This document shows positions 1-64,000 of a DNA stretch of 64,000 bases, piece by piece. A program made the position numbers and the translations under genes. This DNA comes from Nodularia sp. NIES-3585 (GTDB lineage Bacteria; Cyanobacteriota; Cyanobacteriia; Cyanobacteriales; Nostocaceae): the NCBI RefSeq assembly GCF_002218065.1, contig NZ_BDUB01000001.1:2823270-2887269 (forward strand). Direction: 5' to 3'. Below the pieces are notes generated by a model. The model was given only the letters and a program-made list of their open reading frames with translations, did no database searches and had not been told where the DNA came from. Every line of letters begins with the position of its first letter. Position 1 is the stretch's first letter.

Positions 1-44
1 GGTGTCCTCAAAAAAAGTTTAACTCCTTTGACGAAGGTAAAGGC

Positions 45-3000
45 ATGACTACAGATACTACATATAATATGGAATCCGCCTTTTTGTTGCCCGACTTGAT
101 TGAAATCCAGCGGTCAAGTTTTCGCTGGTTTTTAGAAGAAGGGCTGATAGAAGAACTCAACTCCTTTAGTCCGATTACAGACTACACAGGCAAACTAGAA
201 CTGCACTTTTTAGGCCATAACTACAAACTCAAAGAGCCAAAGTACAGCGTTGAGGAATCTAAACGGCGGGATAGTACCTATGCCGTGCAAATGTATGTTC
301 CCACCCGCCTGTTGAACAAAGAAACCGGGGATATTAAAGAACAAGAAGTATTTATTGGGGATTTGCCCTTAATGACAGACCGCGGTACGTTTATTATTAA
401 CGGAGCCGAGCGGGTAATTGTCAACCAGATAGTGCGATCGCCTGGAGTTTACTACAAATCAGAAATCGATAAAAACGGGCGGCGGACTTATTCAGCTAGC
501 TTAATCCCTAACCGGGGAGCTTGGCTAAAATTTGAAACAGACCGTAACGATTTGGTGTGGGTACGCATCGACAAAACCCGTAAACTCTCAGCCCAGGTAC
601 TATTAAAAGCCCTCGGCTTATCAGACAACGAAATATTTGATGCCCTGCGCCACCCTGAATATTTCCAAAAAACCATCGAAAAAGAAGGGCAATTTTCCGA
701 AGAAGAAGCCCTGATGGAGTTGTACCGGAAATTACGTCCCGGTGAACCACCCACAGTATTAGGTGGACAACAGCTATTAGACTCCCGCTTCTTCGACCCT
801 AAACGTTATGACCTTGGTCGCGTTGGTCGTTATAAACTCAACAAAAAATTACGACTGTCTGTTCCCGACACCATGCGCGTCTTAAGTCCTGGGGACATCT
901 TAGCAGCAGTAGACTACCTGATTAACCTGGAATATGATATCGGTAATATCGACGACATTGACCACTTAGGCAATCGTCGAGTCAGAAGCGTCGGCGAACT
1001 CCTACAAAACCAAGTCAGAGTCGGATTAAACCGTCTAGAGCGGATTATTCGGGAACGGATGACCGTATCAGATGCCGAAGTTTTAACCCCAGCCTCCTTA
1101 GTCAACCCTAAACCATTGGTAGCAGCAATCAAAGAATTCTTTGGTTCTAGCCAATTAAGTCAGTTCATGGATCAAACAAATCCCCTAGCAGAACTGACCC
1201 ACAAACGCCGCCTCAGCGCCCTTGGCCCTGGTGGTTTAACTCGTGAACGGGCAGGATTTGCCGTCCGAGATATTCACCCTTCTCACTACGGCAGAATTTG
1301 CCCCATTGAAACACCAGAAGGACCAAACGCCGGTTTGATTGGTTCCTTAGCCACCCATGCGCGAGTCAACCTCTACGGATTTCTCGAAACCCCCTTTAGA
1401 CCAGTAGAAAATGGTCGGGTGCGATTTGACCTACCGCCTGTCTACATGACAGCCGACGAAGAAGACGACCTGCGGACTGCCACAGGTGACATTCCCGTAG
1501 ATGAGAATGGCTACATTAAGGGACCACAAGTGCCAGTCCGCTATCGCCAAGACTGGGCAACCACCACCCCCGAACAAGTGGATTACGTAGCTGTGTCCCC
1601 AGTGCAAATTGTGTCTGTAGCTACCAGCATGATTCCCTTTTTGGAACATGACGACGCTAACCGTGCGCTGATGGGTTCCAATATGCAACGGCAAGCAGTA
1701 CCCCTGCTCAAGCCAGAGCGTCCCCTGGTTGGTACTGGTTTAGAAGCCCAAGGCGCGAGAGACTCAGGAATGGTTGTGGTTTCCCGTACGGATGGCGATG
1801 TCACCTACGTAGATGCTACAGAAATTCGTGTTCGTCCTAAAGGCGGTAACTCAGAAATTAGGTATCGGCTGTCTAAATACCAAAGATCCAACCAAGACAC
1901 TTGTTTAAATCAAAAACCCCTCGTCCGCATTGGTGAGCGAGTTGTTGCTGGTCAAGTGCTAGCGGATGGTTCAGCCACTGAAGGTGGTGAATTAGCCTTG
2001 GGTCAAAATATTGTCCTCGCCTATATGCCTTGGGAAGGGTATAACTACGAAGACGCAATTTTGATATCCGAAAAACTGGTACAAGATGATGTCTACACCT
2101 CAATTCACATTGAAAAATATGAAATTGAAGCCAGACAAACCAAACTTGGCCCAGAAGAAATCACCAGAGAAATTCCCAACGTCGGGGAAGATGCCCTGCG
2201 TCAGTTAGATGAACAGGGAATTATCCGCATCGGTGCTTGGGTAGAAGCAGGAGATATTCTGGTAGGAAAAGTTACACCAAAAGGTGAATCTGATCAACCA
2301 CCAGAAGAAAAACTGTTGCGTGCCATCTTTGGCGAAAAAGCGCGGGATGTGCGAGATAACTCCCTGCGAGTTCCCAACGGTGAAAAAGGACGCGTCGTTG
2401 ACGTGCGTTTATTTACCCGCGAACAAGGCGATGAATTACCACCGGGAGCCAACATGGTGGTGCGGGTCTATGTAGCCCAAAAACGCAAAATCCAAGTGGG
2501 CGATAAAATGGCAGGTCGCCACGGTAATAAAGGGATTATTTCTCGGATATTACCTGTGGAAGATATGCCTTACTTAGCAGATGGTTCCACAGTGGACATC
2601 GTGCTAAACCCCTTGGGTGTACCTAGTCGGATGAACGTCGGACAGGTATTTGAATGTATGTTGGGCTGGGCTGCTCATACTTTAGGAGTCCGGTTTAAAA
2701 TTACTCCCTTTGATGAAATGTATGGGGAAGAGACATCCCGCAGCCTTGTACATGGCAAACTGCAAGAAGCACGGGACGAAACAGGCAAAGATTGGGTATA
2801 CAACCCAGATAACCCTGGCAAAATCATGGTGTTTGATGGTCGTACAGGCGAACCCTTTGACCGACCAATCACCGTAGGCGTAGCTTATATTCTCAAGCTC
2901 GTGCATTTGGTGGACGACAAGATTCACGCTCGTTCCACAGGGCCATACTCGCTGGTAACACAGCAACCCTTGGGTGGTAAAGCCCAACAAGGTGGTCAGC

Positions 3001-3350
3001 GCTTTGGGGAAATGGAAGTGTGGGCTTTGGAAGCATTTGGTGCAGCTTACACCTTGCAGGAATTGCTGACAGTCAAATCAGACGATATGCAAGGTCGGAA
3101 TGAAGCGTTAAATGCCATTGTTAAAGGCAAATCAATTCCTCGACCAGGAACACCAGAATCCTTCAAGGTGCTAATGCGAGAACTGCAATCATTAGGATTA
3201 GACATCGCCGTACATAAGGTAGAAACCCAACCTGATGGTAGTTCCTTAGATGTGGAAGTCGATTTAATGGCAGACCAATCAGCCCGGCGCACACCTCCTC
3301 GACCAACCTACGAATCTCTCTCCCGCGAATCTCTAGAAGGGGAAGAGTAG
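45..3350 (+). CDS. rpoB: DNA-directed RNA polymerase subunit beta
   Basis: Beta subunit of the core RNA polymerase, which forms one side of the active-site cleft and the rifampicin pocket. The 1101-residue length is usual for cyanobacteria, which lack the large lineage insertions of the E. coli subunit. Visible signatures include the N-terminal [14 protein letters not shown] segment, the fork/rifampicin region with [18 protein letters not shown] (around residues 390-410), [12 protein letters not shown] (around 820-830) and the C-terminal [24 protein letters not shown] segment that contacts beta-prime. The start is preceded by a purine-rich AAGGTAAAGG. It is first in an rpoB-rpoC1-rpoC2 series; what lies upstream is outside the window. 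Nothing is missing or broken. Confidence 0.99.
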
Positions 3351-3390
3351 GGAGTGGGGAGTAGGGAGTGGGGAGTAGGGAGTAGGGGGA
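3350..3390. repeat. GGGGAGT/GGGAGTA-type tandem heptamers
   Basis: Immediately after the rpoB stop there are about six tandem 7-mers of the form GGGAGTG or GGGAGTA. This is the short tandemly repeated repetitive (STRR) type known from heterocystous cyanobacteria. The same family recurs at 20778-20833 (opposite orientation) and inside mfd at 32685-32720. It lies in the rpoB-rpoC1 spacer, so it should be transcribed with the operon. Confidence 0.85.
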
Positions 3391-3483
3391 AAACTTTGGG
3401 CTTTTACCAAAATCTTGATTCCTCATCCCTAATACCCAATCCCTATTGGGAATTACTTAGGAAATATTACGAATTAAAAATTA

Positions 3484-3513
3484 CGTTAGCGAAGCTCCTC
3501 TGAAGGAGGCATT
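3484..3513 (+). promoter_or_regulatory. Repeat-derived hairpin carrying the rpoC1 Shine-Dalgarno
   Basis: The sequence GTTAGCGAAGCTCCTC followed by TGAAGGAGGCATTA belongs to the same dispersed repeat family as the copies before rpoC2. CTCCT (3495-3499) can pair with AGGAG (3504-3508) across a four-base loop. That AGGAGG is the only good Shine-Dalgarno for the rpoC1 start at 3518. The pairing is seen directly; any effect on translation is inference. Confidence 0.5.
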
Positions 3514-3517
3514 AATT

Positions 3518-5395
3518 ATGAGACCCGCCCAAACTAATCAGTTTGACTACGTTAAAATCGGTTTAGCATCACCGGAACGCATCAGGCAATGGGGTGAGCG
3601 CACACTACCTAATGGCCAACTCGTTGGTGAAGTGACGAAGCCGGAAACAATTAATTACCGTACTCTGAAGCCAGAGATGGACGGCTTATTTTGTGAGCGC
3701 ATCTTTGGCCCAGCTAAAGATTGGGAATGTCATTGTGGGAAGTATAAGAGAGTCCGTCACCGTGGTATTGTGTGTGAGCGTTGTGGTGTAGAGGTCACCG
3801 AGTCGCGGGTGCGTCGTCACCGCATGGGATACATTAAACTCGCCGCCCCAGTCGCCCACGTTTGGTATCTCAAAGGTATCCCTAGTTACATTTCCATTCT
3901 GCTGGATATGCCCTTGCGGGATGTGGAGCAGATCGTCTACTTCAACTCTTATGTTGTTCTGAGTCCCGGTAATGCGGAAACATTAAGCTACAAACAGCTA
4001 CTCAGTGAAGACCAATGGTTGGAAATTGAAGACCAAATATATAGCGAAGATTCTCTGTTGCAGGGCGTAGAAGTAGGCATCGGAGCAGAAGCATTACTGC
4101 GTTTGCTGGCTGATATTAATTTAGAGCAAGAAGCCGAAAACCTGCGAGAGGAAATTGGTAACGCTAAGGGACAGAAGCGAGCCAAACTGATTAAACGGTT
4201 ACGGGTAATTGATAATTTCATCGCTACTGGTTCCAAACCAGAGTGGATGGTCATGGCTGTGATTCCGGTAATTCCTCCTGACCTGCGCCCAATGGTACAG
4301 CTAGATGGTGGACGGTTTGCCACCAGTGATTTGAATGATTTGTATCGTCGGGTAATTAACCGGAATAATCGTTTGGCGCGTCTGCAAGAGATTTTAGCAC
4401 CAGAAATTATTGTGCGGAACGAAAAGCGGATGCTGCAAGAAGCGGTGGATGCTTTGATTGACAATGGTCGTCGGGGACGGACGGTAGTAGGGGCAAATAA
4501 CCGACCGCTGAAGTCTTTATCTGACATTATCGAAGGTAAACAAGGACGTTTCCGCCAAAACTTGTTGGGTAAACGGGTTGACTACTCTGGACGTTCTGTG
4601 ATTGTGGTGGGACCGAAACTGAAGATTCACCAGTGCGGTTTGCCTAGAGAAATGGCTATTGAGTTATTTCAGCCCTTTGTGATTAATCGCCTGATTCGTA
4701 GCGGCATGGTGAATAATATCAAAGCTGCTAAAAAGTTGATTTCTCGCAATGACCCCAGTGTGTGGGATGTGCTAGAAGAGGTGATTGAAGGACACCCGGT
4801 GATGCTGAACCGTGCGCCAACGCTGCACCGTTTAGGTATTCAGGCTTTTGAACCAGTCTTGGTGGAAGGACGAGCAATTCAACTACACCCGTTGGTATGT
4901 CCGGCTTTTAACGCTGACTTTGATGGTGACCAAATGGCGGTACACGTGCCGCTGTCTCTAGAAAGTCAGGCTGAAGCTCGGTTGTTGATGCTGGCTTCTA
5001 ATAATGTTTTGTCACCAGCTACAGGTAGACCGATTATTACCCCTAGCCAAGACATGGTATTGGGAGCATATTATTTAACGGCAGAAAACCCTGGGGCTAC
5101 TAAGGGTACTGGTAGATATTATGCTTCCATGGAGGATGTAATTATGGCTTTCCAACAAGACCAGGTGGATTTACACGCTTACATCTATGTGCGGTTTGAT
5201 GGTGAGGTGGAATGCGACCAACCAGATAAAGAACCTCTGGAAGTAACAGAAAACGCCGATGGAACTCGGACTTTGCTGTATAAGTTCCGCCGAGTGAGAG
5301 AGGATGCCCAAGGGAATTTAATTTCTCAGTATGTCCGCACTACTCCTGGTCGTGTTATTTACAATAATGCTATTCAGGAAGCACTAGCTGTTTAA
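3518..5395 (+). CDS. rpoC1: DNA-directed RNA polymerase subunit gamma (N-terminal part of beta-prime)
   Basis: The N-terminal section of beta-prime, a separate subunit (gamma) in cyanobacteria and plastids. The 625-residue length is normal for the family. A zinc-binding cluster CxC...CxxC lies at about residues 71-89. The catalytic magnesium motif NADFDGD is at residues 465-471, with the preceding [12 protein letters not shown] segment. The chosen ATG has an AGGAGG ribosome site nine bases upstream. It is second in the rpoB-rpoC1-rpoC2 series and is separated from both neighbours by repeat-filled spacers. Confidence 0.99.
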
Positions 5396-5470
5396 TTCGT
5401 AATTTCTAATTCGTAGTTCGTAGTTCAAGAATTACGAATTACGTAAAGCCTTCGGCATAGCTGCGCTTAG

Positions 5471-5590
5471 AGCGAAGCTCCTCTGTTAGCGAAGCTCTCC
5501 CAAAGGGAGCAAGAGGCATTACGAATTACGTTAGCGAAGCTCCTCTGTTAGCGAAGCTCTCCCAAAGGGAGCAAGAGGCATTACGAATTA
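5471..5590. repeat. Two tandem copies of a ~62-bp repeat before rpoC2
   Basis: The block beginning AGCGAAGCTCCTCTG and ending GGCATTACGAATTA occurs at 5471-5527 and again at 5533-5590, joined by ACGTT. Each copy contains the hairpin GCTCTCCCAAAGGGAGC. A related truncated copy precedes rpoC1 (3484-3513). These fill most of the 212-base rpoC1-rpoC2 spacer and look like copies of a cyanobacterial hairpin repeat. Confidence 0.85.
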
Positions 5591-5607
5591 TTAAGGATTA
5601 ATTATTA

Positions 5608-8600
5608 ATGACTAAGGAAAAAGCGGTTTTTCGCAATCGGGTGGTTGACAAAGGTCAATTGAGAAAGTTAATTTCTTGGGCGTTCACCCATTATGGTACG
5701 GCGCGCACGGCTGTGATGGCGGATAAGTTGAAGGAGTTGGGTTTTCGTTATGCTACCAAAGCAGGCGTTTCCATCAGTGTAGATGACTTGATGATTCCGC
5801 CCACGAAGCGATCGCTCTTAGAAGCAGCAGAGGAGGAAATTCTGGCCACTGAAACTCGTTATCAACGGGGTGAAATTACTGAGGTAGAACGTTTCCAAAA
5901 GGTAATTGATACTTGGAATGGTACGAGTGAGGCGCTGAAGGATGAGGTGGTGGTTCACTTTAAGAAAACTGACCCCCTGAACTCGGTTTACATGATGGCT
6001 TTCTCTGGGGCGCGGGGTAATATCTCTCAAGTGCGGCAGTTGGTGGGAATGCGGGGACTAATGGCTGACCCCCAAGGGGAAATTATTGACTTACCCATTA
6101 AAACCAATTTCCGCGAAGGTCTGACTGTCACCGAATACATTATTTCGTCTTACGGTGCCAGAAAAGGATTGGTAGATACTGCGTTGCGGACTGCTGACTC
6201 TGGTTATCTGACCCGTCGTCTGGTGGATGTATCCCAGGATGTAATTATTCGGGAATTTGACTGCGGGACTACCAGAGGTATTCCCGTGCGGGCGATGACC
6301 GAAGGGGGCAAAATCTTGATTCCCCTGGCGCAACGCTTGCTAGGACGGGTGGTGGCTGAGGATGTAGTGCATCCCACCACCAAGGAAGTGATTGCAGCCC
6401 GCAATACCCCAATTTCTGATGATTTGGCTATAGAAATTCAGAAGGCGGGTGTGACTCAAGTGGTGACGCGATCGCCTCTAACTTGTGAAGCAGCCCGTTC
6501 GGTGTGTCAACACTGCTATGGCTGGAGTTTAGCCCACGCGAAGATGGTGGATTTGGGCGAAGCTGTGGGGATTATTGCCGCTCAAAGTATCGGTGAACCG
6601 GGTACACAGTTGACCATGCGGACTTTCCACACAGGCGGTGTGTTTACTGGGGAAGTGGCGCAACAAGTCCGTTCTAAAACCGAAGGTACAATCCGTCTCC
6701 CCCGGAAATTACGCACCAGAACCTATCGCACCCGCCACGGGGAAGATGCCCTGTATGTGGAAGCCAATGGCATCATCAACTTGGAGCCGAAAAAAGACAG
6801 TTCTGGAGACCAAGAGCATCAAGAAATTCATGTGACTCAAGGTTCTACCCTCTATGTCCATGAAGGACAGCAAGTAAAAATCGGTCAGTTGCTGGCAGAA
6901 GTGGCTCTGGGTGGGCGAACAACTCGGACTAATACAGAAAAAGCCGTCAAAGATGTAGCTTCTAACTTGGCGGGAGAAGTGCAGTTTGCCGATGTTGTGC
7001 CAGAACAAAAAACCGACCGTCAGGGGAATACCACAACCACGGCTGCACGGGGTGGTTTGATTTGGGTGCTGTCTGGAGAAGTTTATAATTTGCCTCCTGG
7101 GGCTGAGTTGATTGTCAAAAATGGCGATCAAGTTGCTGAAAATGGAGTTTTGGCAGAAACCAAATTAACCACGGTGCATGGTGGTGTAGTGCGGTTACCA
7201 GAAGCGATCGCAGGTAAAAGCACCAGAGAAATTGAAATTATCACCGCCTCTGTGGTCTTAGACCAAGCCACAGTCACTGTGGAAAGTTCCCAAGGTCGTA
7301 ACCACTATTTAATCACCACTGGTAACAACCAAGTGTTCAACCTCCGGGCTACCCCAGGCACAAAGGTGCAGAATGGTCAAGTTGTGGCTGAGTTGATTGA
7401 TGAGCGCTATCGCACCAACACTGGGGGATTCCTGAAATTCGGTGGTGTAGAAGTTCAGAAAAAAGGCAAAGCCAAGCTGGGTTATGAAGTCGTCCAGGGT
7501 GGCACTTTGCTGTGGATTCCCGAAGAAACCCACGAAGTTAATAAAGATATCTCCTTGCTATTAGTCGAAGACGGCCAGTTTGTCGAAGCCGGCACCGAAG
7601 TCGTCAAAGATATCTTCTGCCAAAACAGTGGTGTAATTGAAGTCACCCAGAAAAATGACATCCTCCGGGAAGTGGTGGTCAAGCCTGGGGAACTGCTAAT
7701 GGTCGATGATCCAGAAGCAGTCATGGGACGCGACAACACTTTTGTCCAACCTGGTGAAGAGTTCCAAGGGACTGTAGCTACAGAATTACGCTACATCCAA
7801 TATATTGAATCCACAGAAGGCCCGGCATTATTGAGCCGTCCTGTAGTCGAGTTTGCTGTTCCCAACAACCCAGATGTGCCATCCACTACTTCCATTAGCC
7901 AACAAACCGGACGTTCCATTCAAATGCGCGCAGTACAACGACTGCCTTATAAAGATTCTGAACGGGTGAAGTCTGTTGATGGTGTGGAACTACTGCGAAC
8001 TCAGCTAGTGTTGGAAATTGAACAGGATGGTGAACAAGACCATTCTGCCTCTCCTTTAGCCGCAGATATTGAACTGGTTGAAGATACTGAAAATGCCGAA
8101 GTTCAACGCTTGCAACTGGTGATTTTGGAATCGTTAGTAATTCGCCGAGATATTACCGCCGATGCTACCCAAGGCAGCACCCAGACGAGTTTGCAGGTGG
8201 AGGATGGCGACAGCATTGCCCCTGGTTCTGTGGTAGCCAGCACCAAAATTTTGGGTAAAGAGGGGGGTATAGTGCGGGGTGTGCGAGCCGGCACCGAAGC
8301 AGTGCGTCGTTGTTTGGTGTTACGCGATAGCGACAAAATCACTATGACAACTAGCGCTCAACCCAAGGTGAAGAGGGGAGATTTGTTAGTAGAAGGTGCA
8401 GAAATTGCTCCGGGAATCTTTGCTGAGGATTCTGGGCAAGTATTGGAAGTAATTAATAATACTGCTGCATCTGCTACTGGGGAATCGGCTCTTGCAGGCC
8501 CACAGTATTCCATCAATATCCGCGTTGGTCGTCCCTACCGAGTCAGCCCTGGGGCTGTGTTGCAAATAGAAGATGGGGATTTGGTGCAACGGGGCGACAA

Positions 8601-9678
8601 CTTGGTGTTGTTGGTGTTTGAACGGGCGAAAACTGGAGACATTATCCAAGGTTTGCCCCGGATTGAAGAGTTGCTGGAGGCGCGCAAACCTAAAGAAGCT
8701 TGTATTTTGGCGCGGCGCTCTGGTGAACTAAAGGTAGTTTATGCTGATGGTGGTGATGAAGCGATCGCTGCTAAAGTCATAGAACCCAATGGTGTAGTTA
8801 CAGATTATCCTCTTGGACCTGGACAAAATTTGATGATGCCAGATGGCTCAATGATTTCGGCGGGGGAACCGTTGAGTGATGGTCCATCCAACCCCCATGA
8901 AATTTTGGAGGTGTTCTTTAGTCTGGGTTCTGAGGATGGAATTTATGCTTGTGCCAGCCATGCGTTGCAAAAGGTGCAGACATTCTTGGTGAATGAAGTG
9001 CAGATGGTGTATCAGTCCCAAGGGATTGAGATTTCTGACAAGCACATTGAGGTAATTGTGCGTCAGATGACCAATAAGGTCAGGATTGATGATGGTGGAG
9101 ACACTACCATGCTGCCTGGGGAGTTGGTGGAACTGCGCCAAGTGGAGCAGGTGAATGAGGCCATGGCCATTACTGGCGGTGCGAGGGCGCAATATACGCC
9201 TGTGCTGTTAGGGATTACGAAGGCATCGTTGAACACCGACAGCTTCATTTCGGCGGCATCTTTCCAAGAGACAACACGGGTGCTAACTGAAGCAGCCATT
9301 GAGGGTAAATCTGACTGGCTGCGGGGGTTGAAGGAAAACGTGATTATCGGGCGATTGATTCCGGCTGGTACTGGCTACAATACCTATGAGGAACCAGGGG
9401 CGATTGATGAATATGCGGCTCTAGATAGCAATGCCGTATTGGATGAAGTTGATGATCCACTGGATATGGTGCTAGATGACCGCACGGCGCGCACTTACAA
9501 CTTAGATTCTCCTGGGCTGGCGGAAACTGGATTTGGCAAACGACGTGCCGAAAGACCTATCTTGGATGAAGAAGATGAGTTGATTGCTGATGAAGTGAGC
9601 GACCTCGTAGAAGAAGAAGAAGAGGATGAGGATGATTACGAGGAAGTAGATGACGATGACGATGATTACGATAGCTAA
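5608..9678 (+). CDS. rpoC2: DNA-directed RNA polymerase subunit beta-prime (C-terminal part)
   Basis: The C-terminal section of beta-prime, 1356 residues. It contains the bridge-helix/trigger-loop region ([21 protein letters not shown], about residues 132-152), a second zinc site ([11 protein letters not shown], about 293-303) and the trigger-loop arm [20 protein letters not shown] very long segment rich in beta-type hybrid repeats follows (about 345-980). It corresponds to the large SI3 insertion known for cyanobacterial beta-prime. The protein ends in a highly acidic tail (about 1330-1356, nearly all D/E). The SD is a weak AAGGA about 13 bases from the ATG. It is last in the operon and is followed by a hairpin terminator. 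Confidence 0.99.
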
Positions 9679-9724
9679 CATGGCGTAGCCATAGATTCCA
9701 GCTAAAAGCTAACATTCTATAGAT

Positions 9725-9757
9725 AAAAGGCAAAAGAATAACTTCTTTTGCCTTTTT
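9725..9757 (+). terminator. Rho-independent terminator of the rpo operon
   Basis: A 14-bp stem (AAAAGGCAAAAGAA pairing with TTCTTTTGCCTTTT, loop TAAC) is followed by a T-rich stretch, about 50 bases after the rpoC2 stop. The rest of the 355-base gap to the next gene (9758-10033) holds a low-complexity TTTGTGTACTTTGTGTCC-type repeat near 9850 and nothing else I can name. Confidence 0.85.
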
Positions 9758-10033
9758 ACTTTTGACCATTAGTTCCCAATACAGTTCAGTTAAGCATTTC
9801 TTCCGAATCCCAAGGGGCTAATACCATTTCTGTGTAAAGCTGCGCTGAATTTCTTTCTTTGTGTACTTTGTGTCCTTTGTGTGTACACCTTAGTTCTCCC
9901 AAGAACACAATTCTTAATCTAATGCGATTCATTCCATAGCTGACAGAAGTCACAGAATCCAATAGGCTGATCTATAACTGCAAAAGCGAAATGCTTATCT
10001 TCTATCTTCATTACTAAACTCCAGATACACACA

Positions 10034-10357
10034 ATGCCTTTTAAAATCATCCAAAATTTTGACAGCAGTTTCACTCTAGAACCACAAGCAAAAGAAACTC
10101 TGTTCAATTTGTTGCAAGCTGAATCGTTCATACAACAAATTTGTCAACAGTCAAAATCTGGGAAAGTTGAATTCACACAATTACTTTTTCAGCCAGTTCC
10201 TTATAGCTTATCTACCCCCAAAGGAATGCCAGCAGAATTTGAACCATATAATGCATCTGATGAATATGTGATTATCAATGTACCGCCAAACTTCATGTTC
10301 AACGCCAAGATTTTTCAACCCAGTCGCCTTTGTGCTATTTATAAAAAATGTGGTTGA
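10034..10357 (+). CDS. Conserved hypothetical protein
   Basis: A 107-residue soluble protein with no signal peptide or membrane segment. I do not recognise a domain. It is hydrophobic/aromatic in the second half (FMFNAKIFQPSRLCAIYKKCG) and contains two cysteines near the C-terminus. It sits 46 bases upstream of the GIY-YIG-like gene on the same strand, so the two may be co-transcribed. Codon use looks like the neighbours. Function unknown. Confidence 0.6.
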   Translation: MPFKIIQNFDSSFTLEPQAKETLFNLLQAESFIQQICQQSKSGKVEFTQLLFQPVPYSLSTPKGMPAEFEPYNASDEYVIINVPPNFMFNAKIFQPSRLCAIYKKCG

Positions 10358-10403
10358 TTATTTTAAAATTCTCAATAGAAATAGCAAGTTTTAGATTTAA
10401 TAT

Positions 10404-10949
10404 ATGACTACTGAAATAAATATTCTTTCTTTGGCAAATTTGGAATATTCTCCTTACATTGACGAAAACGGCCAATTACCTCAAACTTATCAGGGACAAA
10501 TAGGAGTATATGCCATCTTTGACCAAGCAAAAATGCTGCAATTTGTCGGATATTCGCGTGATGTTTACCTTAGTCTGAAGCAACATTTAGTCCGTCAGCC
10601 TCAAGAATGTTATTGGGTGAAGGTTCAAACTATCGCACGCCCTAGCCGCACAGTTTTAGAAAATATTGAAAATGCTTGGATTGCCGAAAATGGTAGTGTT
10701 CCTTTAGGAAATGCTGATCATCAGGAAAGGTGGACACAGCCGATAAATGTTAAACCATTAATGACAGATGAAGAAGAAGAAAAATATCACCACCCAGCTA
10801 ATGATGAATTGGCTCAAATAAAAATAATTAAAAATGTTTGCCGACGAGTAGAGGCGGAAATTTTACTGGTATTGAAGGAACGGGGACTGCAAGAACAGTT
10901 TCGTTTTAATCCTAAGTTGAAGGAGGAAGGATTATTAGATTTAAAGTGA
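10404..10949 (+). CDS. GIY-YIG nuclease-like protein (probably degenerate)
   Basis: A 181-residue protein whose residues about 30-95 follow the GIY-YIG layout: IGVYAIFD in place of the GIY strand, LQFVGYSRD in place of YIG plus the catalytic arginine region, then the helix YLSLKQHLV. A conserved glutamate may be in ENIENAWIAENG. The strict GIY and YIG tripeptides are altered (GVY, FVG), so nuclease activity is uncertain. The C-terminal part (about 120-181) is charged and unassigned. It lies just downstream of a conserved hypothetical gene on the same strand. Confidence 0.65.
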   Translation: MTTEINILSLANLEYSPYIDENGQLPQTYQGQIGVYAIFDQAKMLQFVGYSRDVYLSLKQHLVRQPQECYWVKVQTIARPSRTVLENIENAWIAENGSVPLGNADHQERWTQPINVKPLMTDEEEEKYHHPANDELAQIKIIKNVCRRVEAEILLVLKERGLQEQFRFNPKLKEEGLLDLK

Positions 10950-11031
10950 ATTCAGGGGGAGTTTAAACGCAAAGGGGCGCGGAGTTGAGCGCAAAGGTAC
11001 GCAGAGGTTTGATGTGGGTGAAGGCTAATTT

Positions 11032-12570
11032 ATGCAAATACTGCTAAACAACCGTTATCAAGTGGTTCGGACTTTGGGAAGTGGTGGGTTTGGGGAAACT
11101 TTTCTGGCGGAGGATACTCAAATGCCTTCTAGCCGTTCTTGTGTGATTAAACAGTTAAGACCAATTCAGAATAATCCTCAGATTTACCAGCTGGTGCAGG
11201 AACGGTTTCAACGAGAAGCCGCTATTTTAGAAGATTTGGGTGGATATACTGACCAAATACCGACGCTGTATGCTTACTTTCAGTCAGAGGGGCAATTCTA
11301 TTTAGTTCAAGAGTGGGTTTCAGGTGATACGTTAACGGCAAAACTGCAAAAGCAGGGGTTATTTAGTGAAAGTGCGGTGCGGGAAATTCTGGTGGATTTG
11401 TTACCAGTGCTGGAGTATGTTCACTCGAAACGGATCATTCACCGCGATATTAAGCCGGATAACATTATGGTGCGCCATCGTGATTCTAAATCGGTGTTAA
11501 TCGATTTCGGTGCGGTGCGGGAATCAATGGGAACAGTGTTTAATTCCCATGGGAATCCGACTAGTTCGATTGTGATTGGTACGCCTGGATATATGCCGAG
11601 TGAGCAAGCCGCCGGCAGACCAGTTTATTCTAGTGATTTATATAGTTTGGCATTAACAGCAATTTATTTGCTGACGGGGAAACAGCCACAACAATTAGAG
11701 TCAGATTCTCAGACAGGTGAAATTGTTTGGCGAGAGTATGCTAGGCAGGTTAATCCTACATTAGCAGGGGTGATAGACCGAGCGATCGCCTATCATCCAC
11801 GAGATCGCTTTCCCTCCGCTAGAGAAATGCTGTCAGCTTTGCAGTTAGGGTCAACAAGTTTCCCTTCTACAGTCGCTTATCAACAACCATTAATCGAAAC
11901 AGTTTTGCCCACCGTCCTGTCTCAAAACACAGCCGCGGTTAGTTCCCGGTCTACTAATTCTTCCCCACCTCTTGAACCAGTCAGTGGACAAAAGGGAATT
12001 TTCCTCGGCAGTTTAATTGTAGGTGGTTTGATAGGTGCTTCTATAATTATTGGTTTTGCCCTGAATAGACCACCGCAACCAGTTACCCAGTTAACGGATT
12101 CATTTAAAGAACCTGCCCCAATTTCCATTGAACCGCAGGAAGTTACTCAACCTGTTAGTTCCCCGCCTCCCACCATATTGACTCCTCAAACCCCATCCTA
12201 TACTCCATCTCCTCCAGTAATACAGCCAGAAGTTGTGAGACCATCCCCAGAAGAATCTGTGCAGAATTATTATGTAAATATTAATCGGGGTGAATATGAA
12301 ACAGCGTGGAATCAACTAGCTTCCAGCCTGCAAAGTAATCAACGTCTTCACCCAGATGGTTATCTTTCTTACATTGACTGGTGGGGAGGAAAGGTTGAAA
12401 GCGTCAATGTTGAGCAAATAAGTTTGTTAGAAGCCAATACAGAAACAGCCACAGTCAATGCTAAGTTTAAATACTTGATGAAAAATGGTAGACAAGTTCC
12501 TGGTTCTGTGAGCTTCTCTCTTTTATGGGATGCTGAAAATAGCAGATGGGTTGTTAGTCAGCTAAATTGA
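11032..12570 (+). CDS. Transmembrane serine/threonine protein kinase
   Basis: A Hanks-type (PknB-like) kinase of 512 residues. Kinase domain: glycine loop GSGGFGETFLAEDT (about residues 17-30), VIKQL lysine, catalytic loop HRDIKPDN, DFGAVRE and activation segment GTPGYMPSEQ. A single transmembrane helix follows at about 324-346 (GSLIVGGLIGASIIIGFAL), then a Pro-rich linker. An outer domain of about 100 residues (ESVQNYYVNINRGEYETAW onward) resembles an NTF2-like/ARC6-type sensory fold. Inferred role: a membrane signal receptor. A paralogue with another outer domain lies 755 bases downstream. The TGA stop coincides with the edge of an IS-end-like sequence. Confidence 0.93.
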   Translation: MQILLNNRYQVVRTLGSGGFGETFLAEDTQMPSSRSCVIKQLRPIQNNPQIYQLVQERFQREAAILEDLGGYTDQIPTLYAYFQSEGQFYLVQEWVSGDTLTAKLQKQGLFSESAVREILVDLLPVLEYVHSKRIIHRDIKPDNIMVRHRDSKSVLIDFGAVRESMGTVFNSHGNPTSSIVIGTPGYMPSEQAAGRPVYSSDLYSLALTAIYLLTGKQPQQLESDSQTGEIVWREYARQVNPTLAGVIDRAIAYHPRDRFPSAREMLSALQLGSTSFPSTVAYQQPLIETVLPTVLSQNTAAVSSRSTNSSPPLEPVSGQKGIFLGSLIVGGLIGASIIIGFALNRPPQPVTQLTDSFKEPAPISIEPQEVTQPVSSPPPTILTPQTPSYTPSPPVIQPEVVRPSPEESVQNYYVNINRGEYETAWNQLASSLQSNQRLHPDGYLSYIDWWGGKVESVNVEQISLLEANTETATVNAKFKYLMKNGRQVPGSVSFSLLWDAENSRWVVSQLN

Positions 12571-12700
12571 CACTCTCCGGGCTAAAGCCACGGAGATTCT
12601 TGGTTCAACGAGTCCACTTAGATGAGACCCCTTGCGGTATCTCACCCAGAGGTGGTTCTCTCCTCAAGCGTTAACTTTCGGTATGCCCTACCGTAGTTGG
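12571..12700 (-). ncRNA. Candidate solo omega-RNA / right end of an IS200/IS605-type TnpB element
   Basis: Read on the minus strand, this stretch carries three consecutive hairpins: CGGTAGGGCATACCG (12693-12679), a stem TGAGAtaCC/GGggTCTCA (about 12646-12622) and CTCCGTGGC/GCCCGGAG (about 12595-12574), ending in GAGTGTCA. From memory, this arrangement, ending in AAGAATCTCC...GGAG...TGTCA, is what lies at the 3' end of tnpB genes of cyanobacterial IS200/IS605-type elements, where the TnpB guide RNA is made. No tnpB reading frame remains. If it is a right end, the guide segment would read out of the kinase 3' end. Confidence 0.4.
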
Positions 12701-13324
12701 ATGACTCCAAAATTTGTTTGTGTGTAAATACTGGTTGTCTAGTCCCCATGAAAATTTTACCTATTCCTGGAAAGGAGCTAGAACTATGGAATAGAACCCC
12801 ATATTTTCAATTGTCAAGGTGCAGCGTAGAGCCGTTAGGCAACATCGGGTTTTTAGACAGGTTAATTACCCTTCCTGTTAAAATCAGTTTAACATCAAAG
12901 CACCCTCAAGGGTGCGGCTAGCTTTCTCCCAAGGGGAGACGCCAAGGGCGAACATCACCTGCCTAAAGTACGAAAAACGCAACGATGTTGCTGTTTCTCA
13001 GGTGTTTTCAGCGTCTTTCTTATAACTCTGCTTATGCACTAGTAGTCTGTAAAGAACTAATTGACGAATAAATCAATTTTTGATTTTCTTCTTCTCCTTC
13101 TTTGCGCCCTGGGGGCATACGCTGCGCGTAAAGCCTACGGCACACTTCGTGAACGCTTTAGCGATACGTTTATTTATCCGTCAACATCTATTTGACAGAG
13201 TACTAGAAAAACTTAACGAACTCGAATATCTCGAATTAAGCTCAAGTTAGGGGACATAACCTGTCTTAGACTCGTCTGTTGTATCTGATGTACATTTGGA
13301 AAGGGCGATCGCTTGTAAATTTTC
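12701..13324. other. Long spacer between the two kinases, with possible IS relic
   Basis: No convincing gene. The part up to about 13000 may be the remainder of the TnpB-type relic: it contains a CACCCTCAAGGGTG palindrome (about 12901-12914) and TTCTCCCAAGGGGAGACGCC. Around 13100-13165 there is a cyanobacterial hairpin repeat (GCATACGCTGCGC...GAACGCTTTAGCGATACG). A HIP1 octamer precedes the second kinase. No clear promoter was identified by eye. Confidence 0.5.
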
Positions 13325-15094
13325 ATGACAAAAACGCTGCTGAACAATCGCTATCAAGTCATTCAAGTGCTAGGCGCAGGTGGATTTGGTGAAACCTTTC
13401 TGGCAGAAGACACCCATATGCCTTCTCGCCGACGCTGTGTAATCAAGCAACTTAAACCGATAGCCAATGACCCAAAAACCTACCAAATGATTCAACAGCG
13501 CTTTGAGAGGGAAGCGGCAACTTTGGAGTATCTGGGTGACAGTAGTGACCAAATTCCCAAGTTATATGCCTACTTTTCAGAGAATGAACTGTTTTACTTG
13601 GTTCAAGAATGGATTCAAGGGCCAACTTTGACAGATATTGTCGAAGCTAAAGGCTATGAAAGCGAAACTACTGTTCAAGAAATTCTTTTAAGTCTGTTGT
13701 CAGTGTTAGATTATGTCCACAGTAAAGGCATTATTCATCGGGATATCAAGCCAGATAACATTATTCTGCGCGACACTGATAACAAGCCGTTTTTGATTGA
13801 TTTTGGCGCAGTTAAGGAAACCATACGTTCAGTAGATAGTTCCTCTCATCATCCTACGCGATCGCTTGTAATTGGTACACCTGGGTATATGCCCACTGAA
13901 CAAGCCATAGGACGACCAGTTTACGCCACTGACATCTATAGCTTAGGCTTAACGGCGATTTATTTACTGACGGGCAAACACCCACCAGAACTACAGATAC
14001 ACCTGCAAACCGGGGAAATTATCTGGCAAGAATTCGTCCCCGATATCTCGCCACATCTGGCAGAGGTAATTAATCAAGCAATTCAGCCTCATGTGAGCGA
14101 TCGCTATAGTACTGCCAGTAAAATGCTATATGCTTTAAAATCCGCTAGTGATATATCTCTACAATCTTCTATCACTAACGCCACAGTCAGCCTGAGTCCA
14201 GCCAAAGCAGTATCAACTCAGGCAACCCAGGCCATAATATCTCCTTCTTCTCCAACTATTTCTACCAGCAACTGGCAAAAGCCCGCTTTAATTATCGGTA
14301 GTTTAGTTTTGGGTGGCTTAATAGGTGGGGTAGCAATTTCTAGCATCAGTCGTCAACCACAGTCTCAAGGAACTATTACTACAACAGCTACACCCACACC
14401 ATTTGCCAACTCAAATACTATAGCTCCCACGCCTTCACCACAATCCTCACCTTCAGAACCTGCCGATGCGCCAGCTGCTGTAGAACCTCGCCTAGAGACA
14501 GATACTCCTGTAATACCACAGCTACAAGTAACTCCCAGATTTACACCGGACCCAGAACTTTCCACCCCACCACCGCAACCAGAAGCGCCTGAACCACCAC
14601 CGCAGCCAGAAAACCCTGAACCACCACCGCAGCCAGAAAACCCCGAACCACCACCGCAAACTCAAGAAGCGGCTCCTAGCAACACGAGAACCTCCAGTGT
14701 GCCGGCATTTCCCACTGGCACTTCTGATAAAAGTGTCACAGCAGCCTTGGGTAAACCCAGCAAAACTTCCAAAGGGTTATGGAAGACCCGTGCTTTTTTG
14801 TATAACTTAGAAGACAATGTTGACCTTGGTTACTTATTTGACCAAAAGACTGGAGTCTTGCGCCAAACTGAAGTATCTTTTCCCCAATCTATCCAGCCAG
14901 AAGTAATGCAAAGAACATTACAAGGAATGCTTGGTGGTAATGCTAATAGTGATATCACCCAAGGACTACAAAGAGTACGCGATCGCCAAACTAGGCGATA
15001 CTCATTTAATGTCGGTGGATTAAAAGGTGTAATTGAACGCAATCAGCAAGATCGAATTTATATTGGCGTTTGGGATGCTGATTTGCATGATTAA
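13325..15094 (+). CDS. Transmembrane serine/threonine protein kinase
   Basis: A second PknB-like kinase, 589 residues, clearly paralogous to the one upstream over the catalytic domain (same LLNNRYQV start, GAGGFGETFLAEDT loop, HRDIKPDN, DFGAVKE, GTPGYMPTEQ). A transmembrane helix lies at about residues 318-340 (IIGSLVLGGLIGGVAI). The outer part starts with a Ser/Thr/Pro linker that includes three repeats of PEPPPQPEN type (about 412-450). It ends in an unrelated domain of about 130 residues (TSDKSVTAALGKPSKTSKGLW onward). The two outer domains differ, suggesting different signals for a shared catalytic module. Confidence 0.93.
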   Translation: MTKTLLNNRYQVIQVLGAGGFGETFLAEDTHMPSRRRCVIKQLKPIANDPKTYQMIQQRFEREAATLEYLGDSSDQIPKLYAYFSENELFYLVQEWIQGPTLTDIVEAKGYESETTVQEILLSLLSVLDYVHSKGIIHRDIKPDNIILRDTDNKPFLIDFGAVKETIRSVDSSSHHPTRSLVIGTPGYMPTEQAIGRPVYATDIYSLGLTAIYLLTGKHPPELQIHLQTGEIIWQEFVPDISPHLAEVINQAIQPHVSDRYSTASKMLYALKSASDISLQSSITNATVSLSPAKAVSTQATQAIISPSSPTISTSNWQKPALIIGSLVLGGLIGGVAISSISRQPQSQGTITTTATPTPFANSNTIAPTPSPQSSPSEPADAPAAVEPRLETDTPVIPQLQVTPRFTPDPELSTPPPQPEAPEPPPQPENPEPPPQPENPEPPPQTQEAAPSNTRTSSVPAFPTGTSDKSVTAALGKPSKTSKGLWKTRAFLYNLEDNVDLGYLFDQKTGVLRQTEVSFPQSIQPEVMQRTLQGMLGGNANSDITQGLQRVRDRQTRRYSFNVGGLKGVIERNQQDRIYIGVWDADLHD

Positions 15095-15123
15095 AAAAAA
15101 AGCCTGCACAAGCAGGCTTTTTC
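15093..15123. terminator. Bidirectional terminator between kinase and rplL
   Basis: AAAAAGCCTGC, loop ACAA, GCAGGCTTTTT. The stem has an A-run on one side and a T-run on the other, so it can end transcripts from both the kinase (plus strand) and the rplJL operon (minus strand). Confidence 0.9.
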
Positions 15124-15163
15124 TGATAGTCCCTAAATTACAAGTCTATGGGCGCAATCCTAA

Positions 15164-15556
15164 TTACTTAACAGTGACCTTACCGCCAGCTTCTTCGATG
15201 CGCTTCTTAGCATCTTCAGCCGCGTCCTTAGTAATACCTTCTTTGATTGCTTTAGGCGCAGCTTCCACCATATCTTTGGCTTCTTTAAGACCTAAACCAG
15301 TCAATTCACGGACAATCTTCAGAACAGCAATCTTCTTGTCAGCTGGAACGGAATCTAGTACCACGTCAAATTCAGTTTTCTCTTCTACTGGTTCAGCAGC
15401 AGCCGCACCAGCACCAGGAGCCATCATCATCATCCCACCAGCAGGTGCAGCTGCACTCACGCCAAAGGCTTCTTCAATTTGCTTAACTAATTCAGATGCT
15501 TCCAGCAAAGAGAGGGTTTTCAATTGTTCGAGAATTTGATCAGTTGTAGCAGACAT
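15164..15556 (-). CDS. rplL: 50S ribosomal protein L7/L12
   Basis: A 130-residue stalk protein that recruits translation GTPases. It has the N-terminal dimerisation region ([22 protein letters not shown]), the flexible Ala/Gly/Met hinge (about residues 38-55) and the C-terminal domain (EKTEFDVVL...[19 protein letters not shown]...GGKVTVK). The start was set at 15556, preceded by AGGAG; the longer open frame upstream is not conserved in this family. It follows rplJ with a 98-base gap and shares the terminator at 15093-15123. Confidence 0.98.
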
Positions 15557-15654
15557 TGATATAACTCCTGTAATGTAAATTGTGTTTTTGCCTACCAAAA
15601 GCTGCAATTAAGGATAAACTCCAGTAGGCAAACTTTGATGTAATTTGGCGAATT

Positions 15655-16233
15655 TTATTCAGCCGCACTTTCGGTACTCGGTTCTGCACTTTCGCTGCTG
15701 TCACCTTGCTCTTTATCTTTCTCAGCCACAGCTTGCAAAGCACGAGCCAAAGAACTGGGAACTTCGTTGATACCAACAGCCACTTTGGTAGCCAAGGCGT
15801 TGATAGCTCCGGCAATTTGCGCCATGAGTTGTTCCTTGGATGGCAAGTCTCCTAAAGCCTTGACATCAGTCTCCTTGAGCAGGCGACCTTCCATAACGCC
15901 ACCACGAAGTTCTGTCTTCTTGGTAACTTTCTGGAACTCTTGATAAGCCTTAATTGCTGAAGAAAAATCTTCTTTAACCAGCAAAAAAGCCGAAGCACCT
16001 TGGAGCAATTCCGAAAGTGGTTTCCAATTATCGTCACCGTCAATAGCAATGCCCATCAAGGTATTTTTAGTTACCTTACAGACAGCACCACTCGGACGTA
16101 ACTTCTGCCGTAAGTCAGTGATTTGAGCAACTGTTAAACCCTGATAGTCAATTACCAGTGCCAAAGTTGACTCACTCAGACTGTTTTTGAGATCAGCTAC
16201 AATCTCTTTTTTATTTTCTAGCGTTCTACCCAT
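15655..16233 (-). CDS. rplJ: 50S ribosomal protein L10
   Basis: A 192-residue base of the L7/L12 stalk. The N-terminus [20 protein letters not shown] and the [11 protein letters not shown] segment are typical. The C-terminus carries a Glu/Ser-rich tail. The start at 16233 has a GGAGG ribosome site eight bases upstream; an upstream in-frame ATG was rejected because it lies before that site. It is part of the rplK-rplA-rplJ-rplL set on the minus strand, with a 430-base leader before it. Confidence 0.98.
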
Positions 16234-16663
16234 GCTTAGTTTTACCTCCAAGGGCAAAATCATTATTTTTCATCAAGTAAAACTTTCAAAACATCTACTT
16301 ATGAGACTAAATTCGGTTTTACTTCGGTGCTGTAACTAAATCTGTCGCTGGGTTTTTGTTTATCGGTGTTAATTCGAGAGCTAATAGATTACTCCAGAGG
16401 GTTTTACTATCAGCCAGTAAAAACAATTAACCCCAGCTATCCGAGCCGGGGTTTCATAGGAAAACTCATAATACTTTCGTACTCACACCTCAATGGGTGG
16501 CACTTCAGGCAATTAGAGCTTTAACCTCGGCAGGATATTTGAGCTTTTGGCTCCTGCTGTCTCCGGCTTGGCTTATTTAGTTTTGGGGCATGAGTTCAGT
16601 AGGTACTCAGAAAAAAAATTGATTTCTCAAAGAATCTTTTCTAGTCTCTATTTCCTCATTTCA
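16234..16663 (-). promoter_or_regulatory. rplJL leader region with attenuator-like hairpin
   Basis: The spacer between rplA and rplJ on the minus strand contains a G+C-rich hairpin at 16453-16429 (AACCCCGGCT/AGCTGGGGTT with a short loop), followed by AATTGTTTTT, which looks like a terminator or attenuator. The position matches the known bacterial L10 leader, where L10-L12 represses its own operon, but I cannot confirm the L10-binding kink-turn by eye. Confidence 0.5.
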
Positions 16664-17380
16664 TTAAGCTAATTCGCTTAGTTTTAAATCCCGGAGAGCG
16701 TTGATATCGACTTTAATTGATGGACCCATAGTAGAGGTGACATAAATTGTCCGCCAATAGCGACCTTTGGCTCCTGAAGGACGGTTGCGATCAATCGTCT
16801 CTTGCAACGCCTTCAAGTTTACCAACAAATCTTCAGGCGAGAAAGATGCCTTCCCAAACATAACATGGACAATACCAGTCCGATCAGCCCGGAATTCTAA
16901 TTTACCAGCTTTGAATTCAGCGATCGCACTGGCAACATCAAATGTCACTGTTCCACCCTTGGGTGATGGCATCAAACCACGCGGACCGAGTAACTTACCC
17001 AGTTTCGCCACCTGTGGCATCACATCCGGTGTAGCAATGAGCTTATCGAAATCCATCATACCTTGTTGAATTTCGTTAATCAGCTCATCAGAGCCAACTA
17101 TATCAGCACCAGCATTGCTGGCTTCGCTAACTTTTTCACCTCTAGCAATTACTGCCACCCGCACAGTTTGTCCTGTACCTTTAGGTAGTGTTACCGTTGT
17201 CCGCAACTGTTGGTCTGTGTACTTTGGGTCAATCCCTAGTCTAATATGCGCTTCTGCGGCTTCAGCAAACTTGGCTGTTGCCGTTTCTTTAAGCAGATTT
17301 AAAGCGTCTAGGGGCGTATAGTCCCTATCTTCGACTTTTTCTAGCAGCGCCTGCAAGCGGCGTGATATTTTTTTGCCCAT
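16664..17380 (-). CDS. rplA: 50S ribosomal protein L1
   Basis: A 238-residue L1-stalk protein. The conserved motif [17 protein letters not shown] and the C-terminal [18 protein letters not shown] are both present, and the length is standard. It is preceded by GGAGAG at the expected distance. It lies between rplK (121 bases upstream, with heptamer repeats in the gap) and rplJ. Confidence 0.98.
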
Positions 17381-17465
17381 TTTTCTCTCCTGGGGTAATT
17401 ACGAGACTTTACCTCTCCCCCGATAAATTTTTTCCTTTTGTCCTTTGCCTTTTGTCTTTTGATCT

Positions 17466-17506
17466 ACCAATGACCAATGACCAATGACTAATGACCAATG
17501 ACTAAT
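17466..17506. repeat. TGACCAA/TGACTAA tandem heptamers overlapping the rplK stop
   Basis: Five tandem 7-mers of TGACCAA or TGACTAA type run from about 17470 and end inside the rplK stop codon (TAG on the minus strand at 17504-17502). This is another STRR family, unrelated in sequence to the GGGGAGT type. It lies in the transcribed rplK-rplA spacer. Confidence 0.8.
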
Positions 17507-17927
17507 CAGAGATGGTTACGCCCATATTATTGGCAGTACCTTCCACAATTCTCATCGCCGCTTCTATATCATTGGCGTTGAGATCAGGCATTTTGGTTTG
17601 GGCAATTTCTTGCAATTGAGCTTTTGTAATTGACCCAACTTTCTTTTTGTTGGGTTCATTAGAGCCTCTTTCAATTTTCGCTGCCTTGCGAATCAGTACT
17701 GATGCTGGTGGTGTTTTGAGTACAAATGTAAAACTCCGGTCTTCAAACACCGAAATTTCTACAGGTATTACCATTCCAGCTTGGTCTGCTGTTTTGGCAT
17801 TGTACTCTTTACAGAACATCATAATGTTCACACCGTGTTGACCCAATGCGGGACCCACTGGTGGTGCTGGGTTGGCTTTTCCAGCATTCAGGGCCAGTTT
17901 AATGACCGCTACTACTTTCTTCGCCAT
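17502..17927 (-). CDS. rplK: 50S ribosomal protein L11
   Basis: A 141-residue protein of the GTPase-associated centre. The start [20 protein letters not shown] and the [19 protein letters not shown] segment are diagnostic; the C-terminal rRNA-binding domain ends with [14 protein letters not shown]. It is separated from nusG by only five bases, so the two are very probably co-transcribed. Its stop codon is embedded in a heptamer repeat. Confidence 0.98.
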
Positions 17928-17932
17928 TTGTG

Positions 17933-18565
17933 TTAGCTCTGTTTTTCTACCTGATTAAATTCTAATTCTACTGGTGTATCTCGTCCAAAAATCGAGAGCA
18001 AGGCTTTTAATTTGCTTCGTTCTGGACTAACTTCAATCACCTCGCCTTCAAAGTCTTTAAAAGGACCCGAAAGCACAACTATCTTATCACCAGTAGCCAT
18101 GTCGATTTTGACAATTGGTTCCTGTTCGCTAGTCTGCTTAAAGATCCGTTCTACTTCTGATGGGCCTAAAGGTACTGGTTTAACGTGACCGCGGCTTTTG
18201 CTACCGCCACGTTTTTGTTCTGCTCCCACAAAATTAATTACATGGGAGGTGTTTCGCACCACTTGCCAAGTGTCATCTTCCATGATCATTCGTACTAGCA
18301 CATAACCTGGAAAAACCTTTTCCTCTGTTTGCTGACGACTGCCATCTTTGCGGATTTTAACTGCTGGCGTGTGGGGGATTTCCACTTGAACAATTTTGTC
18401 AGAGACATCAAAGGTTTGGATACGTTGCTCCAAGTTTGTCTTGACGCGTTTTTCACAGCCTGAAGCTACTTGTACTGCATACCAGCGTACTTCATTGAGA
18501 GCTGTTTGTGTTGCTTCCTCGGAATGGAACTCTGAGTTATATGGTTCGTCTGTTGCAGAAGTCAT
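17933..18565 (-). CDS. nusG: Transcription termination/antitermination protein NusG
   Basis: A 210-residue NusG with the NGN domain ([21 protein letters not shown]...[10 protein letters not shown]) and a C-terminal KOW domain ([21 protein letters not shown]). The start at 18565 was chosen because its ATG overlaps the secE stop (TGATGA) and gives a normal N-terminus. An open frame extends further upstream but runs through secE in another frame. Confidence 0.97.
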
Positions 18566-18795
18566 CAGAATACCTGTTGTGCTACCCAACCGAACAATCC
18601 ATCGACCAAATATATCAAAGATGCGGAGAGTGTCACCATTAACAGCACGCCTGCTGATTCGCTCACTAGCTGCTTTCGACTTGGCCACACCACTTTTTCC
18701 AGTTCTTCCTTCGTACCTTGAAAAAAGTTGGCTAAACTGAATCCATTGGTGTTTGCTGGCATTTCTGCTTCATTTTTTTTGGCCACTGTCGTCAT
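18565..18795 (-). CDS. secE: Preprotein translocase subunit SecE
   Basis: A 76-residue SecE of the short single-helix type: a conserved amphipathic segment FQGTKEELEKVVWPSRKQL, then one transmembrane helix (ESAGVLLMVTLSASLIYLVDGLF, about residues 46-68). Its stop overlaps the nusG start by one base, so translation is probably coupled. This secE-nusG order next to trnW and rplS is the usual bacterial arrangement. Confidence 0.97.
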   Translation of the reverse strand: MTTVAKKNEAEMPANTNGFSLANFFQGTKEELEKVVWPSRKQLVSESAGVLLMVTLSASLIYLVDGLFGWVAQQVF

Positions 18796-18979
18796 ACCCC
18801 CGTTTCTTAAATAAAGCTATACCCTGCTAATTTTCATCCAGGTTCACAGTTTTGATTGCATCATCATTAATTGAGGCAAAAAATCTGTAAATACAAAACA
18901 ATCCCAGCCAGAAGCAACAGGGCTATCTGCTATGTTAGCAGGCGTGCTGTTATTTCGGTCTGCATTGTTTGCTTTTAAG

Positions 18980-19052
18980 CGCGCCCTGGAGGACTTGAAC
19001 CCCCGACATCAGGTTTTGGAGACCTGCGTTCTACCAACTGAACTAAGAGCGC
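18980..19052 (-). tRNA. trnW: tRNA-Trp (CCA anticodon)
   Basis: Reading the minus strand, the 7-bp acceptor GCGCTCT/AGGGCGC, the anticodon loop CTCCAAA flanked by CAGGT/ACCTG, and the T-loop GGTTCAAGTCC give a complete cloverleaf of 73 bases. The anticodon is CCA. The 3' CCA is not encoded. It lies between rplS and secE. The rest of the 404-base gap shows nothing else clear. Confidence 0.96.
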
Positions 19053-19200
19053 ACGAAGTGCGTTGGATTCAGTTATTTATCTGAACCTTTTTTAGTATAA
19101 CGCATTTCGACTCTTATTTCAATTTATTTTTGCCGGGGGAAGAAATCAGCGCCCAGGTCAGGTTACTAGTAGAAATTTCTCCCATACTTTGAACCGAAAT

Positions 19201-19563
19201 TTACAAGGCGCGGTCAAAGCGTTGCTTGATTCTGGTGGCTTTACCTACACGTCCACGTAAGTAATAAAGTTTAGCACGCCGGACTTTACCCCTACGGAGG
19301 ATTTTAATGGTGTCTATTCGGGGAGAATGTAACAAAAATACCCGCTCAACTCCAACGCCTTGAAAGACGCGACGGACTGTAATAGTTTCGTTAATGCCGC
19401 CATTCCGTTTGGCAATCACTACGCCTTCGTAAGGTTGTACGCGAAACTTTTCTCCTTCCTTAATCTTGACACCCACTTTCACGGTATCGCCCACATAGAT
19501 GATGGGCAAATTCGATTTTAGTTGCTCCGCTTCAATGGAGCGGATGATCTCTTGAGCGCTCAT
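19201..19563 (-). CDS. rplS: 50S ribosomal protein L19
   Basis: A 120-residue protein at the subunit interface. Conserved parts: [81 protein letters not shown]. It lies upstream of trnW and secE on the minus strand, the common cyanobacterial neighbourhood. Confidence 0.98.
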
Positions 19564-19718
19564 AGTCTTTCTGCTTTAAAAACTCACAATCACTAATGAT
19601 AAATCGATAATCCTATTTCAGTCTACTAATTTAGATCAAAATATCGATAATTTTACCGATTCCACTGGCCTGGACATAGAAGCTATATTACAGAAATCTG
19701 TGCTACAGGCATCGGATT

Positions 19719-20663
19719 ATGAAATTTAGCATCGTCATCACTACTTATAATCGCTTAAACTTGCTAAAGCGAGCTATTGAATCAGCTCTTCACCAGACCA
19801 TACCTTGTGAAGTAGTTGTTGCCGATGACTGTTCATCTGATGAAACTGAACAATACATGAAAAGCTTAGGCAATTCTGTTGTTTATCATCGTAATCAGGT
19901 TAACAAAGGTCACGCAGCAACAGTAAATGCTGGAGTTCAACAAGCTAGCGGTGACTGGATTAAGTTTTTGGATGATGATGATTATTTGGCTCCTAATTGT
20001 ATAGCAGAAATGACTAGAGCGATCGCTTTATGTCCAGGTGCTGTAATCTGTTCCTGTGTGGCGGCTCAGGTAGACAGCCATGAAACTGAAATCAGTCGTA
20101 CCCCCAAAATTGGCCCCGGTTTAGCTTTTTATATCCCACAAGCGGATATTCACTACGGTATGTTGCTAGAACTGATACCTTTTGGTACACCTGTTCAGGT
20201 AGCTTGCAGTCGTGATGCTTTTTGGCAAACCTATGGTTGGGACTCCCAACTCGATGCTAACTGCGATGACATTGATTCTTGGATTCGTATCGCTCAATTT
20301 GGTGATGCGGTTTTCCTCAATCAGTGTTTGGCTTACCGTACTATTTGGACTGGCGCTTATAATCACAAGTTTTCCTTGTCTCGGCGGCTAGATACAAATA
20401 TTTTAATTAAGGAGAAAATTTACGCTTTAGTTGATGCCAAACACCGCTCTTATCTGCCCACGCTTCAGAATATAAAAAATTACCTGAAACTGCATTGGAT
20501 TTTAGCAGCAATTAAGCAACGAAACTTCCACAGCCTTCTATTGATGTTAGATAAAACGGTGTTCTGCCCTATTCCTTGGCAAATTTTATTTACAGCGATT
20601 TTATCGCGGCACTCTCATTTCTCCAATTCTCATTTACGCAAATTCATTTTGATTAATTCCTGA
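19719..20663 (+). CDS. Family 2 glycosyltransferase
   Basis: A 314-residue GT-A fold enzyme, probably transferring a nucleotide-activated sugar to a surface glycan. The N-terminus FSIVITTYNRLNLLKRAIES is typical of GT2. A first Asp pair is in VVADDCSSDET, and the metal-binding region is GDWIKFLDDDDYLAPN (about residues 84-98). A downstream acidic CDDIDSWIRIA could hold the base. No membrane segments are obvious, so it is cytoplasmic or peripheral. It is divergent from rplS and has no glycan-cluster neighbours, so the acceptor cannot be guessed. Confidence 0.85.
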   Translation: MKFSIVITTYNRLNLLKRAIESALHQTIPCEVVVADDCSSDETEQYMKSLGNSVVYHRNQVNKGHAATVNAGVQQASGDWIKFLDDDDYLAPNCIAEMTRAIALCPGAVICSCVAAQVDSHETEISRTPKIGPGLAFYIPQADIHYGMLLELIPFGTPVQVACSRDAFWQTYGWDSQLDANCDDIDSWIRIAQFGDAVFLNQCLAYRTIWTGAYNHKFSLSRRLDTNILIKEKIYALVDAKHRSYLPTLQNIKNYLKLHWILAAIKQRNFHSLLLMLDKTVFCPIPWQILFTAILSRHSHFSNSHLRKFILINS

Positions 20664-20777
20664 TGAAGCTCTTCCTCAAATTTTGGGATCTTTTTTCAAA
20701 TTTTAGGTATAGCAACCGCCAAGGATGTTAAGACATAAACGGATAATCAAACTTAGACACCACTCGGGTTTTAACCC

Positions 20778-20833
20778 ACTCCCCACTCCCCACTCCCCAC
20801 TCCCTACTCCCTACTCCCTACTCCCTACTCCCC
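20778..20833. repeat. CCCCACT/CCCTACT tandem heptamers
   Basis: Eight tandem 7-mers (CCCCACT then CCCTACT) in the spacer after the glycosyltransferase. It is the reverse complement of the GGGGAGT/GGGAGTA family after rpoB and inside mfd. The shift from CCCCACT to CCCTACT midway suggests block-wise expansion. Confidence 0.85.
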
Positions 20834-20927
20834 AGCTATACTTTAAAATTGGTTTGCTGTTTTAAAGGAATTTCAACGTTACCGGAGCTTTCGCTTTAGC
20901 GATACGCTTACCGCTTGGGGACAAAAA

Positions 20928-21405
20928 CCCACATTCCGCACCCTCAACTGTCACACATCAAGAAAAGAGCGCCCAAGTAGTACATAAGAACTAAAGTCAG
21001 TTAAGAGGAAAGGGGCTTAATGAGAATTAGTATTAGAAACCTCAGCAACTGCCAATTAGCAAAGCTTTCAGGTAAAAACCAGAATTGCAGGCGGAATATG
21101 AAAATCTAGAAAAAGTTTAGAAAAATTAATTGTTAACCAAAATAGAAATGAGAAAATCAAAAAAGAATTCATGGAGAATCCTGTAGTGATGTTGAATATA
21201 AAAGAAATCCAAATCAAAAATATAGATCATTTAGGCATAGTAGCAGGAATGGTAGATGCCATTGCGTTGGTAGAAATCATTACATTCTGATGCATTAATA
21301 ACTGCTCAAATGTCTTTTCTCCCTACAAATGTCTGTTTTTATTCTTTATGTGCATTTTTATTTCAGTAATTACCGCTTGTGACAGTTGAGAGTGAGGAAT
21401 GTGGG
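20928..21405 (+). mobile_element. Internally deleted IS remnant (IS1634-like, DUF4277-type transposase)
   Basis: The ends are 28-bp inverted repeats: 20928-20955 (CCCACATTCCGCACCCTC...) and 21378-21405, matching at 26 of 28 positions. Between them lies the beginning of a transposase reading frame (21189-21290). A 93-bp stretch ending in the right terminus (21313-21405) recurs at 25670-25762 with about 7 differences. No intact transposase remains. No clear target duplication was seen. Confidence 0.7.
21189..21290 (+). pseudogene. N-terminal stub of an IS transposase
   Basis: A 33-codon frame, MLNIKEIQIKNIDHLGIVAG followed by MVDAIALVEIITF and a stop. The KNIDHLGIVAGxxDxIxxVEII pattern is, from memory, the start of DUF4277-containing IS4/IS1634-group transposases of cyanobacteria. 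The remaining 400-500 codons are missing, and the frame runs directly into the right-end sequence of the element. Confidence 0.6.
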
Positions 21406-21507
21406 TTAAAATAATTATCATTCTTGAGAAAACCTGTCTCTTGTTTTTCTTGGAATAATTTATTCTTTGGAAGTCCCTTACTGATAGTTATCAGAACTGA
21501 GATTAAT

Positions 21508-22140
21508 TCAACATTGCATACCCGGACTGAGAAACTTAACGAGTCGCTCTGTTGCATTTTGAATATCTTGGGAATTTGTGTTCTGGAGCAGTGCAAATAG
21601 TTGCCCAGCTTCAGCTAGCACTCGAATTAAAGCTGCAATTACCAAATCAAACTTCCAATTAATCTGTGATCGCGACTGCTCAGGAAGTGCGCGTTGCAAC
21701 ACATCCAAAAATGCCTTAGTAGACACAGCAAATTCTCCGGCGGCAATACTCTTGATCGGTTCTGGTTCAGTTTGACAACGCCCCATAAATTGAGCGCGCA
21801 CCAGCAGGTTATCTTTATCTTGGGCTAAAATTTCTAGATTGGGTTTTATTAGTGCAGTCAATATTGCTTCCACCGATGGCATTTCCTGCCCTGCCTGAAG
21901 CTGTTCTAGCAGTGCTAATTCTTGCTCAACCAATGGACGAGCAAACCGCGCAACCACAGATCGAAACAAATCTTCCTTTGAACCGAAGTGGTAATGAACA
22001 GCAGCCAAGTTCACCCCTGCCTCACTCACCAGATTACGTAATGTGGTTCCAGCAAAGCCTCGCTCGGCAAAAAGCCGTTCAGCAACACTGATGATTTGTT
22101 CTTTGGTATCAGTTGTCAGACTAACCACAATTTCCTGCAT
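21508..22140 (-). CDS. TetR/AcrR family transcriptional regulator
   Basis: A 210-residue repressor-type protein. The N-terminal helix-turn-helix (KEQIISVAERLFAERGF, GTTLRNLVSEAGVNLAAVHYHFGSKEDLF; about residues 13-62) is canonical. The C-terminal ligand domain resembles the CecR (DUF1956) group. It is divergent from the adaptor stub and RND pump, the classic arrangement for an efflux repressor acting on the shared intergenic region; here that region is reduced to a few bases, so the operator may have been lost with the adaptor 5' end. The gene lies inside the IS-bracketed segment. Confidence 0.88.
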   Translation of the reverse strand: MQEIVVSLTTDTKEQIISVAERLFAERGFAGTTLRNLVSEAGVNLAAVHYHFGSKEDLFRSVVARFARPLVEQELALLEQLQAGQEMPSVEAILTALIKPNLEILAQDKDNLLVRAQFMGRCQTEPEPIKSIAAGEFAVSTKAFLDVLQRALPEQSRSQINWKFDLVIAALIRVLAEAGQLFALLQNTNSQDIQNATERLVKFLSPGMQC

Positions 22141-22143
22141 TAG

Positions 22144-22350
22144 TTCAAACGAGGACTATGGAATTGCTATGTAGTGACCCCATTGAATGGTAGGGATGGC
22201 AAAAGTTACACCGTCCAAGAAAAAGCGGTAGAAATTTTGCATCAAACTGGTGATCGGGTTTTAGTGCGAGGCACTTTGCAACCGGGCGATCGCATCGTTG
22301 CTAATGGAACGCACCGGGTTGTACCTGGACAAAAGGTGCAGCCTTTATAG
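22144..22350 (+). pseudogene. 3' stub of an RND adaptor (membrane fusion protein) gene
   Basis: A stop-free frame of 68 codons ends ...VTPLNGRDGKSYTV, QEKAVEILHQTGDRVLVRG, TLQPGDRIVANGTHRVVPGQ and KVQPL before TAG at 22348. The VRGxLxPGDRIVANGTHRxVPGQxV pattern is the typical C-terminal end of HlyD/AcrA-type periplasmic adaptors. About 300 or more upstream codons are missing, and the tetR start codon lies only four bases from the frame opening. The partner pump follows 46 bases later. Confidence 0.65.
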
Positions 22351-22396
22351 GCATTTATTAATAATCTTGTTCAATCCCTCCGCAGCAAAATACATC

Positions 22397-25300
22397 ATGG
22401 TTGGCCCCTTTTACAAAAATATTCGTCTTCTCATTCTTACATTGCTGATGCTGTTCGCTTGGGGTTTCTCTGCGTTTCAAGCCCTGCCACGCCAAGAAGA
22501 CCCAGAGATGGTAGCCCGTACAGCCGTCGTTCAGACTGCTTTTCCCGGAGCCAATGCCGAACGGGTGGAAGCCCTAGTCACGGCTGTGATTGAAGAAGAA
22601 CTATCAGAAATTGAAGAGATTGATGTTTTACAGTCGAACTCGCGGGTGGGCTTTTCTACGGTTGCGATTGAACTGGCTGAGACCGTCAAAGATACTAAGT
22701 CTGTGTGGTCGAAAGTTCGTGATGAACTAGCTGATGCCTTAATCCGACTCCCTGTTGGGGCAACCCCCCCGGAACTAGATGAAGCCGAGACAAGAGCGTA
22801 TACCGTCATTGCTTCCCTAACCTGGAATTTGCCAGATGAACCGAACTATGCCATTCTCAAGCGCTATGCCAAAGAGTTGGGCATCGTTCTAAGAGGGATA
22901 AAGGGCACAGAAAAAGTTGAGTTTTACGGCAGTCCAGAGGAAGAGATTCTGGTGGACATGGCCGCATCAGAACTGGCGGCGGTAGGTTTGTCTCCTCAGC
23001 AGTTGGCAGGGCAAATTCGCCTCAGTGATGCCAAGGTAACGGCGGGTCAGTTTCGTAGTGCCAATCAAAATATTGCCATTGAGGTGGAAAATGAACTGGA
23101 AACGTTAGAGCAAATTCGGCAAATTCCCATTCAATCAGATCAAGGTCAATTTACACGCTTAAGTGACATTGCCTCTGTTAGTCGGGGGGTACGCGACCCC
23201 CTCAATCATCAGGCGTTGGTTGGGGGTAAATCGGCGGTTGTGCTGGGCGTGATGATGCAGTCTGGGTTGCGGGTTGATCAGTGGGGGGCAGAGGTTCGTA
23301 AGCAACTCGATGGCTTTCGCGATCGCCTCCCGGTGGGTGTGAGCCTAGACCTGCTGTTTAATCAAAGTGGCTATGTCGAGGAGCGCATTGGTACGCTGAT
23401 TGATAACCTGTTGTTTGGCGCTGCCCTGGTGATGATCGTCACCTTTATGGGCATGGGCTGGCGATCGGCTCTCGTGGTGGGAATTGCGCTGCCATTGAGC
23501 GTATTTGCGGTTTTGGGGTGGATGAGCGTTTTGAATGTGCCAATCCATCAAATGTCTGTAACGGGCTTAATCATTGCCCTGGGTCTGTTAATTGATAATG
23601 CGATTGTGGTCGTCGATGAAATTCAGGTGGAGTTGCAAAAAGGTAAGCCTCCCTTGCAAGCTGTCAGCCATACCGTGAAGTATTTGCAAGTTCCGCTTCT
23701 GGCTTCGACCGTGACAACGGTAATCACCTTTTTGCCTATCTATCTCCTGCCCGGATCGGCTGGAGAATTTGTTGGCTCGATCGCACTCAGTGTCATCTTG
23801 TCCCTGATTTCATCCCTGGTGATCTCCCTGACGGTGATTGCAGCTTTGGCTGGACGCTTGCTGGGAAGTAGGGGGCGTGACTACGACGACCAACAAAACA
23901 GTAATAAGGGTCGGTTGGGTAGCAGGTTTTTCCAGTTCTTGATCAAACCTGGAGCGTGGTGGAATAATGGCTTGAATTCACCGCGTTTAACTCGTCTGTA
24001 TCGTTGGTCGATTCAACGCACAACGGCTCGACCGCTATTGATGGCAACATTAACGCTGATTGTGCCGTTGCTGGGCTTTCTTGTAGCAGGGAGCCTACCG
24101 GAGCAGTTTTTTCCACTCCTTGATCGTGATCAGTTTCAGATTGAGGTGGAATTTGCTCCACAAACGGCGATCGCCCAGACCCAAAAACAGGTTCTACGAG
24201 CAAGGGAGGTCATCTTAGCCCATAACAATGTCAAAGATGTACATTGGTTTGTGGGCCAAAGCGCTCCCATGTTTTACTACAACCTGATCAGCAACCGCGA
24301 AAATCAATCTCATTATGCTCAGGCGATGGTGCAGCTTAAATCCAAGGATGGGGTTGAAGCTTTGGTACGTGAGTTACAAGGTGATCTGAGTACGGTCTTC
24401 CCTGATGCACGGGTGATTGTGCAGAAACTTCAGCAAGGGCCACCCTTTGCCGCACCAGTAGAAATGCGGATTTACGGCCCAAGCTTGACAGAATTACGCC
24501 GTCTGGGAACCCAGGTGCGGCAGATTTTGACCACCATCTCAGATGTGATTGCGGTGCGGGATGACTTGACCGAAGGTTTACCGAAGTTAGGGCTGAAGGT
24601 CGATGAAGAGCAGGTGCAACAGGCGGGGTTGAATAACACAGCGATCGCCGAACAATTGGCAGCCTACTCTGAAGGTATTATCGGTGGCAGCATTGTCGAG
24701 TCCACGGAAAATTTACCGGTGCGAGTACGGCTGACAAATCTGGATCGCGCCAGCTTGGAGTCTCTGGCCTCGCTTGATTTACGCCCAGAGCAATCACCAG
24801 ATCGAGACTTTCGCCCTACCTCAGCCCTGGGACAATTCAAGTTATTACCTGAATCTGCCAACGTAGCGCGTCGGCATGAGCAAAGAGTAAATACCGTACA
24901 AGCATTTATCACCTCTGGGGTGCTGCCAAGCAAGGTTCTCGCAGCATTGCAACAACGACTCGCCCAGGCAAACTTTCAATTGCCACCAGGCTATTTTTAT
25001 GAGTTTGGCGGCGAACAGGCAGAACGCAACAGTACTGTTGGCAGCTTGCTGTTCTTTGTGCCGTTGTTAGTCTTGACAATGATTACCACGCTGGTACTAT
25101 CACTGGGTTCGTTTGGGCAAACAGCCATTGTCGCAGTCGTGGCGATAGGCTCAATTGGGATGGCTTTGTTTTCCCTCAAGGTGTTTGGCTCGGTGCTGGG
25201 TTTTATGGCAATTGTCGGCTCGATGGGTCTGGTGGGGATTGCTATTAATGGCTCGATTATGGTACTTTCTGCGTTTAATGAAGATCCTCAAGCTAAGTTG

Positions 25301-25615
25301 GGCAACCGCCGATCTGTGGAAAATGTTGTTGTCAAAGCAACTCGTCACGTTTTAACCACGACTATTACGACAATGGTGGGTTTTATTCCCCTGTTAAGTG
25401 ATGGCGATCCGTTCTGGCAACCTCTGGCGATCGCAATTGCAGGCGGTATCGGCGGTTCTCCATTTCTAGCGCTTTACTTCACCCCCGCTGCTTATTTACT
25501 GTTGAAACGACGCAAATCAATTCCCAAAGGCAACCTCATTGAGTTCAAAGAGCCAATGGACAAAAACAACGTCGTCGCTGGCAAAGCCTTTTGGGCGGAT
25601 GTAGAAAATCCTTAA
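22397..25615 (+). CDS. RND-type efflux transporter permease
   Basis: An inner-membrane, proton-driven export pump of about 1072 residues. The start was set at 22397 (MVGPFYKNIRLLILTLLMLFAWGFSAF = first transmembrane helix). Earlier in-frame ATGs lie within the adaptor stub. It has the duplicated RND layout: a porter domain, then a helix cluster with GLIIALGLLIDNAIVVVDEI (the Asp of proton relay), then a second half ending with LVGIAINGSIMVLSAFNED and TRHVLTTTITTMVGFIPLL. Base composition looks more G+C-rich than the neighbours, and it is bracketed by IS ends, suggesting transfer. Its own adaptor is truncated. Confidence 0.9.
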   Translation: MVGPFYKNIRLLILTLLMLFAWGFSAFQALPRQEDPEMVARTAVVQTAFPGANAERVEALVTAVIEEELSEIEEIDVLQSNSRVGFSTVAIELAETVKDTKSVWSKVRDELADALIRLPVGATPPELDEAETRAYTVIASLTWNLPDEPNYAILKRYAKELGIVLRGIKGTEKVEFYGSPEEEILVDMAASELAAVGLSPQQLAGQIRLSDAKVTAGQFRSANQNIAIEVENELETLEQIRQIPIQSDQGQFTRLSDIASVSRGVRDPLNHQALVGGKSAVVLGVMMQSGLRVDQWGAEVRKQLDGFRDRLPVGVSLDLLFNQSGYVEERIGTLIDNLLFGAALVMIVTFMGMGWRSALVVGIALPLSVFAVLGWMSVLNVPIHQMSVTGLIIALGLLIDNAIVVVDEIQVELQKGKPPLQAVSHTVKYLQVPLLASTVTTVITFLPIYLLPGSAGEFVGSIALSVILSLISSLVISLTVIAALAGRLLGSRGRDYDDQQNSNKGRLGSRFFQFLIKPGAWWNNGLNSPRLTRLYRWSIQRTTARPLLMATLTLIVPLLGFLVAGSLPEQFFPLLDRDQFQIEVEFAPQTAIAQTQKQVLRAREVILAHNNVKDVHWFVGQSAPMFYYNLISNRENQSHYAQAMVQLKSKDGVEALVRELQGDLSTVFPDARVIVQKLQQGPPFAAPVEMRIYGPSLTELRRLGTQVRQILTTISDVIAVRDDLTEGLPKLGLKVDEEQVQQAGLNNTAIAEQLAAYSEGIIGGSIVESTENLPVRVRLTNLDRASLESLASLDLRPEQSPDRDFRPTSALGQFKLLPESANVARRHEQRVNTVQAFITSGVLPSKVLAALQQRLAQANFQLPPGYFYEFGGEQAERNSTVGSLLFFVPLLVLTMITTLVLSLGSFGQTAIVAVVAIGSIGMALFSLKVFGSVLGFMAIVGSMGLVGIAINGSIMVLSAFNEDPQAKLGNRRSVENVVVKATRHVLTTTITTMVGFIPLLSDGDPFWQPLAIAIAGGIGGSPFLALYFTPAAYLLLKRRKSIPKGNLIEFKEPMDKNNVVAGKAFWADVENP

Positions 25616-25669
25616 GGTCAACTATCACGGGTGATTTTTGAGGCTAGGCATTGAGCCGAGATGCCAAAA

Positions 25670-25762
25670 TCTTTTCTCCCTACAAATGTCTGATTTTATT
25701 CTTTATTTACATTTTTCTTTCAGTAATTACCGCTTGTGACAGTTGAAGGTGCGGAATGTGGG
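25670..25762 (+). mobile_element. Second IS right end (solo copy)
   Basis: This 93-bp segment repeats 21313-21405 in the same orientation with about 7 differences. It ends in a 28-bp terminus (25735-25762) that is the inverted match of 20928-20955 at 27 of 28 positions, closer than the internal copy. No transposase frame is attached. Together with 20928 it brackets tetR and the RND pump. Confidence 0.7.
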
Positions 25763-25794
25763 AAAAATGGATAAAGTCGAGCTTAGACATCCTG

Positions 25795-28700
25795 TTAATC
25801 GAACTTTTTCTTCCATCCACCCAAATGGATTAAAATTGGCTTCGCCCAACGCCAATGTAATAAATCGTGCAGCATAGTATAAAAACAGGGGATGATAAAC
25901 AACGTTAGCAATGTAGCTAAAGACAAACCCGAAAATACGACTACACCCAATGGTTGCAGAAATTCTGAACCTTCACCAATTCCCAAAGCCAAAGGAAACA
26001 TACCTAAAACTGTGGTGATGGTGGTCATCAATATGGGACGTAAGCGTTGAGGAGCAGCTTGTAAAATTGCAGTTTTTCTGTCAACTTTGTCTCGTTCACG
26101 AATTTGATTTGCTAGTTCTACCATGATGATGGCATTGTTGACCACAATACCTACTAACAACACCGCCCCGACGATGACAGTCGCACCAATGGCGGTATCA
26201 GTGACGTAAAGCCCAAAAATTCCTCCTGCTATTGCCAGAGGAATGGTCAACATAATTACCAAGGGGTCGATGAGTGAATTGTACTGCACTGCCATGACCA
26301 CAAAAACTAGAAAGCTAGCTAATCCACCTAATAGTTTGAGCGAGTTTTGTAATTCCTGATTGGATGCAGCGGCAGAACTGGGTAAAACACTCACACCTTC
26401 AGGCAAATTTAAACTATTTAAGATTGTGTCTACTTGGGTAAAAGCATCACTCAAGTTTGCTCCCTCAGTCAAATTCCCTGCAAGTATGAATACCTGACGC
26501 TGATTAATTCTCTGAATTTCCCCAGGTGCTTGTCCTTCAGTAATTGTGGCTACATCGCTCAGGCGTATTTGGCGATTGTTGTCAACGAATAAAGGTAATC
26601 TCTCTAATTGAGAAACCTCTTGGATTGATGATTCATTCAACTGCACTCTGACATCCACTAAACGGTTACTGCGTTGTAGTCGGGTGGGTACACTACCTTC
26701 GATAGCTGTTTGAATTGTGTCGCCAATATCTCTAGTATTTAAGCCAAAATTTGCTACTCTGTCCCAGTCAGGAATGACCTGGAGTTCCGGTTGACGCTCA
26801 TCAGCATCAGGACGGAATCTGACTAAGGTGGCGCGGTCTTCCAAGGCAGTCAGCACGTCTCGACCAGCTTGTTCTAAGTTCTCTGTATCATTACCCTGAA
26901 GAATGATATCAACATCAGCACCACGGACTGGAGAGTTGCTGAGAATTAAACCCCGCACTTCACCAGGAGAAAGGCGCAGGCGAATTCCCACTAAATTGAG
27001 CTGGTTAAACTCTTCGGTGACTCGTTCTACATAAGCTTCGGTATCAGTCCCTGGTTTGAGGGTAATAGTGCTGGTACCTCTGAGGGGATTAGCATTGACA
27101 TTTGTCCCAAAAAGCGCACCGCCAGCTGTAGTAAAGACATATTCAGTTTCTGGTTGCTTGAGGAGGATGTCATCAACCATCGCCATAACTTTGCGGTTAG
27201 TTTGCAGGGGCGTACCAGGTGGAAATTGAGCACTTAATCTGGCTTGTCCTGTACTAATTCGCGGCAGGATTTCTTGGGGAATTTGCGGAGCGATCCACAA
27301 ACTACCGCCACCAAATACGATAATAGCGATCGCGACTGTTAAAAATCGCCAGCGCAATATATCAATCAAAAACCGCCTATATCTATTTGTCGCTGTATCA
27401 AAGCGGCTGTTAAATTCTTGTAGTAGCCAAAACTTATTCAACCCACTAGAAAATTTCCAGGACAAGGTGCGGGAAGTCAGCATGGGGATAATTGTCACCG
27501 CAATCAAAATTGAAGCGGCGACAGAAAAGGTAATGGTAAGAATTAGCTCATTAAATAGTAGTGAAATAAAGCCGCCAATGAGCAAAAATGGTATCACTGC
27601 TACTAAGTTGGTACTGGTAGAAGCAATTAAGGCTGACTCTACTTCTTGACTACTTTTTTCAGCCTGTTGAATCAGTTGCTGGGAACTCAGGCGAGTTTTG
27701 GTATGTTTACCGGGAGTCATCCCTGCACCCTCGGCAATGTTCTCCAACATGACGATAGAGTTATCTACCACAATACCCACGCCTAAAGCTAAACCGCCCA
27801 AGCTGAATACGTTCAGGGATAAGCCAAATATTCCCATGAAGATGATGGCGGCTAAACTGGCTAAAGGGATGGCAATGACAATAATAAAAGTTTGTCGCAG
27901 GGAACCAAGGAAGAGTAAAACCGCAAAAGCAGCTAGTCCCGTACCAATTAAGCCGGAAGTCACAACATTAGAAATGGAATTACGGATAAACTTTGATTCA
28001 TCCAAGGTAGCTGTGAGTATTGTTCCTTCAGGAACTACACCCGATGCTTGGAGTTCTGCTAAACGTTTTTTGACACCATCAACAACATTAATAGTGTTGG
28101 CATCTGGCTGTTTTTGAATGCTGACTTTAACAGATGGTTCCCCATTGAGTAAAACGTAGATGCGCTGTTGTTCTGAGCCATCTATCACTTCGGCAAAGTC
28201 TCGCAAATAAACGCGGCGATTCAAAATTGGGGGCTGGGAATTACCATCTGAGGACGCAGGAGCAGAGGACACCTCAAAGGTCAAATTTTTAATTTCATCA
28301 GCACTTTGGAAACGTCCCACAGTCCGAGTTAATGGCTCAGAATTTGACCCCAAAAGCCGACCACCAGAAACATCTTGATTGCGGTCTCTGAGTTCATCCA
28401 GGACATCAGTCAAACCCACTCCCAAGGCTTGCAAACGATCCAAATCTAAATTGACTCTAACTTCTTCTTTGACTCCTCCTGATACGTTTACCCCGGCGAC
28501 TCCGGGGACAACGCCTAGTTCGCGCACTAGTTCTTCTTCAGCAAAAACCCGCAAGTCACGGCCTTCTAAAGAGGGCGAAGTTAAGGCAAATTCGTAAACT
28601 GGTAACTGGGAAGGATCGAATTTGAATAAGCGTGGTGTTTCAATGGTGTCTGGTAAAGTGCCTCTAGCTCGATTAAAGGAAGCTGTAGCATCGTTTAAGG

Positions 28701-29037
28701 CTTGATCAATATCGCCCCCTGGTTGAAAATACAGATCCAAACTTACCTGTCCTTCACGAGTTTGGGAAAAAATCTGTAGTACACCTTCAGTGGCAGAAAA
28801 AGCTGATTCTAAAGGTCTTGTGATTTCATCAATGGCTACTTCTGGAGAAATTCCTGGTGCGCCTATCCGCACACCAATTCGGGGATAGGTAATTGATGGT
28901 AGTAAATCTACGGGTAATTTAATAACGAAAAATACACCCATTACCAGTACTGCCAGAGCCAGCATAAGTGTGCCGATATGTCGGCGGATGGAAATAGTAC
29001 TGATACTAAATCCGCTGCCCTTTTGTATTTCCTGCAT
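25795..29037 (-). CDS. RND-type efflux transporter permease
   Basis: A 1080-residue inner-membrane pump of the AcrB/hydrophobe-exporter type. The N-terminus ISIRRHIGTLMLALAVLVMGVFFV is the first helix and cytoplasmic entry; LPSITYPRIGVRIGAPGISPEVAIDEI begins the porter domain. Transmembrane helix 4 contains GLALGVGIVVDNSIVMLENI with the proton-relay Asp, and the second half contains GIVVNNAIIMVELANQIRERD. It lies 59 bases downstream of its adaptor gene on the same strand, so the two are probably an operon. There is no TolC-like outer-membrane gene nearby. It is not closely similar to the pump at 22397. Confidence 0.95.
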   Translation of the reverse strand: MQEIQKGSGFSISTISIRRHIGTLMLALAVLVMGVFFVIKLPVDLLPSITYPRIGVRIGAPGISPEVAIDEITRPLESAFSATEGVLQIFSQTREGQVSLDLYFQPGGDIDQALNDATASFNRARGTLPDTIETPRLFKFDPSQLPVYEFALTSPSLEGRDLRVFAEEELVRELGVVPGVAGVNVSGGVKEEVRVNLDLDRLQALGVGLTDVLDELRDRNQDVSGGRLLGSNSEPLTRTVGRFQSADEIKNLTFEVSSAPASSDGNSQPPILNRRVYLRDFAEVIDGSEQQRIYVLLNGEPSVKVSIQKQPDANTINVVDGVKKRLAELQASGVVPEGTILTATLDESKFIRNSISNVVTSGLIGTGLAAFAVLLFLGSLRQTFIIVIAIPLASLAAIIFMGIFGLSLNVFSLGGLALGVGIVVDNSIVMLENIAEGAGMTPGKHTKTRLSSQQLIQQAEKSSQEVESALIASTSTNLVAVIPFLLIGGFISLLFNELILTITFSVAASILIAVTIIPMLTSRTLSWKFSSGLNKFWLLQEFNSRFDTATNRYRRFLIDILRWRFLTVAIAIIVFGGGSLWIAPQIPQEILPRISTGQARLSAQFPPGTPLQTNRKVMAMVDDILLKQPETEYVFTTAGGALFGTNVNANPLRGTSTITLKPGTDTEAYVERVTEEFNQLNLVGIRLRLSPGEVRGLILSNSPVRGADVDIILQGNDTENLEQAGRDVLTALEDRATLVRFRPDADERQPELQVIPDWDRVANFGLNTRDIGDTIQTAIEGSVPTRLQRSNRLVDVRVQLNESSIQEVSQLERLPLFVDNNRQIRLSDVATITEGQAPGEIQRINQRQVFILAGNLTEGANLSDAFTQVDTILNSLNLPEGVSVLPSSAAASNQELQNSLKLLGGLASFLVFVVMAVQYNSLIDPLVIMLTIPLAIAGGIFGLYVTDTAIGATVIVGAVLLVGIVVNNAIIMVELANQIRERDKVDRKTAILQAAPQRLRPILMTTITTVLGMFPLALGIGEGSEFLQPLGVVVFSGLSLATLLTLFIIPCFYTMLHDLLHWRWAKPILIHLGGWKKKFD

Positions 29038-29096
29038 CTATTGCTAATCTCCAATGAAAGGTCTAAATGAGAACCTCAAAAATTCATTTTTAATTT

Positions 29097-30545
29097 TTAC
29101 TCTGCGGTTTCTGATAAAACTGAAAGAATTACAGGGTCACCATCTTTTAAAGGCCGACTACTGCGAGCCACAAACCGTTCCCCGGCTTGCAAGCCAGATA
29201 AAATTTCGACGTTACCATCAGCCTTGCTCCCTAAAGTAACAGCACGTGCGGTCACTTTGGTTTTACCTTCTGTGTCTGTAATTACGAAGATTTTGCCGTT
29301 GCTATCGTCTGACTCGCTCTTAGCGGCTGTAGATTCAGACGAATTATTACTTGTTGCTTCTTTTTGAATAGCTGCTTGAGACACAACTACTCGCTCTGAT
29401 GTCTGGGGTTCAAATTTGACTCTTGCTAACAGTCCACTACCAATCTTGTTTTCGCTATTAGGAATAACTACTTCTACTGGTATTAAGCGCGCTGTGGCAT
29501 CGGCAACTGGAGAGATGCGTGTAACTCTGCCCATTAATGATTCATTGGGGAAAGCATCTAAGTTGACTTGCACAGATTGACCGACTTGAATTTGGGACAG
29601 TTCTAATTCGGAAACTTGCACTACGACTTTTATCCGGCTAAAGTCGGCAATCTGCAAGACTTCATTGCCTGGTTGAAGCAGGTTACCTGGTTCTGTGACT
29701 CTTTGGGTAATTACACCAGTGATGGGGGATATTAAACGAGCATAGGAGCGGCGCTCTTTAAATTGAGCAACTACGGCTTGTTGAGCTACTACTCTACCTT
29801 GGGCGGCGGCTACGGCTTGTTGTTCTGTTCGCACTTGATCTTCGGATGCTCGGAGTGACTGGGCGGCTGTTTGGGCTTCGGTACGTGCTTGTTCGGCAGT
29901 TTGTTGAGCGATCGCACCTGCTTGGACTAGTTCCTGTTGCCGTTTGGAGTCTGCCTCGGCTTGCACTAGTTCTAATCGCGCTCTTTCCACTTCTGCACGG
30001 GCATTACTCACCTGAGTTTTGGCTCTAGCTACTTCTGACCCCAGGGCTGCTAATTCGGCTTCTGCTTGTTTCAAAGATGTTAACAGGATGGCATCATCTA
30101 ATACTCCGACGTTCTGCCCCTGGTTAACTCTATCACCTACATCTAAGTTCAAAGCCAATAGTCTTGCTTCTACTTGCGATCGCAGCGATACGGTACGAAA
30201 TGGGGTGGTATTCCCTGTATAAATTGGTTGTACCCGCAGTACGCCTGTGCGAGCGATCGCTACATCTACAGGTACGGCATTGTTACCGCCAGATCCTGCT
30301 CCACGTTGCTGAGATTGTGCCTTAGCAGATTCCTTTGGCATCGATCCACAACTTGCCGTCAAGAGTCCCATCCCTAGCAAAGACGTAATGAATAAAATAG
30401 ATCCAGGAAAGGAACGATTCGCAGCTTTTGTCCCCTGTTTCGTTGCGGAGTTTGAATGCAATTGGGGATTCATTATCTGGTTTAAGGAGCTTTTATCCCT
30501 TGGCATTTTTACCTGTTTTTTAGGCATTTTTTGATCCAAAATCAT
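29097..30545 (-). CDS. RND efflux periplasmic adaptor (membrane fusion lipoprotein)
   Basis: A 482-residue adaptor bridging the RND pump to an outer-membrane channel. A lipoprotein signal ends in LLTASC (Cys66 with the start used here). The barrel-sandwich halves are around PIYTGNTTPFRTVSLRSQV and ISPITGVITQRVTEPGNLL, separated by a long Ala/Gln/Glu-rich helical hairpin (about residues 150-265). The beta-barrel and C-terminal domain end in GLQAGERFVARSSRPLKDGD. The start at 30545 has AGGAG upstream; a shorter start at 30473 would give a more typical signal length but has no ribosome site. Confidence 0.93.
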   Translation of the reverse strand: MILDQKMPKKQVKMPRDKSSLNQIMNPQLHSNSATKQGTKAANRSFPGSILFITSLLGMGLLTASCGSMPKESAKAQSQQRGAGSGGNNAVPVDVAIARTGVLRVQPIYTGNTTPFRTVSLRSQVEARLLALNLDVGDRVNQGQNVGVLDDAILLTSLKQAEAELAALGSEVARAKTQVSNARAEVERARLELVQAEADSKRQQELVQAGAIAQQTAEQARTEAQTAAQSLRASEDQVRTEQQAVAAAQGRVVAQQAVVAQFKERRSYARLISPITGVITQRVTEPGNLLQPGNEVLQIADFSRIKVVVQVSELELSQIQVGQSVQVNLDAFPNESLMGRVTRISPVADATARLIPVEVVIPNSENKIGSGLLARVKFEPQTSERVVVSQAAIQKEATSNNSSESTAAKSESDDSNGKIFVITDTEGKTKVTARAVTLGSKADGNVEILSGLQAGERFVARSSRPLKDGDPVILSVLSETAE

Positions 30546-31421
30546 GTCCTTTGCTCCTAAAGGGGAGTTTTTTACTTAAACTGTTTGTGTGGATATGACT
30601 AACTTGTAAGAGGCATGAATATATAGAGCTACTTTGACAGCTGTTTTTACTTAATTGTTGACTATTCAGTTCATAAAATATTTACCATTATGCTGCCTAC
30701 GCAAAAATAAATATTTTTTATTGCCTGAAAAATTAGAATTTCAGTATAACCATTTGCCCATGATCTGGTTTTGCTGCAAAGTTGATCAATCTAAAAGAGC
30801 CATTTTCTCAGGCTTTTTCGATTCCTGAGTGTGATTTGAGTATCATTAAATAATGATATCTAATTTTACATAAATATACATAATGTTGCAAATTAAGTAG
30901 TAAGTCTCGATAGATATTAATTTTTTTTAACTAAAGCTTGCGTTTTATTCCCATGTATTATAAAGTTCATACCAATTTTTGCTGAGGCGAGGACAATTAA
31001 GAGTGACATCGCCGCTAAAACTTGCACAAACTGCTGACCAAAAGAGGCAGGGGAGCAGGGAGCAGGGAGCAGGGGGGATAAAGAACAAATATGGTCTGAT
31101 GAAATGGGGCAATTTATTTTCTGAAAATCCCTTACAAGCGTATATATCCTGCCATTCATCCCCAAGCACCAGTCACAAGAAGAGGAAACGCCATAACACT
31201 TTTAAAATCGTGAATATAAACTAGCGCTAATTTTTCTTATTTTTAACGAAATTCTGCGGAAGTCCCTACCCACCCTGCGGGAAGCAAGCTACAGCGTAGC
31301 GGGGTAGGGATGGATAGCAAGCCCTATATAGATATGCTAAATTTTATATGGTTGCGACCCACCCACACGGCTCATAACAAACGGCTACAGTAGCGGCTCG
31401 ACGCTTGCCAAGACTAAGAGC
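30546..31421. other. Spacer with repeats, no confident gene
   Basis: About 880 bases with no gene I can support. The first 350 bases are A+T-rich and may hold the promoter of the adaptor-pump operon. GGGAGCAGGGAGCAGGGAGC-type heptamers lie at about 31049-31078. A long inverted repeat TCCCTACCC (31263-31271) / GGGTAGGGA (31302-31310) encloses a second small hairpin (AGCTACAGCGTAGC). A weak minus-strand frame over 30917-31165 reads through the heptamers and is not convincing. Confidence 0.5.
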
Positions 31422-31745
31422 GTGAGAAAGGGGGAAAGAGTAGACCACTGGTTCGTAAGGCTACGTCCTACGGTAAAAGATCAGCCAAGCCTACTGTACG
31501 GCAAAGAAATCAAACCGCCTTGGGAAGCAGGGTGGCTGCGTGGGTTCTTCTTTGAGGAGATAAAGGTAGTAATACCAGAGACGCTGTGTAAGACCATCAT
31601 CGGGTTCAGTCCCGAATATCCTTGTGATATACCCAACGTGGCAACGGCGAACGAGACACGAACTGATGATGGTTGTTTCTTTGAAGCTCCTGCTTCAGCG
31701 AAGCGAGCCGGAGGACTTCACCGAATTCCTCCTGTAGTAAAACTT
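31422..31745 (+). other. Stop-free 108-codon extension in frame with mfd, of unknown nature
   Basis: The mfd frame stays open for 108 codons upstream of the expected Mfd start. The translation ([20 protein letters not shown]..., ending ...[14 protein letters not shown]) resembles no Mfd N-terminus I know. Its last part translates a hairpin-type repeat (CTGCTTCAGCGAAGCGAGCC). Stretches such as GGTTGCGACCCACCC and CGTAAGGCTACGTCCTACGG just before and within it suggest a structured or mobile-element-derived sequence. It may be an insertion whose coding potential is accidental. Confidence 0.35.
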
Positions 31746-35246
<3,501 letters not shown>

Positions 35247-35456
35247 ATAGTAGTTAAACAATAACTATTTTTGGGTGGAGATATGATTGAAGGGTTAATA
35301 TTAAGGCTTGATCACCCAAGTAGCTGTTATTTACTGAATATGCTGTAGTTGGAAAGGTGTTTTATGAGCATGACCGCCCACAATTCATGGTGAGTTTGAC
35401 TGCTAAGGTATGGTTAGAGAGTAAAGGTAAGGGATAATTCCTAAAGGAATACGGCA

Positions 35457-36851
35457 ATGAAAATTAAAGTCAAAAATCTTGGTGCTTTAAAGCAAGCCGA
35501 ATTCACACTGGGCGACATGACAATTATTTGTGGCTGCAATAATACAGGCAAGACCTATGCTACTTATGCGTTGTTTGGCTTTTTGGCTACTTGGCAAGAT
35601 AGGCTTTCCATCAAAATCAACGCCGATCACATCGACAGCCTTCTTGCTGATGGCGTAGTTCGTCTTGACATACAGGAATATGTCGAACAGACTGAGCAGA
35701 TTATTTATCAAGGTTGTCAGGCATATACCAAAGAATTACCGAAAATTTTTGCGGCACGGGCTGAACGATTTAAAGAAACAGAATTCCAGGTTATTCTAGA
35801 TACCCAAAATATTCGTTTATCAAGAAAATTTGATCTGAAAATTGGCTCCGGTGAGGTGTCGCTTTTCTCTATTACCAAAAGTGAAGAAAGCACAGAATTG
35901 GTTGTTACTCTGCTTGTTGAGAAAGAGAAGGTAAAAATCCCTACTGAAATCCTTGATCACATCATTGCTGATGCACTGAAAGACATCATTTTTGGTCATT
36001 TTTTCCCTCGCCCTTTCATAGCCAGTACCGAACGAACTGGTGCTGCCATTTTTCGTAAAGAGTTGAATTTTGACCGCAATCGCTTATTTGAAGAAATAGG
36101 TCAGGCTGGCCAAAATATTGATCGAGTAAAACTGCTACTGAAAGATTATGGAGATTACGCCCTGCCCATCAAGACTAATGTGGACTTTATCCGGCAGCTT
36201 GAAACAATTGTCAAAAAAAGTAGTTTCATGACTGAGAACCATCCTGATGTATTAGAAGATTTTGCTGACATCATCGGTGGTAAATACACCGTCACCCGTA
36301 ATGATGAACTTTATTATGAACCAAAGAAGGGTAAACGAGTTCAGCTTTCTATGAGTGAAAGTTCTAGCGCTGTGCGTTCTCTACTAGACATCGGCTTTTA
36401 TTTAAGACACGAAGCCCAACTTGGTGATTTACTGATGGTGGATGAACCCGAACTGAATCTACACCCGGAAAACCAGCGTCGCGTCGCACGACTATTTGCC
36501 CGACTGGTGAACCTCGGCATCAAGATTTTTATCACCACTCACAGCGATTACATTATCAAAGAACTGAATACGCTGATCATGCTCAACCACGATAAACCTT
36601 ATCTCAAGCGAATTGCAGAAGAAGAAAATTATCGGCAGGAGGAACTGATATCTTGTGAAAGAATCAAAGTCTATATGGCGGAAGAAGCAACCATAAAACT
36701 AGAGGGTAGTAAAAGAAAAACAAAAACTAAATGCCAAACCCTAACACCAGCCGACATCGACCCGGAACTAGGTATTGAAGCTCGCAGCTTTGATAGAACC
36801 ATCGAAACTATGAACCGGATTCAGGAAGCGATTGTCTGGGGTGAGGATTAA
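35457..36851 (+). CDS. AAA_15/OLD-like ATPase, first gene of a two-gene cassette
   Basis: A 464-residue ABC/SMC-type ATPase. Walker A is GCNNTGKT (residues 26-33) after the typical KVKNLGALKQAEFTLGDMTII start. An ABC-signature-like LSMSESSSAVRSLLDI (about 299-314) precedes Walker B LLMVDEPELNLHPENQ (Asp329, Glu330), and an H-loop FITTHSDY lies around 358-363. The middle (about 60-290) is unassigned. No TOPRIM motif is seen at the C-terminus, unlike true OLD nucleases. AAAGGAA precedes the ATG. Its stop overlaps the next start by one base. Likely a nucleotide-hydrolysing sensor that controls the partner; an anti-phage role is inference from the architecture. Confidence 0.85.
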   Translation: MKIKVKNLGALKQAEFTLGDMTIICGCNNTGKTYATYALFGFLATWQDRLSIKINADHIDSLLADGVVRLDIQEYVEQTEQIIYQGCQAYTKELPKIFAARAERFKETEFQVILDTQNIRLSRKFDLKIGSGEVSLFSITKSEESTELVVTLLVEKEKVKIPTEILDHIIADALKDIIFGHFFPRPFIASTERTGAAIFRKELNFDRNRLFEEIGQAGQNIDRVKLLLKDYGDYALPIKTNVDFIRQLETIVKKSSFMTENHPDVLEDFADIIGGKYTVTRNDELYYEPKKGKRVQLSMSESSSAVRSLLDIGFYLRHEAQLGDLLMVDEPELNLHPENQRRVARLFARLVNLGIKIFITTHSDYIIKELNTLIMLNHDKPYLKRIAEEENYRQEELISCERIKVYMAEEATIKLEGSKRKTKTKCQTLTPADIDPELGIEARSFDRTIETMNRIQEAIVWGED

Positions 36852-37411
36852 TGTCTGATATTGCTATCCTCAAAGAGATGATCAAGAAAACTGCTACAGT
36901 ATCACTAGAAAATGATCCTCACGGCAATAAAATAGTCAAACTCCAAGAACCTGATCTCCCCGATTGTTTTGTAATAATTCGTGGGATACCTGACGAGGAT
37001 CAAATTATTGTTATCAAAGCAGATCAATTTAAGTCACCGGATACAGTTTTTATTGGCTCAAAAGGTGAGTGCAAACGTGCGGATTTTGTCATTGTCGCCG
37101 ATACCCATACAAAAAAAGTTATTATCTGCATTGAGATGAAGGCAAAACCTACGACCAGCAAAGAGTGGGAAATCATTCAACAACTTCAGGGCGCACAGTG
37201 TTTTATTGCTTATTGCCAAAAAATTGGCAAAGAGTTTTGGGGACAACCTAAATTTCTTGACAGTTATGTTTATCGCTTCGTCACTATTAGAAATATCAAT
37301 ATTGATAAGAAACAAACACGGGAAAAAAAAACTGATTCTCATGACCGTCCAGAGCGGATGCTAAAAATTAGCTCTCCACATTATCTTCAATTCAATCATT
37401 TGATCGAATGA
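36851..37411 (+). CDS. Putative PD-(D/E)XK-type nuclease, partner of the ATPase
   Basis: A 186-residue soluble protein that I do not recognise as a named family. Residues 78-113 match the PD-(D/E)XK core: Asp78 in ADFVIVAD, then IICIEMKAK with Glu95 and Lys97, then a helix IIQQLQGAQCFIAYC with Gln113. Predicted strands and helix alternate as expected for that fold. The C-terminal 30 residues are basic. The start codon overlaps the ATPase stop (TAATG), so translation is coupled and the two products probably act together. Nuclease activity is inference from the motif only. Confidence 0.6.
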   Translation: MSDIAILKEMIKKTATVSLENDPHGNKIVKLQEPDLPDCFVIIRGIPDEDQIIVIKADQFKSPDTVFIGSKGECKRADFVIVADTHTKKVIICIEMKAKPTTSKEWEIIQQLQGAQCFIAYCQKIGKEFWGQPKFLDSYVYRFVTIRNINIDKKQTREKKTDSHDRPERMLKISSPHYLQFNHLIE

Positions 37412-37806
37412 AGATAGTTAATGGCTCTGGATAAAACTTTCTCAACTTGCCTTATACTATCTTATATCCAAAAATTTACTATTTTCTGGCAGTATGATCG
37501 CTGACGGTTTGTTTATAGAACATTTCCTATTGTGCCTTAGGAACAAGCGATCGCCTGGAAAATACACCCTCAGCTTTTATAATAATAAGTGTGCTATTAG
37601 TGCGATCGCCCCCTCATATCGGCAACAATAAAATTAGAGATGGCATTTCATGAGTTTCTCATTCCATCCTAGACGTGGATTAGTTGTTGTTCGTGCAGAA
37701 TTATTTAGGGCTTCTGGTCGTACTGATAATTGGTAGCCAATTTATAGAAACAGCTGTAGAGTAGTTGAGATCGTTTATCTCATCCTCACATTTAACGCAT
37801 CCATCT
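37412..37806. other. Spacer after the ATPase-nuclease pair
   Basis: About 395 bases without a convincing gene. It contains two HIP1 octamers (about 37549 and 37603) and no obvious repeat or terminator. A promoter for the small secreted protein that follows is expected here but was not recognised. Confidence 0.4.
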
Positions 37807-38046
37807 ATGGATAGAAAAACCAAACGCCTGTTAATCCTTGTTTTTTCCTGTAGTCTAACTGGTGTAATTCTAGGCGGTACATCCAGTTGGGCAGAAAGCA
37901 ATATTTGCTTGCAATCCGAGACGGTGACAAGCAATTGCCTAAAACAAGACCCCATGCAAAAAACCATACAAGGAATGAGTACCGGTTTGGTAGCAGGCGC
38001 AGGCGCAGCTGGCGGTGCAGCATGGAATATCCGTCATGAGGATTAA
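37807..38046 (+). CDS. Small secreted protein of unknown function
   Basis: A 79-residue protein. Residues 1-28 form a signal peptide (basic MDRKTKR, hydrophobic LLILVFSCSLTGVILGG, cleavage after SWA). The mature part has two Cys (NICLQSETVTSNCLKQD) and a Gly/Ala-rich segment (MSTGLVAGAGAAGGAAW). The start at 37807 was preferred over an upstream ATG because it opens the signal peptide. No family recognised. Confidence 0.55.
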   Translation: MDRKTKRLLILVFSCSLTGVILGGTSSWAESNICLQSETVTSNCLKQDPMQKTIQGMSTGLVAGAGAAGGAAWNIRHED

Positions 38047-38084
38047 TTTTTAACTCGTTTAACACATCAGACATTTCCAAAAAA

Positions 38085-38190
38085 GAATGTAGAGACGTTG
38101 TATACAACGTCTCCATAACGGTTCTACAAGAAGCATATTTAAATTCCGTCGATGTCTATAAAATTTGAGCAACGCCCAGGCGTTGCTCCG
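38085..38190. terminator. Two hairpins between convergent genes
   Basis: GAGACGTTGTATACAACGTCTC (about 38092-38113) is a member of a dispersed palindrome family also found at about 47078-47101. GAGCAACGCC/GGCGTTGCTC (38167-38188) is a second strong hairpin. They lie between the convergent small secreted protein and the GDYXXLXY-type gene and are plausible terminators. Confidence 0.5.
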
Positions 38191-38240
38191 TTCTTTGAGT
38201 CAGTGGCTTCTAACCTCTGGGAATTTTTGCCCAATCAGGG

Positions 38241-39002
38241 TTAAAAACTATAATTGCGATAGCTACCCTCGCCGGAGGCATCGCGCACCCATAAACTAAC
38301 GGGTACAGCATAACCTTGAGGATCTACTTTGACTCTGACTGTAATCGGTCGGATTTGTCTACCTCTATTTCCTCTAGTTTGCTGCACAGTTTGGAAGATA
38401 TCGTTACTAATTTGCTGCCTTTGTTGTTCTGGAAGGTAATATGTTTCCACTCCATAATTAATGACATTATCTTGATACACGCCTCTTAAGGCTACCTGAT
38501 TGCTGGGGAGAGATTCCGGCAGATTGCTGCTGACTCGTATCGGTCTCCAAGGGCTGGGAACACCACGACCAGAGGAAATTTGTTGCTCTTGCAAAATCAC
38601 GTACAAGTTGGTTCCTGATAGCAGTTGTCTATTTCTCCCTTGATTTCCCCTAAGTAAATCATCCCAACCGGAAAGTCTTCGCAAATTTTCCACACGAGAG
38701 ATATTGTACTCCAGTGCTAAGGAAGACTCCTGAACAACATTATTAGGATCTTGAGCCACTGTTTGCAGAATTACATCCCTACCCGTGAGATTCGTATACA
38801 TGGCTTGGGTGGGAACTGCTAAAATTATTCCGGTTTGAATTAAGAGGGGAACTAATAGCCGCCAAAAAGGTAGACGTTGGTTAGATTTTTGTTCAGTAGC
38901 AATTAGGTAATCTCGAAAAGTTAGCTTCTCCGAAAATTCGGCTTCTGGGGATAATGTTCTAAATGATTTATTTCCACTCGATTCAGAGGGATCACTTTTC
39001 AT
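38241..39002 (-). CDS. GDYXXLXY-type membrane-anchored protein
   Basis: A 253-residue protein with an N-terminal membrane segment (FWRLLVPLLIQTGIILAVPTQAMY, about residues 45-68) and a soluble outer domain. It resembles the partner protein that often follows DUF2157 genes in cyanobacteria (GDYXXLXY proteins), but the name-giving motif appears altered to ESSLALEY. The late repeat LRGVYQDNVINYGVETYYLPE matches that family in feel. It lies 165 bases downstream of the DUF2157 gene on the same strand. Function unknown. Confidence 0.65.
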   Translation of the reverse strand: MKSDPSESSGNKSFRTLSPEAEFSEKLTFRDYLIATEQKSNQRLPFWRLLVPLLIQTGIILAVPTQAMYTNLTGRDVILQTVAQDPNNVVQESSLALEYNISRVENLRRLSGWDDLLRGNQGRNRQLLSGTNLYVILQEQQISSGRGVPSPWRPIRVSSNLPESLPSNQVALRGVYQDNVINYGVETYYLPEQQRQQISNDIFQTVQQTRGNRGRQIRPITVRVKVDPQGYAVPVSLWVRDASGEGSYRNYSF

Positions 39003-39167
39003 GAGCGTAGTCCTAAAATGAAGGGTTATTTGTCACAAATGTGTCCGGTTAAACTACCAGAATTAGGACTGACGCAGAGATCCTCTAAAAACGGTGAAAC
39101 ACAGAGATTTTAGCACCTAAATATAGGTCAACCATTTGAAATGTCTCAAAACCTGACAAAACTGTAA

Positions 39168-40589
39168 TTAAGAATTGGATCTAACAGGTACGCGACGTTC
39201 AAACCAAAGACCAGCGCTAATTAATCCCGAACCGCATAAAATAAAGACAAGGGATCGAAAAAGTAGGTCAGTGTCGTATTCTAGCACACGGCTAATAATT
39301 TGCAGTGTTAGTAATAGCATACCGCCCCAGAAGGTGCTTCTGTTGTTTAACTTTAATCCTTCTCGGATTAGCCCTGATGCCAAGAACGCCAACAGTACAT
39401 TAAAGATGAAGCTGCCTAATTCATCAATGCGGGTAATAGCTAGATGCCAGAAAGGTGTAATGATGATGAAAGCCAAAAAAGTCATCACAACAGCAAGAGT
39501 GAAAATCACTTCTCGCCGAGGAGGGTTATTTCTCAGACGTAGCAGCGACAACCATTGTAATACTGCTAAACCACTGAGAACCCCTAAATCGATTACAGGC
39601 AGCGACATGAACAGATTATCTGTGCTATTTGGCAGAAAAGAATTCAACGTTGGCGCTACCCATTGCCAACGAAAAGATAAGGCATAAAACACAAGTCCAA
39701 AAAATATCAACCCTAGATTACGGGCTAGAGGTTGAAATAGTCTGTAATTAACTGTCGGAAACAGTAAATCATCATAACTCCAGAATAATGCAGGTGGCAG
39801 TGCAAAGGCAAAGGATGCCACCCAAGGAGCCATATTAGAGTAATTAAGCAGTGGTAGAGGATTGAGATTCAACTGCAAAGTACCAGCAAAAACTAAGGCT
39901 GCTAAGGCAAAAATCCAGCGCGAACGACAAAAGTATGCTAAGGGTACAAATAGTAACCATGACAACAAAGGCATATGTCGCACTAGCAAACGTACCCAAT
40001 TTAAGTCGCCCGGAGAAAATGACAAGTCTCCCCTTCCCATCCAATACCCGATTTGAATGAGGATAATTGCCATAAATCCCAGGGAACTTAAAGACAGACT
40101 GTAAGCCATAGCCAAAACACCAAATCCCCAAGCAAAAAACAGTTCGGTCATAGAACCGTTAATGTTAAAAGCTTGTGCCATTAGGACTATGTTTGCACCT
40201 AAAATGAAAGCGCTTAAAATTAGTAGTGCTTCTCCCAGGATGCGTTTGCTTTGTTGCTGTTTATTTTTTTCGTTGTTGCCTGATTTAGCTTGATTCCATG
40301 TAGAAAAACCAGTGATGCTCGTTGAGAGAAACAAACTCATCATCAGGATAAATTTGACTTCTCGTGACCATGTTTGCCAGTTTGCTGCTACAAAGGTAAT
40401 TACACCTAAACACAAAAGGATACTACCTATAGAAACCACAATTACCACAAAGCGATCGCGTGCAGCCGCTTCTAGGTTCTTAAATCGATAACGTTCGGCT
40501 AGGTCTTCGTATTGCGAAGAACTAATTAATCCTTCATCTCGCCATAATTGTGCTTCTCGGCGTAATTTCTGCGGAAAATCATCTAACAT
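39168..40589 (-). CDS. DUF2157 multi-pass membrane protein
   Basis: A 473-residue protein starting with the soluble DUF2157 signature (LRREAQLWRDEGLISSSQYEDLAERY, about residues 9-34), followed by about ten to twelve hydrophobic helices (for example FVVIVVSIGSILLCLGVITFVAANW). It was probably once an operon with the GDYXXLXY-type gene downstream. No transporter or enzyme motif is visible. Confidence 0.85.
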   Translation of the reverse strand: MLDDFPQKLRREAQLWRDEGLISSSQYEDLAERYRFKNLEAAARDRFVVIVVSIGSILLCLGVITFVAANWQTWSREVKFILMMSLFLSTSITGFSTWNQAKSGNNEKNKQQQSKRILGEALLILSAFILGANIVLMAQAFNINGSMTELFFAWGFGVLAMAYSLSLSSLGFMAIILIQIGYWMGRGDLSFSPGDLNWVRLLVRHMPLLSWLLFVPLAYFCRSRWIFALAALVFAGTLQLNLNPLPLLNYSNMAPWVASFAFALPPALFWSYDDLLFPTVNYRLFQPLARNLGLIFFGLVFYALSFRWQWVAPTLNSFLPNSTDNLFMSLPVIDLGVLSGLAVLQWLSLLRLRNNPPRREVIFTLAVVMTFLAFIIITPFWHLAITRIDELGSFIFNVLLAFLASGLIREGLKLNNRSTFWGGMLLLTLQIISRVLEYDTDLLFRSLVFILCGSGLISAGLWFERRVPVRSNS

Positions 40590-40645
40590 TTATGACCATC
40601 TCCGATGCAATGGGTTAGCTTGGTAATCACTTTTAGAATGGCGGT

Positions 40646-40735
40646 CAAACAATTTTAGATTTTAGATTTTAGATTTGGGATTGACCCCACACATAAATCT
40701 AGAGGCTTGAGGATTTTAGATTTGGGTCATTATAC
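40646..40735. repeat. Dispersed TTTTAGATTTTAGATT-type repeat
   Basis: The upstream region of the RsmB-like gene carries ATTTTAGATTTTAGATTTTAG, then a spacer (ATTGACCCCACACATAAA...GGCTTGAGGATTTTAGATTTGGG). A closely similar and longer copy lies at 53608-53769, so this is a dispersed element. Confidence 0.65.
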
Positions 40736-40791
40736 TTTCAGTATGCAGCCAATACCCTGGATAGCATTGTTCTTCTGTAACAGTTTTACTA

Positions 40792-41748
40792 ATGGAAAAA
40801 CCATCAAATTTATTACTTAAACTCTCGCGGCGTTTGTTTGAAAACCCTGATAAACAAGAACACTTTATTGATGCCTTAATTAATCCTCAACCTTTTCCTC
40901 CTGCTATACTTTGGTGTCAAAAGCATCTGGATAATTTGCCTTTTACCGTGGAAGCACCAATAAATTGGCAGCCGCAATTCGTAGACCGTTTATTATTACA
41001 AGAAAAACCCGGTAAACATCCTTTACATCAACAAGGTTATTTTTATTGTTTAGATTTTTCTTCTATATTTGCAGCTTCAGTTCTATTAACAATTCCTCAG
41101 CCGGTGCGTTTGGTTTTTGATATGTGTGCTTCCCCAGGAGGAAAGAGTGTTTTTGCCTGGAAAGCTTTGCAACCTGACTTGCTGATTAGCAATGAAGTTA
41201 TTGGCAAACGTTTGGGTATGCTAATTTCTAATTTAAAGCGTTGTCAAATTAGCCCTTGTACTGTGGTTAATCGCGATTCTAGTATTTTTGCCGAAAAAAT
41301 TCCATTATCTAGTGATTTAGTTATAGTAGATGCGCCTTGTACTGGGCAATCTTTACTTGCTAAAGGTGAAAAAGCCCCTGGATGTTTTCATCCCACAGCT
41401 ATTAATAGAAGTGCCAATCGGCAAAAAAGAATTATCGCTAACTCTGCTCAATTAGTCGCACCACAAGGTTATCTAGCTTATATGACTTGCACTTACTCTT
41501 CTGAGGAAAATGAGCAGGTTTGTGAATGGTTTTTGGCGAAATTTCCGCAATTTAAAGCAGTGAGAGTTAGTTATTTAGATGAATATCAGTCCCATTTAAG
41601 TAATATTCCTTGTTATCGGATTTTTCCCCAAGATAGGCTGGGTGCGGGTGCGTTTACTGTGCTTTTTCAAAATACTGAAGTGGGTAAAGCACAGGAGATA
41701 GATTTAGATGATTTGTCTGGGGTTTGGATGAATACGAACCACACCTGA
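40792..41748 (+). CDS. RsmB/NOP-family RNA (cytosine-C5) methyltransferase
   Basis: A 318-residue SAM-dependent methyltransferase that probably makes m5C in rRNA or tRNA. The SAM motif is VFDMCASPGGKSVFAW (about residues 105-120). The first catalytic Cys is in VDAPCTGQSLLAKG (PC motif) and the second in MTCTYSSEENEQV (TCT motif). It is shorter than E. coli RsmB (about 430) and lacks the N-terminal NusB-like domain, as in RsmF/NSUN-type short forms. Its stop codon lies within a 24-bp palindromic element. Confidence 0.88.
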   Translation: MEKPSNLLLKLSRRLFENPDKQEHFIDALINPQPFPPAILWCQKHLDNLPFTVEAPINWQPQFVDRLLLQEKPGKHPLHQQGYFYCLDFSSIFAASVLLTIPQPVRLVFDMCASPGGKSVFAWKALQPDLLISNEVIGKRLGMLISNLKRCQISPCTVVNRDSSIFAEKIPLSSDLVIVDAPCTGQSLLAKGEKAPGCFHPTAINRSANRQKRIIANSAQLVAPQGYLAYMTCTYSSEENEQVCEWFLAKFPQFKAVRVSYLDEYQSHLSNIPCYRIFPQDRLGAGAFTVLFQNTEVGKAQEIDLDDLSGVWMNTNHT

Positions 41749-41768
41749 CTTTTCACGGGATGTGGAAA
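41745..41768. repeat. 24-bp palindromic element, copy 1
   Basis: CTGACTTTTCACGGGATGTG plus GAAA. An identical 24-bp copy is at 46995-47018 in the same orientation, and the two bracket the Nudix-CHAT block. The element forms a hairpin (CTGACTTTTCAC with GTGGAAAGTCAG in copy 2). Copy 1 overlaps the stop codon of the methyltransferase and may act as its terminator. Confidence 0.7.
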
Positions 41769-41934
41769 AGAAAAAGTGGTTCGCGAATATAACCCAGATA
41801 ACGTCAAAAGATAGGCGATATGGCTACCTGATATATATGGGCTTTTGTGGCTAAATGAAGGGTTTTGGTTTAATACTGGGTGTTTAAATTACATCAAGTT
41901 TTATTGGTGCAAGATGTGAGTTATCTTATCATCC

Positions 41935-41976
41935 ATTATTTGGCTCAATGGTGTTTAGACTTCCAAGCCAAATAAT
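41935..41976 (-). terminator. Inverted repeat at the 3' end of the Nudix gene
   Basis: ATTATTTGGCT (41935-41945) and AGCCAAATAAT (41966-41976) are perfect 11-base complements with a 20-base loop, covering the last codons and stop of the Nudix gene. It could end or stabilise that transcript; there is no T-run. Confidence 0.35.
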
Positions 41977-42598
41977 GTAAAAGGGCAGATTTCGTTGAGC
42001 CACATATAATCTGACCAGATTGCAAACAAGTAAAAACTTCTTCCATATTTAGCAAGCGTACACTATTGATAAATTCATAAGAATCGGGGGAAGAGGATAA
42101 ATCTTCGGATTGTGCTACATAAGCCAGCCATATAGTGGCGTTATTGAGAAAAAAAGTTGTGTTGGTATTGTTTTCGCCTAAAAATATTATCTCTTGAACT
42201 TGAAAACCTGTTTCTTCTTCAACTTCACGTCTTGCTGTATCTTCAGCACTTTCGTTAGGTGATGCAAATCCTCGTGGAAGTTCTAAGGAGATTCGACCTT
42301 GTTTTGATAAATCTGAGGGAGGATAAATTCCTGGAGTATCTGCTGTTGGGGGTACGTGTCGAAAATTTTCGATTAACACAATTCGACCTGTTGTATCTAT
42401 CGGCACGATAATAGAACCAATTGGTTCAGACCATACAGGCTGGTCATAAAGTGGCTCACCAGCATCATTGCATACAACAACGTGCAATATAGTACCAAAC
42501 TTAGGATTAGAACAAATTATGTTTTCATCTCCTCTTTTCCAACTTATTTTTAGAGATGGATATTTAGCCAAAAATTGAGATAAATAGCAGATGTTCAT
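41945..42598 (-). CDS. Nudix hydrolase
   Basis: A 217-residue hydrolase of nucleoside diphosphate-linked compounds. The Nudix box is perfect: Gly110, Glu116, then REVEEETGF (124-132). The preceding region (VPIDTTGRIVLIENFRHVPP, SLELPRGF) resembles the ADP-ribose/ADP-sugar pyrophosphatase group, but the substrate is not certain. It is the last gene of a minus-strand set after the CHAT protease (83-base gap). Adjacent Nudix enzymes may degrade or make nucleotide signals; that link is inference. Confidence 0.88.
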   Translation of the reverse strand: MNICYLSQFLAKYPSLKISWKRGDENIICSNPKFGTILHVVVCNDAGEPLYDQPVWSEPIGSIIVPIDTTGRIVLIENFRHVPPTADTPGIYPPSDLSKQGRISLELPRGFASPNESAEDTARREVEEETGFQVQEIIFLGENNTNTTFFLNNATIWLAYVAQSEDLSSSPDSYEFINSVRLLNMEEVFTCLQSGQIICGSTKSALLHYLAWKSKHH

Positions 42599-42681
42599 TT
42601 AATTTTTATCCAAAATAGTTGGAACTCAAAACCCAAAAGATTTTGACTCAACAGTGCAATAAATGCAAGATTCAATCATAA

Positions 42682-45498
42682 TTAAAGATACAGTATTAGT
42701 GGGCAAGATTCAATCAGATGATTAGAGCTATTTGTGTAGGCTTGGGGACTTCTGTGTGAACTCTTTCGGGAATCATGGTCATTGTTGTTTGAAAATCTCT
42801 TTCGGAGAGTTCGATAATATAAATATAGTTCATAAACAACATCAAAAGGTTTACCAGAATCTTTTCTTTTCATAATTTCAGTTAAAAGATGCCTGATACA
42901 ATCAGCAATAGAAGTATCTTGTACATACCACAAAGTTAGACCCAATGCTCCACATCCAGCAGCCATAAAACTTCTAATAAATCCTGATACTTCACCTCCA
43001 TCTGAATCAGAACCCTGAGCTGTAACACAAGCAGCAAGAATAGTTAGTTTGTTTCTAGGAAGTCGTATTCCTGTAGCAATATCATATTGTGTCAAGTAGT
43101 CTATTTCTTCTTCGGCTTCTCCCAGTTCGAGGAAAGTTTCAACATAATTAGGAGTTTTCCAATAAATTCCATGTCCAGAATAGATGAAAAATTCTGGTTT
43201 TTTATCTATCAGGTTGACTAGTCCTTCTCGATTACATTTACCTGCATCCTGATATTCACTTACACCTTCTGGCGGTTGCCCAGCAATATGAAAATGCTGT
43301 GGGTTCCAATTAATATCTATAAGCTCCTTACCACTAGCTTCATCATCTCGTTTAATAAGAACGCACAGATCATCATCTGGTTTGACGGGGTAACGTTGGG
43401 AAAAGTGACGACCCCGATTTACGTAGGCAGTAGTACTAACAGAAAATGAAACAGGTATCGCACTAGCCAGAGGAATTTTTGTGTCTGGAACAAAGGCTAT
43501 ATGGAGAGGAAGGCGAAACAGTTTTTCACTGGGAATCAACACTAAGTGGGGATAGTACAGATGTGAATTTGGTTCTGGCTCTTTATCTTGATTTATAAAA
43601 TCTTTGATATCTTGACCAACTAAATCCCAAATTGGCTTAATGAGTAATTCAGATAGTTGCTGGCTAACTTCATCATTCAAACGTAAAGATGATTCTGACT
43701 GTTCAGGTATTTCCCACTTATTAATAATAAAGTGTTCAATAGCTTGCCAATCTAAATCTTTATACTCTATTTTTCCTTGTGTAAACACAAAAGCACCTAG
43801 TTTTGGAGACTTTTTATTTCCATAAAAGAAGTACCTAATAATGACTACTGGCTCATTGGCAGTAAACATACACACTTCATGAGCAATTTCTGGATTATGC
43901 GCTGAAGTTGGAATTGGTTGGTTGAACCAGACTTGTTCGTAGTTCATCCGGATTTGATTAAGAAGCTCTAAAGTTTCTTGGTTAACCATTTCAGGTTTTA
44001 TCTGGCGTAAACCACGACGACGTTCATCCGTTGTTGTCTGTGACAATGGCAATCTAATGGAAGGACGTTCTCGAAACCAATTAGTGTTAGGAAAATTTTG
44101 CGTCTGAAGAAGATCCAAAAGTTCACGACAACTAGCTTCTTCAATTAGACTAAACGCTTTTTCCCAGTCATTATTCAACTCATCGGCGATCAATCCCAAA
44201 TAAGTTGGAGAAAATTTATTAGCAAAATCTCTTTTATACATTGAGACTTTTACCACTTTTCGAGTGGAACGGATCTCAGTTAGTTTCTCTTTTTGAAGAC
44301 GCTTTCTTAATTCGCCTATACTGTAGTCTCCTAAATTCTCCACATTTGCTTTCTCTGCTGTATTAATAACAGTTTCAAGAGCTATAACTGTATAAGAATA
44401 AAAATCATTATCTAATCCAAGATCGCCACCTCTAACTTGACGTTCACTCTCTAATTCATCAAGTAATTTGATGACTTCTACTGCCTTGCTAAAGTTTCCC
44501 TCGTAAGCATATATTTTAGCTATATTTTGTTCAGCTATTTGCCTACCCCTTTTCCAAGGCATATTTTTAACTTGTATAAACAATTCAAGAGCAATGTTAT
44601 ACAAATCTTGAGATTGAAAAGCTGTTTTGACTTCCTCAAATTTTTGATGAGCTTCAGGAAGAGGATTTTTAATCCTATCTTCAATAGCTACCAAAGCCCG
44701 TATTGCCTGATGATTTAAAGCTTGGGCTAAACGATACTTATCTGATAGGCTTCGGCAAATGACTTCCGATTTACGAGATAACTCTAAAGAAAGCCCAATT
44801 TTTCCTTGTTTAGCGTACTCAACTGACTCATTATGTAAAATACTAGCTAAACCTCGAAGAAACTCTCTATTCTCAACGGATTCTTGCTGTAAATATATAT
44901 TTTGTTTGCCTGGTTCTGGAATTTTAATATTTTTATTTTTTGCTATATCTAAAGTATTTAATCTCAATTCTTCGTATGCTGATGCAAGGTCTATTTGATG
45001 AGAGACTATGCGATTTTCTTCATAGTTTGCACGCAGAAAATTGCTTTTAATATCAGGTAAGCAGTACCAAAGTTTGGCAGATTGAACAATTTTTTCAGCT
45101 TGTTCAAAATTCAATCTAGCTTCCGTGTGTTCACCAACACGATAATATATTTTTCCAGCCGCATCATGCCACCGAGCAGCCACGTAAGCTTGATATTTGT
45201 CTATATTATTAGTAGAATCAAAATTAAGATGTTTAATAAATTGTGTAAGTTTTTCAGCATCTGATTTTGATTTTTCAATAGTTTCTAATCCTTCTAAAAG
45301 TCGATAATTTACATCATGCACAACAATCTGACACCAATTAGCACCTACACGATCTTCTAATGGACTATTGGGCTTGAATGCACCCGTAATTAGAAGTAAT
45401 CCAATAGATACGTCGTGTTCAAAAGGTATATCAAAATCTACGTCAAAACTTCTAATGATATCCTTTGAAGATTTGTGTGTTAGCTCTTTCAAGTTCAT
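42682..45498 (-). CDS. TPR-CHAT caspase-like protease
   Basis: A 938-residue protein. Residues about 75-450 are helical repeats of TPR type (AARWHDAAGKIYYRVGEHTEARLNFEQAEKI, SVEYAKQGKIGLSLELSRKSEVICRSL and others). The C-terminal CHAT domain (about 600-900) has the catalytic pair: His776 in FIYSGHGIYW and Cys824 in ILAACVTAQG, followed by VSGFIRSFMAAGCGALGLTLW. CHAT proteins are clan CD cysteine proteases, some of which act in bacterial defence or cell death. Upstream by 66 bases is an unknown gene, downstream a Nudix gene, all on the minus strand and A+T-rich compared with the housekeeping genes. No membrane segment. Confidence 0.88.
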   Translation of the reverse strand: MNLKELTHKSSKDIIRSFDVDFDIPFEHDVSIGLLLITGAFKPNSPLEDRVGANWCQIVVHDVNYRLLEGLETIEKSKSDAEKLTQFIKHLNFDSTNNIDKYQAYVAARWHDAAGKIYYRVGEHTEARLNFEQAEKIVQSAKLWYCLPDIKSNFLRANYEENRIVSHQIDLASAYEELRLNTLDIAKNKNIKIPEPGKQNIYLQQESVENREFLRGLASILHNESVEYAKQGKIGLSLELSRKSEVICRSLSDKYRLAQALNHQAIRALVAIEDRIKNPLPEAHQKFEEVKTAFQSQDLYNIALELFIQVKNMPWKRGRQIAEQNIAKIYAYEGNFSKAVEVIKLLDELESERQVRGGDLGLDNDFYSYTVIALETVINTAEKANVENLGDYSIGELRKRLQKEKLTEIRSTRKVVKVSMYKRDFANKFSPTYLGLIADELNNDWEKAFSLIEEASCRELLDLLQTQNFPNTNWFRERPSIRLPLSQTTTDERRRGLRQIKPEMVNQETLELLNQIRMNYEQVWFNQPIPTSAHNPEIAHEVCMFTANEPVVIIRYFFYGNKKSPKLGAFVFTQGKIEYKDLDWQAIEHFIINKWEIPEQSESSLRLNDEVSQQLSELLIKPIWDLVGQDIKDFINQDKEPEPNSHLYYPHLVLIPSEKLFRLPLHIAFVPDTKIPLASAIPVSFSVSTTAYVNRGRHFSQRYPVKPDDDLCVLIKRDDEASGKELIDINWNPQHFHIAGQPPEGVSEYQDAGKCNREGLVNLIDKKPEFFIYSGHGIYWKTPNYVETFLELGEAEEEIDYLTQYDIATGIRLPRNKLTILAACVTAQGSDSDGGEVSGFIRSFMAAGCGALGLTLWYVQDTSIADCIRHLLTEIMKRKDSGKPFDVVYELYLYYRTLRKRFSNNNDHDSRKSSHRSPQAYTNSSNHLIESCPLILYL

Positions 45499-45564
45499 GA
45501 TTTTTTCTTGTTATATATATTATTTGTATTAAATTTTTAAGGTGTTTATTTTTGTTGTTAGTAG

Positions 45565-46440
45565 TTAGTTTTCTAAATCATATTTTTTCATTAAAGCTAT
45601 AGAATTACCTTGCTTCCCAATTTCTTTAAGAATATTTTCGATATGTTCTTTATTTAATTCAACAAAATGTTTTGAGTGTAAATCATCTTTTATACTAGCT
45701 AAATCAAGCTCCTTCTCTGTTATAATAGCTAAAAAATATTCGGAATTTCCATTAAAGTTTATCGCCGGTTCTAAAGTCATAGTTGTTTCTGAATAAATTT
45801 GTATGTCTTGACTAAACTTATATTTATTAAAAAATAATGAAGGTAAAAGTAAATATTTATCTTCATTGTCACTTTCATCTATTAATAATAAATATCCATC
45901 ACGTTGGAAATTTATTTTCATATTATACGACTCGTTTTTTTTAATGAGATTAACACTTCCATTGTTAGCAGGCCGACGTGTACGAGGTAGAGACATCTGA
46001 ATTCCTTCTTGGCTATAGATAGATTTTTCTTTTAAAAAAGACCATCCATCTCGAATAAAATTTTGCTCCCATATCCATCTGTAAGTAACGCGATATGGAG
46101 ACTCATCACTCTCTGGACGGACTGGTTTATTATTTACTATCAAATCAACATCAATACCATCATTTATCATTATGTTCTTGAATTTATTGATGATTTTTTG
46201 AGCTACTCTTGAGACTGTGGAATTAATATTATCTTCTGAAAAACTTCCATTTAAGTTTTCTTTATTATTCATAATTTCAGCAATATACTTATGCTCTAAG
46301 TTTTGATGCTTAGGGTCATAGCGCAAACTAAAGCATAACTTTTCACTCTCGGACTTGTATCCGTTAAAAATAGCTATACTTAAGTATTTTAAATAATTTT
46401 GCTGAATGCTTTCAATAACTGAGGTTTCGGAATTTTTCAT
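45565..46440 (-). CDS. Unknown protein, first gene of the CHAT set
   Basis: A 291-residue soluble protein, A+T-rich in codon use. I do not recognise it. The N-terminal third is helical (ETSVIESIQQNYLKYLSIA). The central part contains IIVNNKP-like and WIWEQNFIRDGWSFLKEKS segments. The last 130 residues (YNMKINFQRDGYLLLIDESDNEDKYLLLPSLFFNKYKFS...) look like the beta-rich DUF4384-type domain seen near cyanobacterial CHAT/caspase proteins (from memory). It is probably co-transcribed with the CHAT gene and may be a sensor or a substrate. Confidence 0.6.
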   Translation of the reverse strand: MKNSETSVIESIQQNYLKYLSIAIFNGYKSESEKLCFSLRYDPKHQNLEHKYIAEIMNNKENLNGSFSEDNINSTVSRVAQKIINKFKNIMINDGIDVDLIVNNKPVRPESDESPYRVTYRWIWEQNFIRDGWSFLKEKSIYSQEGIQMSLPRTRRPANNGSVNLIKKNESYNMKINFQRDGYLLLIDESDNEDKYLLLPSLFFNKYKFSQDIQIYSETTMTLEPAINFNGNSEYFLAIITEKELDLASIKDDLHSKHFVELNKEHIENILKEIGKQGNSIALMKKYDLEN

Positions 46441-46699
46441 TGTTTTAAGTTTATCAAACTTTGATTAAGAAAACTAATTTTATTGGCTTTTTAAGGACTT
46501 TTTGAAATTCCTAGATGTAGGATAGCACATTCTGCTGAAATCAACAATTAATTCATTGTTATTTATTGTTATTTATTTTAGCAATATTGACATTAAATAA
46601 GCATTTTCTGTAAGCAAAATTGCCATCAAAATATTAAAAAGACCAACGTAGTTGTTTCTCAGTCTCACAGGTTGATTTTCAAATCAAGGAAAAACTGAC

Positions 46700-46981
46700 A
46701 TGGACAACAAAGCTAAATCGATTATTCACATTCAACCTGATGGTCAGTCAGAACTGGGACTGATGACTAAAAGCAAGAAGGTTGTAGAAAAAGTGGCAGA
46801 GCAAACCCCATCCATTATTTTTGGTGGGATAGTTGCCTTGGCACTTCTTGCAGGAGTAGCTATATATGGACTGTCGGTTATAAAATATTCTGATTGTGGA
46901 GGTTCATTAAGATTCAAATCATCCCAATCATCCCAGGAGTTTCAGTTTAGGAAGGAGGTATGTAAGCAAAACCCCACATGA
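46700..46981 (+). CDS. Small single-pass membrane protein
   Basis: A 93-residue protein with a charged N-terminal 38 residues, one transmembrane helix (IIFGGIVALALLAGVAIYGLSVI, about residues 39-61) and a short tail with two cysteines (DCGG, VCKQ). It lies divergently from the CHAT set across a 259-base A+T-rich region. A purine-rich AAGGAAAAAC precedes the start. No family recognised. Confidence 0.5.
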   Translation: MDNKAKSIIHIQPDGQSELGLMTKSKKVVEKVAEQTPSIIFGGIVALALLAGVAIYGLSVIKYSDCGGSLRFKSSQSSQEFQFRKEVCKQNPT

Positions 46982-46994
46982 CATAACGGCTAAA

Positions 46995-47018
46995 CTGACT
47001 TTTCACGGGATGTGGAAA
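46995..47018. repeat. 24-bp palindromic element, copy 2
   Basis: This is the identical partner of 41745-41768. Here the palindrome is complete: CTGACTTTTCAC pairs with GTGGAAAGTCAG (46995-47023) with one G-T pair, loop GGGAT. Just downstream lies a second hairpin, GAGACGTTCTATGGAACGTCTC (about 47078-47099), of the family seen at 38092. Confidence 0.7.
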
Positions 47019-47254
47019 GTCAGATATCAATAGACATTTGGTGAAAATAAAATATGCTTTATCTGGAACCTTTCTAGAGACGTTCTATGGAACGTCTCTA
47101 CATTCTTTTCAACCAGATATCTAATCTATAGATAGACCCGAGTAAAATTATGGCTATACTCAGTTAAACGAGAAATATACTAATGGTAGAATTACAGAAG
47201 TAACCTGCTTGATTTCAGCTTAAAATATACTTAGATATTTATAGTTGAAAAATC

Positions 47255-49720
47255 ATGTCAGAAGTGCCTCCTCAGTGCCAAAATTTAGCAGAGCAAGTTG
47301 AGTCTATATTACAACTTTTACAGCAAGAACCATCTTTACGTTCTCAAGATGTTATACCTGTGCGGACTTCTTTAGGAAAAGTTATTTCTCCGAAGTTTGA
47401 AATTGTGTTTGCTGGTGCATTTAGTGCGGGTAAGTCGATGCTGATTAATGCACTACTAGAACGGGAATTATTATATAGTGCAGAAGGACACGCTACAGGT
47501 ACGGAATGCAAAATTGAGTATGCAGAATTAAATAATGAACGGGTTGTTTTAACGTTTTTAAGTGAAGTGGAAATTCGGGAACAAGCCAGCTTTCTCTGTG
47601 AACATTTGGGATTTCAAACAGCCGTTAATATCAATCAGGCTGAAGTAATTAATCTATTACGTCAAGGTTGTGAAACGATCATTCAAAAGGAAGGTGGGGA
47701 AAGTAAATCAGAACGTGCAAAACAAGCTAATGCTTTAAAACTGCTGCTTGATGGATATGAGACAAATCGGCAACATATTCATACGACGAATAATGCTACA
47801 TATTCGATGGAGCAATTTAACTTTTCTAATCTGAAGGAAGCGGCTGGATATGCGCGGCGTGGGAGTAATAGCGCTGTGTTAAAACGAATTGAATATTACT
47901 GCAACCATCCCCTGTTAGAAGATGGAAATGTGATCATCGACACGCCAGGAATTGACGCACCAGTGGCAAAAGATGCACAGTTAACTTACGACAGAATTCA
48001 AGATCCCGATACATCGGCGGTGGTGTGTGTGCTGAAACCTGCTTCTTCTGGTGATATGACGAAGGAAGAAACCCAACTTTTAGAGACAATGCGAGACAAT
48101 GCAGGAATACGCGATCGCATCTTCTACACCTTCAACCGCATTGATGAAACTTGGGATAATGACGAGCGAAGGAAGCGTTTGGATGATTTAATTAGTCAAC
48201 AGTTTCGGGATACGAGTAGGCTTTATAAAACCAGTGGTTTACTCGGATTTTACGCCAGTCAGATTAAAAAGACCAGTGAAATAGATAGATTTGGGTTAGA
48301 TTCCATTTTTGCAGAGAGTGTTAAAAGTCTGAATGGTAGAGAAGAAACACCGCAATTTATTAAGGAATTTAACAAATACTGTATTTCTGGCAAGCTTTCA
48401 CACAGACAGTTTCCCATTTCCATAACCAATGGTCAAACTGCTAATGAAAATTATCAGAGGATTTTATCTGAGCATGGAATTCCTTTAATTAATCAGCTAA
48501 TTCAAGATAGTGGTATTGAGGGTTTTCGCACAGCTATTACTCGATATTTGGCAGAGGAAAAACGCCCAGAGATATTTAAAAATTTAGCTGATGATTTGGG
48601 AGATATTTGTATTAAACTACAAAAATATTATCAAACTGAACAAAGAGATTTAGATAGTCAGCCACAAGAAATTGAGGCAATGAAAGCGCAGGAGTTGCAA
48701 CGCCTGAATCAGCAGCTACAGCAAGTTGGTAAAGATTTTAGCCAGCACATCACAAAAGAAGTCAACCAATTAATTAATAATTCCTCTGATGCTTTTGAGT
48801 CAGATTTTCGGCAACTACAATCACGGATGATTCGGCGTTTAGATGAGTTGCTAGATAGTTTTTCTGTAGCTGATGCTTATCAACGCTCTACTCTTAGTCA
48901 TCCCCGAAATTCAACTGCGCCTTTATTAGCTATTTTAGTCGAGGCATTTTATTATTTAGCAAATCAATTAGAAGATATTTTGATAGCTTCTTCCCAAGAA
49001 TTAGTTGCTAATTTATTTCAGCGATTAATGGAGAAGATCCGCAAGTCAGAATACTATCGTCAATTATATCGGTTGTTAGGTAATGATGGCGGCATTGAGC
49101 AAGAGGTAAAAGTTATAGAAAAATCAGTATCTCTGGCGTTGGTAAGTGCTGCTAGTATAGAATGCGATCGCTTCGTGAGAGAAAGTCATAGATTTTATGA
49201 TGAAGGCACTTTTTCCATCTATCAATTTCGCCAAACTTTGCTGCAAACCTCCCAAGGTTATGATGCGGAAAGCATAGTAGAAGCAGAACCAGCAATTAGA
49301 CAATTGTTAAAGTTAGATTTTGAACCAAAGGTTTCCAAAACAATTCGCCAAAGCTTCCGCCAAACCATCAACCAAATCCTCATCAGTCAGTTATTACCAA
49401 TGGCGGAACAACAAGCAGATGAAATTTTGCAGCAATACCCCCAAGCACGTGCTTATTTAGAGAAAGGTTTGCAAGAAGAAGCTGAGGAAAAAATTCTGAA
49501 TAATCAACGCTTATTGAGTGTTCTTGAACAAAAGATGGCAGCTTATAATTCCGCAGTTTCCCAGGTTAATAATTGCTTAGAATCCATGCACTTATATAAG
49601 CATTTATTGCCTGTAATTGGCAACGAAAATATCCATGATACAAGAGATGCAGAAGTTGTGGAAGACAATGTGACTAAAAACATTTTCGATTCCGGCGATT
49701 TCATGGATGGGATAAATTGA
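47255..49720 (+). CDS. Dynamin-like GTPase
   Basis: An 821-residue large GTPase of the bacterial dynamin-like type. P-loop GAFSAGKS (residues 54-61), a switch Thr in GHATGTECKIEY, DTPGID (Asp229), and NRID in FYTFNRIDET as the G4 motif. Residues about 440-800 are predicted mostly helical coiled stalk (LQRLNQQLQQVGKDFSQHITKEVNQL), and a hydrophobic patch (LAILVEAFYYLANQLEDIL) could be the membrane paddle. It is longer than the characterised Nostoc BDLP (about 690, from memory). Members act in membrane remodelling and, in some bacteria, phage or envelope stress; which applies here is unknown. Confidence 0.85.
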   Translation: MSEVPPQCQNLAEQVESILQLLQQEPSLRSQDVIPVRTSLGKVISPKFEIVFAGAFSAGKSMLINALLERELLYSAEGHATGTECKIEYAELNNERVVLTFLSEVEIREQASFLCEHLGFQTAVNINQAEVINLLRQGCETIIQKEGGESKSERAKQANALKLLLDGYETNRQHIHTTNNATYSMEQFNFSNLKEAAGYARRGSNSAVLKRIEYYCNHPLLEDGNVIIDTPGIDAPVAKDAQLTYDRIQDPDTSAVVCVLKPASSGDMTKEETQLLETMRDNAGIRDRIFYTFNRIDETWDNDERRKRLDDLISQQFRDTSRLYKTSGLLGFYASQIKKTSEIDRFGLDSIFAESVKSLNGREETPQFIKEFNKYCISGKLSHRQFPISITNGQTANENYQRILSEHGIPLINQLIQDSGIEGFRTAITRYLAEEKRPEIFKNLADDLGDICIKLQKYYQTEQRDLDSQPQEIEAMKAQELQRLNQQLQQVGKDFSQHITKEVNQLINNSSDAFESDFRQLQSRMIRRLDELLDSFSVADAYQRSTLSHPRNSTAPLLAILVEAFYYLANQLEDILIASSQELVANLFQRLMEKIRKSEYYRQLYRLLGNDGGIEQEVKVIEKSVSLALVSAASIECDRFVRESHRFYDEGTFSIYQFRQTLLQTSQGYDAESIVEAEPAIRQLLKLDFEPKVSKTIRQSFRQTINQILISQLLPMAEQQADEILQQYPQARAYLEKGLQEEAEEKILNNQRLLSVLEQKMAAYNSAVSQVNNCLESMHLYKHLLPVIGNENIHDTRDAEVVEDNVTKNIFDSGDFMDGIN

Positions 49721-49743
49721 ATGTTCTAAATAATTAAAAGTTT

Positions 49744-49775
49744 GTAGAGAGGACTTAAGTCCTCTCTATTTTCTC
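49744..49775 (+). terminator. Terminator-like hairpin after the dynamin-like gene
   Basis: AGAGAGGACTTAAGTCCTCTCT followed by ATTTTCTC. It is a perfect 10-11 bp stem with almost no loop and a T-rich tail, 25 bases after the stop. Confidence 0.6.
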
Positions 49776-49806
49776 ACCCTCACCAAATAATTAACGAGAG
49801 TAATTC

Positions 49807-50052
49807 ATGAATAAAACACCCCGAATTCCTATCCCTCCAGAAGTCAGAAAATATGTATTCCAACGTGATAAATACCAATGTCAAAGCTGCGGAAAAACCC
49901 AGTTAGAAACTAACCTGACAATTGACCATATCATCCCTCTAGCCCGTGGCGGTCAAAACGATATGAGCAATTTACACACCCTCTGCTTCACTTGTAACCA
50001 GAAAAAAACTGATAAAATCGATCCCCGCTTCCGGCGACATTTTCAAGACTAA
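49807..50052 (+). CDS. Small HNH endonuclease
   Basis: An 81-residue stand-alone HNH domain. The zinc ligands are Cys25-x-x-Cys28 and Cys60-x-x-Cys63. The catalytic core is DH (Asp40, His41) and Asn55, in TIDHIIPLARGGQNDMSNLHTLC. It follows the dynamin-like gene on the same strand but after a terminator-like hairpin. No methylase or intron partner is visible. Confidence 0.9.
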   Translation: MNKTPRIPIPPEVRKYVFQRDKYQCQSCGKTQLETNLTIDHIIPLARGGQNDMSNLHTLCFTCNQKKTDKIDPRFRRHFQD

Positions 50053-50070
50053 TGCTCAAAAATAAAACTC

Positions 50071-50541
50071 CTATATTTTTTCCTCACTTGCTTCGGGAGT
50101 AAGAATTTTCACACCTTCAAAAAATCGAGACATCCAAGGTAAAGCGGCGAGAATTCCCGCTAAAACTACTAGAAACACAGAAATTGCAAAAATTTGATCA
50201 CGAGGAATTTCCAGAACACCACGTAAAATTACTTCTCGTAATGCTGAAACAATAGTAATTTCCACGGCTGCACCTACAGATATATGCTGTTGTTGTAGGT
50301 AATCAAGTAGGAGCCGAAATAACTCTACTAAAATCAAAATAAACAAAATATCAGAAGTTACTTCCCTTAAATCTAATGGATGCAAAAATGAGAAAAACAT
50401 ATCACCTAATCGGATCAGCATCACACCAAATAATCCTAAGCACAGAGAAATCACAATAATGTCTTGGAAAATTTCTAAATTACTGACAATTCTCTCGCGC
50501 TTAAACCAACTTTGTACTTCTGCAATCACCCGCTTTGGCAT
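50071..50541 (-). CDS. PsiE-family membrane protein
   Basis: A 156-residue protein with four predicted transmembrane helices (DIIVISLCLGLFGVMLIRL; SDILFILILVELFRLLLDYL; VEITIVSALREVIL; AISVFLVVLAGILAAL). The ILVELFRLLLDYLQ and ALREVILRG stretches fit the phosphate-starvation-inducible PsiE family. The start at 50541 has GGAG seven bases upstream; an upstream ATG (50580) lacks one. It is convergent with the HNH gene, with only 18 bases between them. Function of PsiE proteins is not established. Confidence 0.8.
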   Translation of the reverse strand: MPKRVIAEVQSWFKRERIVSNLEIFQDIIVISLCLGLFGVMLIRLGDMFFSFLHPLDLREVTSDILFILILVELFRLLLDYLQQQHISVGAAVEITIVSALREVILRGVLEIPRDQIFAISVFLVVLAGILAALPWMSRFFEGVKILTPEASEEKI

Positions 50542-50744
50542 AGTAACTCCAGATATTTTAGATTCCTCACCCTTAATCATAGGGAATTCAAAATTTTAAA
50601 AGTTATTATGGATAACTTTTTCTATTAGATACATTTACACTTCTTAAACTCAGCGAACCTTTGCGTGAACCTTTGCGAACCTTTGCGTTTAAAAAAAGGT
50701 GCGTTGCGCTGCGCGACAACACACCCTACAGATTTGATACTGAG

Positions 50745-53405
50745 TTAATCCAACTTACTCAAAATATGGCTAACATCAACAGCTAACTTTTTCCCTAACT
50801 TCAGCAATTGACGACATTGATTATTGTCTTCTTTATTGCTCAAACTAGTGATACACAATGGTAAAATCTGACTTTGCAGACAGCTAAAGTATAACTCTTG
50901 CGATTTATGTAAAGAAATACCAATATTCAGCTGATAGCTAACATCAATTAACCGTTCTAAACATTGAATTTCTATTGCAAAACTACCATTGGCATCATGT
51001 AACAATTGCCAAAGTAATCGCATGATTAATTGCTCTAATATCTGCTTACCTTCAGGGATATTTAAATGACAATGTAGATGTTTAGCTTCAGTAGCGATCG
51101 CTTCCAATTCTATAATGTGACTTAAACTCAATCCCGAATCAGTGATATCTTGCTCAAGCGATCGCAACGTCAGCATACAGCGCGATCCCAAAGCAATCTC
51201 CGCCGCTACCTGTAACTCCTGGGGAACCTCTAACTCATCCCGATGAAACGCCATCAGCACACCGTAATTATTCCGATAGACTTGGCTATAAAGTTGGTCT
51301 AAACGCGTCAGTGTTTCCTGACTAATTAGGCGCATAATCCGGTGACGTTCTTCAGCAAACAGATTCTGTAAGCTGAATGTTTCCTCTTTAAATAGCTGTG
51401 TCATCACCAAAATAGTTTGAGCCGCACTCGCTTGTTCTAAAGAACTAAACAGCTTTTCTTTCAACTTGCTGTAGTTACGCCGTCCGGTAAATAATTGAGT
51501 GCAGCAATGGAAATCCCAGCCGCCTAAATGCAGCACGGCAAATACTAAATTCTCACTTTCCCAGGTAATTTCTGACACTAGCTGTAAATGTCCGACCGCT
51601 AGCGTCAATGATCCCATGCGTTGCAGTTGGTAATCTATCTCATTGACGGTGTAACAATAAACTCGCTTTTGGTCTGGATGAGGATATTTAGCTTTTCCAG
51701 GATGAGGATTGGGCTTCTCTGTAGATTTGTGATTGCCAAACAGAGAAGTAATGGCATAATGAGCAGCTACTTGCTTTACACTAACTTGGGCAGTTTGCAC
51801 CAATTGGCGATAAACTTCCCCACCATGTTTGAAACTATCCACATTACTGGGGGCTAAAGACAGGCGTTTAAGGAAATTCTTTTCCAACTGCACACCAGCC
51901 ACATCTCCAGCCAATTCCAAAGCACGGGAAGCGTAACGGAGAATTTGTGTACCTTCTGGACGCGAAATTTCTTCAAAAAACCAGCCGCAACTGGTGAACA
52001 TCAGCAAAGCATGACGCTGCATTTCCAGCAAGCGCAAAGCGTCTACTTGTTCGGCTGCGGTGAGTTTGTGGGTTTGATGGCGAGACAGGAAGGAGTTAAC
52101 ATTAGCAGGAGAGCGATCGCGCAACACTTGAATATATTCGTCTCTTGCTAGCCAGGGATCATTAAATAACTGCCCAGCATTTTCCTCATACACCTCAACT
52201 AGCTGATCCCGCAGCCAATTTAAACTATCCCGCAGAGGTCGCCGCCATTTTTGATGCCAGACACCACCTTCACCACCACAACCACAGTCATCCTGCCATC
52301 TATCGACACCGTGGGCGCAACTCCAAGCTGTGGCGGGTTTAATTTCCGCTTCCCAAGTGGGAGTATTCAGACTGAGATAGTGAGCAAAGTTTGTCACTGT
52401 CCAACCGTGTTTAGGAAACTCGCCGATAAAAGCGTAGGCTAAAGTTTTCTCGGTTCCCTTCTTATGGTGTCCGAAGGTTTCCCCATCTGTAGCCACAGAA
52501 ATTAACTGTGCTGGACGGTGATCCCCACGTACCGCCGAACCGATGCGGCCAGCAAAGTGACTGGAATTATAAACCACATCACTAAAACCCATATCCCGTG
52601 AAATCGGACCATCGTAGAAGAAGATATCAATGTAAGGGCGGGTATCAGTGCCGCTACTACCTTGTAGATAACAGCGATAAGGACGGGTAGGATCAATCTG
52701 ACTACCGCCGACTTCTTGCCATTCTGGGTGAGGATCATCCTCAGTTGGTAGGGGACGGCAACGCTGCGCTTGAGATGGTGCCAGGATAATAAAGCGAATA
52801 CCTTCAGCCACCAAAGCTTCTAAAGTGGGGTAGTCCACACCCGTTTCCGCTAACCACATACCTTCGGGATCACGCCCAAACCGAGAGCGAAAATCTTCTT
52901 TCCCCCAGCGAATTTGGGTGTATTTATCCCGTTCATTAGCCAGAGGCATAATTATGTGATTGTATACCTGCGCGATCGCATTACCATGACCATGCAAGCG
53001 CTGACAACTCTTGATGTCTGCCTCCAAAATTCGCTGATACACCTCAAAATCGTAGCGTTCTAGCCACGACATCAGCGTAGGCCCCATATTAAAGCTGAAA
53101 TATTCGTAATTATTCACAATCTCTACAACTTCACCCTGGTCATTGCAGACCCTGGCAAAAGCATTGGGGCGATAGCATTCCCAGTGAATGCGTTCATTCC
53201 AATCATGGAAAGGTGCAGCACTGGGTTGGCGTTCAATCGCGTCTAAATAAGGATTTTCCCGTGGTGGCTGGTAAAAATGACCATGCACCGTCACATAAAC
53301 ACCAGTCGCTTGTTTCAGGGGATCAGTCTGGTGAGTATCGTGGGGAGTTGAATGTGATGTAAAACTTACGCCAGGGCTAACTGGCCTTTCAGCAGCAGAA
53401 GTCAT
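50745..53405 (-). CDS. GH57-type glycoside hydrolase with DUF3536
   Basis: An 886-residue protein. The N-terminal half has the GH57 opening VTVHGHFYQPPRENPYLD (about residues 38-55), NIVNNYEYFSFNMGPTL-like and GMWLAETGVDYPTLEAL (catalytic nucleophile region by position), and a downstream VATDGETFGHHKKGTE. The C-terminal half matches DUF3536 of long cyanobacterial GH57 proteins. Probable alpha-glucan-active enzyme in the cytoplasm; the exact substrate is unknown. The conserved start region agrees with 53405. Confidence 0.85.
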   Translation of the reverse strand: MTSAAERPVSPGVSFTSHSTPHDTHQTDPLKQATGVYVTVHGHFYQPPRENPYLDAIERQPSAAPFHDWNERIHWECYRPNAFARVCNDQGEVVEIVNNYEYFSFNMGPTLMSWLERYDFEVYQRILEADIKSCQRLHGHGNAIAQVYNHIIMPLANERDKYTQIRWGKEDFRSRFGRDPEGMWLAETGVDYPTLEALVAEGIRFIILAPSQAQRCRPLPTEDDPHPEWQEVGGSQIDPTRPYRCYLQGSSGTDTRPYIDIFFYDGPISRDMGFSDVVYNSSHFAGRIGSAVRGDHRPAQLISVATDGETFGHHKKGTEKTLAYAFIGEFPKHGWTVTNFAHYLSLNTPTWEAEIKPATAWSCAHGVDRWQDDCGCGGEGGVWHQKWRRPLRDSLNWLRDQLVEVYEENAGQLFNDPWLARDEYIQVLRDRSPANVNSFLSRHQTHKLTAAEQVDALRLLEMQRHALLMFTSCGWFFEEISRPEGTQILRYASRALELAGDVAGVQLEKNFLKRLSLAPSNVDSFKHGGEVYRQLVQTAQVSVKQVAAHYAITSLFGNHKSTEKPNPHPGKAKYPHPDQKRVYCYTVNEIDYQLQRMGSLTLAVGHLQLVSEITWESENLVFAVLHLGGWDFHCCTQLFTGRRNYSKLKEKLFSSLEQASAAQTILVMTQLFKEETFSLQNLFAEERHRIMRLISQETLTRLDQLYSQVYRNNYGVLMAFHRDELEVPQELQVAAEIALGSRCMLTLRSLEQDITDSGLSLSHIIELEAIATEAKHLHCHLNIPEGKQILEQLIMRLLWQLLHDANGSFAIEIQCLERLIDVSYQLNIGISLHKSQELYFSCLQSQILPLCITSLSNKEDNNQCRQLLKLGKKLAVDVSHILSKLD

Positions 53406-54033
53406 GTATATTTATCCAAATAAAAAACTTACATTTGCGCCGAAAAGTTGGATTTAAACCTTTATACAGAGGTTTGAATACAAAATCCGGTATATAGCAA
53501 AACTATGGGTAGAAAATACAGTTAAATTTCCCAAAAAACTATTTGACTAGAGCCGGAAATCTGCGTTATCGCACAGCCATTAGAGGTTTTGATGAGTAGC
53601 GTCAGTCCAACAATTTTAGATTTTGGATTTTAGATTTTAGATTGACTGCACCCATAAAGGGATGCAGCTTGGGGATTTTGGCTTGACGATTTTAGATTTG
53701 TTCCACCCACCAGGGGTGGGGCTTGTACCAAAAATCATCCAAAATCCAAAATTTAAAATCTAAAATTCAGAGGGTCAAATATGTCAGGGTCTTTTTATCT
53801 ATTAAACCCCATATTTCGCGGAAAATGCTAGCTCGAATTGATATTTTTGCTACGAAAGTTTGCTAAAAAGCCATAAATTGCAATTTTATTTTACATATTT
53901 GCCAGTATCGAGACAGCACAATCTCTCAACAAATCGCAGACACTTAAGAGTATCCTAGTATCTGGTGTAAACTCTTGCGAATAGTCAACAACATCTGTCA
54001 TCTGTGCATAATACTCTCATCTTAAGGTAGCAA
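53406..54033. repeat. Spacer with a long inverted repeat
   Basis: Within this 628-base gene-free stretch, 53608-53769 is a repeat unit: the left arm CAATTTTAGATTTTGGATTT and the right arm AAATCTAAAATTC (about 53755-53767) are complementary around a loop containing GGGATGCAGCTTGGGG and CCCACCAGGGGTGGGGC hairpins. It is related to 40646-40735. The rest is A+T-rich and probably holds the divergent promoters of the GH57 and antiporter genes. Confidence 0.6.
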
Positions 54034-55125
54034 ATGTCAGTTAAAAACACACTTTTCCTGGTTTTATTACTGTTTATTCCAGTTTCCCTAGCCGCCCACT
54101 TTCTGGAGTGGGGAGAGTTGATAGTTTTCATCACAGCTGGTTTAGCAATTCTGCCCTTAGCAGCCTGGATGGGTACAGCTACAGAAGAAATAGCTGTCGT
54201 AGTTGGCCCGTCATTGGGAGGATTACTCAACGCCACTTTTGGCAATGCCACAGAACTGATTATAGCTTTAGTTGCCCTGAATGCAGGCTTAGTGGATGTA
54301 GTCAAAGCCAGTATTACAGGTTCGATTATCAGCAACTTACTCCTGGTGATGGGTTTTTCCATGTTTTTGGGTGGACTGCGTTACAAGGAACAAACTTTTC
54401 AATCGGTTGTGGCGCGGATGAATGCTTCGTCTATGAATTTGGCGGTAATTGCGATTTTGTTGCCAACGGCGATGAATTACACTTCGGTAGGAATTAGCGA
54501 AAAAGTTGTACAAAATCTTTCTCTTGCAGTTGCAGTTGTGTTGATTCTGGTTTACGGACTGACGCTGCTATTTTCGATGAAAACTCACGCCTATTTATAT
54601 GATGTGGGTGTTGCAGAGGTCGAAGATGAAGAGACACCTCATACTCAACCCAATATGTGGCTATGGAGTGGTGTCCTGCTAGTATGTACTCTTTTGGTGG
54701 CACTGGAATCAGAAATGTTGGTAGGTTCTTTGGAAGTAGCCACATCTCAACTAGGTTTGACATCACTGTTTACAGGGGTGATTTTGGTTCCCATAGTTGG
54801 TAATGCGGCTGAACACGCTACCGCAGTTACTGTGGCCATGAAGAATAAAATGGATCTCTCTATCTCGGTAGCTGTGGGATCAAGTATGCAGATTGCCCTA
54901 TTTGTTGCGCCAGTTTTAGTAATAGCTGGGTGGATACTTGATAAACCGATGGATTTGGATTTCAACCCCTTTGAATTAGTAGCTGTGGCGGTGTCAGTTT
55001 TAATTGCTAATAGTATTAGTTCTGATGGTGAATCTAATTGGTTAGAAGGGGTGTTACTATTAGCTGCTTATACAGTTTTGGGGTTCGCTTTCTACTTCCA
55101 TCCTGTAATTGATGGTATTGGCTAG
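54034..55125 (+). CDS. cax: Calcium/proton exchanger (CAX family)
   Basis: A 363-residue membrane antiporter that exports Ca2+ in exchange for H+. About eleven hydrophobic helices are visible, with the two alpha repeats: GPSLGGLLNATFGNATELIIALVAL (about residues 60-85) and VPIVGNAAEHATAVTVAMKNKMDLSISVAVGSS (about 250-285), each with the conserved GNAxE acidic residue. An acidic loop (DVGVAEVEDEETPH, about 190-203) separates the halves. Length is standard. Confidence 0.93.
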   Translation: MSVKNTLFLVLLLFIPVSLAAHFLEWGELIVFITAGLAILPLAAWMGTATEEIAVVVGPSLGGLLNATFGNATELIIALVALNAGLVDVVKASITGSIISNLLLVMGFSMFLGGLRYKEQTFQSVVARMNASSMNLAVIAILLPTAMNYTSVGISEKVVQNLSLAVAVVLILVYGLTLLFSMKTHAYLYDVGVAEVEDEETPHTQPNMWLWSGVLLVCTLLVALESEMLVGSLEVATSQLGLTSLFTGVILVPIVGNAAEHATAVTVAMKNKMDLSISVAVGSSMQIALFVAPVLVIAGWILDKPMDLDFNPFELVAVAVSVLIANSISSDGESNWLEGVLLLAAYTVLGFAFYFHPVIDGIG

Positions 55126-55755
55126 TATTTGACTCATCTCACCCCGGTTTTTCATAGCAAAACTTGTCCTTTTCCTGACCAAGGCTACGGTGTATACACA
55201 AGTCGAAGTAAACTACTAGGCTCGTGTGTACACGGTAGCCTTACCAAGGAGAGGGACATATTTCTCTAACTTGTTAGTCAAAAATTTTTATGTCTGGAAT
55301 AGGAATGAGACGGTTATTTTTCGTACTTAGCTGGAATTGCTAAAATAATATTTTTTTTAAAATCCCTTGATTGGGGTTACAAATTGTACAAACCATCATG
55401 AGATTTATAATCTCTATAACTGCTTATTAGTCAATAATTGGTCGATTTTATTCCTGACTAAATTATTTTATGAATATATTTATTTACCGCGATTAATTAC
55501 TGAGAAAGGTGATGAGACTTTGGGAGGAAGAAAACAAATACTAGGTTACTGTACATTTAACTAGCTTCAATTATAAATATAGCAGTTCTTCTTTGAGTAG
55601 ATGTAAGAATAATTAATTAACCACTGCAATATGGGATTGTTGATAAATAACATTTACAAATAAAAATACGATTTTTGAGATTTTTTTGGATAAAGCATTC
55701 AATACTCATAACACGTTGGTTTATCAAATTAGAGATTTTGTTGTTAAGAAAATAA
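55126..55755. other. Spacer with an imperfect palindrome
   Basis: A 630-base stretch with no convincing gene. AAGGCTACGGTGTATACACA (55181-55200) pairs with TGTGTACACGGTAGCCTT (55225-55242), a typical long cyanobacterial palindrome that could end the antiporter transcript. From about 55300 on, the sequence is A+T-rich. A small frame at 55367-55564 has no support. Confidence 0.5.
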
Positions 55756-56325
55756 ATGGCGATGAGCGAAATTGGCCTGCTGATGTCGGGTATATTAACT
55801 GCAAAACAATTGTCTTTGAGTATTAAATTACCGAAGCAGCAACAATTGGAAAGGGAAAATAGCTCGGAAAAGTTAACACAAAGTAATTCAACTAAATTAG
55901 TTCCCAATTCTGAAATCACACCACCTGAATTTAGCCAAACAGATGAAATTTCTCTAGGGACTTCATCTGCATCCCAATTAGCTAAAGAAAAACTCTTTGA
56001 GAAAATTACAAAAAAGCATCTGTCTCCAAGTTTGTTAATTCTCGCTAAGAATAACTATGCCCCAGCTATAAAAGATAATAGTATTGATATAAACGCGCGA
56101 TCGCCAATATTTACCGGACCAGCTTTACCAATTCTGCGTTTTGGTAATTCCGGTACTTCTGTGAGAATTTTACAAAGGTTGTTAGTTGCTAACGGCTATG
56201 CTATTCGAGTTGATGGGGCTTTTGGTCCACTGACTGAAACCGCTGTCAAAGCCTTTCAAAATCAGCGTAGTGTGGGGGTAGATGGAGTAGTTGGTCCTGT
56301 GACTTGGCAACATTTAAGTATCTAG
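55756..56325 (+). CDS. Peptidoglycan-binding (PG_binding_1) protein
   Basis: A 189-residue protein. Residues about 125-187 form one peptidoglycan-binding repeat: LRFGNSGTSVRILQRLLVANGY, then VDGAFGPLTETAVKAFQNQR and VDGVVGPVTWQHL. The N-terminal 120 residues are low-complexity and lack a catalytic domain; a weak hydrophobic start (MSEIGLLMSGILTAKQL) is not a good signal peptide. Its target is presumably the cell wall. The 56326-56526 gap holds C-rich/G-rich arms (AATCCCCCCGCAACGGGGGG) that form a hairpin. Confidence 0.85.
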   Translation: MAMSEIGLLMSGILTAKQLSLSIKLPKQQQLERENSSEKLTQSNSTKLVPNSEITPPEFSQTDEISLGTSSASQLAKEKLFEKITKKHLSPSLLILAKNNYAPAIKDNSIDINARSPIFTGPALPILRFGNSGTSVRILQRLLVANGYAIRVDGAFGPLTETAVKAFQNQRSVGVDGVVGPVTWQHLSI

Positions 56326-56526
56326 TCAGTCGTTAGTGTGGAAATTAATAACTAACAACTGACTAATTACTGCGGTTTCCAATTATATAAGGTACATCTT
56401 AGCCCCCTCATCGCACCCCCCTCAATCCCCCCGCAACGGGGGGAAGAAAAGGATAAACCTTTGATATGGGAGGGGGTTGGGGGTGGGGTTCTTGTACCTC
56501 ATAACACCGAAAAGTGCTGTATCTTT

Positions 56527-58947
56527 CTAACGATGCTGATGCTGTTCTAATAATTCTTTGGCTTTGGGTTTGTAAATTAGATAGAACAAAGCTTCAAGAT
56601 AGCGCAACAAGTCTTCGCGATTTTCCTTGGAGGTAAAGTTCCAAAAGCCATAAATCCGTGCTAAGGATAACAGCTTGGTGGTGTGAATTTTCCAAGTATA
56701 TGTACTCAATACTCGGTTAATTCCTTCCTGAGAAACTGCATCCCAATATTGAGGACTTTGATCACATTTGCTCACAAATTCTAAGATTTTCTCGGCGGTT
56801 TCTTCTAAGTTGGTGGGGTTAATGTAAAAGCCATTTACCTTATCTTGGATAATTTCTAGTGGTCCACCAAATTGGGTTGCAAAGGTTGGTAGTCCTGAAA
56901 CCATAGATTCCAAGATTGTCAAACCAAAGGCTTCAAATAAAGCTGGTTGGACAAAGATACCTTTACGGTCGGCTATGACTCGGTAAATTTCACCAGAGTC
57001 AGATTTGGTTAGGCGGACACCTAACCAACGAATCTTACCGTAGAGGTTGTACTCTTCAATGATGTGATAGAGTTTGATAATTTCGTCGCGTTCTTCGTTG
57101 TCGCCTGAGTCTTCTACACGCAACTTACCCGCTACTAAAATTAAGTTGCAATGCTCCTGTAATTCTGGACTTTTACCATAGCATTCTGCTAAACCTGTGA
57201 GGTTTTTAATCCTGTCAAGACGGGCTACGGAAAACAGGGGACGCTTTGTGGGATCATCGAGTTTACCAAAGATTTGGTTGGGATCTTCTAAAGTAAAGAG
57301 GATATCAGCAAGGCGATCGCTATCAGCTTCTACTCGGTCTTCTTTACGTGTATAAGGGAAGTAGTAACTCTCGTTAACTCCAGGAGGTACAACGTTAAAC
57401 TTAGGACTAAATAATTCAATCCCGTTAACTACGTGGTATAACTCCGGCATGGTGAAGCATTTGTAAGATTCATACTGTCCCACACTATCGGGTGTGCCGA
57501 CAATTTCTTGATAGGTACTGCTAACCACGAAGTTTGCCGCATTCATTGCAATCAAATCGGCGGTAAATTGCAAGGAGAAATGATATTTATCTTCTAAGTC
57601 TTCCCAATAAAGGTTACTAAACAGGTATTTTGATTTTTCCAAAGCGTGGGCGATGTTGCACTGAGTCACATCCATCCGCCGTGCTAAGAGAAATGCTACC
57701 AAGTTACCGTCAGAGTAGTTACCCACAATTAAGTCGGGATTACCTTGAAATTCTGCGAGAAGTTCTTTTTCGGAATCAATAGCAAAAGTTTCGAGATAAG
57801 GCCAAAATTCAAATCGGGAAATCCAGTTTTGCGTCATGTTGGGATTAAATTCCCGCAGAGGTACACGCAAAATCCAAGCGTTTTCTGTACCGTGAACTTT
57901 TTCTAGCCGTTGATTACACAGTGTACCGTCACTATTGGGAATCAAACGGGTGAGAATAATTACTTTTGGCTCGACATTTAGCCCATCTAAACCTGCTAAC
58001 TCTGCATCTTCTTGGAGTTGTTTTTCCAGATTCTTAGCTTGGTCGAGGACATAAACCACTTGTCCGCCAGTATCAGGACGACCCAAAACCCCTTCCTGAC
58101 CAAACCAACCGTGCGCCGATACCAGGACGATTCTAAAAATCATCGGGATGCGAGAGATAAAGGATTCGATGGTTTGGGGGTCAGGAGAATCAATCAATTC
58201 ATCTAAAATATCAAGGGTGTCACGTACCCGTGAAGCTGTGTTACCCCAACCCGGTTCAAAACCGATCATTTGCAATTCAAAGCGGAATTGTTCGTAGGGT
58301 TCATCTTTGGGGCGATCGCTGACAAAGGTGATCGCTTTCTTAATTTGGGTGGAAAGTTGTTGCTGAGTCTTAATCCGATCATTGATCAGCAGTTGTACAC
58401 CGTTGTATTGGTGGAGACGCAAGAAATTTAATAAGCTGTCCAGCAACTGTTTCGAGTCTTGGAAGATTTTGCTGGACAGATAGCGGTTGAGGAATTGCAC
58501 CCCCTTACCAATGTTTTTTGGGTCGCGGATGATGGGGGTGTAATCATAAAAGGGGCCAAAATCCAGTTCCAGCAAATCGCCTTCTTGGGGATTATATTTA
58601 TCCACGAAGCGATCGCGTAGATCCAGCAGTTCCTGTACTGACATCGGCTCAACATTCAAATCATCTGTGAGTCGATAAACTTCTTGACTAGCAATTTTGG
58701 GACGAATGATAAAACAGAAGCTTGAATCCTCTTGAATAATTTCCTGAGTGTAGTAAATTAGTTTGCCTAAGCGGGAAGAAGCAGCAGAAGTTTCTGACTT
58801 CTCCGACTTGGAACAATAATCAATAAATACATTCAGGATGTCGTTACGCAGCAAGTAATTTTTTTCTTCCTGGCGTAACTGACTCACAAAGGAACGCAAA
58901 TCGCTTTTTTCTTCGCTATCCAGGATTGCTTGGATCAATTCAGACAT
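56527..58947 (-). CDS. susA: Sucrose synthase
   Basis: An 806-residue GT-B enzyme that reversibly splits sucrose with UDP or ADP to give NDP-glucose and fructose; in heterocystous cyanobacteria it links sucrose to polysaccharide and nitrogen fixation (established for Anabaena). The start at 58947 (MSELIQAILDSEEKSDLRSF) gives the length of the known enzymes and has AGGGG upstream; a longer open frame exists but lacks support. Visible: FRIVLVSAHGWFGQEGVLGRP with DTGGQVVYVLDQ; PPGVNESYYFPY; SVARLDRIKNLTGL; and FEAFGLTILESMVSGLPTFA, the E-x7-E motif. Confidence 0.96.
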   Translation of the reverse strand: MSELIQAILDSEEKSDLRSFVSQLRQEEKNYLLRNDILNVFIDYCSKSEKSETSAASSRLGKLIYYTQEIIQEDSSFCFIIRPKIASQEVYRLTDDLNVEPMSVQELLDLRDRFVDKYNPQEGDLLELDFGPFYDYTPIIRDPKNIGKGVQFLNRYLSSKIFQDSKQLLDSLLNFLRLHQYNGVQLLINDRIKTQQQLSTQIKKAITFVSDRPKDEPYEQFRFELQMIGFEPGWGNTASRVRDTLDILDELIDSPDPQTIESFISRIPMIFRIVLVSAHGWFGQEGVLGRPDTGGQVVYVLDQAKNLEKQLQEDAELAGLDGLNVEPKVIILTRLIPNSDGTLCNQRLEKVHGTENAWILRVPLREFNPNMTQNWISRFEFWPYLETFAIDSEKELLAEFQGNPDLIVGNYSDGNLVAFLLARRMDVTQCNIAHALEKSKYLFSNLYWEDLEDKYHFSLQFTADLIAMNAANFVVSSTYQEIVGTPDSVGQYESYKCFTMPELYHVVNGIELFSPKFNVVPPGVNESYYFPYTRKEDRVEADSDRLADILFTLEDPNQIFGKLDDPTKRPLFSVARLDRIKNLTGLAECYGKSPELQEHCNLILVAGKLRVEDSGDNEERDEIIKLYHIIEEYNLYGKIRWLGVRLTKSDSGEIYRVIADRKGIFVQPALFEAFGLTILESMVSGLPTFATQFGGPLEIIQDKVNGFYINPTNLEETAEKILEFVSKCDQSPQYWDAVSQEGINRVLSTYTWKIHTTKLLSLARIYGFWNFTSKENREDLLRYLEALFYLIYKPKAKELLEQHQHR

Positions 58948-59328
58948 GGTAACCCCTAACGTTGATTTTTCGTTTTTGACTTGTAGGACAGAGCTAACAC
59001 CTCCCCCTTGAGTCTGATCACAGATAAACACAAATAAACACAGACGAAGTCTCTCTCTGTGTTCCTTAGCTCATCGATGAGCAGGCATCTTCATTCGTGT
59101 TTCTCCTTACTCAGAATATATGCTACTCAGTATTTTTGCACTCTAACTCAGGACGGACAATTTCTAATCCGGCCTATTTTATGTCATGATTCTCACACAA
59201 ACTCTGAGATATTGTAAATTTTAGACAAAATATTTTTTGGTGATTAATTTTAAAATTAATCATCCTTCCCATTTTTAGAAAAAACTCTCTCTAAATACAG
59301 AGTGCATATCTCTATTAAGTTAAAATAG

Positions 59329-59402
59329 GGCGAACGATGGGAATTGAACCCACGAATGGTGGTACCACAAACCACTGCCTTAACCACTTGGCTACGCTCG
59401 CC
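59329..59402 (-). tRNA. trnH: tRNA-His (GUG anticodon)
   Basis: On the minus strand the 8-bp acceptor GGCGAGCG/CGTTCGCC includes the extra G at position -1 paired with C73, as is specific for tRNA-His. The anticodon loop is TTGTGGT in the stem GTGGT/ACCAC, anticodon GTG. The T-arm is GTGGGTTCAATTCCCAT. No CCA is encoded. The surrounding spacer (58948-59526) shows no other feature. Confidence 0.96.
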
Positions 59403-59526
59403 ATTCGATATTCCTGATTATAGCACCTTTATTGGGAAATAATCAAGATTTTTTTTTCAAGGAACGGATTTTGTTAATTTCGAGTCTTGAGACTCCAATA
59501 ACTGTAGACAATCAAAGCAAGAACAA

Positions 59527-59907
59527 ATGAAAGCACTTACTATCATAGCCTGTTCGGGAGCAGTAGGACTAGCAGCCCTGGGGGTGGCAATGGCCACAAC
59601 AAATCCTTCTCAACCTGAATACGAAGAGTATGCAGCCCAACGGCTCACAGAGTATCTAAAAACGGATATTTGCCAAAAAACCACAAATTTCCTCGAAAAT
59701 TTAATTAAGTCTCAATGCGAAACTCTGGTAGATCAAGCAACTCCCCAAATGCGGGAAATCCTGGGAAGAAGTACAGAACAGCAAAATTTCGTGATTTTCA
59801 GTATTTACAGGACAAATTTAAATCTCAGTTCCTTGATACCTATTTACAAATTTGAAACGGTGGGAGCATTTAATAACTTTTATACTTATACCGCCGAGCA
59901 GCAATAA
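59527..59907 (+). CDS. DUF4359 protein
   Basis: A 126-residue protein with an N-terminal hydrophobic segment (MKALTIIACSGAVGLAALGVAMA, signal peptide or anchor). A mature part with four cysteines (ICQ, QCET) fits the cyanobacterial DUF4359 family (LTEYLKTDICQKTTNFLE, NFVIFSIYRTNL). Probably periplasmic or membrane-anchored. Function unknown. Confidence 0.75.
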   Translation: MKALTIIACSGAVGLAALGVAMATTNPSQPEYEEYAAQRLTEYLKTDICQKTTNFLENLIKSQCETLVDQATPQMREILGRSTEQQNFVIFSIYRTNLNLSSLIPIYKFETVGAFNNFYTYTAEQQ

Positions 59908-60203
59908 GCCAAAAAGTGAAAATACTAATCAGTAAGCCAATCACAGCCTCACGTTGTCATGAAATTCTGTGCCAACATTGGCTGTCTGTATTTGCATAAC
60001 CCTGACACGGCTTAAGTTTGTACCAAATATGCTGAAAAACTCTTGCTCCAAGTGATGCGGTCTATTGAACAGGGTGGCTTTGGCAAATGAACACCTTCGC
60101 TGCAAACTCAGGTGTGCCATCAATCTGCTGATCAAGTTTTGCCAGATATTCAGTTTAGCAATTTGCTACCCTAAAAATAGCGACTCAGAGTGAAACTTTT
60201 GCC

Positions 60204-60911
60204 ATGACATCTGCGTATTTACTGGTATCCCACGGCAGTCGTGACCCCCGCCCAGAAGTTGCTATGCAGCAATTAGCAGGGTTAGTATCTGACCAACTGG
60301 GTAATATTAAATATCCTGTAGGTATAGCTGCTTTGGAATTACAGCCTCAGCCTTTACATCAGCAAATTCAACAATTTGTCACTTTACTTGACGGGGTTAA
60401 TTGTTTGCAGGTTGTGCCGCTATTTCTGCTACTGGGTAACCATGTAATGACGGATATTCCTGATGAAATTGCTTTGGCAAAACAGGCTCTTGGTGAAGAT
60501 ATGATCATTCATCTGCAACCACATCTAGGTAGTCACCCTGATTTAGTAAAATTACTGTCTCAGGAAATGGCGACGATGAAAGCCGAAACCACAATTTTGT
60601 TAGCTCACGGTAGCCGTCGTCCTGGTTCCCTAGAACCAATAGAAACCATAGCTGCAAAGTTGGGCGCTGTAACTGCTTATTGGGCTGTAGCTCCTAGTTT
60701 AGAATCACGAATACAAGATTTGGTAGCTGCGGGAAAGAGGGAAATTACAATTTTGCCGTACTTTTTATTTACAGGTGGGATTACTGATGCGATCGCTCAG
60801 TCCATAGAAAAGCTAAAATTACAATTTCCTGCTGTCACTTTCCAACTGGCTGCGCCTTTGGGAGCAAGTGCAGAATTAGCTGAGATAATTGGGGATTTAA
60901 TAGATACATGA
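60204..60911 (+). CDS. Sirohydrochlorin chelatase (SirB/CbiX-like)
   Basis: A 235-residue class II chelatase that inserts iron (or cobalt) into sirohydrochlorin. Two half-repeats are visible: YLLVSHGSRDPRPEVAMQQL at the N-terminus, with the metal-binding His, and ILLAHGSRRPGSLEPIETIA in the second half. VVPLFLLLGNHVMTDIPDEI is the second His region. It overlaps the following SUMT gene by four bases (ATGA), so the two are co-translated; together they make siroheme for nitrite and sulfite reductases. Confidence 0.9.
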   Translation: MTSAYLLVSHGSRDPRPEVAMQQLAGLVSDQLGNIKYPVGIAALELQPQPLHQQIQQFVTLLDGVNCLQVVPLFLLLGNHVMTDIPDEIALAKQALGEDMIIHLQPHLGSHPDLVKLLSQEMATMKAETTILLAHGSRRPGSLEPIETIAAKLGAVTAYWAVAPSLESRIQDLVAAGKREITILPYFLFTGGITDAIAQSIEKLKLQFPAVTFQLAAPLGASAELAEIIGDLIDT

Positions 60912-61687
60912 GCCGCACAGAGAAAGAAGGGCAAAAGTGTTTGGGTAAGGTTTATTTGGTAGGTGCGGGGCCAGGAGATCCAGGACTCATGACCCTCAAG
61001 GGTAAGGGTTTATTGGAAGGTGCAGATATAGTTATCTATGATGCCTTAGTCAGTCCAGCAATTTTAGCCATGATTAATCCCCAAGCTGAAAAAATCAATG
61101 CTGGTAAACGGATGGGGAGACATTCCTTATTACAGTCAGAAACCACCCATTTGTTAATTGAAAAGGCGCAAGAAAACGCTGTAGTGGTGCGGTTGAAGGG
61201 CGGTGACCCGTTTATTTTTGGTCGTGGTGGCGAGGAAATGGCAGATTTAGTAGCAGCCGGGGTTTCTGTAGAAGTTGTGCCAGGAATTACATCGGGAATT
61301 GCGGCTTCTGCTTATGCTGGCATACCTTTAACTCATAGATTATATAGCTCTTCTGTAACCTTTGTAACTGGACATGAGTCAGTAGGTAAGTATAAACCAC
61401 AGGTAAATTGGCAAGCGATCGCTCACGGTTCAGAAACCATTGTGATTTACATGGGCATTCACAACCTGCCTTATATTGTGGAAGAGTTAAAGCAAGCTGG
61501 GTTAGATTCAGCCACACCTATAGCCTTAGTCCGTTGGGGTACAAGACCAGAACAAGAAGAACTGATTGGCACTTTAGAGACAATCATTGAGCAAGTTGAA
61601 GAAACTGGATTTAGCGCTCCGGCGATCGCAGTCATTGGCTCAGTAGTAAATCTGCACAGTATTCTCTCTGGGTGTCGTCCTGTTTGA
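60908..61687 (+). CDS. cobA: Uroporphyrinogen-III C-methyltransferase (SUMT)
   Basis: A 259-residue SAM-dependent methyltransferase that makes precorrin-2 from uroporphyrinogen III. Signatures: VYLVGAGPGDPGLMTLKG (residues about 15-32), VRLKGGDPFIFGRGGEE and VVPGITSGIAASAYAGIPLTHR. It is a single-domain form without a fused uroporphyrinogen synthase or siroheme synthase part. It forms an operon with the sirohydrochlorin chelatase (4-base overlap). Confidence 0.96.
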   Translation: MSRTEKEGQKCLGKVYLVGAGPGDPGLMTLKGKGLLEGADIVIYDALVSPAILAMINPQAEKINAGKRMGRHSLLQSETTHLLIEKAQENAVVVRLKGGDPFIFGRGGEEMADLVAAGVSVEVVPGITSGIAASAYAGIPLTHRLYSSSVTFVTGHESVGKYKPQVNWQAIAHGSETIVIYMGIHNLPYIVEELKQAGLDSATPIALVRWGTRPEQEELIGTLETIIEQVEETGFSAPAIAVIGSVVNLHSILSGCRPV

Positions 61688-61689
61688 AA

Positions 61690-62025
61690 TTACTCATCAG
61701 GAGTTGTAGTTTCGGGAATTTGCCTAAGTCCCCAAACCATGATCGTTTTTAATACAGGGCGAAGACTTTGACCTTTTTCCGTCAATTGATAGCTCATCCG
61801 ACGAGAATGATTACTATATGGCTGTTTTTCTGCTAAACCTAACTCTTCTAACAATTTCAGCCGATTCGCCAATATATTCGTCGAAATTCCTTCCGGGGAG
61901 TCTAAAAACTCCTCAAAACGCTGCTTATGGAAAAACATCATGTCCCTAATGATCAGCAGCGTCCAGCGATCGCCTATTAAATCTAATGTACAAGCTATCG
62001 GGCATGGTGATCGTCGTGACTGCAT
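61690..62025 (-). CDS. HxlR-family transcriptional regulator
   Basis: A 111-residue winged-helix protein. The opening CPIACTLDLIGDRWTLLIIRDM with Cys8 and Cys12 is canonical; HxlR members often sense electrophiles or redox through such a cysteine. The recognition region is GISTNILANRLKLLEELGL. It is divergent from the cupin gene over a 89-base gap that carries two candidate operators, and convergent with cobA (2 bases apart). Confidence 0.93.
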   Translation of the reverse strand: MQSRRSPCPIACTLDLIGDRWTLLIIRDMMFFHKQRFEEFLDSPEGISTNILANRLKLLEELGLAEKQPYSNHSRRMSYQLTEKGQSLRPVLKTIMVWGLRQIPETTTPDE

Positions 62026-62048
62026 AATTAGCCTGCATGAAAATTAAT

Positions 62049-62107
62049 TTACTTGCATTTTACAAGTTATTCTGATACAGTTGCTTTTAACTTGCAATTT
62101 AAAAGTT
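62049..62107. promoter_or_regulatory. Candidate HxlR operators in the hxlR-cupin gap
   Basis: Two similar dyads: ACTTGCATTTTACAAGT (62051-62067, ACTTG/CAAGT) and AACTTGCAATTTAAAAGTT (62089-62107, AACTT/AAGTT). Centres are about 39 bases apart, between divergent genes. The pattern fits autoregulated HxlR sites, but binding is inference. Confidence 0.5.
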
Positions 62108-62114
62108 ATTAGAA

Positions 62115-62591
62115 ATGACTCAAGCTAAAGCACCTGCAAAAACAGCGCAAAACTTTGCTGCTGCGGATTTAGGCACGTTTTCTGAATTAACTCAATTTGC
62201 TTTTCAAATTCCCGGAAGCGATCGCCAAATTGAAGGTAAAATCTTTCTCAAGCAACTACTCAACCTCACAAGTGCCGAAATTTCCATCAACAACCTTCCT
62301 CCCGGCAAATCCGTCCCCTTTTATCACAAACATAAATTCAATGAAGAAATATACATCTTTGTCCAAGGACAAGGAGAATTTCAAGTAGATGAGCGTGTAT
62401 TTGCTGTCAGTGAAGGTTCAGTGGTGCGCGTAGATCCTCAAGGAGAACGCTGTTGGCGTAACACCTCTAACACAGAGAATTTGATTTGCATTGTCATTCA
62501 AGCTAAAGCAGGTTCCTACACAGAACACACCATCCAAGATGGGGTTTGTGTACAAAAGCGGGTAAGTTGGGTTGGTAAAGAGCGAGTTTAG
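62115..62591 (+). CDS. Cupin-domain protein
   Basis: A 158-residue protein with one cupin barrel. The metal motif 1 is FYHKHKFNEEIYIFVQGQGEF (two His and Glu at the usual spacing); motif 2 is GSVVRVDPQGERCWRN, in which the usual His is replaced by an Arg/Cys stretch. It is divergent from an HxlR regulator, which probably controls it. Substrate unknown. Confidence 0.85.
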   Translation: MTQAKAPAKTAQNFAAADLGTFSELTQFAFQIPGSDRQIEGKIFLKQLLNLTSAEISINNLPPGKSVPFYHKHKFNEEIYIFVQGQGEFQVDERVFAVSEGSVVRVDPQGERCWRNTSNTENLICIVIQAKAGSYTEHTIQDGVCVQKRVSWVGKERV

Positions 62592-62594
62592 CTA

Positions 62595-62698
62595 ATTTGC
62601 CAACAGTTTGATACTGTCACCTTAGAAGAATTTGTTGGTGAAAGGTTACCAAAAATTGCCGGATATCTATATAAAGGAGTGGCAACAAAAACGAATTA
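62595..62698 (+). pseudogene. C-terminal remnant of an unidentified gene
   Basis: Just after the cupin stop, a frame reads QQFDTVTLEEFVGERL then PKIAGYLYKGVATKTN and stops. It has no start codon and is too short to be a gene. The VTLEEFVxERL pattern is like the end of an oxidoreductase, but I cannot name it. Confidence 0.3.
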
Positions 62699-62736
62699 AT
62701 TGATGATCGATATTCATATCTAACAGCAGGATAGAA

Positions 62737-63174
62737 ATGACTTTTGCAGAAATTGAGTATCAGGACAAAACAGAAATTCCCCGTAATCAGGTAATCAATC
62801 TGTATTCGGAATGTGGATGGTCATCAGGACAGAAGCCTGAGAAACTTTTGTTAGCACTTGCCAACTCGCACACAGTGATTTCAGCATGGCATCAGAATTT
62901 GCTGATTGGTCTTGGTAATACCATTTCAGATGGTGCTTTGGTTGTTTACTATTCTCATTTATTAATATTGCCAGCATATCAAAAAAGAGGCATAGGACGG
63001 GAAATTATGAAACGTCTACAAAGTCGTTATATTAATTTCCATCAGCAAATATTACTGTCAATAGATCATGCTGTTCCCTTCTACGAAAAACTTGGTTTCC
63101 AGGATTCACAAGGTGTCACACCAATGTGGATATATGATGGGAATGATATTGATGTTGCCAAAAAGCACGATTGA
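62737..63174 (+). CDS. GNAT-family N-acetyltransferase
   Basis: A 145-residue acetyltransferase. The acetyl-CoA loop is LLILPAYQKRGIGREIMKRL (R/Q-x-x-G-x-G), and the C-terminal strand is VPFYEKLGFQDS, as usual in GNAT enzymes. The substrate is not predictable. No obvious operon partner. Confidence 0.9.
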   Translation: MTFAEIEYQDKTEIPRNQVINLYSECGWSSGQKPEKLLLALANSHTVISAWHQNLLIGLGNTISDGALVVYYSHLLILPAYQKRGIGREIMKRLQSRYINFHQQILLSIDHAVPFYEKLGFQDSQGVTPMWIYDGNDIDVAKKHD

Positions 63175-63306
63175 TAGTCACCGCTAAATGTTGCTAGGAG
63201 GTATGAAGTGATGTTCATTAGTGTCACTAAAAAAAGCTCACTTGTCCTGATCGTAAGAGCTTCTACTGGATTTACATGATTCATGATGACCATCAATCAA
63301 AAAAAA

Positions 63307-63726
63307 TCATTCTCGCCAATTATCGATTATTAAAGGATATCCTAATACTTGAATCTTCTGATAATGTTTAGTATTACCTGTTACTAAAACTAAATTATTG
63401 GCGATCGCTGTAGCAGCTATTAAGACATCTGCTAATCCTATTGGCTGTCCTGATGTTTCTAAATCCGCTTGAATCAAGCCTGAAATTTCTGCACAGCTTT
63501 GGTCTAAAGACAAGATTTCCAGTTGAGACAAATCTGTTAAAAATTATTGAATGCGGTCATTTCGATTTATTCTCCTCCATCCCTTGATAATTTCGGAAAC
63601 AGTAATTACGGAAATTGTGTACTGTTGCCATATACCTATGTAACCAATAGCTTTCGCATTTATTTTAGTATTTTTTAATTTGCGAATTTCTGATAAAATA
63701 TCCGTATCAATTAAAGATTTTCTCAC
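63307..63726 (-). pseudogene. VapC-type PIN toxin interrupted by an ochre codon
   Basis: On the minus strand the frame runs MRKSLIDTDILSEIRKLKN... to DRIQ, then a TAA (63546-63544), then FLTDLSQLEILSLDQ...GYPLIIDNWRE without a change of frame. Both halves are parts of one PIN domain: Asp7 in LIDTDIL, a Glu in VSEIIKG, Asp in IGLADVLIAA and TGN in LVLVTGNTKHY. CAA to TAA would explain the break. It is preceded by an intact vapB. Full-length product about 139 residues if read through. Confidence 0.8.
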
Positions 63727-63734
63727 GCCTAAGT

Positions 63735-63959
63735 TTAGTCTCTATAATTCCTGTTTTTTAAAATATCTGCAACCATTTTATCAACTAATTCGGCTTCATC
63801 AGCCCATTTACCGATAAATGTATCATTCAGAATTTCTGGTTGTGTTAATTGCTTAATCATGGCTTTGATTATGTCAGAAATTTCGCAATTATAGGTTTGT
63901 GCCAATTGGTTGATTTTGGCAAAGGTTTCTTGATCGAGTTCTATTTCTAGTTTCTGCAT
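63735..63959 (-). CDS. VapB-type antitoxin
   Basis: A 74-residue protein eight bases upstream of the PIN toxin frame on the same strand. The N-terminal MQKLEIELDQETFAKINQLA looks like a short DNA-binding domain, and the C-terminal acidic part (FIGKWADEAELVDKMVADILKNR) fits a toxin-wrapping tail. Assignment rests mainly on position and size; the exact antitoxin class is unsure. Confidence 0.7.
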   Translation of the reverse strand: MQKLEIELDQETFAKINQLAQTYNCEISDIIKAMIKQLTQPEILNDTFIGKWADEAELVDKMVADILKNRNYRD

Positions 63960-64000
63960 GGGTAATTAAGAAGTTTTAAATTAACAGCTTACATTAATTA

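What the first reader, a model, noticed from the sequence alone, without database searches (positions are those of the whole stretch)
35457..37411. Two-gene ATPase plus PD-(D/E)XK-like cassette, possible undescribed defence system
An AAA_15/OLD-like ATPase with intact Walker A (GCNNTGKT), Walker B (DEPELNLHPEN) and H-loop is followed, with a one-base stop/start overlap, by a 186-residue protein with Asp78...Glu95-x-Lys97...Gln113 in the order of a PD-(D/E)XK nuclease core. ATPase-nuclease pairs are a recurrent logic of anti-phage systems (Gabija, Septu, PARIS), but this pair lacks a TOPRIM on the ATPase and an HNH or DUF4435 effector. I do not recognise it as one of the named types.
Basis: partly seen in the sequence, partly recalled or inferred. 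Interest (0 to 1): 0.75.

Follow-up and report, generated by a model that had tools for sequence, protein, structure and literature searches.

The report
Catalogued two-gene anti-phage ATPase-nuclease cassette
This cyanobacterial gene pair, an ATP-driven sensor joined to a predicted nuclease, belongs to an already catalogued but untested branch of a known family of phage-defence systems, so it is a good example to study rather than a new kind of system.

Summary
Genes A (35457-36851, 464 aa) and B (36851-37411, 186 aa) overlap by one base. A has an intact OLD-like ABC ATPase core. A model of B (pLDDT 91.8) places these residues as in a PD-(D/E)XK core, though structural match scores are weak. 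A lies directly upstream of B in 27 of 27 loci from sampled cyanobacterial genomes and in 80 of 80 loci from many phyla.

"Undescribed" is refuted. PADLOC-DB already holds the pair as candidate system PDC-M47 (A 818.7 bits, B 277.9). Profile comparisons link its nuclease to that of PD-T4-4, found in a phage-defence selection; the ATPases form separate branches of one family. A published system of the same architecture, WonAB, aborts infection by stopping translation. Relatives sit on plasmids, in a Vibrio phage and, in 4 of 80 loci, inside BREX operons. In the window's genus the mfd-downstream site holds other cargo in the four other genomes, once NsnA, NsnB and NsnC.

Most likely: A senses infection and licenses B to cleave nucleic acid, probably RNA, shutting the cell down. 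Family membership is well supported; trigger, target and activity are inferred. New member of a known kind.

The parts
35457..36851 (+). Gene A: 464-aa OLD-like ABC ATPase (PDC-M47A), with Walker A 26-33, conserved E192/R193, signature-like serine-rich region around 298-305, Walker B 329-333, H-loop H362 and a C-terminal extension of about 100 aa
   Evidence: ORF; Pfam AAA_15 88.8 bits; PADLOC PDC-M47A 818.7 bits; conservation; model pLDDT 84.2; Foldseek best PDB matches are chains of retron and Septu PtuAB complexes, best E 3.3e-10
36851..37411 (+). Gene B: 186-aa predicted PD-(D/E)XK nuclease (PDC-M47B), catalytic set D78, E95, K97 and Q111, plus invariant E33, R76 and Y121
   Evidence: ORF; PADLOC PDC-M47B 277.9 bits; invariance 80 of 80; model pLDDT 91.8; structural neighbours
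36849..36853 (+). One-base stop/start overlap (TAATG) between A and B
   Evidence: Sequence; the same -1 spacing in 64 of 79 homologous loci
35251..37720 (.). Variable segment between the mfd 3' end and the conserved 93-aa gene at 37765. The four same-genus genomes have no A match; three keep both flanks with other cargo between them, in the fourth only the mfd flank was found
31422..35246 (+). mfd (transcription-repair coupling factor), left flank of the site
   Evidence: ORF; gene name recalled from its sequence, no family search run on it; 82-89% identical genes lie upstream of the pair in 10 of 80 loci

Best explanation
The cassette is a PDC-M47 type member of the OLD-ABC ATPase plus PD-(D/E)XK nuclease family of anti-phage systems, the family that includes PD-T4-4 and, by published description, WonAB. 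Shown here: two overlapping genes, strict co-occurrence, intact ATPase motifs, an invariant nuclease residue set on a PD-(D/E)XK-like model, and homology and neighbourhoods shared with known defence systems. Inferred, mainly from WonAB: A dimerises through its ATP-binding sites, carries B on its C-terminal extension, senses a product or event of phage infection, and through ATP turnover stabilises and licenses B. B then cleaves a nucleic acid, most likely RNA needed for translation, so the infected cell stops before progeny are made.
Confidence: 0.62

Rival explanations
1. Same family, but B is a DNase: A recognises phage DNA or DNA ends and B degrades phage DNA directly, as in restriction-like systems, so the infected cell survives.
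For: Most structural neighbours of B are DNA-cutting PD-(D/E)XK enzymes by name. The pair is embedded between brxC and pglX in 4 of 80 loci, a position that would suit a DNA-acting auxiliary.
Against: WonB overproduction left genomic DNA intact and stopped translation (PMC12137116). PD-(D/E)XK folds also include RNA-cutting enzymes (recalled), so fold does not decide the substrate.
Confidence: 0.25
2. A housekeeping DNA-repair pair working with Mfd rather than a defence system.
For: mfd is the upstream neighbour in the window and lies just upstream in 10 of 80 loci.
Against: It was not found in the other 70 of 80 loci (72 of the 80 have at least 1 kb, and 59 at least 4 kb, of sequence upstream of A). 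4 of 5 genomes of the genus have no A match and hold other cargo at that site, once NsnA, NsnB and NsnC. Relatives are on plasmids, in a phage and inside BREX operons.
Confidence: 0.05
3. A toxin-antitoxin pair: B is a free nuclease toxin, A its antitoxin.
For: Two overlapping genes with a small predicted nuclease second. In the genus the same site also holds Fic- and PIN-domain genes of toxin-antitoxin type.
Against: For WonAB, WonB toxicity required active WonA, which rules out simple sequestration (PMC12137116). The order with a large ATPase first is unlike typical pairs (recalled).
Confidence: 0.08

Closest known systems
PDC-M47 (PADLOC-DB 2.0.0 candidate system)
   Same: Both genes match over nearly their whole length: A 818.7 bits, B 277.9 bits.
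   Different: No difference found. PDC-M47 is a candidate only; a full-text search for the name returned 0 papers.
PD-T4-4 (found in the E. coli functional selection, PMC9519451)
   Same: A matches PD-T4-4_A at 531.7 bits over residues 1-462. Same order and similar sizes, and a D...[E/D]xK partner. A review table lists PD-T4-4 under an AAA ATPase domain and under a PD-(D/E)XK domain (PMC10952713, passages).
   Different: A falls apart from five plasmid and phage PD-T4-4-type rows with 100/99 support. B matches PD-T4-4_B only weakly (15.5 bits). PD-T4-4_B of the E. coli plasmid reads DQK where the window reads EMK.
WonAB (Vibrio cholerae WASA-1 prophage; PMC12137116)
   Same: OLD-ABC ATPase followed by a PD-(D/E)XK variant. 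The ATPase residues tested there (K34, R182, E300, H333) have likely counterparts in the same order here (K32, R193, E330, H362; my reading, not an alignment).
   Different: WonB is smaller (16.1 kDa, catalytic K71) than B (186 aa, K97); spacing in the ATPase differs. Sequences were not compared here.
OLD-ABC ATPase + PD-(D/E)XK modules inside BREX loci (PMC12839542, passages)
   Same: 4 of 80 loci here have the pair inside a type 1 BREX operon.
   Different: The window's own copy is beside mfd, not in BREX.
Septu / retron PtuAB
   Same: A's best solved-structure matches are chains of retron and Septu PtuAB complexes (best E 3.3e-10).
   Different: PtuB is an HNH nuclease (recalled); B is PD-(D/E)XK-like. 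TM-scores of those matches are only about 0.3-0.4.

Membership tests
PDC-M47 | Gene A matches the PDC-M47A model | tested here: met
   818.7 bits, residues 1-463 on model 1-460 of 461
PDC-M47 | Gene B matches a PDC-M47B model | tested here: met
   277.9 bits, residues 1-185 on model 1-183 of 186
PDC-M47 | A and B adjacent, same strand | tested here: met
   One-base overlap; adjacent in 80 of 80 homologous loci
PD-T4-4 | ATPase matches PD-T4-4_A | tested here: met
   531.7 and 254.7 bits, but lower than PDC-M47A
PD-T4-4 | Nuclease matches PD-T4-4_B strongly | tested here: not met
   Best 15.5 bits, E 0.0026, residues 71-168 only. Related by profile (probability 94.0), so kin rather than a member
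PD-T4-4 | ATPase groups with PD-T4-4 rows in a tree | tested here: not met
   36 M47 rows and 5 PD-T4-4-type rows are separated with 100/99 support; the branch holding M47 alone, without the ungrouped row L112, has 97/97. Groups were labelled by me; long branches were flagged
WonAB | OLD-type ABC ATPase followed by PD-(D/E)XK variant | tested here: met
   B's fold match scores are weak
WonAB | Sequence homology to WonA and WonB themselves | not tested
   I had no WonA or WonB sequence from any call
WonAB | Abortive infection by translation arrest, A required for B toxicity | not testable with these tools
   Needs experiment
PD-(D/E)XK superfamily | D...ExK with conserved helix Gln, on core elements in the canonical order | tested here: met
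   80 of 80 rows; model order E79-84, E89-97, H105-128
PD-(D/E)XK superfamily | Clear structural match to a solved member | tested here: inconclusive
OLD-family ABC ATPase | Walker A, Walker B and H-loop intact, AAA_15/AAA_21 family | tested here: met
Gabija | TOPRIM domain on the ATPase plus UvrD-like helicase partner (recalled) | tested here: not met
   No TOPRIM match on A in Pfam at E up to 1; partner B has no helicase match
PARIS | AriB partner with TOPRIM/DUF4435 (recalled) | tested here: not met
   B matches no AriB or DUF4435 model at E up to 1; its only PADLOC matches are PDC-M47B and PD-T4-4_B
Septu | HNH partner PtuB (recalled) | tested here: not met
   B matches no HNH or PtuB model at E up to 1

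The most novel reading that the evidence does not exclude
PDC-M47 is a mechanistically separate branch: its nuclease, with ExK and invariant R76 and Y121, has a different target and trigger from WonB and PD-T4-4_B. Its placement beside mfd or inside BREX could reflect sensing of a blocked host process (stalled transcription or inhibited BREX), making it a guard of other machinery, much as PARIS answers inhibitors of restriction systems.
Probability: 0.1. Interest if true: 0.6.

Novelty: new member of a known kind. Interest (0 to 1): 0.3.

Why it matters
It gives an untested candidate system a concrete, intact cyanobacterial example with a named residue set, and connects separately named entries (PDC-M47 and PD-T4-4 by test here, WonAB by published description) into one family that can be tested together. 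The BREX-embedded copies and the variable mfd-downstream site suggest where further members and other systems may be found.

Tried and rejected
Rfam on 35000-38300 gave no match. Repeats of 14 nt or more in 35150-37850 gave only weak two-copy families and no direct repeat flanking the cassette. Viral structure library: no match at E 0.001 or better. PDB sequence searches with B and two B profiles gave only chance-level rows; two were Hjc over the motif region at E 0.7. Viral contigs gave one relative only.

Defence-island enrichment was inconclusive overall. Of the 152 nearest neighbours listed, 128 were scanned; 24 were dropped by me first (9 mfd segments and 15 that I took for near-copies; list checked). 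Of the 128, 4 matched BrxC and 4 PglX. Among 72 control genes no BREX family was in the 25 printed. PDC-S03 appears in both sets (up to 9 of 128 and 2 of 72) and in mfd-downstream genes of other family members (up to 3 of 67), so it carries no weight. Only 25 of 120, 25 of 51 and 25 of 68 families were printed, so no total count of defence hits is given. Among those 67 mfd-downstream genes, single genes matched CRISPR type III families (Csm4, Csx1/Csm6) and a phospholipase effector; I did not trace which genomes.

Mfd partnership was considered and rejected (rivals).

Rows dropped: L030 (truncated B, 97 aa) from B conservation, and L031 (22-residue fragment) throughout; L110 (split B) from A3; A4 holds 56 of the 76 full-length As. 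42 of 122 genome contigs relatives were not returned by the tool. Two short A fragments without a partner (L175, L176) were not counted among the 16 divergent pairs. WonA and WonB sequences were not compared. DefenseFinder was not available. Krishnan et al. 2020 is not held and is known to me only as described in PMC12409358 and PMC12137116. Seen of papers: PMC9519451, PMC10952713, PMC12409358 and PMC12839542, passages only; PMC12137116, passages and sections 7 and 9. Paper searches bearing on novelty.

Full report
What is there. Gene A (35457-36851) and gene B (36851-37411) are intact ORFs overlapping by one base. A is AAA_15/AAA_21 by Pfam (88.8 and 58 bits). B has no Pfam or NCBIfam match at E up to 1. 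A's Walker A lysine, Walker B acidic pair and H-loop histidine are identical in 58 of 58 aligned rows. In B, E33, R76, D78, E95, K97, Q111 and Y121 are identical in 80 of 80 rows. GC of the cassette (0.399) is within the range of equal-sized stretches of the window (0.306-0.509, mean 0.426), so composition says nothing about recent transfer.

Pairing. Of 386 sampled genomes of the phylum, the window's own included, 27 hold B, and all 27 have A directly upstream (one A is cut short and one B is truncated). In GTDB contigs, 122 relatives of B were found and 80 returned. A is directly upstream on the same strand in 80 of 80, with three As incomplete (L033, L064, L095), one A in two frames (L065) and one B split (L110). 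Hosts include Cyanobacteriota, Pseudomonadota, Thermodesulfobacteriota, Chloroflexota, Lentisphaerota, Riflebacteria, Aminicenantes, Latescibacterota and one archaeal MAG. In 64 of 79 measured loci B starts on the last base of A's stop codon. A profile of A found 33 of 386 genomes. Nine divergent As (eight from that search and the viral contig L112) are each followed by a gene of about 200 aa with D-x(n)-[E/D]-x-K; with seven plasmid and phage loci this makes 16 of 16 examined. Two short A fragments (L175 at a contig end, L176) had no partner found.

Identity. PADLOC-DB gives A as PDC-M47A (818.7 bits) and B as PDC-M47B (277.9 bits). A also matches PD-T4-4_A (531.7 bits); B matches PD-T4-4_B only weakly (15.5 bits). 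Some divergent partners bridge the two: the B of L170 matches PD-T4-4_B (66.9) and PDC-M47B (33.6), and that of L178 matches them at 46.0 and 36.8. Profile comparison of the M47 B family with a set of divergent Bs (A9) and with PD-T4-4-type Bs (A8) gives probabilities of 97.3 and 94.0 with catalytic columns aligned; A8 against A9 gives 99.1. A control against the unrelated ATPase alignment gives 0.5. In a tree of 49 As, the M47 and PD-T4-4-type rows separate with 100/99 support, several long branches notwithstanding. So PDC-M47 and PD-T4-4 are separate branches of one family.

Literature. PD-T4-4 was one of 21 candidates from a functional selection for phage defence and lay in a defence-rich locus of an integrative element (PMC9519451, passages). 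WonAB is an OLD-ABC ATPase and a PD-(D/E)XK variant. Both genes are needed, mutants of either activity lose protection, WonB toxicity needs active WonA, genomic DNA stays intact and translation stops (PMC12137116). Its authors describe a larger uncharacterised family of ABC-ATPase sensors paired with nuclease effectors and note similarity to PD-T4-4. A 2026 BREX survey reports OLD-ABC ATPases paired with PD-(D/E)XK and other nucleases in BREX and BREX-related loci (PMC12839542, passages). A full-text search found no paper naming PDC-M47.

Context. The window's copy lies between mfd and a 93-aa gene conserved in the genus. Of five genomes of the genus only the window's own has A. In G199, G386 and G387 the same flanks enclose other cargo: a Fic gene pair with a 390-aa unknown, a Fic gene pair with a PDC-S32-like protein, and NsnA, NsnB and NsnC. 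The Fic match was tested on G386's copy; G199's is near-identical by eye, and the small RHH-like genes are below Pfam cut-off. In G282 the mfd flank is followed by an RHH-like gene and a gene pair ending in a PIN domain, and the right flank was not found. mfd lies just upstream of the pair in 10 of 80 loci, 82-89% identical to the window's, and seven other loci share phycobilisome-like neighbours (names recalled). In L099, L104, L106 and L100 the pair sits between brxC and pglX. For L099 BrxA, BrxB, BrxC, PglX, PglZ and BrxL were all matched by PADLOC, for L104 BrxA, BrxC and PglX; the rest of L104, L106 and L100 follow by identity to L099. In L106 pglX is in two pieces, and L100 is a short contig. 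Other carriers are an Annamia plasmid with an M47-type pair, Bernardetia, E. coli, E. albertii, Serratia and Klebsiella plasmids (the Serratia A is shortened) and Vibrio phage 1.202.O, with a divergent pair between repressor and integrase.

Mechanism. Shown: pairing, motifs, homology, neighbourhoods. Inferred: ATP-dependent sensing by an A dimer, B held on A's C-terminal extension, licensing of B on infection, and nucleic-acid cleavage that stops the cell. The RNA target is transferred from WonAB and is the least certain step.

Odds. On rechecking, I lowered the best explanation from 0.72 to 0.62, because it includes the RNA step and competes with the listed rivals, so the four must not sum above one.

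Verdict. Real, intact and probably a defence system, but already catalogued: a new member of a known kind.

Noticed in passing
window 35251-37720; L162, L163, L164, L165: The site just downstream of mfd is a variable cargo site in the window's genus: the four other genomes have other genes there, once NsnA, NsnB and NsnC, otherwise Fic- or PIN-domain genes with others. No integrase-sized ORF besides A and B was seen in the window's segment and no empty site was found.
   Followed up: partly
L099:1814-16534; L104, L106, L100: The A/B pair is embedded in type 1 BREX operons between brxC and pglX in 4 of 80 loci.
   Followed up: partly
L033, L036, L049, L053, L067, L071, L111: In seven loci (Microcoleaceae-type and other filamentous cyanobacteria) the pair has shared neighbours that look like phycobilisome lyase and phycobiliprotein-related genes, suggesting long residence at one site (names recalled).
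   Followed up: no
L184:4001-6032: Vibrio phage 1.202.O (Peduoviridae) carries a divergent A/B pair between its repressor and integrase genes.
   Followed up: no
L180, L183: Whole 4-5 kb Col-type plasmids of E. coli and Klebsiella carry few annotated genes besides plasmid-maintenance ones and a PD-T4-4-type pair.
   Followed up: no
L162:4945-6117 (minus strand): A 390-aa protein at the mfd site of G199 has no PADLOC or Pfam match at E up to 0.01.
   Followed up: no
window B residues 33 and 58: E33 is invariant in B (80 of 80) and has an invariant glutamate counterpart in the PD-T4-4-type and divergent B alignments; D58 (76 of 80) likewise has an invariant aspartate counterpart. This suggests a superfamily signature beyond D...ExK; the columns were matched by eye.
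   Followed up: partly
L029, L030, L065, L095, L110, L106: Some copies look damaged or incomplete: truncated B in L030, A in two frames in L065, split B in L110, shortened A in L095, and pglX in two pieces beside the pair in L106.
   Followed up: no
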